Of a stretch of DNA of 64,000 bases, positions 1-64,000 are shown in pieces. The stretch covers positions 1 through 64,000 of the forward strand of contig JAJXUI010000014.1 in assembly GCA_021782995.1 (NCBI GenBank), read 5' to 3'. Within the stretch, counting starts at the first letter, position 1, and every line of letters begins with the position of its first letter. Source of the DNA: Pseudomonadota bacterium (GTDB lineage: Bacteria > Pseudomonadota > Gammaproteobacteria > Burkholderiales > Gallionellaceae). Both the position numbers and the translations under genes were made by a program. The notes below the pieces were generated by a model, which was not told where the DNA came from, ran no database searches, and saw nothing but the letters and a program-made list of their open reading frames with translations.

Positions 1-354
1 TTTGCCGAAGGGAACATGGAGTGGCTGCGGGATGGCCGACGCCTGAAGCCAGATTGGTGTGCGCAGTTCAAGGCCTGGGAAATTCCGACGGCGTGGTTCG
101 ACAGCGTGATCAAACTTGCCCTGAGGCGACACCAAGAGGTCTACGTGATCCAGTTGTACCGGGAGCACCAGAAATGCGCTCCGGCATGCTGGAACGCTGA
201 GGGCTTTCACTGCGAATGCTCCTGCATGGGGGAGAACCACGGCGGTGGTCATCCAGGCGGCAACTGGTACGAGGTTTCCGAAACCTTTGCCGTGTCCTGG
301 GGGCAGCAGCGCTATTCATGCCGCCATCTGAAGGTCAAGAACCTCGGGCGCTGA
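1..354 (+). CDS. Cys-rich conserved hypothetical protein, 5'-truncated by the window edge
   Basis: Frame is open from base 1 to the stop at 354; motif CECSCMGENHGGGHPGGNWYEVSETFAVSWG resembles a family of small hypothetical proteins. Confidence 0.5.
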   Translation, partial: FAEGNMEWLRDGRRLKPDWCAQFKAWEIPTAWFDSVIKLALRRHQEVYVIQLYREHQKCAPACWNAEGFHCECSCMGENHGGGHPGGNWYEVSETFAVSWGQQRYSCRHLKVKNLGR

Positions 355-506
355 CCGTGGCAGCGCAAGCTATCGAAGGTCGGAAATGCGCGGAGACAGC
401 CAAAGTCCACCCGGACCTCCGCATCGTATATAATCTCGCCTACGGTGTCCTCGCCGATGAGGCAGGAAGGTTCTCTCTAGTAGGGGACTACACCACCAAA
501 ATCAGG

Positions 507-540
507 AAAGCCGGATGTGCAAACATCCGGCTTTTTCATT
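507..540 (+). terminator. Rho-independent terminator
   Basis: aaagCCGGATGT gcaa ACATCCGGcttttt: perfect stem followed by a T-rich tract. Confidence 0.85.
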
Positions 541-690
541 TTAGCGGTTGCGATTTGCTTGATAAAAATCCTGCTATCCCGGATAGGGTGGGTGTTTGAT
601 GGCTTGTATTATTCAACCCGGCTTGTCATTATGACGTTCCTGCGAACCTTGCTGTTTGCAAGCAGGACTCAAGCGCTGAAAAAGGGGCAT

Positions 691-1983
691 ATGGATCAGG
701 CAGGTATCAACAGGCTGGTTAAGGGCAAATGGGCGATAGTTGCCACAGTGGCCATTGCGCTCATGTCGATCCTTCTGGTTTTGCTGGCTTATTACCTGAA
801 CAGTCAGCATGTTGTCATCTTCGAGTTCCGAACTGTAGACGTGCATCCGGGAGAGCGTGCGGTTTGGGAGGTGGTATTTGATCTTGTTTTTATTGTCCTG
901 CTGGGCCTGATCGCTTTCATCTATACGCGCCATTTTGGTGTTTTTAAGGCATTTCCGGTTGCCATCATTTTTTCCCTGGTTTTCCTGGAGCTGGCTTACT
1001 GGCTGAGCAGCCTTGGCCACCGGGTAAATATCCTTTTTCCCTTGATATCGATGTTCATTTCCCTGCTGATATCAGGTGCGTTCCGTTATTTTGTGCTTGA
1101 ACGCGGTGTGCGTGAATTGCGTTCAATTTTTTCCAGCTACCACTCGGACAAGCTGGTTGCGCGACTGGAGGTCAATCCGGGAGCTGCGAAAATCGGCGGC
1201 GACAACAAGGATGTCACCATCATATTTACCGATATCAAGGGTTTTACCGCGTTCAGTGAGCAGCGTATGCCGATTGAGGTGGTGGCTCGGCTCAATGAGT
1301 ATCTGGGCGAGATGGTTCAGATCATCGATGAGTTTGATGGCTATTTGGATAAATTCATTGGTGACGGCATCATGGCATACTGGGGAGCGCCGCTGGCTCA
1401 GGAGGATCACGCCAATCTGGCAATTGCCTGTCTGCTGGCCATGCAGAATTCCATGCATAAACTGCAGTTAAAGTGGCAGGAGGCGGGAGAAGAACCTTTT
1501 TCGATACGGGCCGGTGTGCAATCGGGTGAGGTGGTAGCGGGTAACATCGGTTTGCGTGGCAAGAAGATGGAGTATACGGTGATAGGTGACACTGTGAACC
1601 AGGCTGCAAGGTTGGAAACAAGTGCCAAGTATTACGGAATAGATATGCTGGTGGGAGAAGGAACCTATTTGCGCACTCGGGACCTGTACAGTTATCGCGA
1701 GCTGGACAGGGTGCGCATGGTGGGGAAAATGCTGCCGGTTACAGTTTACGAGTTGATCGGGCCGATTTCAGATGGTCCGGGTAGGTTGCAAAAACTGTTT
1801 GCAGAGGCCCTTGAAATTTACCGTTCCCAAAACTGGAGTGAGGCTGAGAAAGTATTTTCAGCGCTGGTGCTGGAATATCCCCAGGACAAGCCAAGTGCCA
1901 TGTATCTGGAGCGTTGCCAGTATTTCCTCAGGCATCCTGCAGCTTCGGACTGGGATGGGGTGTTTGTGCGTAATGCAAAGTAA
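691..1983 (+). CDS. Membrane-anchored class III adenylate/guanylate cyclase
   Basis: N-terminal TM helices, then DVTIIFTDIKGFTAFSEQ...DKFIGDGIMAYWGAPL...GxVVAGNIG...YTVIGDTVNQAARLE catalytic motifs; start at MDQAGIN preferred because the upstream start overlaps the terminator. Confidence 0.9.
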   Translation: MDQAGINRLVKGKWAIVATVAIALMSILLVLLAYYLNSQHVVIFEFRTVDVHPGERAVWEVVFDLVFIVLLGLIAFIYTRHFGVFKAFPVAIIFSLVFLELAYWLSSLGHRVNILFPLISMFISLLISGAFRYFVLERGVRELRSIFSSYHSDKLVARLEVNPGAAKIGGDNKDVTIIFTDIKGFTAFSEQRMPIEVVARLNEYLGEMVQIIDEFDGYLDKFIGDGIMAYWGAPLAQEDHANLAIACLLAMQNSMHKLQLKWQEAGEEPFSIRAGVQSGEVVAGNIGLRGKKMEYTVIGDTVNQAARLETSAKYYGIDMLVGEGTYLRTRDLYSYRELDRVRMVGKMLPVTVYELIGPISDGPGRLQKLFAEALEIYRSQNWSEAEKVFSALVLEYPQDKPSAMYLERCQYFLRHPAASDWDGVFVRNAK

Positions 1984-2051
1984 TTTATTGAAAATATTAA
2001 ATAATTAGAATTTGAGTTGAGCTGCGTATTGCCCATTTTTTCAGCGCCAAA

Positions 2052-2081
2052 CTGGCATTGAAAGCGCTAAACCACTATAAT
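2052..2081 (+). promoter_or_regulatory. Putative sigma70 promoter of hemA
   Basis: CTGGCA-N18-TATAAT about 50 bp upstream of the hemA ATG. Confidence 0.5.
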
Positions 2082-2130
2082 CTCGCCCCCGGCCAATCCC
2101 CCGGCTTCAATAGTCAATTCTTGGTAAAAC

Positions 2131-3384
2131 ATGCAGTTATTTGCTTTTGGCATCAACCATAAAACCGCCCCTCTGGCCGTGCGGGAGCAGGTTGCGTTCA
2201 ATGTCGAGGCGATGGATACCGCTTTGCGCGATCTGGTGGGGCATGGTGCGGCCAAGGAGGCCACGATACTTTCCACCTGCAACCGCACGGAAGTGTATTG
2301 CAGCACCAATGAGCCAGCGCAGGCCATTAACTGGCTGGCGAATTTTCACAAGCTGCCGGCTGACAAGATCGAGCCTTATATTTACGCCATGCCGCAGGAA
2401 GAGGCGGTGAAGCATGCATTCCGCGTGGCCAGCGGGCTGGACTCAATGGTGCTGGGCGAACCGCAAATCCTCGGACAGATGAAGCAGGCGGTGCGCCAGG
2501 CTGAACAGGCTGGCACCATGGGATTCATGCTGCATAAGCTGTTCCAGCGTACTTTTTCGGTCGCCAAGGATGTGCGCACGCAAACGGAAATCGGTGCCAA
2601 CCTTACTTCCATGGCCGCCGCTGCAGTAAAACTTGCCGAGCGCATATTCCCCAGTATTGCCGAACAGCGCGTGCTGTTCATCGGTGCCGGCGAAATGATC
2701 GAACTCAATGCGGTGCATTTCGCCGCCAAGTCCCCGAAACAGGTTACGGTAGCCAATCGTACGCTGGAACGCGCGCAAACCCTGTCGCGTCGATTCAACG
2801 GCAGTGCGATCACGCTGAATGAGTTACCTGACCAGCTGGCACATTACGATATTGTTGTGACCAGCACCGCCAGCCAGTTGCCCATACTGGGAAAAGGCAT
2901 GGTGGAGCGCGCGTTGAAAGCACGCAAGCACAAGCCGCTGTTCATCGTGGATCTTGCGGTGCCGCGCGATGTCGAAGCGGAAGTGGCCGAACTGGATGAC
3001 GTATTCCTTTATAGCGTTGATGATCTTTCGGAGGTGGTGAAGGATGGCCTGGATTCGCGCCAGGGCGCAGTGAAAGAGGCCGAAGTCATCATTGCGGCAG
3101 GCGTGAATGAATTCATGCACTGGATGGAATCTCGTGGTGTAGTGCCGACGATACGTTCCTTGCGTGATGTCGCCGAACGTCAACGCCGGCATGAAATGGA
3201 AAAAGCCTTGCGCAATCTGGCGAAGGGCGAGCCGCCTGAAAAAGTGCTGGAATCCCTGAGCAACGCCCTCACCAACAAATTCCTGCATGCACCTGCCCAT
3301 GCGCTGAACCATGCGCAGGCAGCGGAGCGAGAAGCATTGCTGGATGCAGTGCATCGCATCTACCAGCTGCATACACCTGAATGA
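2131..3384 (+). CDS. hemA: Glutamyl-tRNA reductase
   Basis: [23 protein letters not shown]...STCNRTEVY; followed by prfA with an ATGA overlap. Confidence 0.97.
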
Positions 3385-4457
3385 AAGAGAGTATCGCCAA
3401 CAAGCTTGCCCAGCTTGCCGACAGGCTGGATGAGATCAATTCCCTGCTCAGCAGCGAGCAGGCCACCCGCGATATGGAGGCATTCCGCAAGCTGAATCGC
3501 GAACGCACCGAGCTGGAGCCGGTGGTTGAGTTGTATCGTGCTTATCAGGCTGCCGAGGCAGACCTGGCCACAGCCCAGGAAATGCTGGCTGATCCGGACA
3601 TGAAGGATTTTGCCGATGCCGAGATTCAGGAGAACAAGGCGAAGCTGGAACAGCTGGATGTGGACCTGCAAAAGCAGTTGCTGCCCAAAGACCCGAACGA
3701 CGAGCGCAATGTCATCCTCGAAGTGCGCGCCGGTACCGGCGGCGATGAGGCCGCCCTGTTTGCCGGCGACCTGTTCCGCATGTACACGCGGTATGCCGAG
3801 CGCCAGCGCTGGCAGGTGGAAATGATTTCTGAGAGCCTCGGTGAAAAAGGCGGCTACAAGGAGGTGATCGCCCGCATCATCGGTCATGGTGCGTATTCCG
3901 TGCTGAAGTTTGAATCGGGCGCACATCGCGTGCAACGTGTGCCGGAAACCGAATCGCAGGGGCGGGTGCATACTTCGGCCTGTACGGTTGCCATCCTCCC
4001 CGAGGCTGATGAAGTGGGCGATGTGGTGCTGAATCCTGCCGACCTGCGCATTGATACTTTCCGCGCGTCTGGCGCCGGTGGCCAGCACATCAACAAGACG
4101 GACTCCGCTGTGCGAATCACACACTTGCCTACTGGAACTGTTGTGGAGTGCCAGGACGGCCGCTCGCAACACCAGAACAAGGCGCAGGCAATGCGCGTAC
4201 TGGCTGCGCGCATCAAGGCGCGTGAAGAAAGCGAGGCACATGCCAAATATGCAGCGGAGCGCAAGTCGCTGGTGGGAAGTGGCGACCGTTCCGAACGCAT
4301 CCGCACCTATAATTTTCCGCAAGGGCGCGTGACCGATCATCGTATCAATCTCACCCTGTATAAAATGGATCAGATCATGGATGGTGACATCAGTGAATTG
4401 ACCAATGCCCTGATGGCGGAACATCAGGCGGAACAGCTGGCTGCGCTTGCAGAGTAA
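3381..4457 (+). CDS. prfA: Peptide chain release factor 1
   Basis: GGQ motif [24 protein letters not shown]1 N-terminus. Confidence 0.97.
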
Positions 4458-4486
4458 TATATATTAATATAATCAATAAGATATAA

Positions 4487-5371
4487 ATGTCATCCATTTC
4501 CGCTGTGTTGGCAGGTGATGCGAAAAAACTGACGGATACCCTGCAACTGACAGCAGCCGAATCGCGCATTGAAGTGCAGATGCTGTTGCAGCGGGTCTTG
4601 CAGGTAAATCGTGCTTATCTGCTGGCACACCCAGAGCGGACGCTCGGCGAAACAGAAGCTGCGGATTATCAGGCACTCTTTCAGCGCCGTTTGTGCGGCG
4701 AACCCATGGCCCACATTCTAGGCGAGCGCGAGTTTTATGGACTGAATCTCAGGGTGACGCCTGACACTTTGATTCCGCGCCCGGATACTGAGTTGCTGGT
4801 GGAGCTGGCTGTCCGGAATTTGGCACCACCTGCTTTAATTCCTGCTGATGCCACAGCGCAAGCGCAACTATCCGTTCTCGATCTGGGGACGGGCAGTGGT
4901 GCAATTGCACTGGCGATAGCGCATGAATGTCCGCACGTCAAAGTGACAGCGGTTGACGCATCACCAGAGGCGCTGGCTGTTGCCCGAGGTAATGCCGAAC
5001 GGCTGGGAATGCGCAATATACAACTGTTGCCGGGCAGCTGGTTTGAGCCTGTAAAGGATGAGCAATACTCCCTGATTGTCTCCAATCCCCCCTATATTGC
5101 CGAATCCGATCCGCATCTGCAGTGTGGAGATGTGCGCTTCGAGCCTGTGTCGGCGCTTGTGGCGGGTGCCGATGGGCTGGATGATATCCGGCAGATCATC
5201 CGGCAGGCACCGGCACATCTGTATCCCGGGGGATGGTTGCTGCTGGAGCATGGATATGACCAGTCGGAGCGGGTGCGGACGTTGCTGCAGCAGGCGGGTT
5301 TTACAATGGTGTTTTCCGGGCAGGATCTGGCCGGCATTGAGCGGGTAAGCGGTGGTCGGTTACCAGGCTGA
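4487..5371 (+). CDS. prmC: Release factor glutamine N5-methyltransferase
   Basis: NPPY motif (IVSNPPYIAE), DLGTGSGAIALAIA; adjacent to prfA. Confidence 0.95.
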   Translation: MSSISAVLAGDAKKLTDTLQLTAAESRIEVQMLLQRVLQVNRAYLLAHPERTLGETEAADYQALFQRRLCGEPMAHILGEREFYGLNLRVTPDTLIPRPDTELLVELAVRNLAPPALIPADATAQAQLSVLDLGTGSGAIALAIAHECPHVKVTAVDASPEALAVARGNAERLGMRNIQLLPGSWFEPVKDEQYSLIVSNPPYIAESDPHLQCGDVRFEPVSALVAGADGLDDIRQIIRQAPAHLYPGGWLLLEHGYDQSERVRTLLQQAGFTMVFSGQDLAGIERVSGGRLPG

Positions 5372-5387
5372 CAGATTGGGGGTTGAC

Positions 5388-5416
5388 TTGACGGGTCGGG
5401 GGGGAGTCTCTAGAAT
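5388..5416 (+). promoter_or_regulatory. Putative sigma70 promoter of grxD
   Basis: TTGACG-N17-TAGAAT about 40 bp upstream of the grxD ATG. Confidence 0.6.
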
Positions 5417-5456
5417 AGTTGACAGATTTACTCAATTAATCGGCGAAGGAATAGAA

Positions 5457-5774
5457 ATGGATATTCAGGAAGTCATCAGGCAACAGGTCACCGGCAATCC
5501 GGTCGTTGTCTATATGAAAGGTACCCCGACAGCACCGCGTTGCGGATTTTCCGCGAACGTGATCAATATCCTTAACGCACTGGGTGTAAAGGAAATTTTT
5601 GCAGTCAATATTCTCGAAAGCGACGAAATTCGCTTGGGAATCATTGATTACGCCAATTGGCCGACTGTGCCCCAGGTGTGGATCAAGGGTGAATTCATCG
5701 GCGGCTCCGACATTACCACCGAGATGTACCAGAGTGGCGAGTTGAAGGAAAAACTGGGCGATCTGGCTGCCTGA
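5457..5774 (+). CDS. grxD: Monothiol glutaredoxin, Grx4 family
   Basis: MKGTPTAPRCGFSANV (CGFS) and WPTVPQVWIKGEFIGGSDI. Confidence 0.95.
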   Translation: MDIQEVIRQQVTGNPVVVYMKGTPTAPRCGFSANVINILNALGVKEIFAVNILESDEIRLGIIDYANWPTVPQVWIKGEFIGGSDITTEMYQSGELKEKLGDLAA

Positions 5775-5850
5775 AGTGGTTGCAAACTAGATAATTATCT
5801 AGGCCATCAGGCATATAGGCATCAAACAGGGGGGAGACTAGAATCCGCTC

Positions 5851-5933
5851 CGAGTGTTGAAGTTCAAGTTAGGTAACTCGTTCTATCAAACTCTCCTCCT
5901 TTACGGGCTATCTCGCGATAGCCCGTTTTTTTT
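5851..5933 (+). ncRNA. Candidate intergenic sRNA
   Basis: TAGGCA(5816-5821)-N17-TAGAAT(5839-5844) promoter-like signal; hairpin CGAGT..ACTCG at 5851-5880; linker UUCUAUCAAACUCUCCUCCUUUA; strong terminator 5904-5933; no ORF. Confidence 0.45.
5904..5933 (+). terminator. Rho-independent terminator
   Basis: CGGGCTATC TCGC GATAGCCCG followed by T8. Confidence 0.9.
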
Positions 5934-5935
5934 GC

Positions 5936-7324
5936 CTAGTGTTTCCCTTCCAGATATTTGCGGGCTCGAGCGATCGCTGCCTCCACCTGCTGCGGCGCGG
6001 TGCCGCCGATATGGTTGCGCGCAGCCAGCGAACCTTCCAGCGTGAGTATGGCAAAGATGTCGTCGGTGACCAGATTGGAGAATTGCTGCAACTCTTCCAG
6101 CTTCAGCTCGGCGAGGTCGCAACTCTTGCTTTCGGCAAAACGAACAGCCTGCGCTACCGCTTCATGGGCGTCGCGGAATGGCAGGCCCTTCTTCACCAGG
6201 TAGTCGGCAAGGTCGGTGGCAGTGGCATAGCCTTGCAACGCGGCATTGCGCATGGCTTCAGGCTTCACGGTAATCCCGCCCATCATGTCGGCATAAATAC
6301 GCAAGGTCATTTGCAAGGTATCCACCGTGTCGAACAGCGGCTCCTTGTCTTCCTGATTGTCCTTATTGTAGGCCAGGGGCTGGCTTTTCATCAGCGTCAG
6401 CAGTGATATCAGGTTGCCGGTGACACGGCCAGTCTTGCCGCGCACCAGCTCCGGCACGTCAGGATTTTTTTTCTGCGGCATGATGGAAGAGCCGGTACAG
6501 AAACGGTCGGCAATGTCGATAAACCCGAAGCGCGGGCTCATCCATAGAATGAGCTCTTCTGACAGGCGCGACAGGTGCGTCATCAGCAGCGATGCCGCTG
6601 CGTTGAATTCAATCGCGAAGTCACGGTCGGACACGGCATCCAGCGAGTTTTCACAAACGCCTTCAAAACCCAGCAGTTCGGCAACATATTCACGCTTGAT
6701 CGGGTAGCTGGTGCCTGCCAGTGCTGCGGCGCCCAGTGGCAGGCGATTGACCCGGCGGCGGGTGTCCTGCATACGCTCGGCATCGCGCTTCAGCATTTCA
6801 AAGTAGGCCATCAGGTGATGGGCAAAGCTGACCGGTTGCGCGACCTGCATGTGGGTGAAGCCGGGCATGATGGTGTGCGTGTGTCTGGAAGCCAGCTCGA
6901 TCAACGCCAGTTGCAGGCTTGCAATCAGGTGCAGGATTTCATCGATGGCATGACGCAGGAACAGGCGTACGTCGGTCGCGACCTGGTCATTGCGGGAGCG
7001 CCCGGTATGCAGGCGCTTGCCGGCATCCCCTACCAGCGCGGTCAGGCGCTTTTCGATATTCAGGTGTACATCTTCGAGGTCGACGGACCATTCAAACTGG
7101 CCACTGAGGATTTCATTCTCGATCTGCGACATGCCTTTGCGTATATCTGCAAGATCCTGATTATTGATAATATTGCATGCGGCCAGCATTTGCGCATGGG
7201 CGAGGGAGCCCTGAATATCGAAAATCGCCAGCCGCTGGTCGAATTCGACCGATGCGGTATAGCGTTTTACCAGTTCTGTAACGGGTTCGTTGAATCTGCC
7301 CGACCAGGTTTGATTGTCTTGCAT
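5936..7324 (-). CDS. argH: Argininosuccinate lyase
   Basis: [24 protein letters not shown] signature; full length. Confidence 0.97.
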
Positions 7325-7368
7325 GGTTGTCCAGCCTTGTCCAGAATGACGGCATACGGGGAGATTGC

Positions 7369-8406
7369 ATGCCTAAAAGGCGAAGTATAAATCAAAACAT
7401 CATAGCTGACTCGTTGCCGGACTTCCGCAGTCTGGGGGCGGTATTGAGAATCGTAGTGCTGGCAAATTTCATAGCCTTGCTGGCTGTGGTGGCCCAGTCG
7501 TTTTCCCTTGCGGATGTGGTGCGACGCTTTATCGACATGTCTGCATTGATGCAGCCGATACTGCTTTGCAGTTTGCTGGTGCTTTACCTTGCGAGCAAAG
7601 GACTGGCGCAACTCAGCTATTGGCATGGGTTTGTTGTGGTGATTCTGCTGGTTGTCGTCATCACCCTGTCAGTCCTTTCGATGGGGGCAATCCTGTTCAT
7701 GCCGGAGCAGGTTTCCGTTACATATTTCATGCTGAGGTCTGCATTTGTTGCGGCTGTGCTAGCCGCATTCCTGCTGCTTTACTTCAGGATGCGGGCCATG
7801 TCGCTGGTACCCGCGTTGCAGGAAGCCCGCCTGCAGGCGCTGCAAGCGCGTATCCGGCCGCATTTCCTGTTCAACAGCATCAATGCTGTACTGAGCATCG
7901 TTCGCAGCGACCCGAAGCGGGCGGAAACCGCGCTTGAGGATATGGCAGACCTGTTCCGCATGGCGATGGGCAATAGCCAGGAACTGGTGCCATTGCGGCG
8001 AGAAATTGCCCTGACCCGGCAGTATCTTGACCTGGAAAAGCTGAGATTGGGTGAACGCCTGAGGGTGGACTGGCACATCGGTGAAACTGTTGAGATGGCG
8101 GTCATTCCGCCGCTGATCCTGCAGCCTTTGCTGGAGAATGCGGTTTATCATGGCATCGAGCCACTGGCAGAAGGCGGAATCATCAAAATACGCATCAGGC
8201 ATGAAGCGAATGAATTGCTGCTGGATGTGAAGAATCCGTGCAAGGAAGTTTATGGCGCCCACAGTGGCAACCGCATGGCACTGGAAAATATACGTGAAAG
8301 GCTGGCGCTGAGGTTCGATGTCGAGGCAAAATACACGGCGGAACGTGGTGATGACTATTATCATGTGCATATCCAGCTGCCTTACATCAAACAGGAGACT
8401 GAATGA
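7369..8406 (+). CDS. LytS/AlgZ-type sensor histidine kinase
   Basis: TM helices, [26 protein letters not shown] (His_kinase domain); ATGA overlap with a LytTR regulator. Confidence 0.9.
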
Positions 8407-9170
8407 ACAGTGTGAATCTTCCCCTGAGTGTATTTGTTGTAGATGACGAAGCGCCAGCTCGGCAACGCATCAAGGAATTGCTGGGTGATTGCATGGCCCA
8501 GTTGCCGCTGGAAATTGCGGGTGAGGCTGCCAACGGGGTTGAGGCGCTCGAAATGCTTTCCGGATTGCATGCTGATGTGGCGCTGGTCGATATCCGCATG
8601 CCGCAGATGGATGGACTGGAACTTGCCCAGCACCTGAACAAGCTGGAAAAACCGCCAGTCATCATCTTCACGACTGCCTACGACAATTATGCAATACAGG
8701 CATTCGAACAGCACGCAATCGATTACCTGCTCAAGCCTATCCGCCTGGGGCGACTGTTTGAAGCCCTGACCCGTGCCCGTGCGGCGGTCCCTTTAAAGAG
8801 CGAAGTACTGCAGGAGCTGATGCCGGAGCCGCGCAGGAACCTGTCTATCCATGAGCGCGGCAAAATCCTGCTAGTGCCCGTGGAAAAAATCCTCTACCTG
8901 CGTGCAGAATTGAAATATGTCACGGTGCGCACACAGGAGCGCGAATTTCTGGCCGAAGAGCCTTTGGGTGCACTGGAAAAAGAATTTTCCGCCAGATTCA
9001 TCCGCATACACCGCAACTGTCTGGTGGCGCGCTCGGAAATTGAGAGTTTTGAAAAAGTTGCGGGCGAAGGCAATGAATCGCACTGGACAGTGAAGCTGAA
9101 GGGGCTGGATGAGAAGCTGCCAATCAGCAGGCGACAGCAGCATGTGGTGAAGGAATTCAAGAAACATTAG
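8403..9170 (+). CDS. LytTR-family response regulator, AlgR-like
   Basis: Receiver domain VFVVDDEAPARQRI...ALVDIRMPQMDGLEL; C-terminal LytTR domain (ARFIRIHRNCLVARSEIE). Confidence 0.93.
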   Translation: MNSVNLPLSVFVVDDEAPARQRIKELLGDCMAQLPLEIAGEAANGVEALEMLSGLHADVALVDIRMPQMDGLELAQHLNKLEKPPVIIFTTAYDNYAIQAFEQHAIDYLLKPIRLGRLFEALTRARAAVPLKSEVLQELMPEPRRNLSIHERGKILLVPVEKILYLRAELKYVTVRTQEREFLAEEPLGALEKEFSARFIRIHRNCLVARSEIESFEKVAGEGNESHWTVKLKGLDEKLPISRRQQHVVKEFKKH

Positions 9171-9413
9171 CGGCTTGCGGAATACAGCTGCGCCAGGTTT
9201 TTGCATTGTCTCGTCGCTGTTGCGGGGCGTCCGGGTTGCCAGGGTGGGCCATGCTATGTCAAAAGTGCTTCCAGAAACTACAGCATACCAGCCACGTCTA
9301 CAGGCTGGATTTGCCTGCGGAAATTTTTTCATGCGGATCAAAGACTAATCATTTTTGAAATGCATTGGTGAATTGCGGTGATAAAATCTTCATGTTCCGC
9401 ATAACAATTCATC

Positions 9414-12400
9414 ATGTCCTCACCCGGTTTTATTCATCTCAGGCTGCATAGCGAATTTTCCATCGTGGATGGCACCGTACGCATCAGCGATGCGGTCGAT
9501 GCGGCGAAGGGCGACAGCATGCCGGCGCTGGCGCTGACCGATCTCAACAGCATCTTCGGGCTGGTCAAGTTTTACCTCGCTGCACGTTCAAATGGCATCA
9601 AGCCCGTGGTCGGCTGCGATGTCTATATTACCAACGATGCCGACCGTGAACAGCCTTTCCGCCTGTTGCTGTTATGCCAGTCGAATGAAGGCTATCTCAG
9701 GCTGTGCGAATTGCTGACTCGCGCCTACCTGGAAAACCAGCATCGTGGCCGTCCAGAATTGCGCATGCAGTGGCTGCAGGGTAACACCCATGGCATGATC
9801 GCGCTTTCAGGTGCACATCTGGGCGAGGTGGGCGTCAATCTCCTGAACGGCAATGCAGCAGAAGCCAGAAAAGTGGCTGAAGAGCTGGCGGGACTGTTCC
9901 CGTCGCGGTTTTATCTGGAAATCCAGCGTTACGGGTTTCCGCGGGAAGAAGTGCATATCCGCGAAACGGTCAGGCTGGCTGCAGCGCTGGCGTTGCCGGT
10001 GGTGGCCACGCATCCAGTGCAGTTCCTGTCGGCAGAGGACTACAAGGCACATGAAGTACGCGTGTGCATCGCCGAAGGCTTTGTGCTGAATGACAAGCGC
10101 CGTCCACGCAATTTCACCGAACAGCAGTATTTCAAGACGCAGGCTGAAATGGCGGCGCTGTTTGCCGACATGCCGGAAGCGCTCGCCAACAGCGTGGAAA
10201 TTGCCAAGCGTTGCAACCTGACTTTGAAACTGGGCAAGCCCTGTCTTCCAGACTTCCCCACACCGAACGGCGTCAGCCTGGATGCATTCCTGCAGAGCGA
10301 GTCCGAGCAGGGACTGGCAGAGCGTATGCGGGTGCTGTATCCGGATGAGACGGTGCGTGCCGCCAAAATACCGGAATATGCGGAGCGTTTGCAGTTCGAG
10401 ATCGACACGATCATCAAGATGGGGTTTCCCGGTTACTTCCTGATCGTGGCCGACTTCATCCGCTGGGCAAAAAGCAATGGAGTGCCGGTGGGGCCGGGTC
10501 GTGGTTCCGGTGCTGGTTCTCTGGTGGCATACAGTCTCGGCATTACCGATCTTGACCCGCTCCGGTATCAGTTGCTGTTCGAACGCTTCCTCAACCCGGA
10601 GCGCGTATCGATGCCCGACTTCGACGTGGACTTCTGCCAGGATGGTCGCGAACGCGTGATCCAGTATGTGCGGCGGAAATATGGCGAGCACTGCGTATCG
10701 CAGATTGCTACCTTCGGCACGATGGCTTCCAAGGCAGTCATTCGCGATGTGGGTCGCGTGATGGATTTCCCCTATGGCTTGTGCGATCGCCTGTCCAAGC
10801 TGGTGCCGCTGGAAGGCGTAAAGCCGGTGTCCTTGCGCAAGGCGCGCGAGATGGAGCCCGAATTCAATACCATCATCCATGAAGAGGAGGGCGTGGGCGA
10901 GCTGCTGGAGCTGGGCGAGCGGCTGGAAGATCTGACGCGCAACATCGGCATGCATGCCGGTGGTGTGCTGATTGCGCCGGGCAAGCTTACCGATTTCTGC
11001 CCGCTGTATTGCGCTGAGGGCAGTGAGAGTGTGGTGAGCCAGTATGACAAGGACGACGTGGAACTGGCCGGGCTGGTGAAGTTCGACTTCCTCGGTTTGC
11101 GTACGCTGACCATCATCGACTGGGCGGTGAAGTACGTGAACCAGCTGCGGGGGGGGGCGAGCACCGAACCCTTCCGTATCGAGACCATCCCGCTGGATGA
11201 CCGGGAAACTTACGAGCGCATTTTCAAGACCTCGAATACCACGGCGGTGTTCCAGTTCGAATCGCGCGGCATGAAGGATACACTGAAAAACGCCAAGCCC
11301 GATTGCCTGGAGGACCTGATCGCGCTGAATGCGCTTTACCGTCCGGGGCCGATGGATTACATCCCCAACTTCATCAACCGCAAACATGGCCGCGAGAGTG
11401 TGGTGATCCCGCATCCGACGCTGGAACCTGTGCTGACCAACACCTACGGCATCATGGTGTACCAGGAACAGGTGATGCAGGCGGCCCAGGTGGTGGCGGG
11501 CTACAGCCTGGGTGGTGCGGACCTTCTGCGCCGCGCGATGGGCAAAAAGAAGCCGGAAGAGATGGCCAAGCAGCGCGAGATTTTCGTGGAAGGCGCAGGC
11601 AAGAACGGCATCGATGCCGCGAAGGCGAATGAAATCTTCGACACGATGGAGAAGTTTGCCGGCTACGGCTTCAACAAGTCTCACGCGGCAGCGTATTCGC
11701 TGGTGGCGTACCAGACTGCATACTTGAAGTGCCATCATCCTGCCTCATTCATGGCGGCTACGCTGACCTCGGAGATGGACAATACGGACAAGGTCAGCTT
11801 CTTTTATCTGGACACACAGCAGCAAGGGCTCGCCATCCTGCCGCCGGACGTCAATACTTCCGGCTACCGCTTTGCACCTGTGGATGAGAAGACCATCGCC
11901 TATGGACTGGGTGCGATCAAGGGCACCGGTGAATCCGCGATCGAAAATATTGTAGCTGCACGTGCGGCGGGTCCGTTCAAGGATATCTTCGATTTCTGCC
12001 GCCGCGTGGACAAGCGCGTGGTCAACCGCCGCACAATAGAGGCATTGATCCGCGCAGGCGCATTCGATTTTGTCAGCAACAACCGCAACCAGCTGATGGC
12101 AACGCTGGATGATGCGCTGGCCAGCGCCGAGCAGCAGGCGCGCGCGGCCAATCAGGTGAGCCTGTTTGGCGATGATGACAGCGGTGCTGCGATGCCGGAC
12201 ATCCTGAAAGACGTGCCGGAGTGGCGGCTGCGTGAAAAACTCGAGCAGGAAAAGCTCAGCCTCGGCTTTTATCTGAGCGGGCATCCCTATCAGGAATATG
12301 AGCAGGAGTTGTCGCGATTCATCAAGCATCGTCTGGGCGACATCACGCCGCAGATTATCCCGCAGGCTAATGGCGGCAAGCGTAGCGGTCTTGCCGTGTT

Positions 12401-12887
12401 GCTGGCCGGCCTGGTGGCGGATGTGCGCATCGTACAGTCGCGGCGCGGGAAGATGGCGATCGTGCGCCTTGAAGACGGCACCGGGCAACTGGAAGTGACG
12501 CTTTTCAACGAGCAGTTCGAAGGCAGTGGCCCGTGGGTGCGCAATGGAGAGTTGCTGGTGGTGCAGGGCAAGGCCAGCATGGATGAATATTCTGGCGGCA
12601 TGCGCGTGACCGGCGAAGAAGTGCTGGATTTTGCCTCTGCCCGTGCGGCGTTTGCGAAGCGGCTGGACCTGGATTGCGCCGAGCAGCAGGCTTCCATCAT
12701 TGGCAGGTTGAAGGAAATCTTCATGCCCTATCGGGGTGGTAAGTGTCCCGTGGTGATCCATTACCGCAACCAGACAGGCAGTGCCCAGCTGCGCCTCGGT
12801 GAAGGCTGGCAGGTGACTTTGCCGGACAACCTGCTGGAAGAATTAAGGCGTTTGCTGGGTGGGGATGGCGTTAAGGTTGTTTATTGA
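9414..12887 (+). CDS. dnaE: DNA polymerase III subunit alpha
   Basis: PHP domain FIHLRLHSEFSIVDG; MPDFDVDFCQDGRERVIQYV; 1157 aa. Confidence 0.98.
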   Translation: MSSPGFIHLRLHSEFSIVDGTVRISDAVDAAKGDSMPALALTDLNSIFGLVKFYLAARSNGIKPVVGCDVYITNDADREQPFRLLLLCQSNEGYLRLCELLTRAYLENQHRGRPELRMQWLQGNTHGMIALSGAHLGEVGVNLLNGNAAEARKVAEELAGLFPSRFYLEIQRYGFPREEVHIRETVRLAAALALPVVATHPVQFLSAEDYKAHEVRVCIAEGFVLNDKRRPRNFTEQQYFKTQAEMAALFADMPEALANSVEIAKRCNLTLKLGKPCLPDFPTPNGVSLDAFLQSESEQGLAERMRVLYPDETVRAAKIPEYAERLQFEIDTIIKMGFPGYFLIVADFIRWAKSNGVPVGPGRGSGAGSLVAYSLGITDLDPLRYQLLFERFLNPERVSMPDFDVDFCQDGRERVIQYVRRKYGEHCVSQIATFGTMASKAVIRDVGRVMDFPYGLCDRLSKLVPLEGVKPVSLRKAREMEPEFNTIIHEEEGVGELLELGERLEDLTRNIGMHAGGVLIAPGKLTDFCPLYCAEGSESVVSQYDKDDVELAGLVKFDFLGLRTLTIIDWAVKYVNQLRGGASTEPFRIETIPLDDRETYERIFKTSNTTAVFQFESRGMKDTLKNAKPDCLEDLIALNALYRPGPMDYIPNFINRKHGRESVVIPHPTLEPVLTNTYGIMVYQEQVMQAAQVVAGYSLGGADLLRRAMGKKKPEEMAKQREIFVEGAGKNGIDAAKANEIFDTMEKFAGYGFNKSHAAAYSLVAYQTAYLKCHHPASFMAATLTSEMDNTDKVSFFYLDTQQQGLAILPPDVNTSGYRFAPVDEKTIAYGLGAIKGTGESAIENIVAARAAGPFKDIFDFCRRVDKRVVNRRTIEALIRAGAFDFVSNNRNQLMATLDDALASAEQQARAANQVSLFGDDDSGAAMPDILKDVPEWRLREKLEQEKLSLGFYLSGHPYQEYEQELSRFIKHRLGDITPQIIPQANGGKRSGLAVLLAGLVADVRIVQSRRGKMAIVRLEDGTGQLEVTLFNEQFEGSGPWVRNGELLVVQGKASMDEYSGGMRVTGEEVLDFASARAAFAKRLDLDCAEQQASIIGRLKEIFMPYRGGKCPVVIHYRNQTGSAQLRLGEGWQVTLPDNLLEELRRLLGGDGVKVVY

Positions 12888-12908
12888 TAATATATTGATT
12901 AAATTAAG

Positions 12909-15389
12909 TTATTTATTTGCGGTTTGCCAGTTGCGCATGAATGCTTCCGCTGCTTCTGCCGGCATCGGGCGCGCAAACAGGTAGCCTTGCACTTCATCAC
13001 ATTCAAACTGTATTAAACGATTCAGCATGTCTTCTGTTTCCACACCTTCCGCAATGGTTTTCAGGTTCAGGCTTTTAGCCATCTGGATAATTGCGCGTAC
13101 GATGGCTTCATCTTCAGGATCCGTTGCCAGGTCGCGCACGAAGGTCTGGTCGATCTTCAGTTTATCGATGTCGAAGCGTTTGAGGTAGGCGAGGCTGGAA
13201 TAGCCGGTACCGAAATCGTCGATCGACAGTTTTACACCCAGCTGTTTCAGGTCATTCAATGTAGACAAGGTATGTTCTGCATTGTGCAGCATGATGGACT
13301 CTGTCAGTTCCAGCTCCAGCCATTCCGGTTTGAGGCCGGTCAGCGCCAGCGAATTGCGTACAGTGCCGACAATGCCTTCACGGCGGAACTGGATGGCCGA
13401 CAGGTTGACCGCCATGTAGATTGGCGGCAGGCCGGCCTGTTGCCATTTCATGGCCTGTCGGCAAGCTTCGTGCAGGATGCGTTCGCCTATCGGAACGATC
13501 AGCCCGCTTTCTTCGGCAACATGGATGAAGCGGCCCGGCGGAATCATGCCCTGCTCGGGATGCTGCCAGCGCAACAGGGCTTCCACCCCGATGATGCGGT
13601 TGCTGGCAAGGTCGATCTGCGGCTGGTAATGCAGCAGGAACTCATTACGTTCCAGCGCAAGGCGCAAGCCGTTCTGGATGAACAGGTGTTCCACTACATC
13701 CTTGTTCATTGAAATGTCGTAGTAGCGGTAAGTGTTGCGCCCCGCTGCCTTGGCCTGGTACATCGCCATATCGGCCTTCTGGCGCAAGCTGTCAAAATCT
13801 TCCCCGTCATCCGGAAACATGGCAATGCCGATGGAAACGGTGGTGAGGATTTCATGGCCGCTGATACTGAACGGCTGCCGGAACAGCTCCATGATCTTGG
13901 ACAGCATGGGGATGATGTCGTCAGACTGGGCAAGGTCCGGCACTACCAGCAGGAACTCATCTCCGCCCTGGCGAGACAGTGTATCGGTTTCACGGATGCA
14001 GCCTTGCAGTCGTGCGGTCACTTCTTTCAGCAGCATATCGCCGATATGGTGTCCCAGTGCATCATTGGTATTCTTGAAATGATCAAGGTCGAGAAAAAGC
14101 AGTGCCGTGCGTTTCTGGGTACGGCTGGCATACGCGATGGCCTGTTCGAACCTGTCCTGTATCAGCAGGCGGTTGGGCAGGCCGGTCAGGGTGTCATGGT
14201 AGGCCAGCTGTTCGATTCTCTGTTCGCTGGCCTCGCGTTCCGTCACGTCGGTACCGGTACCGCGGTATCCCTGGAATTTGCCTTGTTCATTGAAAAAGGG
14301 GAAACCGCTTACAAGCACACTGCGCAGTTCACCCTGATTGCCGCGAACCTTGTAGTTGAAATTAGTGTAGGGTTTGTGGGCATCAAGCAGCTTGCGATGC
14401 TCCGCCCATTGCTCGGCAGATACACCTTCAAGCGGCAGTTCCCATCGGGCATTGCCGATAAAATCACCGGTTTGCAGCCTGCCTACGCTCTGCGAGATCA
14501 TCGTGAAGCGGAAATTTTCATCCTGCTCCCAATACCAGTCGGTTGAGAGTTCGGTCAGGCTGCGAAAGCGTTCTTCGCTGTCGCGCACCTGTTTGTAGGG
14601 CAGGCGTATGGCCGTGATGAAGATGGAACGGTACAGGAACGCATAAGAGATGATCTTGAATACATGGCCAAAGATATTGAGGAAGTCAGATGGGGCGGTG
14701 TAGTTGGAAAATACCAGCTCGCCGAGCGCCATGACCAGGCAGGAGGTGGCAAAGGCATGATATTGAGTGCGGTTGGCGGAACTTGCCCGCATGATGAACA
14801 GCAGGCACAGCAGGATGTCGGCCGTAAACAATGCATATTCATAATTGCGCTTGAAGGTGGTCACACCGATGCCCGGCACAAAAGTGTTGGGGATCAGGTC
14901 AAGATGATACGTGCCGATCCAGAACATCATCACGCTGATGCCTGTGCCTATGCCGAGCCATGCAGTGCGCGACCAGGTCGTACGCTGCATGAAGAGCATC
15001 AGGTACAGGGTAAAGGCGACCATCGTGCGCCCTGCAAGCCAGAAGACGATTGCACGATGCGTTGTGTTTTCCACGAGCAATTTAGGCATGCCCTGATAAC
15101 TCAGGGCATGTGAGACATCCATGGCCGCAACGACAGTGAAGCCGGCCAGCAGGATGCCTGATTGCGCCATGCCCCGGTCAAATTGCTGGTCGTGCCAGGA
15201 AATTACGGCAATCAGGATCGCCACAATCAGGGCAAACAGTTCCAGCAGCAAATGGCTTTGCAGCATGCCGGCATGCCGGTCTTCAAACAGGCTGAAGCTG
15301 GGCAGGGAAATGGCAATGGCAAAAACGATGACTACCGACAGGATGTATCTGTAATTTGAATGCCAGTAGTCGGTCAATTTTTCGCGCAT
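12909..15389 (-). CDS. Membrane sensor (MASE3-like) PAS-GGDEF-EAL protein
   Basis: Multi-TM N-terminus, PAS, RQGGDEFLLV, GVEALLRWQHPEQG, DDFGTGYSSLAYL. Confidence 0.9.
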   Translation of the reverse strand: MREKLTDYWHSNYRYILSVVIVFAIAISLPSFSLFEDRHAGMLQSHLLLELFALIVAILIAVISWHDQQFDRGMAQSGILLAGFTVVAAMDVSHALSYQGMPKLLVENTTHRAIVFWLAGRTMVAFTLYLMLFMQRTTWSRTAWLGIGTGISVMMFWIGTYHLDLIPNTFVPGIGVTTFKRNYEYALFTADILLCLLFIMRASSANRTQYHAFATSCLVMALGELVFSNYTAPSDFLNIFGHVFKIISYAFLYRSIFITAIRLPYKQVRDSEERFRSLTELSTDWYWEQDENFRFTMISQSVGRLQTGDFIGNARWELPLEGVSAEQWAEHRKLLDAHKPYTNFNYKVRGNQGELRSVLVSGFPFFNEQGKFQGYRGTGTDVTEREASEQRIEQLAYHDTLTGLPNRLLIQDRFEQAIAYASRTQKRTALLFLDLDHFKNTNDALGHHIGDMLLKEVTARLQGCIRETDTLSRQGGDEFLLVVPDLAQSDDIIPMLSKIMELFRQPFSISGHEILTTVSIGIAMFPDDGEDFDSLRQKADMAMYQAKAAGRNTYRYYDISMNKDVVEHLFIQNGLRLALERNEFLLHYQPQIDLASNRIIGVEALLRWQHPEQGMIPPGRFIHVAEESGLIVPIGERILHEACRQAMKWQQAGLPPIYMAVNLSAIQFRREGIVGTVRNSLALTGLKPEWLELELTESIMLHNAEHTLSTLNDLKQLGVKLSIDDFGTGYSSLAYLKRFDIDKLKIDQTFVRDLATDPEDEAIVRAIIQMAKSLNLKTIAEGVETEDMLNRLIQFECDEVQGYLFARPMPAEAAEAFMRNWQTANK

Positions 15390-15530
15390 GCGATTTCGTC
15401 TCCTTGTTCCTGATTATACTGAGGAATGCACGTTGGCCAAGTGGTTATATGGGTAATGGCTTAAGACTATGGCAAGCACTTTCAGGATTTGGATGGTTAC
15501 CTGAAATATTCTGCAATATTATGATTATAT

Positions 15531-18362
15531 TTAACTATTAAGGTATTTTTCAATTGCCGGGTGATGGGCCTGGGGCTGGTCCAGGTGATAGCCCTGCACC
15601 ATATCGACCCCCAGCACCTTAAGCATTTCAAGGATTTCCGCGTTTTCCACAAACTCCGCAATGGTCAGTTTCCCCAGTCCGCGCGCAACATCGACGATGG
15701 ATTTGACGAAAATCTGGTTGTCACGTTCGTTGGGCAGGTCGCGGATGAACAGGCCATCAATTTTCAGTACATCCGCCTTCAGGTGCTTGAGGTAGGCAAA
15801 GGATGAAAACCCGGTGCCGAAATCATCGAGGCAGGTGGCGCAGCCAGCCTGTTGCAGGGCTTCGATGAAACGTTCGGCATCATGCAGGTCGGAAACCGCT
15901 GAAGTCTCGGTCAGTTCGATCAGCAGGCGGCCCGGGTTGACTTCAAACGCCTTGAGCTGCTCTTCAATAAATTGCGGGAGAGAAGGTTCATCGAAGGATC
16001 GGCCAGAGATGTTGACTGCGAGTGAAGGCAGATCTTTTGATTTTGCCAGCAATGCAATGGATTCGCGTATCACCCAGCGGTCCAGGTCGAGTATCTTGCC
16101 GCTGCGTTCGGCGTGGTGGATGAAGTGGCCGGGCATGATGAGGCGGCTGGTATCCTGTTCATCCACCATGCGCACCAGCACCTCAAGATGCGCAAGTTTT
16201 CCGCTGCCTGCGTGATAGATACCCTGGAAGTGCAGGCGCAGGAAGCCGTTTTCGATGGCATTGCTGATGCGGCTGTTCCAGGACAGTCGCGACAGCATCT
16301 CGCGTGAGGTGTCGAGGTCGGTGCGGTATTTCCGCCATGCATTCTTGCCCGACTCCTTGGCCTGATACATGGCCGCATCGGCATGCGATATCAGTTCTTC
16401 GACATTGCTGGCATGTTCCGGATAAAGCGCGATGCCTAGGCTGGTGGTAAGGCGGAAATTCTGCCCTTCGAAACGGAACGGAATCTGCGAGATGGCGCGT
16501 ATGATGCGTTCTGCCAGTGCTTCTGCCTCCTTCTCGGTGGCATCCGGCATCAGCAGCGCAAACTCATCGCCTCCCAGGCGCGACAGGATTTCATTGCGCC
16601 TGACCAGCGAACTCACTTCACTGGCAATGCGGATCAGCATGGTGTCACCGGCGCGATGGCCGAAGGTGTCGTTGACGTACTTGAATTCATCGAGGTCGAA
16701 GAAAATCAGTGCGCCGCAGGTATGGTGACGTTCGGATATTGCCAGCAACCGGGTCAGTTCGTCCTGCAGGCGGCGCCGGTTGTAAAGGCCGGTCAGTGCA
16801 TCCCGCTCGGCCAGGTAGATCAGCTGTTCCGCAGTTTGCCGCTCTCTTGTGATGTCTTCATAGATCCACAGGCGCCCGATGAAGCGGCCTTCACCATCGC
16901 GGACCGGATACGAAAGCTGGGTGATGATGCGCCCGTCTGCCATCGAAATCTCGAAGTTGTCGGAAACCTCATGGGTTTCCAGCACACTGAGGATGTGCCT
17001 GGAGAAGTGGTCGGGCCGTGCAAGCACGTTGCCGGAATAATTCAGCACCTCCTCGGCCGATTTCCCGGACAGATTGACATCCTCCGGAATCAGCCAGATG
17101 CGCAGGAATGTCGGGTTGTAATACATTACCTGGTTTAGCGAATTCACAAACAGGATGCCCAGGTTCATCGCGCCGAGCAGGGCGACCAGCCGTGCGCGTT
17201 CTTCTTCCATGGCGTTCAGGTTCTTGCGGCGCGCTTCATCAGCCAGCTTCAGCTCGGCCAGCGCATTCTGCAGCAGTATTTCCGACTCCTTGCGGTCGGT
17301 AATGTCCAGCATGCTGGTACGGATGCCCAGCGACTTGCCGTCGCTGCTGTAGATGGCTTGCCAGAAAACAAGGAGCCAGACAGTGGAGCTGTTTTTGCGG
17401 CGCAGCTGGAATTCGAAATATTTCTCGCGGCTCTTGCCTTGCAGTGCCGTCTGGCAGGCGAGCATGACGCGCTCCTTGTCTTCAGGTACTGCGAGGCAGG
17501 ATGGGAAGTTCTGCATCTGCATGCACTCGTCCGCCGAATAGCCGGTAATCCTTTCCACCGACGGATTCAGCCAGATCAGCTTGCCATCCATGCCCAGCCA
17601 GCTTTCCCAGCCATAGGTGTAATCTGCAATGGCATGGAATTTTGCTTCACTGGCTTTCAGTTCGCCTATCCGTGACTGGATGGATTCCGACATTGAATTG
17701 AACGCGCGGGACAGCTGGCCGATTTCATCGCGAGAGGCGATAGGCATGTGCAAATCATAGTTGCCTTCCGTGATCTGTTCACTGGCGCGGGTCAGCATGG
17801 CAAGGTGACGGGTCAGCCAGTAGCCTATTCCGACCAGCAGCAGGATGGACAGGGCGATTTCAACGGAAGCAATCAACATGCTTTGTCGCAACAGGTTGCT
17901 TTTTGCCGAGGTCAGGAATTCTGTGGATAGCCCATAGCGCAGCGTGCCGTATTTCTGGCCGGCGATGCTGATTTCGACCATGGTATCGAAATAGCCGTCA
18001 TCCACATTCAGGTCTGTATCGGTTTGCGGCGGTTTGCGATGGCCGTTCCAGTTGTTGGAGGCTATCAGCTTGTCGTTGTTGTCGAATATCGCAAGGTAGG
18101 CAAGGCCGTTATGGCTCTGGATTTCGTTGATGATTTCCTGCAGCGTACCGTAATCACGCTGTGCAAGAGGACCGGAAAGTGCGGCATTCAGCAGTGGCCG
18201 GATTTCTTCGGTGCGGGCGATACCTTGCGCGTTCAGGGCATTGTGGATCAGGCGCACGCTATTGGTTACCAGCAGGGTAAGCATGACCAGCTCCACGAGT
18301 ATGCTGGCGATCAGCAGTCGAAAGCGCAGGGAATGGCGGAAGTTGATTTGGTGTTTTCGCAT
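15531..18362 (-). CDS. Periplasmic sensor-HAMP-PAS-PAS-GGDEF-EAL protein with EVL variant
   Basis: TM, periplasmic region, TM, HAMP; RLGGDEFALL; EAL position reads HLEVLVRMVDE; DDFGTGFSSFAYLKHL. Confidence 0.9.
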   Translation of the reverse strand: MRKHQINFRHSLRFRLLIASILVELVMLTLLVTNSVRLIHNALNAQGIARTEEIRPLLNAALSGPLAQRDYGTLQEIINEIQSHNGLAYLAIFDNNDKLIASNNWNGHRKPPQTDTDLNVDDGYFDTMVEISIAGQKYGTLRYGLSTEFLTSAKSNLLRQSMLIASVEIALSILLLVGIGYWLTRHLAMLTRASEQITEGNYDLHMPIASRDEIGQLSRAFNSMSESIQSRIGELKASEAKFHAIADYTYGWESWLGMDGKLIWLNPSVERITGYSADECMQMQNFPSCLAVPEDKERVMLACQTALQGKSREKYFEFQLRRKNSSTVWLLVFWQAIYSSDGKSLGIRTSMLDITDRKESEILLQNALAELKLADEARRKNLNAMEEERARLVALLGAMNLGILFVNSLNQVMYYNPTFLRIWLIPEDVNLSGKSAEEVLNYSGNVLARPDHFSRHILSVLETHEVSDNFEISMADGRIITQLSYPVRDGEGRFIGRLWIYEDITRERQTAEQLIYLAERDALTGLYNRRRLQDELTRLLAISERHHTCGALIFFDLDEFKYVNDTFGHRAGDTMLIRIASEVSSLVRRNEILSRLGGDEFALLMPDATEKEAEALAERIIRAISQIPFRFEGQNFRLTTSLGIALYPEHASNVEELISHADAAMYQAKESGKNAWRKYRTDLDTSREMLSRLSWNSRISNAIENGFLRLHFQGIYHAGSGKLAHLEVLVRMVDEQDTSRLIMPGHFIHHAERSGKILDLDRWVIRESIALLAKSKDLPSLAVNISGRSFDEPSLPQFIEEQLKAFEVNPGRLLIELTETSAVSDLHDAERFIEALQQAGCATCLDDFGTGFSSFAYLKHLKADVLKIDGLFIRDLPNERDNQIFVKSIVDVARGLGKLTIAEFVENAEILEMLKVLGVDMVQGYHLDQPQAHHPAIEKYLNS

Positions 18363-18390
18363 GCAGTTCAGTTTTTCATGTGCGTGTTGT

Positions 18391-19278
18391 TCATATCCTG
18401 CCGTCCAGTATTTGACGGGTCAATGGAAGGTAGGCATCCAGTCTTGACATATCCCGGGGCGTCGCCGGGGTAAACCTGCCGAGTCCCACAGGCTCAAGCA
18501 CTTTATCGTACAGGGATTCATTGCTGCCAATCTTCAGCATTGCGCTGCGTATGATGCGCACATTGCGGTTGTCGGTGCCGGGTGCGGCGAGCATGACGGG
18601 ATTCGGGTAGTTGCCTGCATCCGCCAGCACGGTCACCGCTTGCCGCACATCGGCAGGCATTTTTTCCAGTACCCCGCCAGCGGTAATTGCGGCCGCGGCT
18701 TCACCTTTCTGTACCGCGAGGATGGCGGAAGCGAAAGAGGGTACCAGCATGAGTGTGAAATCGCTTGCACTGTCCAGGCCCTGATTTTTGAGGTAGGACA
18801 GGGTCACGATGGCTGCCAGCGAAAGTTTGTCCGGGACGGCAATGGTCTGGTGGTGCAGCGCTTCCAGGCCGGACAGGGGATGAATGGCGCTGGTCACGAT
18901 CAGGGCCCTGCCATGATCAGCAAATTTCAGTAGCGGTTTGAAGCGGTATTTCTGCTGCAGGATGCGGGCAAAATGCGCGGCAGTTATCACGATGTCGAAA
19001 TCATTGCGGCAAGCATCGCTCTGGAATTGCCTGAAGTTGCCGGAAGAGTAGATTTCCACTCTCCGGCCCAGTGAATTTTCAAGATACTCCTTCATGGGAG
19101 TGTAGGTTTTTACCAGATTGCGCGGGGAAAGATAGGGAATGATACCCAGATGGACACTGGTTTGCGCGTGCGCACTCTGGAAAACCATGCATACGCAGAC
19201 GAACAGGCTCAGGATGATGGTTCTCTGCCGTTTCGGGTAAGGCAGGAGCCTGCCTCGCCAGTCATGTAAATGTTTCAA
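18391..19278 (-). CDS. PhnD-like phosphate/phosphite/phosphonate periplasmic substrate-binding protein
   Basis: Signal peptide; LGIIPYLSPRNLVKTYTPMKEYLENSLGRRVEIYSSGNFRQFQ...; paralog of the next ORF. Confidence 0.85.
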   Translation of the reverse strand: MKHLHDWRGRLLPYPKRQRTIILSLFVCVCMVFQSAHAQTSVHLGIIPYLSPRNLVKTYTPMKEYLENSLGRRVEIYSSGNFRQFQSDACRNDFDIVITAAHFARILQQKYRFKPLLKFADHGRALIVTSAIHPLSGLEALHHQTIAVPDKLSLAAIVTLSYLKNQGLDSASDFTLMLVPSFASAILAVQKGEAAAAITAGGVLEKMPADVRQAVTVLADAGNYPNPVMLAAPGTDNRNVRIIRSAMLKIGSNESLYDKVLEPVGLGRFTPATPRDMSRLDAYLPLTRQILDGRI

Positions 19279-19281
19279 CAG

Positions 19282-20139
19282 CTATTTCCCTTCTGCGAGC
19301 AAATGACGGGTGATCGGTACGTATTTGTCGAGCCCGCTCATGTCTTTGACGGTGACTGGCAGGAACTCGCCAAAACCGGTGCTGGTAAAAAATTTTTCTC
19401 CTTCTTCACTCTTGCCGAATTTGAGCAATGCATTGTGCATAACAGCCATCATCTTGCCATGCAATCGCGGGTGCGCCATGAAAATCAGGTTGACATAGTC
19501 TCCGGTATCCAGCACAGGGGTCACCGAGTCGCGCAACTCGGGACTAACCTGTTGCAGTGCGCCGGGAGCGGAAACCGCTGCGGCGGCTTCACCGCTCTTG
19601 ACTGCCAGCAGGGCCGATTCAAAAGAAGGATATTCGGAAATGCTGATATTGCTGCCGTCATTCAGGCCATGTTCCTGCAACGCAGTCACGCAGATGATTG
19701 CAGCCAGCGACAGCCTGAATGGTACGGCGACGGTTTTCCCCTTCAGGTCTTCCAGGGTGCTGATTTCACCATTCCTTGCCACCATCACCAGCCCGCGGCC
19801 GCCTTTTGCATAACGCACCAGTGGGTTGAATTTGTTGTCCTGCTGCAGGAGTCGTGCAAAATGGGCGGGTGTGATCACCAGGTCAAAATCTCCATGCTGG
19901 GCATTCTGCAAAAACTGTCCGAACCCGTTTGCCGTGTATATCTTTACCGGTATGCCGAGGACATGCTCCAGATACTGGCGCATAGGCTCATAACTTTTGA
20001 CCAGGATGCGTGCACTCAGATAAGGCACTACGCCGATTTGCAGGGACCGCGGGTTGTCATCGGCAGCAAGGACGGGGACTGTGCCGGCAAACAAGAAAAA
20101 TATTGCCGTCAGAATTGCAGGTAACTTTGTCATCTTCAT
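19282..20139 (-). CDS. PhnD-like periplasmic substrate-binding protein, tandem paralog
   Basis: IGVVPYLSARILVKSYEPMRQYLEHVLGIPVKIYTANGFGQFLQ; signal peptide. Confidence 0.85.
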   Translation of the reverse strand: MKMTKLPAILTAIFFLFAGTVPVLAADDNPRSLQIGVVPYLSARILVKSYEPMRQYLEHVLGIPVKIYTANGFGQFLQNAQHGDFDLVITPAHFARLLQQDNKFNPLVRYAKGGRGLVMVARNGEISTLEDLKGKTVAVPFRLSLAAIICVTALQEHGLNDGSNISISEYPSFESALLAVKSGEAAAAVSAPGALQQVSPELRDSVTPVLDTGDYVNLIFMAHPRLHGKMMAVMHNALLKFGKSEEGEKFFTSTGFGEFLPVTVKDMSGLDKYVPITRHLLAEGK

Positions 20140-20227
20140 TTCTCCTGCCGGATTGGGATAAACTATTTCTTGACAAAATTATTGTCAAGTTCCTGTTTCA
20201 GCTTCACGCCAAGCGGTCACAGGCTTG

Positions 20228-21036
20228 TCATGTTGAGGGACTGACAAGGCTCAGTCCGTGATCGCCAATCCGGCGCATCAGTCTGATACCATCCGGTGTG
20301 TGGTTGGTAAAGTCAAGGATGGCCTTGCTGATCTGCTTGAGATGCGTCCTGTCCATTTGCGGGTTACCCATAAAGACGCTGCCGGGTAACGGCTGGTCGC
20401 AGGTATACGCAACTACAATCTGTTCCTGCATGGAAGCTGGTATCTGCCGGATTGCATGATCGGAAACGATGGCTGCATCTACATCTCCCGTGATCAGCAT
20501 ATTGACGGCAGATTTGTGGTCACCCATGTTATAAAGTTTGCATGCCTTGTCGGCATGGAGCCCTTCGGCCTTCAGCAGCTGTATGGCATATTGTGAAGTA
20601 ATCGATGTACTGTCAGTCATGTAATTTTCTTGACGGATAGCGCGGCGGGATCGTGGAGGGTGTGTCCGCTGGGCAGCAGGATGGCAGGCCGGGTGGGGTC
20701 ATCAGGTTGCAATAACGGACTATATCCATAGTTCGCCCAGGCCAGATAGGCAGCGTTGGCAATCGAGACGATGACGGGAAATTCGTATTGCTGGATGTGC
20801 AGGTAAAATGTCCGGTAGTCGGAGGCTGAAACAAGGCTGACCTGCCTGTGCAGAGGCGTTTTCAGTTGCTGTGTCAGCGGCGCGCAGTTCAAGTCCCGCG
20901 AGCACACGGGCAGGACAGGCGCAAATGCGATTTCCACTGCGCCGTCATCTGCCGCATGCAGAAGATGCATGGCCAGACAGGCAAGTAGAGCAAACAGGAA
21001 TGCATGTCGGTTCGCGCTCTTCATTATATTTACCAA
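20228..21036 (-). pseudogene. PhnD-like substrate-binding protein split by a frameshift (ORFs 20617-21036 and 20228-20620)
   Basis: ORF1 has a signal peptide and the N-terminal half and stops at ...SVKKIT*; ORF2 (-1 frame, ATGA overlap) continues MTDSTSITSQYAIQLL... as the C-terminal half. Confidence 0.7.
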
Positions 21037-21180
21037 TCATTCATCGATCTGGTAACTCATATGTGCAAGCACCCTATGAGCCGTGATAGTCCGGCTACTC
21101 CTTTTCAGCTGGTTTATACAGTAAACAGATTGTTCTTGGCAAATCTTAGAATTAGAAAATAATGATATTGCAACAATTAC

Positions 21181-23403
21181 TTATTTGATTCTCATGCCGG
21201 GCTGGGCGCCTGTGTCCGGGTGCAGGATGTAGAGGCCCGGTGCATCGCCCGATGCGGCCAGCACCATGCCTTCGGACATGCCGAATTTCATCTTGCGCGG
21301 CGCGAGGTTGGCCACCATCACGGTAAGTCTGCCTTGCAGCTGTTCAGGATCGTAGGCAGATTTGATGCCCGCAAATACCGTGCGTGGATTTTCCTCGCCG
21401 ATATCCAAAGTTAATTTGAGCAGTTTCTCGGCGCCTTCGACGTGCTCGGCGTTGACGATTTTCGCGACGCGCAGGTCGACTTTTGCGAAATCGTCTATTG
21501 TTATGTAATTATTTGTTTCCATTATATTATTTTCTTTCTTGCTGGTATCGTGTTGTTGCGCCTCGGCATGACGCTGCTGTGAGTGTGGTACGGGTGCTGG
21601 CTGCAGCGACGCCTTGTTGGCGTCCACCATTGCGGCGATCAGCTTGGGGTCGAGGCGGGTCATCAGGTGCTGGTACTCATTGATGGTGTGGTCGAGAAGG
21701 TCACAATCTAGCGAATTCCATGTTAGAACGTCTGTATTTAGAAACTCGCCTACTTTAGAAGCCGTAACTGGCAGTATAGGTGACAAATACGTTGTTATTG
21801 CCTTGAACATGTTTAAGGCCGTTGTGCATACTTCATGAAGGCGTGATAAATCTTCTTCTTTTTCCGATTTAGCCAGCTCCCAAGGTTTGAAATGATTTAC
21901 GTATGTATTGGCAACTTCCGCTAACTGCATTACAGCCCGAAGGGCTTTGCTGTAGTCTCGAGCTTCATAAAATTCTGCAATTTTGATTCGAGAAGCAATT
22001 ATGGTTTCACGAGCACCATCGAGTTTCTGTCCAATAGCCGAGGCATATAGATTAGCCTCAGCTTTTGTAATTGCCTGACCGAAACTTTCTAAAGCATCGC
22101 CATATTTAACGGTACGAAGCGCTGCGATATCACTATCGCTCATGCGACCCAACTTTCCGTTAAACCGTTTGGTAACAAACCCAGCGCACCGGCTAGCAAT
22201 GTTGATGTACTTACCTATCAGATCGCTGTTCACCTTGGCCACAAAATCTTCAAGGCTGAGGTCGAGGTCTTCCATCGTGCCGTTCAGTTTCGAGGCGTAG
22301 TAATAGCGCAGGTATTCGGTGTTCCTGATGTGATCGACATAGCTCTTCGCGGTGATGAAGGTGCCGCGCGATTTGCTCATCTTCTCGCCGTTTACGGTGA
22401 GGAAGCCGTGCGCAAATAATTTTGTCGGCGTGCGGAAACCGGCATGTTGCAGCATGGCCGGCCAGAACAGCGCGTGGAAATACAGGATGTCCTTGCCGAT
22501 GAAGTGGTACAGCTCGGCATCGGAACCTTGCTTCCAGTAGTCGTCAAAATTGATGCCTTTGGCGCTGCACAGTTTCTGGAAGCTGCCCATATAGCCCACC
22601 GGCGCATCCAGCCATACATAGAAATATTTGCCGGGCGCATCGGGAATTTCAAAGCCGAAGTAGGGCGCATCGCGCGAGATGTCCCAGTCGGTCAGCTTGT
22701 TGTCGCCTGCTTCGCCCAGCCATTCCTGCATCTTGTTGGCCGCTTCGGCTTGCAGCGTGCCGCTCTTGGTCCATTGCTGCAGGAACTGCTGGCAGCTGGG
22801 GGCGGAGAGTTTGAAGAAGTAGTGGTCGGATGCCTTCATCACCGGCTTGGCTCCGGAAACGGCTGAATACGGGTTGATCACTTCGGAAGTGGTGTAGGCC
22901 GCGCCGCACACTTCACAGTTGTCGCCATACTGGTCTTTGGCATGGCACTTGGGGCATTCGCCCTTGATGAAACGGTCCGGCAGGAACATTTGCTTCACCG
23001 GGTCGTAATACTGTTCGATTGAACGTTTTTCGATCAGGTTGGCATCGCGCAGTTTGTTGTAAATGGCATTGGCATGCTCGCGCGTCTCGGCTGAATTGGT
23101 CGAGCCGTAGTGGTCGAAATTCACATGGAAGGCGGAGAAGTCTTCAAAGTGCTCCTGCCATACGCGGGCGATCAGCTGTTCGGGCGTAATGCCTTCCTTT
23201 TCCGCGCGCAGCATCACCGGGGTGCCGTGGGTGTCGTCCGCGCACACATAGTGGCAGCTGTGGCCGCGCATTTTCTGGAAGCGCACCCAGATGTCGGTCT
23301 GGATATATTCCACCAGATGCCCCAGGTGAATGCTGCCATTGGCATAGGGCAGGGCGGAGGTGACCAGAATCTTTCGGGAGGCGGATTGAGTGCTGCGCGT
23401 CAT
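21181..23403 (-). CDS. metG: Methionyl-tRNA synthetase with C-terminal tRNA-binding domain
   Basis: [33 protein letters not shown] motif ([12 protein letters not shown]); C-terminal [12 protein letters not shown]... Confidence 0.97.
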
Positions 23404-23551
23404 GGCTGTATGTCCGTAAAGCAATAGAATAAGGGGCTATTGTAGCAAACTCGGCCATCACCTTGACTCCCAAAGGTCTCTGGTTGACGCTCAAAGGGCT
23501 CTGGGGGAGAAGATGGTGAAAACACTGTCGGGAAAAGGGGAGTCGTCAGAT

Positions 23552-23576
23552 ATATCCTACAAAAGTAGTCGGATTT
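23552..23576 (+). promoter_or_regulatory. Putative IscR type-1-like operator upstream of the Mrp/ApbC gene
   Basis: ATATCCTACA-AAAGT-AGTCGGATTT, an imperfect 25-bp dyad; compared with type-1 consensus ATASYYGACTRNWWYAGTCRRSTAT; overlaps the -35/spacer of a TAAAAT (23580-23585) -10-like site. Confidence 0.4.
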
Positions 23577-23627
23577 AGGTAAAATTGGCGTTTTGGTTAG
23601 CTAGGCTAGATTTTCCCGGAGGTTTAA

Positions 23628-24722
23628 ATGGCTTTTACTGATGCAGATGTACAGAACGCGCTGAAGAATCTGATTGACCCGAATACGAAAAAGGATTTCG
23701 TTGCCGGCAAGTCGATCAAGAATGTCAAAGTGAGTGGCAGTGATGTGACACTGGACGTGGTGCTGGGTTATCCCGCCAAGAGTGTGTGGGGCGAGATCAA
23801 GGCCATGGTGGAAGATCACCTGAAGAAAAACCTGTCAGGTGCAGGCAAGGTCGAGGCAAATGTTTCCAGCAAGGTGGTGCCGCATGCGGTACAGCGTGGC
23901 GTGAAGCTGGTGGACGGTGTGAAGAACATCATCGCTGTGGCCAGCGGCAAGGGCGGCGTGGGCAAATCCACGACTGCGATCAATCTGGCGCTGGCGTTGT
24001 CCGCCGAGGGTGCAAAAGTCGGCATCCTGGATGCGGATATCTATGGCCCTTCACAGCCGACCATGCTGGGCGTCAAAGGCTCGCCGGTTTCCAATGATGG
24101 CAAGATGCTGGAGCCGATGATCGGACATGGCCTGCAGGCCATGTCGATCGGCTTCATGATCCCGAGCGACGACCAGGCGATGGTGTGGCGTGGTCCAATG
24201 GTGACGCAGGCACTGGAGCAGCTGCTGAACCAGACGCGCTGGGACAACCTGGATTACCTGGTGGTCGATATGCCGCCAGGCACCGGCGACGTGCAACTGA
24301 CCCTGGCGCAAAAAGTGCCGGTGACCGGTGCAGTGATCGTCACCACGCCGCAGGATATTGCGCTGATGGATGCGCGCAAGGGACTGAAGATGTTCGAGAA
24401 GGTGGATATCAAGATCCTTGGCATCGTGGAAAACATGAGCACGCATATCTGTTCCAAGTGCGGCCATGAAGAACATATCTTCGGTAGCGGTGGCGGCGAG
24501 AAAATGTGTGCCGACTACAACGTCGAATTCCTTGGCGGCTTGCCGCTGGATATCAATATCCGCATGCAGGCCGATGCGGGTGCGCCGACCGTGGTGACCG
24601 AGCCGGATGGCAATATCGCCAAGGTGTACAAACAGATCGCGCGCCGCGTAGCGGTGAAAATTGCAGATATGGCCCAGGATCATAGTGCGGCGTTCCCCAA
24701 GATCGTCGTAAAAAGCACATAA
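23628..24722 (+). CDS. apbC: Fe-S cluster carrier ATPase, Mrp/ApbC/NBP35 family
   Basis: Walker A ASGKGGVGKSTTAINLAL; VDMPPGTGDVQLTL; CSKCGHEEHIFGSGGG. Confidence 0.96.
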   Translation: MAFTDADVQNALKNLIDPNTKKDFVAGKSIKNVKVSGSDVTLDVVLGYPAKSVWGEIKAMVEDHLKKNLSGAGKVEANVSSKVVPHAVQRGVKLVDGVKNIIAVASGKGGVGKSTTAINLALALSAEGAKVGILDADIYGPSQPTMLGVKGSPVSNDGKMLEPMIGHGLQAMSIGFMIPSDDQAMVWRGPMVTQALEQLLNQTRWDNLDYLVVDMPPGTGDVQLTLAQKVPVTGAVIVTTPQDIALMDARKGLKMFEKVDIKILGIVENMSTHICSKCGHEEHIFGSGGGEKMCADYNVEFLGGLPLDINIRMQADAGAPTVVTEPDGNIAKVYKQIARRVAVKIADMAQDHSAAFPKIVVKST

Positions 24723-24755
24723 ACTGTTATAAATTTTGGGCAGAGGCGGTAAACT

Positions 24756-24790
24756 AAGTCCTTTCTCCTGTTAGGGGGAAAGGACTTTTA
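24756..24790 (+). terminator. Rho-independent terminator
   Basis: AAGTCCTTTC...GGAAAGGACTTTTA inverted repeat downstream of apbC. Confidence 0.7.
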
Positions 24791-24810
24791 ACTTTATAGT
24801 CATACCTGCA

Positions 24811-24874
24811 GGTCGGGTTAGCGTAGCGTAACCCGACATTTATGATCGTCGGGCTACGCTACGCTAACCCGACC
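24811..24874. repeat. Near-perfect inverted repeat, REP/MITE-like
   Basis: GGTCGGGTTAGCGTAGCGTAACCCGAC (24811-24837) and GTCGGGCTACGCTACGCTAACCCGACC (24848-24874): 27-bp arms, 1 mismatch, 10-bp spacer. Confidence 0.85.
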
Positions 24875-24889
24875 TACGTTGAGGACGAA

Positions 24890-25456
24890 ATGAGTATCAA
24901 ATCGGACAAGTGGATACGCCGCATGGCGGAGCAGCACGGCATGATCGAACCATTCGAGCCTGGCCAGGTCAAGGAAGTGGATGGCAAGCGTATCGTTTCT
25001 TATGGTACGTCCAGCTATGGCTACGACATCCGCTGTTCCACCGAATTCAAGCTGTTCACCAATATCAACAGCACGATCGTCGACCCGAAAAATTTTGATC
25101 CTAGCTCCTTTGTCGAGGTCAACAACGATTTCTGCATCATTCCGCCGAACTCCTTTGCGCTGGCGCGCACGGTGGAATATTTCCGCATTCCGCGCAATGT
25201 GCTGACTGTGTGCCTGGGCAAGAGTACCTATGCGCGTTGCGGCATCATCGTGAATGTGACGCCATTCGAGCCGGAATGGGAAGGTTATGTGACACTGGAA
25301 TTTTCCAACACCACACCGCTGCCGGCCAAGATTTATGCCAATGAAGGTGTGGCGCAGGTGCTGTTTTTCGAGTCGGATGAGGTGTGCGAGACATCCTATA
25401 AAGACCGTGGCGGCAAATATCAGGGGCAGCATGGAGTGACGCTGCCAAAAATGTGA
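24890..25456 (+). CDS. dcd: dCTP deaminase
   Basis: [52 protein letters not shown]. Confidence 0.97.
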
Positions 25457-25765
25457 GTTGGAAATTTCAGCCTTGCTTCGGTGGTGTTTGATTTTATTAA
25501 GTTTTTTTCTGAAATAACTTTACACAGCAGGCGGCAAATCTGCGACAATGCGCGCCATTGCAGCCAGGTGGCTGCATTTTCATTTGCGCGCTAAAACTGC
25601 GTAAGGGTTGTCGAGTCTACCCAAAAGCTGAAATTCTGTTAGTTGCGTCATCAGATTGCCCTGGGGGCAATATTGAGTCTGTGCAGAAATTGGAATTCGC
25701 ATAAGGTAAATATTTTGCAGAATATTGTGAACGTCGGAAAGTGAATTCACTAATTGGGAGTGGCC

Positions 25766-28015
25766 ATGAAATTTAATTTCCCCATCATCATTATCGACGA
25801 GGATTTTCGTGCGGAAAACGCCAGTGGTATCGGCATACGCGCGCTGGCCGAGGCGATCCAGAAAGAGGGCATCGAGGTGCTGGGGGTGACCAGCTACGGG
25901 GACCTGTCTTCGTTTGCGCAGCAGCAGAGCCGCGCATCGGCCTTCCTGCTGTCGATCGATGATGAGGAATTCGGTGGCGGCAGCCATGAAGAAACAGAAC
26001 ATGCGCTGAAAACCCTGCGCGCCTTTGTTGCCGAGATACGCCACAAGAATGCCGACATTCCCATCTACCTGTATGGCGAAACCCGTACTTCGCGCCACAT
26101 CCCGAACGACATCCTGCGCGAGTTGCATGGCTTCATCCACATGCATGAAGATACCCCGGAATTCGTCGCGCGTCATATCATCCGTGAAGCGCGCGCTTAC
26201 CTGGATTCATTGGCGCCGCCGTTCTTCCGCGCGCTGGTCGGTTATGCGCAGGATGGTTCCTACTCCTGGCACTGCCCCGGACACTCCGGCGGCGTGGCCT
26301 TTTTGAAATCGCCGGTAGGGCGGATGTTCCACCAGTTTTTTGGCGAAAACATGCTGCGCGCCGACGTGTGCAATGCGGTGGACGAGCTGGGACAATTGCT
26401 GGATCACACCGGCCCGGTAGCGGCTTCCGAGCTGAATGCGGCGCGCATCTTCAATTCCGACCACCTGTTCTTCGTCACCAACGGCACCTCCACGTCAAAC
26501 AAGATCGTGTGGCATTCAACCGTTGCGCCGGACGACATCGTGGTGGTGGACCGCAACTGCCACAAGTCCATCCTGCATGCGATCATGATGACTGGCGCAG
26601 TGCCGGTGTTCCTGACCCCGACGCGGAACAATTACGGCATCATCGGCCCGATTCCACAGTCCGAGTTCGACATGGCCAATATCCAGAAGAAGATCGATGC
26701 GAACCCTTTCATCAAGGACAAGCAGCGCAAGCCGCGCATCCTCACCATCACGCAGAGTACCTATGACGGTGTGCTGTACAACGTGGAAACGATCAAGCAG
26801 ATGCTGGACGGCAAGATCGACACATTGCATTTTGACGAAGCCTGGCTGCCGCACGCTGCCTTCCACGAGTTTTACAGGGACATGCATGCAATCGGTGCCA
26901 ACCGCAAGCGCACGAAAGAGTCGATGATCTTCTCCACGCAGTCCACGCACAAATTGCTGGCCGGCCTGTCGCAGGCCTCGCAGATTCTGGTGCAGGACAG
27001 CGAGGAAAAGAAGCTGGACCGTGATTGCTTCAACGAGGCCTACCTGATGCACACCTCTACCAGCCCGCAATACGCGATCATTGCCTCGTGCGACGTGGCG
27101 GCGGCAATGATGGAGCCACCGGGCGGCACCGCACTGGTGGAAGAATCCATCGCCGAAGCGCTGGATTTCCGCCGTGCGATGCGCAAGGTGGAAGGCGATT
27201 TCAGCAATGAATGGTGGTTCAAGGTGTGGGGACCGGACTACCTGGTCGAAGAAGGCATGGCCTCGCGCGATGACTGGATGCTGAGCGCGGATGACCGCTG
27301 GCATGGCTTCGGCAAGCTGGCCAAAGGCTTCAACATGCTGGACCCGATCAAGGCCACGGTGATTACGCCGGGACTGGAGGTAGAGGGCGATTTCGCCGAC
27401 ACCGGCATCCCGGCGGCGATTGTCACCAAATACCTGGCCGAACACGGTGTGGTGGTGGAAAAGTGTGGCCTGTATTCCTTCTTCATCATGTTCACCATCG
27501 GCATCACCAAGGGGCGCTGGAACACGATGGTGACCGAGCTGCAGCAGTTCAAGGATGACTACGACAAGAACCAGCCGCTGTGGCGCATCCTGCCGGAATT
27601 CATTGCCAAGAATCCGCGCTATGAAAAGATCGGCCTGCGCGATTTGTGCAACCAGATTCACGGCATCTACAAGGCCAACGATGTGGCGCGCCTGACCACC
27701 GAGATGTACCTGTCTGACATGGTGCCGGCGATGAAGCCATCCGATGCCTTCGCCAAGATGGCGCATGGCGAAATCGAGCGGGTGCTGATCGATGAGCTTG
27801 AAGGGCGTGTGACCGCAGTGTTGCTGACGCCTTATCCACCCGGCATACCATTGCTGATACCGGGCGAACGCTTCAACAAGACGATCGTGAACTACCTCAA
27901 GTTCGCGCGTGCATTCAACCTGCAATTCCCGGGTTTTGAAACCGATATTCACGGGCTGGTCTCGGAGAAGGTGCAAGGCGAGCGGGTTTACTATGTCGAC
28001 TGTGTGAAAGACTGA
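25766..28015 (+). CDS. Orn/Lys/Arg decarboxylase, class I PLP-dependent
   Basis: SWHCPGHSGGVAFLKSPVGRMFHQFFGENMLRAD; FSTQSTHKLLAGLSQAS (PLP lysine). Confidence 0.95.
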   Translation: MKFNFPIIIIDEDFRAENASGIGIRALAEAIQKEGIEVLGVTSYGDLSSFAQQQSRASAFLLSIDDEEFGGGSHEETEHALKTLRAFVAEIRHKNADIPIYLYGETRTSRHIPNDILRELHGFIHMHEDTPEFVARHIIREARAYLDSLAPPFFRALVGYAQDGSYSWHCPGHSGGVAFLKSPVGRMFHQFFGENMLRADVCNAVDELGQLLDHTGPVAASELNAARIFNSDHLFFVTNGTSTSNKIVWHSTVAPDDIVVVDRNCHKSILHAIMMTGAVPVFLTPTRNNYGIIGPIPQSEFDMANIQKKIDANPFIKDKQRKPRILTITQSTYDGVLYNVETIKQMLDGKIDTLHFDEAWLPHAAFHEFYRDMHAIGANRKRTKESMIFSTQSTHKLLAGLSQASQILVQDSEEKKLDRDCFNEAYLMHTSTSPQYAIIASCDVAAAMMEPPGGTALVEESIAEALDFRRAMRKVEGDFSNEWWFKVWGPDYLVEEGMASRDDWMLSADDRWHGFGKLAKGFNMLDPIKATVITPGLEVEGDFADTGIPAAIVTKYLAEHGVVVEKCGLYSFFIMFTIGITKGRWNTMVTELQQFKDDYDKNQPLWRILPEFIAKNPRYEKIGLRDLCNQIHGIYKANDVARLTTEMYLSDMVPAMKPSDAFAKMAHGEIERVLIDELEGRVTAVLLTPYPPGIPLLIPGERFNKTIVNYLKFARAFNLQFPGFETDIHGLVSEKVQGERVYYVDCVKD

Positions 28016-28074
28016 GCGACTGGATGGTGTGAAGCATTGAGCCGTTTACAGTTCAGGTAAAGCTCATGGTAATG

Positions 28075-28101
28075 AAAACGGGCGCCTCGGCGCCCGTTTT
28101 T
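28075..28101. terminator. Rho-independent terminator, probably bidirectional
   Basis: AAAACGGGCGCC TC GGCGCCCGTTTTT between convergent genes. Confidence 0.85.
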
Positions 28102-28120
28102 CTGGCAAGCAATAAGTTGC

Positions 28121-28525
28121 TTATCTGCCTGGTCCCACCCCGCCTCCGGGTCCCATGCCGCTTCCGGGGCGCATCATGCCACCACGAGCTGGCGGTTCAT
28201 CAGGCAGGGTAATGCCTTTCTCCTTGGCGCGCTCCTGCATTTTTTTGTGGTGCTCGAGACGAAATTGTTCGCGTTCCTTTGCGGTTTTCAGGGTGCGGAC
28301 TCGATTGCGATATTCCAGGCGCTCTTCCTCGGTCATCAGGTTATAGCCATAAATTCGATCATTGGTGCGAGTCTGCAGCTTGTCCCGGGTTTTGTCCTGG
28401 GTTTTGTCTTTGGTCTGATCCTGTGTTCTGTCCCTGTCCTGGTCTTTGTCATCTGCCACGGACAGCTGTGCCCATGCCAGCAGACTGGTCGCCAGCAATG
28501 CTGCAATCAATGCTCGAAATTTCAT
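28121..28525 (-). CDS. Small exported hypothetical protein with Asp/Lys/Arg/Gln repeat region and Gly/Met/Pro-rich tail
   Basis: Signal peptide MKFRALIAALLATSLLAWAQLSVA; DKDQDRDRTQDQTKDKTQDKTRDK; YGYNLMTEEERLEYRNRVRTLKTAKEREQFRLEHHKKM. Confidence 0.75.
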   Translation of the reverse strand: MKFRALIAALLATSLLAWAQLSVADDKDQDRDRTQDQTKDKTQDKTRDKLQTRTNDRIYGYNLMTEEERLEYRNRVRTLKTAKEREQFRLEHHKKMQERAKEKGITLPDEPPARGGMMRPGSGMGPGGGVGPGR

Positions 28526-28681
28526 ATATGCCTCCTGAAAGGGTGAAAGAAAATTGCGTCACACGCCATACACGACGCACGATGCATGTCAATTATTCAC
28601 CTCATCCAGCGCATGCGCAACGTAATTTGAACTACAGTATCCGACTACAGTCGAATTGCAATATATTGAATATATTAATAT

Positions 28682-30619
28682 TTATTTTATGGGGTGAAAC
28701 GTGATCGGCACCACGGAGGGTGGCGCAGATTTAAGGATGTGTTTTTTCATCTTGCCGATGACGTGCATCTCGCACGGCTTGCAGTCGAATTTCAGCGTCA
28801 GCTTTTCATTGCCGTTGATCAATGTCATCGGCTCTGCACGTACTTGTCCCTGCACGCCGGTGATACCCTTGGCCTGCTTGGGGCACAGGCTCAGGCTGAA
28901 GCGGATGCAATGGCGGGTGATCATCAGCGAGACTTCACCCGCTTCCTCGTGCTGCTCGTAGGCGGCGGCAATCAACCTGACCCCGTGCTTGCTGTAGAAA
29001 GCCTGCGCGGCAGAGTTGTAGACATTGGCCAGATAGCTCAGGGTTTCTTCAGGGTAGCGGGCGGGCGGCTCGCTTGCAGCCTTGCGCGGGGTGCGCACAT
29101 AAGCCGCCAGGCGTGCCTCATCCAGTGCGGCCACCGCGTCGCGGCGCAGCTTGTTCAATAGCGAACCGGGAATGAAGCGCGGCTGTGCGAGCTTGAATGT
29201 CAGCTGGTGTAACAGATAATCCGTGCTGCCAAAGCGATCCAGCTGTTCGCGCAGATTTTGCTCGGCCTCGCCTGGATGCTGTGCCGCCTGCTTTTCGCAG
29301 ACTAGCGAGGCGTGCGCATGGATATCATCCTCATCGCTGAGGATCAGCGCAAAGCCATCTCCGGTTTCTTCCAGCGTGGCATCGATGGAGATTTTGCGTT
29401 CGGCGGATTTCTTCGTCAGCAGCAGCTCCCAGTCATGGTCGCGGTTGCGGTTGATGGTGTCGCCCACACGCAGGCCTTGCAGAGAGGCCACCGGCTCATT
29501 CGGCCATACGCGCCACACTTTGCCCATCTGCTTCACCACATTGGCCTGGATGCCGTGGCTTACACGCGTGTGCTGGTAGTTCAGGCCGTCGCCATTGGCC
29601 ATGGTTTCGCTGGTTTCAATCTCGATCCAGTCCGGGCCAATCTTGCTTACCGTGCCCAGTGGCAGGCCGACAAACGTCGGCGTATCAAACGCACCGATGT
29701 CCTGCTTGCGGCCATTGCTGAAATAATCCGTCGCACCGCGGTGGAAAGTTTTGTCGGGGTCGGGCGTGAAGAGCAATTTGGTCGTGCCGCTTGAGGCGCG
29801 CGCCAGCTCCGGGCGTGCCTCCATAATTTCATCCAGCAACTTGCGGTAATGCCCGGTGATGTTTTTCACATACGGCGCTTCCTTGTAGCGGCCCTCGATC
29901 TTGAAGCTGCGCACACCCGCGTTGATCAGCGCATTGAGGTTGTCGCTCTGGTTATTGTCCTTCACCGACAATACATGCTTTTCAAACGCCACCACGCGAC
30001 CCTGATTGTCCTGCACGGTGTAGGGCAGGCGGCAGGCCTGCGAGCAATCGCCGCGATTCGCGCTGCGCCCGGTTTGTGCGTGGCTGATGAAGCACTGGCC
30101 GGAATACGCCACGCACAGCGCGCCGTGGATGAAGTGCTCGATCACGGTATCCTGCGGCACGGCGGCGCGCACCGCGGCAATTTCATTGATGGTCAATTCG
30201 CGTGCCAATACCAGTTGCGAAAAACCGACATCGGCAAGAAACTTCGCCTTTTCCGGCGTGCGGATATCGCACTGCGTCGAAGCGTGCAAATCAATCGGCG
30301 GCAGATCCAGCTCCAGCAGCCCCATGTCCTGCACGATCAGCGCATCCACGCCGGCGTTATAGCAGTCGATCACCATCTTGCGTGCAGGCTCCAGCTCGGC
30401 ATCGTGCAAGATCGTATTCAACGTCACGAAAATCTTTGCGTGAAAGCGGTGCGCATATTCAACCAATGAGGCGATATCGCTGATGGAGTTGCCGGCCTTG
30501 TCGCGTGCGCCAAAAGACGGCCCGCCGATATACACGGCATCGGCGCCATGCAATATCGCTTCCTTACCGATGGCGGCTGTTTTGGCGGGTGCCAGTAGTT
30601 CCAGGGTGTTGCGTTTCAT
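28682..30619 (-). CDS. rlhA: U32-family protein, YdcP/RlhA-like (23S rRNA C2501 hydroxylation)
   Basis: About 645 aa; MKRNTLELLAPAKTAAIGKEAILHGADAVYIGG; EHFIHGALCVAYSGQCFISHAQTGRSANRGDCSQACRLPY; extended C-terminal domain as in YdcP. Confidence 0.85.
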   Translation of the reverse strand: MKRNTLELLAPAKTAAIGKEAILHGADAVYIGGPSFGARDKAGNSISDIASLVEYAHRFHAKIFVTLNTILHDAELEPARKMVIDCYNAGVDALIVQDMGLLELDLPPIDLHASTQCDIRTPEKAKFLADVGFSQLVLARELTINEIAAVRAAVPQDTVIEHFIHGALCVAYSGQCFISHAQTGRSANRGDCSQACRLPYTVQDNQGRVVAFEKHVLSVKDNNQSDNLNALINAGVRSFKIEGRYKEAPYVKNITGHYRKLLDEIMEARPELARASSGTTKLLFTPDPDKTFHRGATDYFSNGRKQDIGAFDTPTFVGLPLGTVSKIGPDWIEIETSETMANGDGLNYQHTRVSHGIQANVVKQMGKVWRVWPNEPVASLQGLRVGDTINRNRDHDWELLLTKKSAERKISIDATLEETGDGFALILSDEDDIHAHASLVCEKQAAQHPGEAEQNLREQLDRFGSTDYLLHQLTFKLAQPRFIPGSLLNKLRRDAVAALDEARLAAYVRTPRKAASEPPARYPEETLSYLANVYNSAAQAFYSKHGVRLIAAAYEQHEEAGEVSLMITRHCIRFSLSLCPKQAKGITGVQGQVRAEPMTLINGNEKLTLKFDCKPCEMHVIGKMKKHILKSAPPSVVPITFHPIK

Positions 30620-30642
30620 ATGCGTTGCCAAAGTTTCGCGTT

Positions 30643-31152
30643 TTATACGCGTTGATAAGTGACGAAGTGATAATCCAGCGGCTGCGGTTCGCGCTGGCTA
30701 GTTACTTCGCGTGCCGATTCCTGCCATTCATGGTGGTTGAAGGCAGGGAAATGCGCATCGCCCTCAACCTCCTGCTGGATTTCGGTGATATATAGTGTGT
30801 TTGCCAGTGGAAGCGCCTGGGCATAAATCTCCGCCCCCCCCACCACAAATATTTCCGTATCACCTTTGCACAACTCAATCGCCTGTTGCAGCGAATTGGC
30901 GATCAGGCAACCCTCGATTTTCAGATTCGCATTGCGCGTCACCACCACCGTGGTGCGCCCCGGCAACGGCTTGCCGATGGAATCAAATGTCTTGCGCCCC
31001 ATGATCATATGGTGCCCCATGGTCAGCGCCTTGAAATGCTTCAGGTCCTCCGGGCAGCGCCATGGCAGCGTGTTGTTGATGCCTATGGTGCGATTTTTGG
31101 CCATCGCTACCAGGATTGAGATATTAGGATTGAGGAGTGAGGATGGGGGCAT
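30643..31152 (-). CDS. folA: Dihydrofolate reductase
   Basis: ISILVAMAKNRTIGINNTLPWRCPEDLKHFKALTMGHHMIMGRKTFDSIGKPLPGR. Confidence 0.95.
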   Translation of the reverse strand: MPPSSLLNPNISILVAMAKNRTIGINNTLPWRCPEDLKHFKALTMGHHMIMGRKTFDSIGKPLPGRTTVVVTRNANLKIEGCLIANSLQQAIELCKGDTEIFVVGGAEIYAQALPLANTLYITEIQQEVEGDAHFPAFNHHEWQESAREVTSQREPQPLDYHFVTYQRV

Positions 31153-31159
31153 TTTTTTT

Positions 31160-31515
31160 ATTTTTGATTGGGAATTGATTTTTTCAAACCGCTCAGCTTT
31201 TTTCCAATTTCTTCGGTTCTGTCAAGCATTTGATTTGTTTCAATTGGGTTGATGAATTCCAGTCGAAGTGCAATTTGCAAATGTGTTTCCAATTCCATGG
31301 TTGAGCCATAATGCTATGGAAATGTGATTGATAAATGCACCAGAAGATTTTCTGCCATGGCCTTCTGCGATATTCGCTGGAATTGAAACGGCGGCACGCC
31401 TTATTTGTGAAGTTAACCCAAAGCGCTCATCAGCTGGAAATTCTGCTGTAAGCTTGTATACGTCGGCTACGAGATCCATCGACTTTTGCCAAACCAGCAG
31501 ATCGCTGTATTTCAT
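31160..31515 (-). pseudogene. Four-helix-bundle protein (S23 rRNA intervening-sequence family), frameshifted
   Basis: MKYSDLLVWQKSMDLVADVYKLTAEFPADERFGLTSQIRRAAVSIPANIAEGHGRKSSGAFINHISIA, then a frame change; the other frame continues MELETHLQIALRLEFINPIETNQMLDRTEEIGKKLSGLKKS. Confidence 0.8.
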
Positions 31516-31517
31516 CG

Positions 31518-31573
31518 CTCAATCCTCAATCCTCAATCCTCAATCCTCAATCCTCAATCTTCAATCCTCAATC
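31518..31573. repeat. Heptanucleotide tandem repeat (CTCAATC)8
   Basis: Eight consecutive 7-mers (one TTCAATC variant), starting directly at the thyA stop codon. Confidence 0.95.
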
Positions 31574-32368
31574 CTAGACAGCTACTGGTGCTTTTATGGC
31601 AGGGTGTGGATCGTACCCGACCAATTCAAAATCTTCATATTTGAAGCTGAAGATGTCGTTCACTGCCGGATTGATTTTCATCGTGGGCAAGGCCCTGGGC
31701 TCGCGTGACAGTTGTAGTTGGGTCTGCGCCAGGTGATTCAGGTACAGGTGCGCATCGCCAAAAGTGTGCACAAAATCACCTGCCTTCAAGCCGCACACCT
31801 GCGCGATCATCATCGTCAGCAGGGCGTATGATGCAATGTTGAACGGCACACCGAGGAATATGTCGGCGCTGCGCTGATACAGCTGGCAAGACAGCTTGCC
31901 GTCGGCGACATAAAACTGGAAGAAGGCATGGCAGGGTGCCAGTGCCATTTTGTCCAGCTCGCCTACGTTCCATGCAGAGACGATGATGCGGCGCGAGTCG
32001 GGATTGCTTTTGATCTGGTCAATGGCAATCCGGATCTGGTCTATCGTATGGCCGTCCGCTGCAGCCCACGAGCGCCACTGTTTGCCATACACCGGGCCAA
32101 GGTTGCCATTCTCGTCGGCCCATTCATCCCAGATCGATACACCGTTGTCCTTCAGGTATTTGATGTTGGTGTCGCCCTGCAAAAACCACAGCAGCTCGTG
32201 GATGATGGATTTCAGGTGGCATTTCTTGGTGGTGACCAGCGGGAAGCCTTCCGATAAGTCAAAACGCATCTGGTAGCCGAACACGCTGATCGTGCCGGTG
32301 CCTGTGCGGTCTGCTTTCTTTGTGCCGTGGTCCAGCACATGCTGCATCAGGTCCAGGTATGATTTCAT
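31574..32368 (-). CDS. thyA: Thymidylate synthase
   Basis: [15 protein letters not shown]...[43 protein letters not shown]. Confidence 0.98.
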
Positions 32369-32656
32369 AATTACTTGATTTAATTGCATATTTTAATTAA
32401 TGCCTGTGGCAATTATCGCATATCAACGGGTGTTTTGCCTGATTCTGTGTATCTGCGGCAGGCAAATGATTTATTGCGAGTGCGCTCGTAAAATTGATTG
32501 TGAAGCCTAGTGGACAAACGACGGGTGATTCCGCTGCAGAGGAGCGTAGTCCGGAAAGGGTATGGAAGCGATTTGCAAAGAATCAGGCCCGCTCAATGGC
32601 GGGCCTGGGTACTTCGGAAGCACGATACGGGCAACCGAAAATCAGCTGACTGAAGA

Positions 32657-33286
32657 TCAGAACGCGCCGCCTACGATAAGGGCGGGGATGGTGTTCACCG
32701 GACCGGTGCCTTTGGATTCATAGGCAATCGTCACGCCTGGCTCGATATACAAATTGGGGAGCACGTCCCATTTGTAAAAGAGTTCGGCAGCAGCAACAGG
32801 GATGCCCCGTTTTTCTTCTGTCGGATTGGCACCGCAGCACTTTTGCACCCAGGTGTCGGTGATCAATGCGTAACCTGCATACCAGCCCAGACCAAAGCCC
32901 TGGTATCCCTGCTCTGCCAGCAGATAGCGCTGTCCGTATAGCAAGGCAACGCCATCGATGCTGCCCACGCCGTCTGCAGCTGTGCCACTGGATTCCGGGT
33001 CGGTATAAGCATGCTTGTAGGCAAATTTGCGCACCGAAACATAATCCAGTTTCTGATTGACTGGCCCGGCTTTGTATTCGGTGGGCTGGTTGATGTAGTT
33101 GAATTGATATTGAAATGCGGTGTCGTTGATCTTGTTTTCACCGGGTACGCTGGTATCGGTCGAATTTTGTAATGTCGGTACAACGTTTACGGAAATGGAA
33201 AAGTGTTTGAACTCTTCATTTTCGGCAGCCTGAGCGCCTGCAACACAGGCCATTAATAATGTGGTTCCCCATACCAGTTTTTTCAT
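32657..33286 (-). CDS. Putative outer-membrane beta-barrel protein
   Basis: Signal peptide MKKLVWGTTLLMACVAGAQAA; alternating aromatic/small residues, C-terminal VGGAF. Confidence 0.6.
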   Translation of the reverse strand: MKKLVWGTTLLMACVAGAQAAENEEFKHFSISVNVVPTLQNSTDTSVPGENKINDTAFQYQFNYINQPTEYKAGPVNQKLDYVSVRKFAYKHAYTDPESSGTAADGVGSIDGVALLYGQRYLLAEQGYQGFGLGWYAGYALITDTWVQKCCGANPTEEKRGIPVAAAELFYKWDVLPNLYIEPGVTIAYESKGTGPVNTIPALIVGGAF

Positions 33287-33450
33287 GTTTCGATTCCCTT
33301 GATTTATTTAACTTTGCGCAGGTGAATTCTGCGGGAATGTATCATACATGAAATAATTATAGGGCTATATGCAGCATGCCGGATAACACAAATATCGTTG
33401 CCGGATATTCTTTGTAACATGATGAATATATGTAATAATTTTAATTTATG

Positions 33451-33873
33451 TCAGCTAATCATCCATGCAATCGCTGCATAGCGGGCGGCTTTGCCGAGCG
33501 AGATATAGATCAGTGAGTGCCACGGGTTGATGCGCAGGAAGCCCGCGGCGGCGCATAGCGCATCGCCGATGATGGGTACCCACGACAACAGCAGCACTGG
33601 AGCGCCATAGCGCCTGATTTTTTCGGTATGCGGGAGCTCATGTTTCATCGGCAACGCCCAGCTCATGCAGAAGGTGGTCATCGCACCCAGGGTATTGCCC
33701 AGCGTGGCAATCGCTACTGTCTGCCATTTGAGCTCCGGATGCAGTTGCAAAATGCCGAACAGCACCAGTTCGGAATTGCCGGGCAGCAGGGTGGCGCTCA
33801 GAAAGCTGGAGATAAACATGCCCCACAGGCTGTAGTCGGCACTGAGCCAGTCGAACCAGTGTGCCATCATCAA
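33451..33873 (-). CDS. YqaA-family (DedA/SNARE-associated) membrane protein
   Basis: FISSFLSATLLPGNSELVLFGIL...GNTLGAMTTFCMSWALP; overlaps the upstream permease gene. Confidence 0.8.
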   Translation of the reverse strand: MMMAHWFDWLSADYSLWGMFISSFLSATLLPGNSELVLFGILQLHPELKWQTVAIATLGNTLGAMTTFCMSWALPMKHELPHTEKIRRYGAPVLLLSWVPIIGDALCAAAGFLRINPWHSLIYISLGKAARYAAIAWMIS

Positions 33874-35018
33874 TCCAGCGTGCGGCGGAAAGTCTTGAGG
33901 CCGATGCCGAGCACCACCACGATGAACAGCAGCAGCGGCCAGATATGGTGAAACAGCATGCCGGCCGTGTTGCCCTTGAGCAGGATGCCGCGCACGAGTT
34001 GCAGGAAGTGGGTAAGCGGCAGGCAATTGCCGACATATTGCGCCCATTGCGGCATGCCGCGGAACGGGAACATGAAGCCGGACAGCAGCATCGACGGCAG
34101 GAAGAAGAAGTAGGTCATCTGCATCGCCTGCAGCTGGTTTTGCGCAATCGAGCTGAAGGTGATGCCCAGCGTGAGGTTGGCGCAGATGAAGACCAGCACC
34201 ACGCCATAAAGTAACAATAGACTTCCTACCATCGGCACATGGAAGATGAAACGTGCTGCAAGCAGGATCACGGTGACCTGGATCAGGCCAATGAGGATGT
34301 ACGGAATGATCTTGCCGCTCATCACTTCCAGCGGCGTGGCCGGGGTGGCGAGCAGGTTTTCGAAGGTGCCGCGCTCGCGTTCGCGCGTCATCGCGAGGCC
34401 GGTCATCAGCACCATCGTCATCGTGAGGATTACACCGATCAGGCCGGGTACGATGTTGTAGGCGGTGATGCCTTCCGGGTTGTAGCGCTTGTGTACACGC
34501 AGGTCGATCAGGCTGGTGGGCGCTTGCGGGTGAAAGCCTGGCAGGTCCGGGGCGAATATTTCATTGCCGATGCGGTTGAGCACACCGAGCGCGCCGCTGG
34601 CCGCCACCGGGTCGCTGGCGTCGGCCTGCACCAGCACGGCCGGGTGCTCGCCGCGGACCAATGCTCGCTGGAAATCCGGCGGGAAACTCACCACGAATTG
34701 CACTTCGCCTTCGTCGAGCAGACGGTCGGCTTCTTCCTCGGTGCTGACGGTGGCAATCATGTCGAAATAGCCGCTGTGCTGCATCGCGGCAACGTAGTCG
34801 CGCGTCAGCGGCGTGGACTCATGTAACAACACGACAGTGGGCAGGTGCTTGGGATCTGAATTCAGCGCAAAGCCGAAAATCAGCAACAGCACGATGGGAA
34901 TGCCGAGGATCATGCCGAAGGTCAGGCGATCGCGCTTGAGCTGGATGAATTCCTTGATGACGATGCCCAGCCAACGCTGCCAATTCATGCGATGCAGATG
35001 GAGACGGGGCGAGGACAT
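33870..35018 (-). CDS. ABC-2 type transporter permease (YbhR/YhhJ-like)
   Basis: C-terminal ABC-2 membrane domain; TRERERGTFENLLATPATPLEVMSGKIIPY. Confidence 0.9.
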   Translation of the reverse strand: MSSPRLHLHRMNWQRWLGIVIKEFIQLKRDRLTFGMILGIPIVLLLIFGFALNSDPKHLPTVVLLHESTPLTRDYVAAMQHSGYFDMIATVSTEEEADRLLDEGEVQFVVSFPPDFQRALVRGEHPAVLVQADASDPVAASGALGVLNRIGNEIFAPDLPGFHPQAPTSLIDLRVHKRYNPEGITAYNIVPGLIGVILTMTMVLMTGLAMTRERERGTFENLLATPATPLEVMSGKIIPYILIGLIQVTVILLAARFIFHVPMVGSLLLLYGVVLVFICANLTLGITFSSIAQNQLQAMQMTYFFFLPSMLLSGFMFPFRGMPQWAQYVGNCLPLTHFLQLVRGILLKGNTAGMLFHHIWPLLLFIVVVLGIGLKTFRRTLD

Positions 35019-35019
35019 G

Positions 35020-35943
35020 TCAGTTCTCGTACTGGTCGTGCGCTTCGCGCATCAGGTGTATGAAGGTGTCTTCCAGCGTGGGACTGCTGCGTTCAAGTTG
35101 CAGATTATGGCTGCTGGCGAACTTTTGCAATGCAGGTTCCAGCAGTTCCGGCTGCTTGCCGCTGACATGCAGCTTGAGGCCGAAGGTGGTGACCTGCTCC
35201 ACCATTGGCAGTTGCTGCAGCGCGGCGGCAAAACGATGCGCATTGCCGCCGTTGATGCTCCAGGTGGATAGCTGTTGCGAGGCGATGATGTCTTTTGATG
35301 TGCCACTTGCCAGCAGGTTGCCATAGGCGAGGTAGGCGAGACGGTGACAGCGCTCGGCCTCGTCCATGTAATGCGTGGAGACAAGGATGGTAATGCCTGC
35401 CTCGGACAGGCGGTGGATGTCTTCCCAGAAATCGCGGCGTGCCTTGGGGTCGACACCGGCGGTGGGTTCGTCGAGCAGCAGCAGGCGCGGGCGGTGCAGC
35501 AGGCAAGATGCCAGCGACAGGCGTTGCTTCCAGCCACCGGACAGGGTGCCGGCAAGCTGGTCCTTGCGGGCCTTCAGCCCGAGTTCATCCAGCGCTTTGG
35601 CGACGGCCTGCTTGCGATCCTGCATGCCGAACATGCGTGCAACGAAATCGAGGTTTTCTCCTATGGTCAGGTCTTCCCATAATGAAAAGCGCTGAGTCAT
35701 GTAGCCAACCTGCTTCTTGATGTCGTCGCTTTCATTCAGCACATCGAAGCCCAGGCAGGTGCCGCTGCCGCTGTCCGGCGTCAGCAGGCCGCACAGCATG
35801 CGGATCGAGGTGGTTTTGCCGCTGCCGTTGGGGCCAAGGAAGCCGAAGATTTCGCCCTGTTTCACCTGCAGTGCAAGGTCGCGCACCACATGCTTGTCGC
35901 CAAAGCGCTTGTTGATGCCATGCACATCGATGGCATAGTTCAT
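35020..35943 (-). CDS. ABC transporter ATP-binding protein
   Basis: Walker A GPNGSGKTTS; LSGGWKQRLSLA; LLLLDEPTAGVDP. Confidence 0.95.
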   Translation of the reverse strand: MNYAIDVHGINKRFGDKHVVRDLALQVKQGEIFGFLGPNGSGKTTSIRMLCGLLTPDSGSGTCLGFDVLNESDDIKKQVGYMTQRFSLWEDLTIGENLDFVARMFGMQDRKQAVAKALDELGLKARKDQLAGTLSGGWKQRLSLASCLLHRPRLLLLDEPTAGVDPKARRDFWEDIHRLSEAGITILVSTHYMDEAERCHRLAYLAYGNLLASGTSKDIIASQQLSTWSINGGNAHRFAAALQQLPMVEQVTTFGLKLHVSGKQPELLEPALQKFASSHNLQLERSSPTLEDTFIHLMREAHDQYEN

Positions 35944-36724
35944 TTCAGGCGGATATCCATTGGCAGGCCGGGGCGCAACCTGCTTGCGTCTTCTGTTGAA
36001 GTGGCTGCCTCAATGCGGAACACCATTTTGTTGCGCTCATCCTTGCTGAAGATGACGGGTGGTGTGTATTCGGCCTGCGATGCAATGAAATTGATGTTCG
36101 CGGCAATGGGCGTGCCGCAACCATCGCAGCTGGCTTCGATTGCCTGACCATTATGCACCTTGGCCAGTTCCGCTTCCGGCACATAGAAGCGGATGCGGCG
36201 CCGATTGTCCGGCAGCAGGCTCAGCACCGGCTGGCCGGGCGGCACCCATTCGCCGGGACGGTAATAGATTTCCGTCACTTCGCCGGTGGCGGGTATCTGC
36301 ACCGATTTGTTGGCGAGCTGTTCGCGCAGGACTTTGACCTGGGCCGCCGCCTGCTTCTGTGCAGCCAGCAATTCATCGGTGCGTGCAGGCGAGGCGAAGT
36401 TGTCGCGTTCCAGCTCCTGCTGGCGTTTCAGCTGGGCATTGGCTGAACTCAGGGCGGATTCTGCGGCATGCAGCTGGGCTTGCAGCGCATCGCGCTGAGC
36501 GCTGCCGCGGGTATTCTGGTCTCCGGAAAGGGTGAAGGCAATGCTACCCTTGGCCGGATGGTCGCCGCGTTCGACATGCAGGGTTTCGAGATAGCCGCCC
36601 TGCGGTGTGGAAAGATACAGCCATTCACCTTCGGCATAACCTAGGTAATGTGTCTCGACTGCCGGCTGGCAGGCGGCGACGAGCAACAGCAGGACAGGCA
36701 GGAGGCGTTTCATCCGGGGCATGA
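35940..36724 (-). CDS. HlyD-type periplasmic adaptor lipoprotein
   Basis: Lipobox LLLLVAACQ; coiled-coil and barrel-sandwich HlyD features; operonic with the ABC genes; start uncertain. Confidence 0.8.
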
Positions 36725-36865
36725 TATCCATCTGACAATATTTCTGGCAACAGTTCAAGGGTTACTTTGAGCAAGTTATCATGCCCGCGCAAGCGGTCAA
36801 CCAGTAAATTGATCAACACTACGCGAAGCGAAGACAAATATTCGATGGCGTGTTGAATAGAAGCG

Positions 36866-36892
36866 CTGGATTCCCGCCTGCGCGGGAATGAC
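36866..36892. repeat. Short dispersed-type palindromic repeat
   Basis: CTGGATTCCCGCctGCGCGGGAATGAC. Confidence 0.6.
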
Positions 36893-36899
36893 TAAGGCA

Positions 36900-38681
36900 C
36901 TAGTGTTTCTTTTTCGGCGCGAGTATGTCGGTAATGGTGCCTTCCGCCATTTCCGCGGCAAAGCATAATGTTTCAGACAGAGTCGGGTGCGGGTGGATCG
37001 TGAGGCCAATGTCTTCCATGTCTGCACCCATTTCCAGCGCAAGCACGCCTTCGGCAATCAGTTCGCCAGCGTTCACGCCGACGATGCCCATACCCAAAAT
37101 TCTGCGAGTCTCCGGATCGAGCAGCACCTTGGTGGCGCCTTCAGGACGCCCCACCGAGCCTGCGCGGCCGGAAGCAGCCCAAGGGAACGAGGCTTTTTCA
37201 TATTTCACGCCCTGCGCCTGTGCCTGCGTTTCGGTGAGGCCCATCCATGCTACTTCGGGGTCGGTGTAGGCGACGGAAGGAATGGTGAGTGGTTCGAAGA
37301 ATGCTTTGTGGCCGGCGATGTTTTCTGCCGCCACTTTGCCTTCATGCACGGCCTTGTGCGCCAGCATCGGGTCGCCCACGATATCGCCGATCGCAAAGAT
37401 GTGCGGCACATTGGTGCGCATCTGTTTATCCACCGGGATGAAGCCGCGCTCGTTCACCACCAGCCCTGCGGCTTCGGCGTTGATCTCGCGGCCATTCGGG
37501 CGGCGGCCCACTGCCATCAGCACTTTGTCATACAGCTGCGGTTCGGCGGGTGCCTGTTCGCCTTCAAAGCTGACCAGCAGGCCTTCCTTCTTCGCTTCAA
37601 TTTTTGTGACCTTGGTCTTCAGCATGATGGATTCATAGCGCTTGGCGATGCGGGTGTGCAGCGGCTTCACCATGTCCTTGTCGGCGCCCGGCATCAGCTG
37701 GTCCATCAGTTCGACCACGCTGATTTTCGCGCCCAGTGCGTCATATACGGTGGCCATTTCCAGGCCGATGATGCCGCCGCCGATGACCAGCATGCGTTTC
37801 GGCACATTCTCCAGTGCCAGCGCGCCGGTGGAATCGATGATGCGCGTGTCGTCATAGGGGAAGTCCGGAATGCGCGCAACACTGCTGCCCGCAGCGACGA
37901 TGCAGTTGTCGAAGCTCACGGTCTTTTTGCCTTCGGCGGTTTCAACTTCAAGTGTATTTGCCGACGCGAATTTGGCAACACCCTGTACCACCTGTACCTT
38001 GCGCTGCTTGGCGAGGCCGGCGAGGCCCACGGTGGATTTCGAGATGACGCTCTCTTTCCACGCGCGGACGCCGTTGATGTCGATCTTTGGCTTTCCAAAA
38101 GTTACACCGTGGTGGCCGACTTCCTCCGCCTCGGTGATGACTTTCGCCACATGCAGCAATGCCTTGGAGGGGATGCAACCTACATTCAGGCACACGCCGC
38201 CGAGCGAGGCGTGCTTTTCAATGAGGACAACCTGTTTACCCAGGTCGGCCGCGCGAAATGCTGCGGTATAACCGCCGGGGCCGGCGCCGAGCACGACGAC
38301 TTCGGCATGGATGTCGCCCTTGGTAAAGGATTGAGGATTGGGGATTGAGGATTGAGCAGGTGATGGCGCAGGGGCAGGCGCAGGCTGCGCTGCGGCAGGT
38401 GCTGCGGTTTTTGCTAAATCCTCAGTCCTGGATACTGAATCCTGACTTTCCAGCGTCAGGATCACGCTGCCCTGGCTGACCTTGTCGCCCATCTTGATCT
38501 TGAGTTCCTTGACCACTCCGGCTTGCGGGCTGGGCACATCCATCGTGGCCTTGTCGGTTTCCAGCGTGATCAGCGCCTGTTCGGCAGCGACGGTTTCACC
38601 GACTTTGACCAGCACTTCGATGATGGGCACGTCGGTGAAATTGCCGATGTCGGGAACCTTGATGTCGATGGTTTTGCTCAT
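36900..38681 (-). CDS. lpdA: Dihydrolipoyl dehydrogenase with N-terminal lipoyl domain
   Basis: Lipoyl motif [33 protein letters not shown]; Pro/Ala-rich linker. Confidence 0.95.
38328..38355. repeat. (GGATTGA)4 heptamer repeat inside the lpdA linker
   Basis: GGATTGA GGATTGG GGATTGA GGATTGA; same unit as the thyA-folA spacer repeat (opposite strand). Confidence 0.85.
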
Positions 38682-38725
38682 GTGTATTCCTAATATTATG
38701 ATTATATTATATTATTTTCGTAAGT

Positions 38726-39985
38726 TTATTTTCTGACCTGGCCGTTGCCGAGCACGATGTATTTCTGCGAGGTGAGACCCTCCAGCCCAACCGGGCCGCG
38801 CGCATGAATCTTGTCGGTGGAAATGCCGATCTCCGCACCCAAGCCATATTCAAAGCCATCGGCAAAGCGGGTGGAGGCATTCACCATCACGCTGCTGGAA
38901 TCGACTTCGCGCAGGAAGCGCATGGCCCTGGTGTAGTTCTCGGTGACGATGGCATCGGTGTGTTGCGAACCGTAGCGGGCAATGTGATCAATCGCAGCAT
39001 CCATATCCGGCACCACGCGCACACTGAGAATGGCGGCAAGGTATTCGGTGCTCCAGTCCTCTTCAGTGGCTGCTTTCATTTCCTTCACGAGTTTGCGCGA
39101 GGCCTCGTCGCCGCGCAGCTCCACGCCCTTGTCGAGGTAGATCTTGCAAAGGCGCGGCAGCACCTTGTCGGCCACACCCTGTGCAACCAGAAGCGATTCC
39201 ATCGCATTACATACGCCATAGCGATGGGTCTTGGCATTGTCGGCTATGGTGATGGCTTTTTCGAGGTCGGCTTCGTCATCGATGTACACATGGCACACGC
39301 CATGCAGGTGCTTGATCACCGGCACGCGCGCATCGGCGGAGACGCGCTCGATCAGGCTCTTGCCGCCGCGCGGCACGATCACATCGACATAATCCTTCAT
39401 CGTGATCAGTTCGCCCACTGCGGCGCGGTCGGTGGTGTTGATCACCTGCACCGCATCTTGCGGCAGGCCGGCCGCTTTCAACCCTGCATGCACGCAGGCG
39501 GCAATCGCCTGGTTGGAATGGATCGATTCCGAGCCGCCGCGCAGGATGGCAGCGTTACCGGACTTGATGCACAGGCCGGCAGCGTCGGCCGTCACATTCG
39601 GGCGCGACTCGTAAATGATGCCGATCACGCCCAGCGGCACGCGCATCTTGCCCACCTGGATGCCGGAGGGGCGGTATTTCATGTCGGAGATTTCGCCGAT
39701 CAGGTCCGGCAATGCGGCGATCTGGCGCAGGCCTTCGGCCATGCCGCTGATTACCTTGTCGGACAGCGTCAGACGGTCCAGCGAAGCAGCGTCAAGGCCA
39801 TTGGCGCGCGCATGTTCGAGGTCCTGCTTGTTGGCAGTTTTCAAGGTGGCGGCATTGTCGAGCAAGGCCTGCGCCATCGCTTCCAGCGCCTTGTTCTTGG
39901 CGTTGGTGTCGGCGGTTGCCATCTGCCGCGCAGCGGCGCGGGCCTGCTGGCCGACGGTTTTCATATAAGTCTTGAGGTTTTCCAT
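38726..39985 (-). CDS. proA: Gamma-glutamyl phosphate reductase
   Basis: [50 protein letters not shown]. Confidence 0.97.
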
Positions 39986-40091
39986 CGCAAATCTCTTAAA
40001 TCTCATTATCCCGGGACATTCTCCGGGGGAAGTCGTGCATTTTACCGCATTCAGGATGATAAAATACGTCCCTTCAACGCAAGAGCCTGAT

Positions 40092-40883
40092 ATGTCTGAC
40101 ATCCTGAAAAAAATAAATGCAGTAAAAGCTGAAGAAGTGGCTGCGGCCGTGAAACTGAAGCCCTTGGCACAGATGCGCAATGAAGCTGAAAAAACCGGTG
40201 GTCAGCGAGATTTTGTCGGGGCCATCCGCAGCAAGATTGCCGCCGGCAAGCCCGCCGTGATTGCCGAAATCAAGAAGGCTAGCCCGAGCAAGGGGATATT
40301 GCGCGAATATTTTGTGCCGGCCGAGATTGCCACCAGTTATGCCGAGCATGGCGCGGCCTGCCTATCCGTGCTGACTGACGAGCAGTTTTTCCAGGGCAGC
40401 GCCGAATACCTGAAGCAGGCGCGTACTGCTTGTGCATTGCCAGTGTTGCGCAAGGATTTCATGGTGGATCCGTACCAGATCTACCAGGCGCGGGCGATGG
40501 GCGCGGATGCCATCCTGCTGATAGCGGCATCCTTATCGCTGAGCCAGATGCAGGAGTTCGAGGCGATTGCGCACGGCTTGGGCATGGCGGTGCTGGTAGA
40601 AGTGCACGATGCGGCAGAGTTTGAACAGGCCGTGCAGCTCAAGACGCCATTGCTGGGGATCAACAACCGCAACCTGCGCACGTTTGAAGTGACGCTGCAG
40701 ACCACACTGGACCTGTTATCGCAAATTCCCGCTGACAAGATTGTGGTCACCGAAAGCGGCATTCTCAAGCCGGAAGATGTCACGCTGATGCGTGGACGCG
40801 ATGTCCATGCTTTTCTGGTGGGCGAGGCGTTCATGCGCGCCGCTGATCCGGGGGCGGAATTGTCAAAACTGTTTGCTATTTGA
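40092..40883 (+). CDS. trpC: Indole-3-glycerol phosphate synthase
   Basis: [32 protein letters not shown]. Confidence 0.97.
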
Positions 40884-41077
40884 AATTTTGTGCCAGGTTT
40901 GCCAGATATTTTCATCAAGCATTTCATGCAACTATTAGAAAATAATGATTTGTTAATATTTCTGTAACATTCCTTTTGCATACTTCGCCGCAGATTTCCA
41001 TTCAGGAAGTTTGTAGGAGAGGGGTCACTCAACACGGCCGCCTTCAATATTATTCAAATATCTAAGGATGAAGAACT

Positions 41078-42124
41078 ATGCAAAAGAAACTTATCGCTCT
41101 GGCAATCGCTTCCGCTTTTGCTGCTCCCGCATTTGCTGATACCACTGTTTACGGTGTTGTTGACGCTACTGTAGCCAGCATGTCTGGTTCCGGTAACAAA
41201 AGTGATGTATCCGTCTGGACCGATGGCCTGGCCGGCTCACGTCTGGGTGTTAAGGCATCTGAAGATATCGGTAACGGCATGAAAGCTGGTGCAGTTCTGG
41301 AATATAAAGCGCCTCTGGTTGATGGTACAGGCGTTACTGCAGCACGTCAGACCCTGGTGTCTATTGAAGGTGGTTTTGGTAAAGTGGCAGCAGGTTACCT
41401 GCAAACAACCGGCTATGATTTCAGCCGCTTCGATCCAACCAATGGTTCGATGATCACTCCACTGGGCAACATCACCGGCAAATACAACTTCATGATCGGT
41501 AACAGTGCTTCCCTGAAGCGCATTGCACGCGCTGTTTCTTATGCTTCTCCTGATATGGGCGGATTCAACATCGTTGTGAACTATTCTGGTTCCTATGATG
41601 GCAAAACTGATGTTGCTGTTGCTGATAGTGCTGCGTCCACCAAGACTCCGGTGTACATGGTTTCTGCCAACTATGCCAACGGCCCCCTGGCTGCAGCAGT
41701 TGTTTACGCAAACAAGACAGTTTCTGCAACTTCTGTAAAGACAACCGAGACAGCGATCGGCGCTTCCTATGACCTGGGCGTTGCAACTTTGTCCGCAACT
41801 TACCAGACCAACAAGGTTGACACCAATGCTGATTCCGATACAGCGATGTCTGTGAGCGCAGCTGCTCCATTTGGCGCAAGCAAGGTTATCCTGACTTACG
41901 CCAAGGGCACCATGACAGCCCAGGGTGCTGACAAGGATGCATCCGGTTACACACTGGCATGGTTGAACAGCCTGTCCAAGACCACTACCCTGTATGCTGC
42001 ATTCAGCGGTATGACCCAAGGTTCTGCCAGCACCACATACAGTGTTGCCAACAACAGCCTGACAGCCCTGTCAGCAGGTGCGAGCTCCAATATGGTTGCG
42101 CTGGGCTTGAACAAAAAGTTCTGA
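41078..42124 (+). CDS. Gram-negative porin
   Basis: MQKKLIALAIASAFAAPAFADTTVYGVVDATV; GSRLGVKASEDIGNGMKAGAVLEY; C-terminal VALGLNKKF. Confidence 0.9.
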   Translation: MQKKLIALAIASAFAAPAFADTTVYGVVDATVASMSGSGNKSDVSVWTDGLAGSRLGVKASEDIGNGMKAGAVLEYKAPLVDGTGVTAARQTLVSIEGGFGKVAAGYLQTTGYDFSRFDPTNGSMITPLGNITGKYNFMIGNSASLKRIARAVSYASPDMGGFNIVVNYSGSYDGKTDVAVADSAASTKTPVYMVSANYANGPLAAAVVYANKTVSATSVKTTETAIGASYDLGVATLSATYQTNKVDTNADSDTAMSVSAAAPFGASKVILTYAKGTMTAQGADKDASGYTLAWLNSLSKTTTLYAAFSGMTQGSASTTYSVANNSLTALSAGASSNMVALGLNKKF

Positions 42125-42196
42125 TATTTCTGAATGTTAAGGAAAAGCTGTTGATATAAATCCGGTGCAATCTGCCGGGTTAGGTCACAACGGAGA

Positions 42197-42221
42197 AAAG
42201 CCGCCTTTGGGCGGCTTTTTG
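42197..42221 (+). terminator. Rho-independent terminator
   Basis: aaaGCCGCC TTTG GGCGGCttttt. Confidence 0.9.
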
Positions 42222-42486
42222 TTGGGCCATACTTATAGTGTTGCAATTGCTAGTGTGAAAAGATTATTTCAGTTTTATCTATATTAAACAATAATTTAAT
42301 ATATTTCTAATATAGCTATGGTAGGTGGGGTGTTGCAAAAATGATACGTTTATTGCGGTTTTTCCTGCTTCCAGCTTGTCTCACTCTCCTACCTTCGTGC
42401 AGAATTGCCCCGAATTTCCACACAGGGAATTTTAAGAAGGCGTGGCAGAACAACGTCACAATTCATATTTTCAAGGAGAGTTACAC

Positions 42487-43572
42487 ATGCAAAAGAAAAT
42501 TATCGCTCTGGCTATCGCCTCTGCTTTCGCAGCTCCAGTTGCAATGGCTGACGTAACTATGTACGGCACCATGGACGGTGGTTTCCGTCATCAGACAAAT
42601 GACGATCCAGCTAAAGGCACGACTGACTCCATGCAGATGGGCCAGTACAACACAGCCCGTTTCGGCCTGAAGTCTGTTGAAGACATGGGCGATGGCATGA
42701 AAACTACCGTTGTTCTGGAAACCAGCTATGCTCCTGGTGGAATTGGTGCAAACTCAGCAATGAACAGCACAACTTACGTTAATCCTACAACTGGTGCATC
42801 TGCAACAGGCCCTAACTTGGCAACTAACAACCCGTTCGGTCTGCTGTTTGACCGCCAGGCAACTCTGGGCGTTAGCGGTGGTTTTGGTTCTGTTGAAATG
42901 GGCTGGAACTACACAACTTCCTTCAAGACTATCGCTACTTATGATCCAATGAACTACAAGTGGCTGGGTCAGGCTATGGCGCAAACTTCCGATACACAAG
43001 ATCGCGCTGGCAACGTTGTGTATTCCAACACATTTGGCGATGTAAGTGTGCGTGCTGAGTATGACGTAACAAATGCAACCAAGACATCTCAACCATCAAC
43101 TGGTGCAGGTCGCGCAGTTGGCGTAACTTATGCTTCCGGTGCGATCAACGCAGGTGTTGCATATTCTGCACAGGAAGCGAGCGCAGCTGGCTTGGCTTAT
43201 GATGACTCCATGACACATGTAACAGCTGGTGCTGGCTACAAGTTTGGCGATGCAAAAGTAAGCGTTGGTTATGCCAAGAAAGCAACCAAAACTGCTGCTA
43301 ACGACAACACATCCACAAACATGTGGCTGGGTGGCAGCTTCAAGGCAACTGGCGCTGTGAACGTTTCTGCAGCTTACTACAACCGTGTAACTAACACTGG
43401 TGCTGCTAACGCTCTGGACAACACAACAAAAGTGATGATCGTAGGTGCTACTTATGACCTGTCCAAGAAAACTCAGATGTATGTATCGTTCGACAAGACA
43501 ACATTGAGCGTTGATGGCTCTGCTGATGTTGTAACAAACGGTTCTACAATTGGTGTTTCCACAGTCTTCTAA
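42487..43572 (+). CDS. Gram-negative porin, tandem paralog
   Basis: MQKKIIALAIASAFAAPVAMADVTMYGTMDGGF; FGLKSVEDMGDGMKTTVVLE. Confidence 0.9.
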   Translation: MQKKIIALAIASAFAAPVAMADVTMYGTMDGGFRHQTNDDPAKGTTDSMQMGQYNTARFGLKSVEDMGDGMKTTVVLETSYAPGGIGANSAMNSTTYVNPTTGASATGPNLATNNPFGLLFDRQATLGVSGGFGSVEMGWNYTTSFKTIATYDPMNYKWLGQAMAQTSDTQDRAGNVVYSNTFGDVSVRAEYDVTNATKTSQPSTGAGRAVGVTYASGAINAGVAYSAQEASAAGLAYDDSMTHVTAGAGYKFGDAKVSVGYAKKATKTAANDNTSTNMWLGGSFKATGAVNVSAAYYNRVTNTGAANALDNTTKVMIVGATYDLSKKTQMYVSFDKTTLSVDGSADVVTNGSTIGVSTVF

Positions 43573-43614
43573 TTTGCCGCAGGGGTAACCCTGCTGTGAT
43601 TGAAGTCTGAAATG

Positions 43615-43646
43615 AAACGGGCTCCTTCGGGAGCCCGTTTTTTTTG
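43615..43646 (+). terminator. Rho-independent terminator
   Basis: AAACGGGCTCC TTCG GGAGCCCGTTTTTTTT. Confidence 0.92.
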
Positions 43647-43678
43647 TGCGAAATTCCTGGGATCCTGTTAAGTTCCCG

Positions 43679-44830
43679 TTAGAGGTGACGGGACATATCA
43701 CCCTGCAGGAAATTCTTCAGAGGTTGATCCATGCCTTTACCCAAGGCGATGACCTTGAACAGTTCACCCATTTCAGCCGGGCTGGTCAGCTTCTGGATTT
43801 GCGATGAAAGCGGCAGGTATGCTGCCGGATCATCTGGCGAAATATCGCGAATCAATTCTGCAATGCCACCATTGATTAAAAAATGTGCCTGTGAGGTATA
43901 GCCCAGCAGGTTTGCGCCATGATCGATTGCACTTTCCGCAATGGCGGTGAAATCGACATGTGCGGTGATGTCCTGCAAACCGGGCAGAAAAAATGGGTCA
44001 TCATGTGCGAAATGGCGATAGTGGCACATCAAGGTGCCCTGCATGCGTTGAGGATGGTAAAACTCGCGCGCGCCAAAACCGTAGTCGATGAACAGCAAAG
44101 CGCCCTGTCGCAGGCGATCACACAAGCTTGCAACCAGGCCGCGGGATGCGGGGGATATTTCACTGCAATAACCATCGGGAACGCTTATCTGCTGGGCAAG
44201 CTGGCGCAAAGGGGAATCTTCCAGCAATTTGTCTTGCCAATTGAATTGGCTTCCTGTCAGTACAACTCCGCGTTCAAAAATTTGTTGATTCGCCCAGCAA
44301 ACCAGATGTACGGGCAATGCATCCAGCACCTCATTACCGAAGACAGCCCCGGAAATATTTTCCGGCAGTACATCCAGCCACCTGATGCGGGAATACAGTC
44401 GGGGGAGGCTGGTGTGCAATAAGTGCTGCTGGCGTTCACGCAGGTCTGCACTGACTTCAAGAATGGAATAAGTGTTGGGCAGCTGGTCGATATTATCAAG
44501 CTCTGTCAGGATATCCAGTGCGAGTTTGCCGCTGCCCGCACCGAGTTCCAGGATATGCGGCTGACTTGCAGACATGATTTCGCTCAATTGCCGCGCCAAG
44601 GTACGTCCGAACAGGCTCGATATTTCGGGGGCTGTGGTGAAATCTCCGCTACTGCCGAATTTGCGTGCACCTGCTGCGTAATAGCCGAGGCCGGGTGCAT
44701 AGAGCGCAAGTTCCATAAAGCGGGAGAAGGGGATCCAGCCGCCTTGCATGTCGATTTCTGCCCTTATCTGGGCGCACAGCTTGTCGCTGTGCTGTCGGGC
44801 ATCTTCTGAAGGAGGGGGAAGTGAGGCCAT
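43679..44830 (-). CDS. MidA/NDUFAF7-type SAM-dependent methyltransferase (DUF185)
   Basis: IPFSRFMELALYAPGLGYYAAGARKFGSSGDFTTAPEISSLFGRTLARQ; ILELGAGSGKLALDIL. Confidence 0.88.
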   Translation of the reverse strand: MASLPPPSEDARQHSDKLCAQIRAEIDMQGGWIPFSRFMELALYAPGLGYYAAGARKFGSSGDFTTAPEISSLFGRTLARQLSEIMSASQPHILELGAGSGKLALDILTELDNIDQLPNTYSILEVSADLRERQQHLLHTSLPRLYSRIRWLDVLPENISGAVFGNEVLDALPVHLVCWANQQIFERGVVLTGSQFNWQDKLLEDSPLRQLAQQISVPDGYCSEISPASRGLVASLCDRLRQGALLFIDYGFGAREFYHPQRMQGTLMCHYRHFAHDDPFFLPGLQDITAHVDFTAIAESAIDHGANLLGYTSQAHFLINGGIAELIRDISPDDPAAYLPLSSQIQKLTSPAEMGELFKVIALGKGMDQPLKNFLQGDMSRHL

Positions 44831-44882
44831 GGTGCGATTCGGTTAAAATGCTCAAGATTGAAGTGTAATCCAACAAGCTCAA

Positions 44883-45635
44883 ATGGAGAATGGCATGCAA
44901 GGTAAAGCAATTCTGGTGACGGGTGGCGCAAAGCGGGTAGGCGCGTCAATATGCAGGCGATTGCATGCGGCTGGAGCCAATATTGTGCTGCATTATCGTT
45001 CGTCGTCCCAGGATGCAATTGCTTTGCGGGATGAGCTGAATGACGTGCGTGCCAATTCAGTGCTCTGTGTGCAGGCTAACCTGCTGGACCTGCATGACTT
45101 GCCCGGGCTGGTGCAGGCAGGGATAAGGCATTTCGGCAGGCTGGATGGCATCGTGAACAATGCTTCAAGTTTCTATGCGACCCCGCTGGATGCCGTGGAT
45201 GATGCGCAATGGACGGATTTGCTGGGTACCAATCTGAAAGCGCCATTATTTCTCGCCAAAGCCGCGGCGGATGAACTGCGCAAGCAGAAGGGGGCGATCG
45301 TGAATATTGTCGATATTCATGCCGAGCGTCCGATGCAAGGCCACCTGGTATATAGTGTAGCGAAGGCCGGGCTGGTTGCGCTGACCAAGGGGCTGGCACA
45401 GGAGCTGGGGCCACAGGTGCGCGTGAATGCGGTTGCGCCTGGCGTGATTATCTGGCCTGAGCAAGGTGACTGGGATAGCGAAGAACGCCGCAGGCAGATC
45501 GTTGAGCACACCCTGCTCAAACGCGAAGGCGAGCCGGATGATATTGCGAGGACGGTCGTCTTCCTGATGAACGATGCGCCTTATATCACGGGGCAGGTGA
45601 TTGCGGTGGATGGTGGTAGAAGCGTAAATTTATAA
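44883..45635 (+). CDS. Pteridine reductase-like SDR
   Basis: ILVTGGAKRVGASICRRLHAAGANIVLHYRSS; YSVAKAGLVALTKGLAQELGPQVRVNAVAPG. Confidence 0.88.
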   Translation: MENGMQGKAILVTGGAKRVGASICRRLHAAGANIVLHYRSSSQDAIALRDELNDVRANSVLCVQANLLDLHDLPGLVQAGIRHFGRLDGIVNNASSFYATPLDAVDDAQWTDLLGTNLKAPLFLAKAAADELRKQKGAIVNIVDIHAERPMQGHLVYSVAKAGLVALTKGLAQELGPQVRVNAVAPGVIIWPEQGDWDSEERRRQIVEHTLLKREGEPDDIARTVVFLMNDAPYITGQVIAVDGGRSVNL

Positions 45636-45753
45636 TATCTCATTGATTGTATTATTAAATATTTCAAGTGGATGAAAGTGGTAAAATGCACGCCCTTGTT
45701 TGCTAAACCATACCGAGCAGCCTGATGAAATAGCCGCTATCGGTCAACGTATT

Positions 45754-46602
45754 ATGAATTCCATTACCTCCCCCATCCATTTCGAACACCATTCAAATAA
45801 TTTCAACCGACTGCGCGGCCGTCTGGAGCAGCTCACCGGCAAGGCCATTGGCGATTTCAACATGATCGAGGATGGCGACACCGTGATGGTGTGCATGTCG
45901 GGCGGCAAGGACAGCTACACCCTGTTTGAAATCCTGCGCGCGCTGCAGAAGCGCGCGCCGATCAAATTCAAGCTGATTGCGATGAACCTGGACCAGAAGC
46001 AGCCGGGTTTTCCGGACCATGTGCTGCCGGATTATTTCATGTCGCTGGGGGTGGAGTACCACATCGAAACACAGGACACCTATTCCATCGTCAAGGAAAA
46101 AATCCCTGAGGGAAAGACGACCTGTTCATTATGCTCACGCCTGCGCCGCGGCATCATCTACAAGGTCGCCAAGGAATTGGGTGCGAACAAGATCGCGCTG
46201 GGACATCATCGCGACGATATGATCGAGACCTTGTTCCTGAACATGTTCTTTGCCGGCAAGCTGAAAGCGATGCCGCCCAAGCTGGTGACCGACAAGGGGG
46301 ATCATGTGGTGATCCGTCCGCTGGCCTATTGCAATGAGAAGGACATCGCCAGCTTTGCACGCACGATGGAGTTTCCGATTATCCCGTGCAACCTGTGCGG
46401 TTCGCAGGAAAATTTGCAGCGTCAGGCAATCAAGCAGATGCTGCACGAGTGGGAGCGTCAGTATCCGGGACGTTCGCAGACTATCTTTACCTCGATGCAG
46501 AATGTGCGGCCTTCACATCTGCTGGATGGCGAGCTGTTTGATTTCAAATCCATCAAGGTTGGTGATCAAGTGCTTGAAGGCGATATCGCCTTCGATGAGT
46601 AA
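45754..46602 (+). CDS. ttcA: tRNA 2-thiocytidine(32) synthetase
   Basis: [17 protein letters not shown] (PP-loop); [43 protein letters not shown]. Confidence 0.96.
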
Positions 46603-46654
46603 TAACTATGCATGCGCAAAGCGCATGCGGCTACAGGTTTTGATTTTTCCCTTT

Positions 46655-46880
46655 ATGAGCCACTGAGTAGCATGGGCTGGTTCGGGGGATTCGGCGAGGA
46701 CTGTCTGAGCACGTGGCCGCAAAGTGGATCGTGCGAGTTCCGCAGCCGCCGGAGCAGCCACGCAACGCAAGGAATCCCGAAGGGATGGCGCATCAGGGTC
46801 GCCTTTTCTTTGGTGACTTTCATTTGGCGAAGCAAAAGAAAGTCACCAGCTGTCGGGCTGCCCCCGACGGTTTTGCGTTA
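46655..46880. repeat. Candidate member of a dispersed non-coding repeat family
   Basis: Contains GGCGCATCAGGGTCGCCTTTTCTTTGGTGACTTTC...GAAAGTCACC (10-bp perfect inverted repeat, 46812-46821/46838-46847) and GTCGGG/CCCGAC; resembles elements recalled from many betaproteobacterial genomes. Confidence 0.55.
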
Positions 46881-47330
46881 TTAAATTACTGCTACCTTGA
46901 ATATGGCCTTGCGTATCGGTCCATTTCCTACCAGCGGGGCGTGCGCATCCTCGGGGAAGAAGATGCAGAAGTGATCCGGCGGAACCGACACCCATGAAGC
47001 CGGGGCATCATGGAAGAAGCGAATGTCCTTTTCCATGTTGTGTTCGCTGATCGGATTCATGCAATCTGCCAGCGGCTTCCAGCCCATCCTTTCATCTCCG
47101 TCCAGCACCAGCTGGATGTCGATATATTTCTTGTGCGCCTCAAGTTTGGCATGCTCCACCGGTTTGCCCTGTGCATGTTCGATGATGACAAATAGCATTT
47201 CATCTTCAATGGCATAACGCCCCGGTGCGAGTGCATTCAGGTCATTGTTGCGGATGTAATCAAACGCGCGGGCAAACAGCGGATCCAGGGGTGTATAGCG
47301 TTCAGCCTGCGAAAGATTGGCAAGGATCAT
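46881..47330 (-). CDS. YhcH/YjgK/YiaL family protein (DUF386)
   Basis: HKKYIDIQLVLDGDERMGW; FFPEDAHAPLVGNGPIRKAIFKV. Confidence 0.88.
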   Translation of the reverse strand: MILANLSQAERYTPLDPLFARAFDYIRNNDLNALAPGRYAIEDEMLFVIIEHAQGKPVEHAKLEAHKKYIDIQLVLDGDERMGWKPLADCMNPISEHNMEKDIRFFHDAPASWVSVPPDHFCIFFPEDAHAPLVGNGPIRKAIFKVAVI

Positions 47331-48667
47331 CAGAAGAATCTCGCGATCATGCCCTTGTCATATTTGCCTGTCATCGGGATCACTACGCGATGGCCGCTGC
47401 CGGAGGCGACGTTCAGCATTTCGCCATTGGGACTCTTCATCTCGGTGACTTCAACGATGCAGTTGCCCATCGGATGAATCACTTCCAGTCTGTCGCCTAC
47501 GCTGAATTTATTCTTAACGTCGATTTCGGCATAGCCATCATGGCAGGTGATGATGTCGCCAACATATTGCTGGCGGGAACTTTCGGAATGGCCGCGCATG
47601 TAGTTCTGGTGTTCATGTGTATGGTGGCGTTCGTAGAAGCCGTCGGTATAACCGCGACTGGCGAGCGCATCCAGCGCACCAAGCAGGGTGTAGTTGAATG
47701 GGCGGCCGGCAGCAGCGTCGTCGATGGCCTGGCGATACACTTGTGCGGTGCGCGCCACGTAGTAGATGGATTTGGTGCGGCCTTCCACTTTAAGCGAGTC
47801 GATGCCGATCTTGGCGAGGCGCTCGACATGCTCCACTGCGCGCAGGTCTTTCGAGTTCATGATGTAGGTACCGTGCTCGTCTTCCAGCACCGGCATCAGT
47901 TCGCCCGGATGGTCTGAGCGTGAAATGACATAGGCTCGATCGGCCAGCGGATGGCGTGGAATGCTGCCACAGGTGGACAGCGCGGACTCAGACAGCGCCT
48001 TGTCGAAATCAAAGTCTATCTTCTGGATGTCGCCGGTGCCGTCTTCATCGGCATTGGCGATCTTGTAATCCCAGCGGCAGGAATTGGTGCAGGTGCCCTG
48101 GTTGGCATCGCGATGGTTGAAGTAGCCGGACAGCAGGCAGCGGCCGGAATAGGCGATGCACAGCGCGCCGTGCACGAAAACTTCCAGTTCCATGTCCGGA
48201 CACTGCTGGCGGATTTCCTCGATTTCATCCAGTGACAGTTCTCGCGACAGGATCACGCGCTCCAGTCCCAGCGATTTCCAGAACTTCACCGCGGCATAGT
48301 TGACGGTATTGGCCTGCACAGACAGATGGATCGGCACTTCCGGCCAGCGTTCGCGCACCAACATGATCAGGCCGGGGTCGGCCATGATCAGCGCATCCGG
48401 TTTCATCGCGATCACCGGCTCCATGTCGGCCATATAGGTTTTCACCTTGCTGTTGTGCGGCATCAGGTTGCTGGCGACAAACAGCTTCTTTCCTAGTTGA
48501 TGCGCTTCGCGGATGCCGGTCTGCAGTTCTTCCAGTTTGAATTCGTTGTTTCGCGCACGCAGGCTGTAGCGCGGCTGTCCGGCATACACGGCATCGGCGC
48601 CGTAGGCATAGGCGGTGCGCATTTTGTCCAGCGTGCCGGCAGGGAGGAGGAGTTCGGGAGCTTTCAT
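47330..48667 (-). CDS. trhP: U32-family tRNA hydroxylation protein, YegQ/TrhP-like
   Basis: MKAPELLLPAGTLDKMRTAYAYGADAVYAGQPRYSLRARNNEF; FVHGALCIAYSGRCLLSGYFNHRDANQGTCTNSCRW. Confidence 0.9.
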   Translation of the reverse strand: MKAPELLLPAGTLDKMRTAYAYGADAVYAGQPRYSLRARNNEFKLEELQTGIREAHQLGKKLFVASNLMPHNSKVKTYMADMEPVIAMKPDALIMADPGLIMLVRERWPEVPIHLSVQANTVNYAAVKFWKSLGLERVILSRELSLDEIEEIRQQCPDMELEVFVHGALCIAYSGRCLLSGYFNHRDANQGTCTNSCRWDYKIANADEDGTGDIQKIDFDFDKALSESALSTCGSIPRHPLADRAYVISRSDHPGELMPVLEDEHGTYIMNSKDLRAVEHVERLAKIGIDSLKVEGRTKSIYYVARTAQVYRQAIDDAAAGRPFNYTLLGALDALASRGYTDGFYERHHTHEHQNYMRGHSESSRQQYVGDIITCHDGYAEIDVKNKFSVGDRLEVIHPMGNCIVEVTEMKSPNGEMLNVASGSGHRVVIPMTGKYDKGMIARFF

Positions 48668-48797
48668 GGTTGTGACTCGATTCAATAGCTAAAGCGCCTG
48701 TCTTCCATAATAGGAAAGAGCAGGAGCAGGTTGCGGATGGGCGCTATTTTACCCTATTCGTCACCACGCACCGGGGAAGCCCCGGCAGGGCAAAGGG

Positions 48798-49640
48798 CTA
48801 TTGGGGTGAAATGCCCAGATTCTTGCAGATAGACAGGCAGGCAGCAGACTGGTTCAACGTATAGAAGTGCAATCCCGGCGCACCGCCTGCTAGCAGGCGC
48901 TCACCCAGCTTGGTGACCACTTCCTCGCCAAAGGCCTTGATCGCGTCGGCATCATCGCCATAACTTTCCAGTGTCTTGCGGATCCAGCGCGGAATCTCCG
49001 CGCCACAGGCATCGGAGAAGCGCGCCAGTTGCGAGAATTTCACGATGGGCATGATGCCGGGCACGATGGGGATCGTGACGCCCTGTTTCCGGCACTGCTC
49101 GACAAAATGGAAATAGCTGTCAGCATTGTAGAAATATTGCGTGATAGCTGAGTCAGCACCCGCTTTCACCTTGCGCACGAAATTATCCAGATCATCCCTG
49201 GGCGATTTCGCCTGCGGATGGTATTCCGGGTAAGCGGCTACTTCAAGGTGGAAGTGGTTGCCGCTTTCCTTGCGAATAAATTCAATTAATTCATTGGCAT
49301 ACTGAAACTCGCCGGTGCTGGCCATGCCGGAGGGCAGGTCGCCGCGCAACGCCACAATGCGTTTGATGCCGAGACTTTTGTAAGTCTGCAGGATGGCGCG
49401 GATATTGTCGCGGGTAGAGCCAACGCAGGAAAGATGCGGCGCAGCCGGATAGCCATCCGCCTGAATCTGGCTGACGGTTTCCAGCGTGCGGTCGCGCGTG
49501 GAGCCGCCGGCACCGAAGGTGACGGAGAAGAATTCCGGCTTCAGCACTTCCAGTTGCTTGCGCGTGGCATGCAGTTTCTGCATGCCTTCCGCGGTCTGCG
49601 GCGGAAAGAATTCGAAACTTAAAGATAGATTTCTGGACAT
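48798..49640 (-). CDS. metF: Methylenetetrahydrofolate reductase
   Basis: SLSFEFFPPQTAEGMQKL; FFSVTFGAGGSTRDRTLETV. Confidence 0.97.
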   Translation of the reverse strand: MSRNLSLSFEFFPPQTAEGMQKLHATRKQLEVLKPEFFSVTFGAGGSTRDRTLETVSQIQADGYPAAPHLSCVGSTRDNIRAILQTYKSLGIKRIVALRGDLPSGMASTGEFQYANELIEFIRKESGNHFHLEVAAYPEYHPQAKSPRDDLDNFVRKVKAGADSAITQYFYNADSYFHFVEQCRKQGVTIPIVPGIMPIVKFSQLARFSDACGAEIPRWIRKTLESYGDDADAIKAFGEEVVTKLGERLLAGGAPGLHFYTLNQSAACLSICKNLGISPQ

Positions 49641-49644
49641 GTTT

Positions 49645-50016
49645 TTAATCCTGGTGATGCTGGTGTGGATTCGGTTTGCGCTCGAACACCAGCATCGTCA
49701 AAACGGAAGAAATGAAGCTGTATAGCAATGCACCGAACACGCCCGTCCAGAAGCCGCTGACTTCAAAACCCTTGAGTATCGTTCCGGCAAACCAGAACAA
49801 CAGGCCGTTGATCACCAGGACGAAAAGCCCCAGTGTGACCGCGGTCACGGGTAAAGTCAGCAGCACCAGCAAGGGGCGTATCAGGGTATTGATCAGGCCC
49901 AGTATCAGCGCGGCAATCAGTGCCGCACCATAGCCGTCTATCGTAACACCCGGCAGCACATAGGCCACCGTGAGCAATGCCAGTGCATTCAGGAACCAGA
50001 TCAATAGCAGGTTCAT
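49645..50016 (-). CDS. Phage holin family (YvlD-like) membrane protein
   Basis: Four TM helices; YGAALIAALILGLINTLIRPLLVLLTLPVTAVTLGLF; lies between ahcY and metF. Confidence 0.85.
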   Translation of the reverse strand: MNLLLIWFLNALALLTVAYVLPGVTIDGYGAALIAALILGLINTLIRPLLVLLTLPVTAVTLGLFVLVINGLLFWFAGTILKGFEVSGFWTGVFGALLYSFISSVLTMLVFERKPNPHQHHQD

Positions 50017-50061
50017 TGCGGTACCTTTCATTGCTAGTCGGGCTTGCGCCCGAACTGCAAA

Positions 50062-51474
50062 TTAATAGCGGTAGTGATCCGCCTTGTATGGACCTTCCTT
50101 GGCTACGCCGATGTAAGCGGCCTGCTGGTCGGGAAGCACGGTGAGTTGTGCGTTCAGCTTCTTCAGTTGCAGGCGTGCCACCTTTTCATCGAGGTGTTTG
50201 GGCAGGGTGTATACGCCGACAGGATAATCCTTGGTGCGGGTAAACAACTCGATCTGCGCAATGGTCTGGTTGGCAAACGACGAGCTCATCACATAGGAAG
50301 GGTGGCCGGTCGCGCAACCGAGGTTGACCAGGCGGCCCTTGGCCAGCAGGATGATCTTGTTGCCGGAAGGCATGGTGATGTGATCGACCTGCGGCTTGAT
50401 TTCGTCCCACTGGTATTTTTCGATCGAGGCCACGTCGATTTCATTGTCGAAGTGTCCGATGTTGCAGACGATGGCCTGGTCCTTCATCTTCGCCATGTGG
50501 TCATGTGTGATCACGTGGAAGTTGCCGGTGGCAGTCACGAAAATATCCGCTTTGTCGGCAGCGTAATCCATGGTCACTACGCGGTAGCCTTCCATTGCAG
50601 CCTGCAGTGCGCAGATTGGATCAATTTCGGTGACCCAGACCTGGGCAGACAATGCGCGCAAGGCCTGTGCAGAACCCTTGCCCACGTCGCCATAACCGGC
50701 AACCACGGCGATCTTGCCGGCGATCATCACGTCGGTCGCGCGCTTGATGCCGTCCACCAGCGATTCGCGGCAGCCATACAGGTTGTCGAACTTGGATTTG
50801 GTGACGGAGTCGTTCACGTTGATGCCAGGGAACTTCAGTTCGCCGCGCTCATGCATCTGGTACAGACGGTGCACGCCGGTGGTGGTTTCTTCGGTCACGC
50901 CCTTGATGTGCTTGATGCGGTTGGAATACCACTTCGGATCCTGCTTCAGTTTTTCCTTGATCGAGGCGAACAGCACGGTCTCTTCTTCGCTGCCGGGTTT
51001 GGCGATCACGGAAGGATCTGTTTCCGCGCGGGTACCGATATGCAGCAGCAAGGTGGCATCGCCGCCGTCATCCAGGATCATGTTGGAGAAACCGCCATCC
51101 GCCCATTCGAAGATCTTGTGCGTGTAGTCCCAGTATTCGGTCAGCGTTTCGCCTTTGACTGCGAACACCGGCACGCCGGTTGCAGCGATGGCTGCTGCGG
51201 CGTGGTCCTGGGTGGAGAAGATGTTGCACGATGCCCAGCGCACTTCGGCGCCAAGTGCGGTCAGGGTCTCGATCAGCACAGCGGTCTGGATGGTCATGTG
51301 CAGCGAGCCGGTGATGCGCGCGCCTTTCAGCGGCTGGGTCTTGGCAAATTCTTCGCGGATTGCCATCAGGCCGGGCATTTCGGTCTCGGCGATTCTGATT
51401 TCCTTGCGGCCCCAGTCGGCCAGTTTCATATCGGCTACTTTGAAATCGGTGAAACCATTGGTTACTGCGTTCAT
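50062..51474 (-). CDS. ahcY: Adenosylhomocysteinase
   Basis: [65 protein letters not shown]. Confidence 0.98.
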
Positions 51475-51500
51475 ATTCGTCTCCATTCATGAATTGATGA

Positions 51501-51569
51501 AAGGCGCGGTTGTTAATTCTGATATCACTCCGAGCCTGGCAGACATCTCTGCTGCAGCGCCTCTCGGAG
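51501..51569 (-). promoter_or_regulatory. SAH riboswitch upstream of ahcY
   Basis: Reverse complement CTCCGAGAGGCGCTGCAGCAGAGATGTCTGCCAGGCTCGGAG; P1 CTCCGAG/CTCGGAG; conserved CGCTGC and GCCAGGCTCGG; pseudoknot AGGCGC/GCGCCT; about 17 nt before the SD. Confidence 0.9.
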
Positions 51570-51577
51570 GAGGGAAT

Positions 51578-51600
51578 GCAATCGCACATCGTGCGATTGC
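51578..51600. repeat. Perfect 10-bp inverted repeat between the metK stop and the ahcY riboswitch
   Basis: GCAATCGCAC ATC GTGCGATTGC; no T-tract on either strand. Confidence 0.8.
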
Positions 51601-51610
51601 AGAGGGGGAC

Positions 51611-52774
<1,164 letters not shown>

Positions 52775-52861
52775 AACAGCTCCAGTTTGCGGTGGCTGGA
52801 CAGGGGGTGAGGCGGGAGGGAGGCCCACCTGGCAATCCCGTGTCTGGCACAGGTTAACAGG

Positions 52862-52920
52862 TGAGCGCCGTTATGACTTTGCCGAGCCTGGCGGGGAATC
52901 CCGTCGCAGCGCTCCTCGGC
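52862..52920 (-). promoter_or_regulatory. SAH riboswitch upstream of metK
   Basis: Reverse complement GCCGAGGAGCGCTGCGACGGGATTCCCCGCCAGGCTCGGC...AACGGCGCTCA; P1 GCCGAG/CTCGGC; pseudoknot GAGCGC/GCGCTC; a TATAAT -10 (52928-52933, minus) sits just upstream. Confidence 0.93.
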
Positions 52921-53139
52921 TGGCGGCATTATACCTTGAAGGCTTTATTTCTTGAAATATGGGAAAGACCAATTTCACAACTGGTTTGCTGGCGCACTGT
53001 CGGGTTGGGGGGCGATTGGGCTAGAATGCGGGCAGAAAAACGCATGCTGAACATGTGGAAATTTAATAAACATAATATATTCAAGTACATATAAATATCC
53101 GATGTGCTGGATTAAAGCGGAAATCCCCGAAATTCACGT

Positions 53140-54021
53140 ATGAGTTCATTCCTGGTTAAACGGCTGTTTGATCTGTTATCCCTGATACCTTTACGCATAT
53201 TGCATGGCCTTGGCACCTTGCTGGGCTGGATAACTTACTGGACTTCTGCAAGTTATGCGCAGCGCATGCGGGAAAATCTGGGCAATTACAATGCCGGTCG
53301 CCATCCGGACGAACTACGGCGCTTGCTGCGGGCCAACATCGCGGAAACCGGGAAGAGCCTGATCGAGCTGCCCTGGGTCTGGCGAAGGCCGGTAATGAAG
53401 GTGCTTGCCAGCATCCGGGTTATCCACGGCAAGGAATATTTCGATGGCGCAGGCAAGGATGGCAAGGGGCTCATCATCCTGACCCCGCATATCGGCTGTT
53501 TTGAAATCATAGGACTTTATGTCGCGGCAATGACGCCGATGACCTGTATGTATACCGTGCCGAAAAAAGCCTGGATGGATGACATCATCCGCAATGGTCG
53601 TCAGCGTGGGCAGATGAAGCTGGCACCGGCAGACTTGGGCGGGGTGCGCATGCTGCTCAAGTCATTGAAACGAGGCGAGGTGATTGGCTTGTTGCCGGAC
53701 CAGGTACCGGCGCATGGCGACGGCGAATGGGTGGAGTTTTTTGGCCGCCCGGCTTATACGATGACATTGGCTGGCAGGCTGCAACAGGCGAGTGGGGCAA
53801 CTGTGCTGATGTCCTGGGTGGTGAGGCTGCCGCAGGGCAAGGGATATGCGCTGCATTTCGAACCGTTGAAATTGCAATCCGGTGTGTCGATAGAGAAACA
53901 GCTCAATCAGGCACAGGAAAAAATCATACGCACTTGTCCGGAGCAATATCTGTGGAGCTACAACCGTTACAAGGCACCGCCCGGTTCCCTGTCCGAAGAA
54001 AAGCGCAGGGGGACGGCATGA
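53140..54021 (+). CDS. LpxL/HtrB-family lysophospholipid acyltransferase
   Basis: TPHIGCFEIIGLY (HX4[DE]-like); YTVPKKAWMDDIIRNGR; IIRTCPEQYLWSYNRYK. Confidence 0.9.
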   Translation: MSSFLVKRLFDLLSLIPLRILHGLGTLLGWITYWTSASYAQRMRENLGNYNAGRHPDELRRLLRANIAETGKSLIELPWVWRRPVMKVLASIRVIHGKEYFDGAGKDGKGLIILTPHIGCFEIIGLYVAAMTPMTCMYTVPKKAWMDDIIRNGRQRGQMKLAPADLGGVRMLLKSLKRGEVIGLLPDQVPAHGDGEWVEFFGRPAYTMTLAGRLQQASGATVLMSWVVRLPQGKGYALHFEPLKLQSGVSIEKQLNQAQEKIIRTCPEQYLWSYNRYKAPPGSLSEEKRRGTA

Positions 54022-54893
54022 TGGTGCGGCTGGGCGTGTTCATCCTGTGGCTGATTCATCTGCTGCCGTTCCGTGTGATCGTTGCGCTGGGGAACGGGCT
54101 GGGCGTTATCCTGCATGCAGTAGGCAAGGAACGTCGCGAAGTGGCTCACACCAACTTGAAATTGTGTTTTCCGCAGATGGCTGAGGCCGAGCGTGACAAG
54201 CTGGTGCGCGCGCATTTCAGGATGTTTGCACGCGGCCTGCTGGAAAGAACAGTCCTCTGGTGGGGCAGTGCACAACGCATCCGCAAGTTGATCCGCGTGG
54301 AAGGCGTGGAACACTTTGAGCCGATCAAGCACAAGTCATCCATTTTGCTGACGCCGCATTTTGTCGGCATGGATGTCGGCGGGCAGTGGATCGCGCAGGA
54401 AACCGACACCGTGTGCATGTATGCAAAACAGAAGAATGTTTATTTGACCAAACTGCTGAAGGACAAGCGCGCACGCTTCCGCAACCAGAAACTGTATTCG
54501 CGGCAGGAGGGTTTGCGCCCCATTTTGAAAGGCATGAAGGAAGGGCATCCCTTTATTTATCCGCCGGATCAGGATCAGGGGATCAAGGATGGCGCGTTCA
54601 TTCCATTCTTTGGCGTGCCGGCCGCAACGATGACTTCGTTGCCTAGAATCGCGAAAATGACCGGCGCGGTGGTGGTGCCCAGTATTACTCGGACATTGCC
54701 GGGGGGCCAAGGCTATGTGCTGACCTTCTATCCTGCCTGGGAAAATTATCCGAGTGGCGATGATGTGGCTGATGCACGCAGGATGAATGAATTCATCGAA
54801 CAAAGAATACTGGAAATGCCGGAGCAGTATTTCTGGCTGCATAAGCGTTTCAAAACTCGCCCTGAAGGCGAGCCGCCGCTGTACCCGGATTAA
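54018..54893 (+). CDS. LpxL/HtrB-family lysophospholipid acyltransferase, tandem paralog
   Basis: ILLTPHFVGMDVGGQWIAQE; PPDQDQGIKDGAFIPFFG; EMPEQYFWLHKRFKTRP; ATGA overlap with the preceding gene. Confidence 0.92.
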   Translation: MMVRLGVFILWLIHLLPFRVIVALGNGLGVILHAVGKERREVAHTNLKLCFPQMAEAERDKLVRAHFRMFARGLLERTVLWWGSAQRIRKLIRVEGVEHFEPIKHKSSILLTPHFVGMDVGGQWIAQETDTVCMYAKQKNVYLTKLLKDKRARFRNQKLYSRQEGLRPILKGMKEGHPFIYPPDQDQGIKDGAFIPFFGVPAATMTSLPRIAKMTGAVVVPSITRTLPGGQGYVLTFYPAWENYPSGDDVADARRMNEFIEQRILEMPEQYFWLHKRFKTRPEGEPPLYPD

Positions 54894-54912
54894 ATTCTAA
54901 AAGTGAGCTGAC

Positions 54913-56391
54913 ATGAAATATCACGACTTGCGCGATTTCATCGCACAGCTGGAAAAAATCGGCGAGCTGAAGCGCGTCACGGTGCCGGTTTCCTCTCATC
55001 TGGAAATGACCGAGATCTGCGATCGCGTATTGCGCGCACAGGGCCCGGCCTTGTTGTTTGAAAATGTCATTAAAGCCGACGGGCAAAAATCCGACATGCC
55101 TGTACTGGCCAACCTGTTTGGTACACCGCGTCGCGTCGCACTCGGCATGGGCGAGGAAAGTCCTGAAGCGCTGCGGGAGGTAGGCAAGCTGCTTTCCTAC
55201 CTGAAAGAACCGGAGCCACCCAAAGGCCTGAAGGATGCCTGGGAAAAATGGCCGGTGCTGAAGCAGGTGTTGAACATGTCGCCCAAGGTGGTGTCGTCCG
55301 CACCGTGCCAGGATGTTGTATGGGAGGGTGAAGAAGTTGATCTGGCGAAGTTGCCTGTCCAGCATTGCTGGCCGGGCGATGTGGCGCCGCTGATTACCTG
55401 GGGGCTGGTGGTCACCAAAGGGCCATTGAAGACCCGGCAGAATCTGGGCATCTACCGCCAGCAAGTGATCGCCAGGAACAAGGTGATCATGCGCTGGCTG
55501 GCGCATCGCGGCGGCGCGCTGGATTTTCGCGAGCATTGCGAAAAAAATCCGGGCCAGCCATTCCCGATTTCCGTGGTGATCGGCGCCGACCCTGCAACGA
55601 TACTGGGTGCGGTGACGCCGGTGCCGGATTCCCTTTCCGAATACCAGTTTGCGGGCCTGTTGCGCGGCGCGAAAACCGAACTGGTGAAATGCATCGGCAA
55701 TGAGCTGCAGGTGCCGGCGTCAAGCGAGATCGTACTCGAGGGTGTGCTGCATCCCGGCGAAACGGCGCTGGAAGGTCCGTATGGCGATCACACCGGCTAT
55801 TACAACGAGCAGGAAACCTTCCCGGTATTCACCATCGGGCGCATCACGATGCGCAAGCAGCCAATCTATCATTCGACCTATACCGGCAAACCACCGGATG
55901 AGCCGGCGATGCTGGGCGTGGCGCTGAATGAGGTGTTCGTGCCGTTATTACAAAAACAATTCCCCGAGATCGTCGATTTTTACCTGCCGCCTGAAGGCTG
56001 CAGTTACCGCATGGCAGTGGTAAGCATGAAGAAGCAGTATCCGGGGCATGCAAAGCGCGTGATGTTCGGCATCTGGTCGTTCCTGCGCCAGTTCATGTAT
56101 ACGAAATTCATCATCGTGGTGGATGAGGATATCGATGTGCGCTCATGGCACGAAGTGATGTGGGCGATCACCACCCGGGTAGATCCATCGCGAGACACCG
56201 CCTTGGTGGACAACACCCCGATCGACTATCTCGATTTCGCCAGTCCGGTCTCCGGCCTGGGCAGCAAGATGGGGCTGGATGCGACCAACAAATGGCCGGG
56301 AGAAACCCAGCGCGAGTGGGGAACTCCGATCGTGATGGATGAGTCTGTAAAACGCCGGGTGGATGAAATCTGGGGCGATCTGGGTATTTGA
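54913..56391 (+). CDS. ubiD: UbiD-family decarboxylase (4-hydroxy-3-polyprenylbenzoate decarboxylase)
   Basis: [80 protein letters not shown]. Confidence 0.96.
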
Positions 56392-56560
56392 GTGTCGTAT
56401 TATTGGTACATCAAGATTGACTTTAATGATTAATCGGGCAAAATGGGCGGTGCTCGAGAATTTCAGGCGTGCATGGACAAACCGGGGATGCAGTTGCATC
56501 TAACTTTGGTTTTTGTCATAACATATTGTATTTATTAAATAAAATATAGGGGTCTTGAAC

Positions 56561-57088
56561 ATGATGAAGAAAATCCTGGCTGGTACGGCTTTGGCTTTGG
56601 TTGCAATGTCCGGCAGTGCAATGGCTGCAAACAGCCTGTATGCAGGCGCAATGGGATTGAATGTACCGATTACCGAGCGCAATTTTAATGTGAACAGCAC
56701 ACCAGCGATTGATCCGCTGGTGTCAGGCAAATACATGATCGGCAAGGACATGGCCGTGCTGATGGGCTTTGGTTTCATGACGGGCGGTCCAAGCAACAAC
56801 TCAACAACCACATTTGCACTTGAAGGTGGTGTGCGCAAATATCTGAAGAGCGATGATTTCGCACCGTTCGTCAGCGGCTTGCTGCAGTACAGCAATTCCA
56901 ATACTTCACCCAATTCAACTACAGGTACATCGCTGGTTGGCGAATTCGGCGCTGAATACTTCTTCGCCAAGCAGTTCAGCGTGGAAGGCAAGGCACGCTT
57001 TGGCTATACAGCGGTTGAAACTGGTGGCACCAAATATTCCTACTTTGGCACAACCACTGTAGGTCTGGGTGCAAACTTCTATTTCTGA
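56561..57088 (+). CDS. Small outer-membrane beta-barrel protein
   Basis: Signal peptide MMKKILAGTALALVAMSGSAMAA; repeated barrel strands, C-terminal VGLGANFYF. Confidence 0.75.
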   Translation: MMKKILAGTALALVAMSGSAMAANSLYAGAMGLNVPITERNFNVNSTPAIDPLVSGKYMIGKDMAVLMGFGFMTGGPSNNSTTTFALEGGVRKYLKSDDFAPFVSGLLQYSNSNTSPNSTTGTSLVGEFGAEYFFAKQFSVEGKARFGYTAVETGGTKYSYFGTTTVGLGANFYF

Positions 57089-57123
57089 GCCACTGCACTT
57101 AACTGCTGAATAGCAGTAGTGAG

Positions 57124-57153
57124 AAAAAAGCCGGGCATAGCCCGGCTTTTTTT
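57124..57153. terminator. Rho-independent terminator, bidirectional
   Basis: AAAAAAGCCGGGC ATA GCCCGGCTTTTTTT between convergent genes. Confidence 0.92.
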
Positions 57154-57187
57154 GCGCTTCACATGTACAGCAATCAGTGATCTTCAT

Positions 57188-58672
57188 TCAACCATTTTCC
57201 ATCAACCAGTCCAGCAGCGCATCCTGTGCCTGTTGCCCTTGCCGGGCATGCGGGTGATTGATGAAGAACACCACCAGCCATTGTTTTCCGCTTCTGGATT
57301 GCAGGTAGCCAGCCATCGATTTCACGCCTTCCAGCGACCCGGTTTTCATGTGCGCATGGGCTTTGACTTCGCATTCGAGATGGCGACGGCGCATGGTGCC
57401 ATCCATGCCCACGATGGGCAATGAAGCTTCAATTTCCGCCGATAGCGGATTCAGTTCGATATCACGCAATACCATCGCGAGACTGTAAGGGCTGATGCGT
57501 GCAATGCGCGAAAGACCGGAACCATTTTCGATGACCAGTTCCGGTATCTCCAGGCCTTTGCGTGCCAGCCACTCCTGCAGGATGGCATTGCTTGCCGCAA
57601 TGCTGGCTGGCTGTAACGGGGTTGCGGCAGGTACGCCGCTGGCTTGAGTGGCGGGAGTATTTACAGGGTAATTGGCCGACGGAGAAGAGCGGTCTAGGCT
57701 CAGGCTGAGGAACAGCTGGCGTGCCATGACATTGTTGCTGAATTTGTTGATGTCGCGAATGATCTCGCTGAGCGGTTGCGAGTGCTGTGTGCTGAACAGT
57801 TCGGCAGTCGGCGTGACGATGCCGCTTTCAAATGTGCCTGACAGGCTGCCGCCCGTTTCCCGCCATATTGCGCGGAACACGGCTTCGAAATATGCCTGAT
57901 GCGGCAACAGGCTCAGCGTCTTGTCGTGTTCGCCGCAATTAACAGGATAACGTCCGTTGATGCGGATGATGCCGTCCTCACCGGTCAGGCTGAATTTGAG
58001 ATGATCATCCCAGTCGGCGCAGTGTCTGGTCTGGATGGGCTTTAGCCGGTTATCCAGCACAATGCCGTCAAGTGCAGGTTCGGTATACACACTGATGCCT
58101 GCTGCATCGGGTGAAAAATGGAAGCGGATGGCATTGAAATTCAGCAGCAGCGTGTCGGGTGCGACGTTGTAGGCCCGGTTGGGGTCGTTGTCGAAAGCTG
58201 CGGTGTCGATGTCCTGCGGCTCAAATGCACTGCGGTCGAGAATCACATTGCCGCGGATTTCGCGCAGGCCGCGGTTGCGCATTTCATGCAGCCAGGTCCA
58301 CAGGTGTTCGACCGTCAGTTTGGGATTGCCATGGCCCTTGATGATGAGGTTGCCATCCAGCACGCCCTCTTCCAGCTTTCCGTCCAGCCAGGCTTCCGTT
58401 GGCCAGGTATACGATGGACCCAGCACTTCCAGTGCGGCATAGGTGGTGAGCAGCTTCATGGTCGATGCAGGATTCATCGCCTGTTGCCCGTTGATTGCGA
58501 GCAATGGTGCTGCTGCATGGATGTCCTGCACATAGATGCCGACACTGTCGAGCGGAATTCTGGCGCTTTGCAGTGCCTCGCGTACGCTGTCTGGAAGCGT
58601 ATTGGCAGATAGTGCATCGGCACAGGCTTGTATCGCAAACAGGCTGGCCAGCAGCAGGGATACAAGTTTCAT
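57188..58672 (-). CDS. dacB: D-alanyl-D-alanine carboxypeptidase/endopeptidase (PBP4)
   Basis: NPASTMKLLTTYAALE (SxxK); VIENGSGLSRIARIS; KTGSLEGVKSMAGYL (KTG). Confidence 0.92.
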   Translation of the reverse strand: MKLVSLLLASLFAIQACADALSANTLPDSVREALQSARIPLDSVGIYVQDIHAAAPLLAINGQQAMNPASTMKLLTTYAALEVLGPSYTWPTEAWLDGKLEEGVLDGNLIIKGHGNPKLTVEHLWTWLHEMRNRGLREIRGNVILDRSAFEPQDIDTAAFDNDPNRAYNVAPDTLLLNFNAIRFHFSPDAAGISVYTEPALDGIVLDNRLKPIQTRHCADWDDHLKFSLTGEDGIIRINGRYPVNCGEHDKTLSLLPHQAYFEAVFRAIWRETGGSLSGTFESGIVTPTAELFSTQHSQPLSEIIRDINKFSNNVMARQLFLSLSLDRSSPSANYPVNTPATQASGVPAATPLQPASIAASNAILQEWLARKGLEIPELVIENGSGLSRIARISPYSLAMVLRDIELNPLSAEIEASLPIVGMDGTMRRRHLECEVKAHAHMKTGSLEGVKSMAGYLQSRSGKQWLVVFFINHPHARQGQQAQDALLDWLMENG

Positions 58673-59994
58673 GCGGGTTGCCTGGAGAGCTGATCCACCA
58701 CATGCAGGGTACGCGTTACCAGCAGATCCATCTCGCTTTCACTGATGACATAAGGCGGCATGAAATAAACCGTATTGCCGATCGGCCTGAGCAGGATTTC
58801 ATGATGCAGTCCCAGCGCGAAACAGCGTTGGGCGAAATCGGTATGTGCTGATTCCACTTCAAATGCCCAGATCATGCCGCGGTTGCGGAAATGTTTGACT
58901 GACGGGTGGCTACGCAGGGCTGACGCAATGTGGTTGAGATAGTCGGCTTTCACGCGATTGCGCTCGATTACATCCTCATCGCGGAAGATGTCCAGTGTCG
59001 CCAGCGCGGCACGGCAGGCCAGCGGGTTACCGGTATAGGAGTGCGAATGCAGGAAACCGCGCGCGGTACTGTCATCATAGAAGGCGTGATAGGTGCGGCT
59101 GGTGGTCATCACGACAGATAAAGGCAGGTAGCCTCCGGTGATGCCTTTGGAGAGGCAGAGGAAATCCGGTGTGATCTCGCCCTGCTCGCAGGCCAGCAGG
59201 GTGCCGGTGCGGCCCATGCCGACCGCGATTTCATCGGCGATCAGGTGCACTTCATATTCCTCGCAGATCGCGCAAACGCGGCTGAGGTAGACCGGGTGAT
59301 ACATCGCCATGCCGGCAGCACCCTGTACCAGCGGCTCGATGATGAAAGCAGCCAGATTTTCATGGTGCTGCTGCAGGTATTTTTCCAGAGCATCGGCGCA
59401 GCGCAGCGCGTAGTCGTGATCCGATTCCCCGATGGCGGCGAGGCGGGCATCCGGATTCATCATCGTGTCGCTGTGGCGGATCAGCGGGCTGTAAGCATCA
59501 CGGAATATCGCCACATCCGTGACGGATAATGCACCCAGCGTTTCGCCATGGTAGCTGTCCTTCAGGCTGATGAATTTTGTCTTGTCAGGCTTGTGATTGT
59601 TGCGCCAGTAATGCACGCTCATTTTCAGCGCAATTTCGATCGCGGAAGCACCGTCTGATGCGTAAAAGCAATGACCGAGGCCGTCAGGTGCCAGCTGCGA
59701 AAGTCTTTCGGAAAGCTGCACCACCGGTTCGTGCGTGAAGCCGGCGAGCATCACATGTTCGAGCTTGTCCAGCTGATCACGCAGCGCCGCGTTGATGCGC
59801 GGATTGGCATGGCCGAACAGGTTCACCCACCATGAACTCACCGCGTCGAGATAGCGATTGCCATCCAGGTCATGCAGCCACACACCCTTGCCGTGCGAGA
59901 TCGGTACCAGCGGCAAGGTTTCGTGCCGCTTCATCTGCGTGCAGGGATGCCACACCGATTGCAGCGAACGGGCGAGCAGCGACTGATTGCTCAT
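58669..59994 (-). CDS. bioA: Adenosylmethionine-8-amino-7-oxononanoate aminotransferase
   Basis: VWHPCTQMKRHETLPLVPISHGKGVWLHDLDGNRYLDAVSSWWVNLFGHANP; LCLSKGITGGYLPLSVVMT. Confidence 0.95.
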   Translation of the reverse strand: MSNQSLLARSLQSVWHPCTQMKRHETLPLVPISHGKGVWLHDLDGNRYLDAVSSWWVNLFGHANPRINAALRDQLDKLEHVMLAGFTHEPVVQLSERLSQLAPDGLGHCFYASDGASAIEIALKMSVHYWRNNHKPDKTKFISLKDSYHGETLGALSVTDVAIFRDAYSPLIRHSDTMMNPDARLAAIGESDHDYALRCADALEKYLQQHHENLAAFIIEPLVQGAAGMAMYHPVYLSRVCAICEEYEVHLIADEIAVGMGRTGTLLACEQGEITPDFLCLSKGITGGYLPLSVVMTTSRTYHAFYDDSTARGFLHSHSYTGNPLACRAALATLDIFRDEDVIERNRVKADYLNHIASALRSHPSVKHFRNRGMIWAFEVESAHTDFAQRCFALGLHHEILLRPIGNTVYFMPPYVISESEMDLLVTRTLHVVDQLSRQPA

Positions 59995-61133
59995 CAGCGT
60001 TTTGCCGTAATGACTTTGGGGGCGTTGGTGTTGAACCACGCGGCAAACTGGGCGCTGTTTTCTTCAGTTGCCGGAAATTTGATGAAATCACCGGGGTAGT
60101 GCGCATGTTCGCCGAGGTAATTTACCAGCTGCGTGCCAAAAGCACGTTCATCCACTTGCGGCAATTTCTGTTCATTGAAGCGCAGCGGCACGAGGCCGAT
60201 TTGCTGCAGCTTGCCTTGCGGCGAAATGGCGACCTGCAGCAGCGCGGAAACGGAAGCAAAACTTTTTGCCGAGAGTCCGCCCACGCCGACAAAATTGCCG
60301 AGAGAGTAAACAATGGCCTTGCCTGCGTAGCATTCCGCAGCACGCAATACATGCGGGCCATGGCCTACCACCATGTCGGCGCCGGCATCGATCATCGCCC
60401 GTGCAAAGGCTACCGTGTTGCCACGGTTTTCGCCGAGGAACTCTTCATCTGCATTGTCATGCCAGATGGCTGCGGGGCCTTCCGCGCCGCCATGGAAGGT
60501 CACAATGACAAATTTGCCGTCAGCCTTGGCCGCTTTGACGCGTTCCACTGCTTCCGGTATTTCGCTGATCATGTTGAAGCGGTTGAGGTAGGTGAAACCC
60601 AGCATCGCAATATTGAGCCCCTTGACCGACAGTTCCGCTGCCTGGTCGCGCAGGCCGGTAACCGCGATGCCAGCCTGTTTCAGGTTGTTTACCGTATCGC
60701 GGAATCCGGCTTCGCCAAAATCGAATGCATGGTTGTTCGCGACATTCACGACCTTGAAGTTTTCGCGGGCGAGCAAGGCGGCATAATGTGGCGGGGACCG
60801 GAAGGCGAACTGGCGGCCGGTGCCGGAAGTCTTGTGCGTCTTGTCCTGGTCGGTGAGTGTGTCCTCAAAATTGCCGAACGCCACATCTGCAGCCTGCAGC
60901 ACATCGCGCACCCCGGCAAAATATTTTTCCTCCCAGTCTTTGGGGATGTTTTCAACTACATGGCTGTTGCCGAGCACGATATCACCGCCGAATACCATGC
61001 GGATGCTGGCGGCATCTGCCGTGCCTGCATCTGCGGCAATACAGCTTTGTGTTTCAGCCGATGCTGAAGCGCTGTGCAGGGTAGCAAGCAGCAATACTGC
61101 TGCACCAAGAGTGTGTGTGAAGGGGTTGCTCAT
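59994..61133 (-). CDS. CapA-family (PGA_cap) metallophosphatase-fold exported protein
   Basis: Signal peptide; MVFGGDIVLG; VAFGNFEDTLTD; KVVNVANNHAFDFGEAGFRDTVNNLKQAGIAVTGL; VGHGPHVLRAAE. Confidence 0.9.
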   Translation of the reverse strand: MSNPFTHTLGAAVLLLATLHSASASAETQSCIAADAGTADAASIRMVFGGDIVLGNSHVVENIPKDWEEKYFAGVRDVLQAADVAFGNFEDTLTDQDKTHKTSGTGRQFAFRSPPHYAALLARENFKVVNVANNHAFDFGEAGFRDTVNNLKQAGIAVTGLRDQAAELSVKGLNIAMLGFTYLNRFNMISEIPEAVERVKAAKADGKFVIVTFHGGAEGPAAIWHDNADEEFLGENRGNTVAFARAMIDAGADMVVGHGPHVLRAAECYAGKAIVYSLGNFVGVGGLSAKSFASVSALLQVAISPQGKLQQIGLVPLRFNEQKLPQVDERAFGTQLVNYLGEHAHYPGDFIKFPATEENSAQFAAWFNTNAPKVITAKR

Positions 61134-61190
61134 AAATATTTGATTATATTGAATATAGTAAATGCGATTAAAGTCGATGCGTATTATAGA

Positions 61191-62042
61191 TCATGCCGCG
61201 CCCGTTACAGTGCCGGTATCGGGTGTATCAGACGCACGGAAAGTGGCCTCCAGCATGCGCAGTTCGGCTTCACTGAATCCGGCTGCGCGTCGGGTATCAC
61301 TGGCAAACGGCCCGCGAAAGCGGTCGGCCTTGTATTGAGTCAGCAGCGTGCGGAAAGTTTCTACCGGCTCAAGTTGGCGTGCTTTGCATAACCATGCGTA
61401 CCAGCGGTTGCCGATTGCAACATGGCCGATTTCATCATCATGGATTTTCTGCAGCAGTTTTACCGTATCAGTTGCACCGCACGAAGTGAATTTGTGCATG
61501 ATGCCCGGCAACACATCCAGGCCGCGCGCTTCCAGGACGCGGGGCACCAGCGCCATGCGCACCAGAGGGTCATGGTCGGTCTGCACGGCCATGTCCCACA
61601 ACCCGTTGTGGGCGGTGAAATCGCCATAATCATGGCCCATCGTACGCAGATGGTTGCGCAGCATGACGAAATGTTGCGCCTCCTCCATTGCCACTTTCAG
61701 CCAGTCACCCTGGAAATCCCGTGGCATATTGCGAAATCGATAAGCGGCATCCAGCGCCAGATTGATGGCGTTGAATTCGATATGTGCCAGTGAGTGCACA
61801 AATGCCGACCGCCCGTCGGGCGTGGAAAGCTTGCGTTTGTCTACACTTTGCGCCGCCACCATCACCGGTTTCGCCGGGCGTCCAGGAACCGGAATGCGGC
61901 GAACAGCTGTCATTTCTGGTTGAAATTGCAGGCTTCCTTGCTGCCAGGCATGAAATAGTGCTGTGACTTTGTCGACTTTTTCATCGATTTGTTCGCACAT
62001 CAGGCAGTCTTGGCTTGCAGAAAAGAATTCAGAAATTCCCAT
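61191..62042 (-). CDS. DUF455 ferritin-like protein
   Basis: FVHSLAHIEFNAINLALDAAYRF; DWLKVAMEEAQHFVMLRNHL; IHDDEIGHVAIGNRWYAWLC. Confidence 0.9.
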   Translation of the reverse strand: MGISEFFSASQDCLMCEQIDEKVDKVTALFHAWQQGSLQFQPEMTAVRRIPVPGRPAKPVMVAAQSVDKRKLSTPDGRSAFVHSLAHIEFNAINLALDAAYRFRNMPRDFQGDWLKVAMEEAQHFVMLRNHLRTMGHDYGDFTAHNGLWDMAVQTDHDPLVRMALVPRVLEARGLDVLPGIMHKFTSCGATDTVKLLQKIHDDEIGHVAIGNRWYAWLCKARQLEPVETFRTLLTQYKADRFRGPFASDTRRAAGFSEAELRMLEATFRASDTPDTGTVTGAA

Positions 62043-62441
62043 TGTGGATGGATTTTCTATCTATTTGAATTATAATGATTAAACTGGCTTTCGCCAAAAG
62101 GATATTCATCTTTTTGCAACAGAGGGCGTGTAAATTAATGTTGAGGTCGTGCTGAAAAATGATGTCCCTGTATTCTATCTTTGTAATGGTTTCTGGGTGA
62201 TTTAATCAATAAAACCTATTTAAATATTCCTAGGCTTAATTTAAGATTGCCCCAAAGTACGGGATAAATTGCTGGAAGCAGTAACACGTCACAGCAACCA
62301 GGCAGTTTCAGGTGAGGTCGGGCTTATTCTTGCTCATACCTGCGGGCAAGGAGCCATGGGGCTCCTGTTGCCATATGTAACACGAAGTATTTGAAGCATT
62401 TGTTTTGCGAGTGTTTGCAATGAACTTTGAACGGGGAACAT

Positions 62442-63278
62442 ATGGCTGCCGATAAAGCTTACTCTGTTGCGATCCTGGGACTCACCAATCATGAGGAACG
62501 CTTCATCAAGATCATGATGGCGTTCACCTCGCACACCGCTTCATCACGCACCGAAGGAAAATACAGATGGACAGCGGAAGCCGCAGATGCCGATATCGTC
62601 ATCGTCAACGCGGAAGATGCTGTAGCCATGCGCAAATGGCATGAAATCTCCGTCGCCCACCCTTCGGTGAGCCTGTTGCTGATCACCGCAACGGACAATC
62701 CACCCCTTTCTCGGCATTTTTGCGTGCGCCCGATCAGTCCAGCGAGAACGCTTGAAATGCTGGACAGGATCGTCGAGGAATTCAAGCTCCGCGTCACCGA
62801 ACAGGATGTATTTGCCGGAGCTGCAATGCCGCCCCGGAAGGCCGCAGATCTGACTGTATCCACCATCGTGCCGGTCAGGATGCGCGCCCTGGTGGTTGAC
62901 GACAGCCCGACCGTGCGCAAGAAGCTCCTGCTGGAACTGGGCAATTTCAATATCAAGACCGATACCGCAGAAAGTGGCGAGCTGGGGCTGGAAATGCTTG
63001 GGGAAAATGCCTATGACATCGTCTTCCTGGATATTGTGCTGCCTGGGCAGGATGGCTTCCAGGTATGCAAGACGATCCGGCGCAATCCTGCCACCCGGAA
63101 TACACCTGTCATCATGTTGAGCAGCAAGTCCTCAAGGTTTGACAAGGTGCGGGGTTCCATCGCAGGGTGCAACGCCTATCTGTCCAAGCCTGTGGAATAT
63201 GAGGAGTTCTACAGGGTGCTCGAGGATTATCTGGCAATACCAGCCGGAAAGTTCGGAGAAAGCCACAAACTGGCCTGA
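62442..63278 (+). CDS. Response regulator: pseudo-receiver-like N-terminal domain plus C-terminal receiver
   Basis: MRALVVDDSPTVRKKLLLEL...YDIVFLDIVLPGQDGFQVC...MLSSKSSRFDKVRG...YLSKPV; N-terminal about 110 aa lack the receiver signature. Confidence 0.85.
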   Translation: MAADKAYSVAILGLTNHEERFIKIMMAFTSHTASSRTEGKYRWTAEAADADIVIVNAEDAVAMRKWHEISVAHPSVSLLLITATDNPPLSRHFCVRPISPARTLEMLDRIVEEFKLRVTEQDVFAGAAMPPRKAADLTVSTIVPVRMRALVVDDSPTVRKKLLLELGNFNIKTDTAESGELGLEMLGENAYDIVFLDIVLPGQDGFQVCKTIRRNPATRNTPVIMLSSKSSRFDKVRGSIAGCNAYLSKPVEYEEFYRVLEDYLAIPAGKFGESHKLA

Positions 63279-63312
63279 TAAAATAACAGCAAAATTAAAA
63301 AAAGGGGAGGCT

Positions 63313-64000
63313 GTGTTGCAAGAGAAAATCAGTCAGGTAGGTGCCATAGGATTGCTGAAGCATGAAATGCGTTTTGTCAAAATCATGCTGGGCTTGACTA
63401 CGCACTCGCCAAGCAAGCGAACACAAGGGCAATATGAGCTGACAGAAGACCTGCAAAAGGCTGATGTCATCATCGCCGGTGCGGACGATGAGGAGGCCAT
63501 GGCGCAGTGCAGGAAGCTGGCGGAAAAGGTTCCTGCGCCTACGCTGTTGCTGGTGGTGCCGGAAGGTCAGCCATCTCCATCCAAATACAATATTGCTCGA
63601 CCATTCGGCCCGGCCAAGGTGCTGATGTTGCTGGACAAGATTATTCAGGACCGGGTGGAGGGAGTGGCCGAGAATGATACGTTTTCCGGCAAGGTGGATG
63701 CAGTCCAGCGCGAATTGCTGATCACTGCAAAGGCGGCAGCGGCGTCGAGGCACAAGGCCCTGGTTGTGGACGACAGTCCTACCGTTCGCAAGCAGCTGAT
63801 ACTCGAACTCGGCTCTTTCAACATCCAGGTGGATACCGCGGAATCAGGTGAGGAGGGCATCGAGAAGCTGAAGCTGGGCAGGTACGACATCGTGTTCCTC
63901 GACGTCGTCATGCCGGGTGCCGATGGTTACCAGGTTTGCAAGATGATACGCAGAATGCCGGAAGCGAAGGCAACGCCGGTCGTCATGCTGACCAGCAAAT
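63313..64000 (+). CDS. Response regulator, tandem paralog of the preceding gene, truncated by the window edge
   Basis: GTG start after AAGGGGAGG; VLQEKISQVGAIGLLKHEMRFVKIMLGLTTHSPSKRTQGQYEL...ALVVDDSPTVRKQLILELGSFNIQVDTAESGEEG...IVFLDVVMPGADGYQVC; open to the end, so absent from the supplied ORF track. Confidence 0.85.
   Translation, partial: MLQEKISQVGAIGLLKHEMRFVKIMLGLTTHSPSKRTQGQYELTEDLQKADVIIAGADDEEAMAQCRKLAEKVPAPTLLLVVPEGQPSPSKYNIARPFGPAKVLMLLDKIIQDRVEGVAENDTFSGKVDAVQRELLITAKAAAASRHKALVVDDSPTVRKQLILELGSFNIQVDTAESGEEGIEKLKLGRYDIVFLDVVMPGADGYQVCKMIRRMPEAKATPVVMLTSK

Follow-up and report, generated by a model that had tools for sequence, protein, structure and literature searches.

An SAH-class riboswitch ahead of the SAM synthetase gene metK and its recurrence in Proteobacteria

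The metK mRNA of the genome considered here (G000) is likely to start with a genuine SAH-class riboswitch that works as a translational ON switch, where SAH binding, the direction of switching and the metabolic purpose are our reading of sequence comparisons. It is also reasonably probable, if with less certainty, that SAH riboswitches came to stand before metK several times over, in different proteobacterial lineages and with a start-blocking platform that arose anew in each, that the spent cofactor SAH induces SAM synthesis by RNA in this way, and that paired copies at metK and ahcY let one signal adjust SAM synthesis independently of SAH removal. The window, i.e., the whole stretch of 64,000 nt analysed, corresponds to positions 1-64,000 of contig JAJXUI010000014.1 (assembly GCA_021782995.1). 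On its minus strand a TATAAT box, an SAH-class aptamer and a leader of about 90 nt (from the pseudoknot to the ATG) precede metK, and the operon reads [SAH]metK-[SAH]ahcY-PF04020-metF, with aptamers assigned by cmscan and genes by Pfam (Table 1). Because the operon is arranged in this order, control of metK adds to the control of SAH recycling and does not replace it. The earlier note, which placed the riboswitch on metK "rather than a SAH-recycling gene", went astray here, as metK heads an ahcY-PF04020-metF string and ahcY has an SAH riboswitch of its own, the second aptamer having been missed. What is new is the gene served, its pairing in tandem with an ahcY copy, and start-blocking platforms that recur but differ.

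Table 1. Coordinates of the metK-ahcY operon and its leader elements (positions in the window).
Feature	Positions	Strand	Basis
-10 box TATAAT; transcription start expected near 52921	52928..52933	-	sequence
SAH riboswitch aptamer (RF01057) of metK, full length of the model (1-78)	52856..52923	-	cmscan, 62.4 bits, E 4.2e-9
Pseudoknot 5' strand GAGCGC	52909..52914	-	sequence, alignment of 28 aptamers
Putative anti-start strand CAUAACGGC, overlapping the pseudoknot 3' strand	52867..52875	-	9-bp complementarity to GCUGUUAUG
Pseudoknot 3' strand GCGCTC	52863..52868	-	sequence, alignment of 28 aptamers
metK Shine-Dalgarno GGAG, 5 nt 5' of the ATG	52780..52783	-	sequence
metK, SAM synthetase, 387 aa; ATG 52774	51611..52774	-	Pfam S-AdoMet_synt_N/M/C
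Second SAH riboswitch aptamer (RF01057), between metK and ahcY	51495..51571	-	cmscan, 48.5 bits, E 6.8e-6
ahcY, SAH hydrolase; likely start ATG 51474, GGAG 51484-51481	50062..51474	-	Pfam AdoHcyase; sequence
PF04020 small membrane protein	49645..50016	-	Pfam
metF, methylenetetrahydrofolate reductase	48798..49640	-	Pfam MTHFR

The aptamer sequence, the pseudoknot GAGCGC/GCGCTC and the TATAAT box reported in the earlier note were all recovered in place on the minus strand, and a search with the Rfam SAH model bore out the assignment, the score lying well above the RF01057 gathering score of 37 bits. A cmscan of the whole window gave two matches above threshold, both to RF01057, and none to the SAM/SAH riboswitch RF01727 at its gathering score. 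In a scan of the whole genome (2.75 Mb) the metK aptamer was found with E 4.3e-11, and the same two sites were the only RF01057 matches. The conserved core letters of the class (around GAGGAGCGYUGCRAC, CCAGGCU, and AACGRCGCUC) are present. The metK aptamer is an ordinary RF01057 member and is presumed to bind SAH, with the strong discrimination against SAM that marks the class. The published association of RF01057 with ahcY and SAH recycling, which is not part of the molecular definition, does not extend to the metK copy; the second copy precedes ahcY. From the position of the TATAAT box the metK transcript is expected to begin at the aptamer. In the congener G002 (JAHFQY01, Nitrosomonadales bacterium nzgw561) an identical -10 box lies almost equally far from the aptamer, and in the window a consensus -35 was not found upstream of the metK aptamer.

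The ahcY riboswitch lies about 1.35 kb downstream of the metK one, at a position homologous to that of the lone SAH aptamer of most relatives, and its leader has the usual layout in which CCUUUCAU, adjoining the pseudoknot, opposes AUGAAUGG at the Shine-Dalgarno sequence with one mismatch; in the ahcY leaders of congeners the complementarity is perfect (CCCAUUCA/UGAAUGG). The longest ahcY reading frame begins at 51486 with an ATG inside the Shine-Dalgarno sequence (ATGGAG), and the downstream ATG listed in Table 1 is the likely start instead. A perfect inverted repeat, GCAATCGCAC GAT GTGCGATTGC (51600-51578, minus strand), lies in the spacer that separates metK from the ahcY aptamer, and the corresponding spacers of congeners (L032, L033, L034, and L035) carry repeat-like hairpins that are longer and unrelated; these repeats, which are without a U-tract, are possibly inserted REP-like elements. 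The PF04020 gene lies within the string of SAM-cycle genes here and in most relatives examined, and has been noted in a SAM-cycle context in Ralstonia and Burkholderia (PMC4239095) and in Ralstonia (PMC3766115).

RF01057 was found directly upstream of metK in 28 distinct genomes from at least four lineages, a total that is a lower bound as the search pattern limits leader length. In a survey of the order one genus, Sulfuriferula, stood out with RF01057 directly before metK, and 5 of the 18 genomes searched in its family carry the metK copy. Within this genus two genomes (G349 and G378) have one SAH aptamer before metK and another before ahcY, in a third (G464) 17 kb separate metK from ahcY and both genes have an SAH aptamer, and in two others (G314 and G276) a single SAH aptamer heads metK-ahcY. 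A search pattern that links the pseudoknot strand with the metK motif EGHPDK recovered all seven genomes of this kind identified up to that point and none of the remaining loci, and when run over GTDB species genomes it gave 35 loci, 24 of them with RF01057 at the site; the remaining 11 had no RF01057 match and were set aside as chance matches or SAM-I type leaders. The confirmed loci belong to Thiothrix (T. caldifontis, T. eikelboomii, T. fructosivorans, T. lacustris, and T. singaporensis), Thiolinea disciformis, Thiofilum flexile, uncultured Thiotrichaceae, several unclassified Gammaproteobacteria, two Sulfuriferula and G002. A pattern with a shorter gap, run over 369 genomes of the class, added no new lineage. 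A second SAH aptamer precedes ahcY in 12 of the 28 genomes; in the other 16 ahcY follows metK and no second aptamer was seen in the stretch examined. In other families of the order there are also SAH aptamers with no match to metK, ahcY or metF nearby (L071, L074, L092, L093, L094, and L097), and these perhaps serve metH.

The 28 metK-associated aptamers, when aligned, covary strongly. In P1, P2 and the pseudoknot 93.8% of the cells form standard pairs, and both partners have changed in 11 of 18 pairs (6 of 7 in P1 and 5 of 5 in P2). The pseudoknot is 100% paired and varies across the alignment only one-sidedly relative to its commonest pair. The covariation score of 0.452 was reached by none of 500 shuffles, a count that is not a probability, as the sequences are related within lineages; control alignments with slid partners, which retain this relatedness, scored at most about 0.16 (0.157).

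The switch probably operates as follows. When SAH is absent the pseudoknot 3' strand and its flank (CAUAACGGC) would pair with the Shine-Dalgarno and start region (GCUGUUAUG, 52780-52772) and so block the ribosome. When SAH accumulates it would be bound by the aptamer, the pseudoknot would capture the blocking strand and metK would be translated, and the second riboswitch would do likewise for ahcY. High SAH would in this manner increase SAM synthesis and SAH removal together and restore the SAM:SAH ratio. For this window the evidence for start blocking is moderate. The CAUAACGGC/GCUGUUAUG complementarity (8 of the 9 bp scored) was equalled in 11 of 500 shuffles, and the predicted minimum-energy fold of the ligand-free leader pairs the two segments and covers the start codon. 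Opening the ribosome site was computed to cost 12.9 kcal/mol, and 7.8 kcal/mol once the pseudoknot strands were masked, a relief as large in 2 of 100 shuffled linkers; the folding program (Vienna) takes account of neither pseudoknots nor ligand, and these energies are indicative only. The mean unpaired probability of the ribosome site was discarded as a measure of switching, since it barely differs between the two states because part of the blocking helix survives, and the opening free energy with its shuffled-linker null was used in its place. By this measure masking makes opening cheaper in every one of the 28 leaders, and in most of them the effect stands clearly above the null.

Every lineage has complementarity between the metK start codon or Shine-Dalgarno sequence and the pseudoknot strand or the letters beside it, with sequences that differ from one lineage to the next. 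The start codon is opposed in Thiothrix (CUCAGUCAU/AUGACUGAG, equalled in 0 to 4 of 500 shuffles) and in the L118 group (UCAUAAAUAGAU/GUUUAUUUAUGA), the Shine-Dalgarno sequence in L119 (GCUCCUU/AAGGAGU) and the Shine-Dalgarno region in Sulfuriferula (CACGUCUU/AAGGCGUG). That different letters serve the same complementarity points towards a switch that turns translation ON, and both this complementarity and the relief energies agree with activation at high SAH. G002 alone among the relatives shares the leader of G000; there the relief is weak (1.6 kcal/mol, as large in 10 of 100 shuffled linkers) and the complementarity to the start is not significant (44 of 500). In the leaders of both G000 and G002 the pseudoknot flank could also form a competing hairpin with a segment lying well 5' of the Shine-Dalgarno sequence; a scheme in which such a hairpin, as in G002, frees the Shine-Dalgarno sequence by way of a third strand was considered and rejected, the pairings being short and not shared. 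Taken together, the covariance model, the 28 genomes with this arrangement, the covariation and the complementarity to the start site support the earlier note's proposal that an SAH riboswitch sits here where it can control metK.

Translation is not the only step at which the aptamer might act. Downstream hairpins could form alternatively and stop or permit elongation, so that control would fall on transcription or on access of Rho. The long leader of G000 and G002 with its conserved block after the aptamer (GCTCACCTGTTAACCTGTGCCAGRCACGGG) would suit this, as would the competing hairpins GCUCACC/GGUGAGC in G002 and CACCUG/CAGGUG in G000. In the metK leaders of Sulfuriferula (L064, L081, L082, L086, and L087) a conserved U-run, CTTACTTTTT, directly follows a 4-bp hairpin, GACG-CTCA-CGTC, and it is possible that this is a weak terminator competing with the pseudoknot. 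However, no terminator-like site was found in the metK leader on the minus strand of the window, and the platforms of the other lineages directly oppose the start codon or the Shine-Dalgarno sequence; such a mode of action is considered unlikely. A change of ligand is more improbable still, and is the explanation we would least expect. Most other metK riboswitches sense SAM (PMC2864571; PMC4239095), and metK-associated aptamers might likewise have come to sense SAM in a feedback manner, but their core letters are those of the ahcY-associated aptamers and no position specific to metK was seen, a comparison that is a weak test of ligand specificity as the extraction motif fixes many positions.

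The distribution of the metK aptamer among close relatives bears on whether it has any effect at all. In the same family an SAH aptamer is present in 139 of 159 genomes, the relatives examined having a single one between metK and ahcY or before ahcY, and two aptamers are found only in G000 and G002. The metK aptamer is missing in three of the five genomes of the genus examined and is therefore dispensable; a search at a loose threshold found no hidden aptamer upstream of metK in these three congeners, which keep a TATAAT box about 40 nt before the metK ATG. The leaders of G000 and G002 are homologous, because they have the sequence after the aptamer (GCTCACCTGTTAACCTGTGCCAGRCACGGG) in common. 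In a tree of metK, ahcY and metF the two genomes are not sisters, and the metK aptamer is therefore either ancestral with at least two losses, or transferred. Such patchiness within the genus is what might be seen if the ahcY riboswitch had been duplicated and the metK copy were a relic or by-product of that event, still folding but without regulatory effect on metK. Against this, the metK copy outscores the ahcY copy in the window (62.4 vs 48.5 bits), the pseudoknot differs between G000 (GAGCGC/GCGCUC) and G002 (GAGCGU/ACGCUC) by a full compensatory change, and the pairing of aptamer and gene recurs in unrelated lineages, at times with no other SAH aptamer seen at that locus. A relic is on these grounds very unlikely, and a functional SAH switch on metK translation is the preferred reading.

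According to a survey of the regulation of these genes SAH riboswitches do not control metK, and beta-proteobacterial metK is without a known regulator (PMC4239095); the 28 genomes contradict the former statement and, for some beta- and gamma-proteobacteria in which metK had no known regulator, provide a candidate. In the literature searched there was no report pairing an SAH riboswitch or RF01057 with metK, nor of a riboswitch in Thiothrix; the discovery and structure papers (Wang 2008; Weinberg 2007; Edwards 2010) lay outside this search and may mention metK. If the proposed control is true, SAH can, beside SAM, set the level of SAM synthetase by means of RNA, a feed-forward arrangement that is achieved elsewhere by the SahR protein. 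The tandem [SAH]metK-[SAH]ahcY layout, together with the differing platforms of cultured Thiothrix strains, opens the proposal to direct testing.

Compared with RF01057 riboswitches upstream of ahcY, metF and metH, the metK element is alike in aptamer sequence, in covarying P1, P2 and pseudoknot, in its place at the 5' end of a SAM-cycle operon and in the anti-Shine-Dalgarno strand adjoining the pseudoknot, and differs in that the first gene is metK. Other RNA elements of metK are of SAM type or belong to the SAM/SAH class of Rhodobacterales (PMC2864571). The latter, RF01727, is also an SAH-binding RNA ahead of metK, but its aptamer is unrelated, binds SAM too and is thought to be a SAM sensor (PMC2864571). 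The SAM-Chlorobi motif likewise precedes operons with metK and ahcY in Chlorobi (PMC2864571), but it is a different motif with SAM as predicted ligand (PMC3766115). The closest parallel in logic is the SAH-responsive repressor SahR, whose core regulon consists of ahcY, metH, metF and metK (PMC4239095) and through which SAH acts on metK in other Proteobacteria; unlike the riboswitch it is a protein acting on DNA, mostly in alpha-, delta- and some gamma-proteobacteria. The earlier note's description of the arrangement as unusual consequently holds for the riboswitch, which the published survey excludes from metK, and does not hold for the regulatory logic: the link from SAH to metK is already known through SahR, and it is the RNA route that is new.
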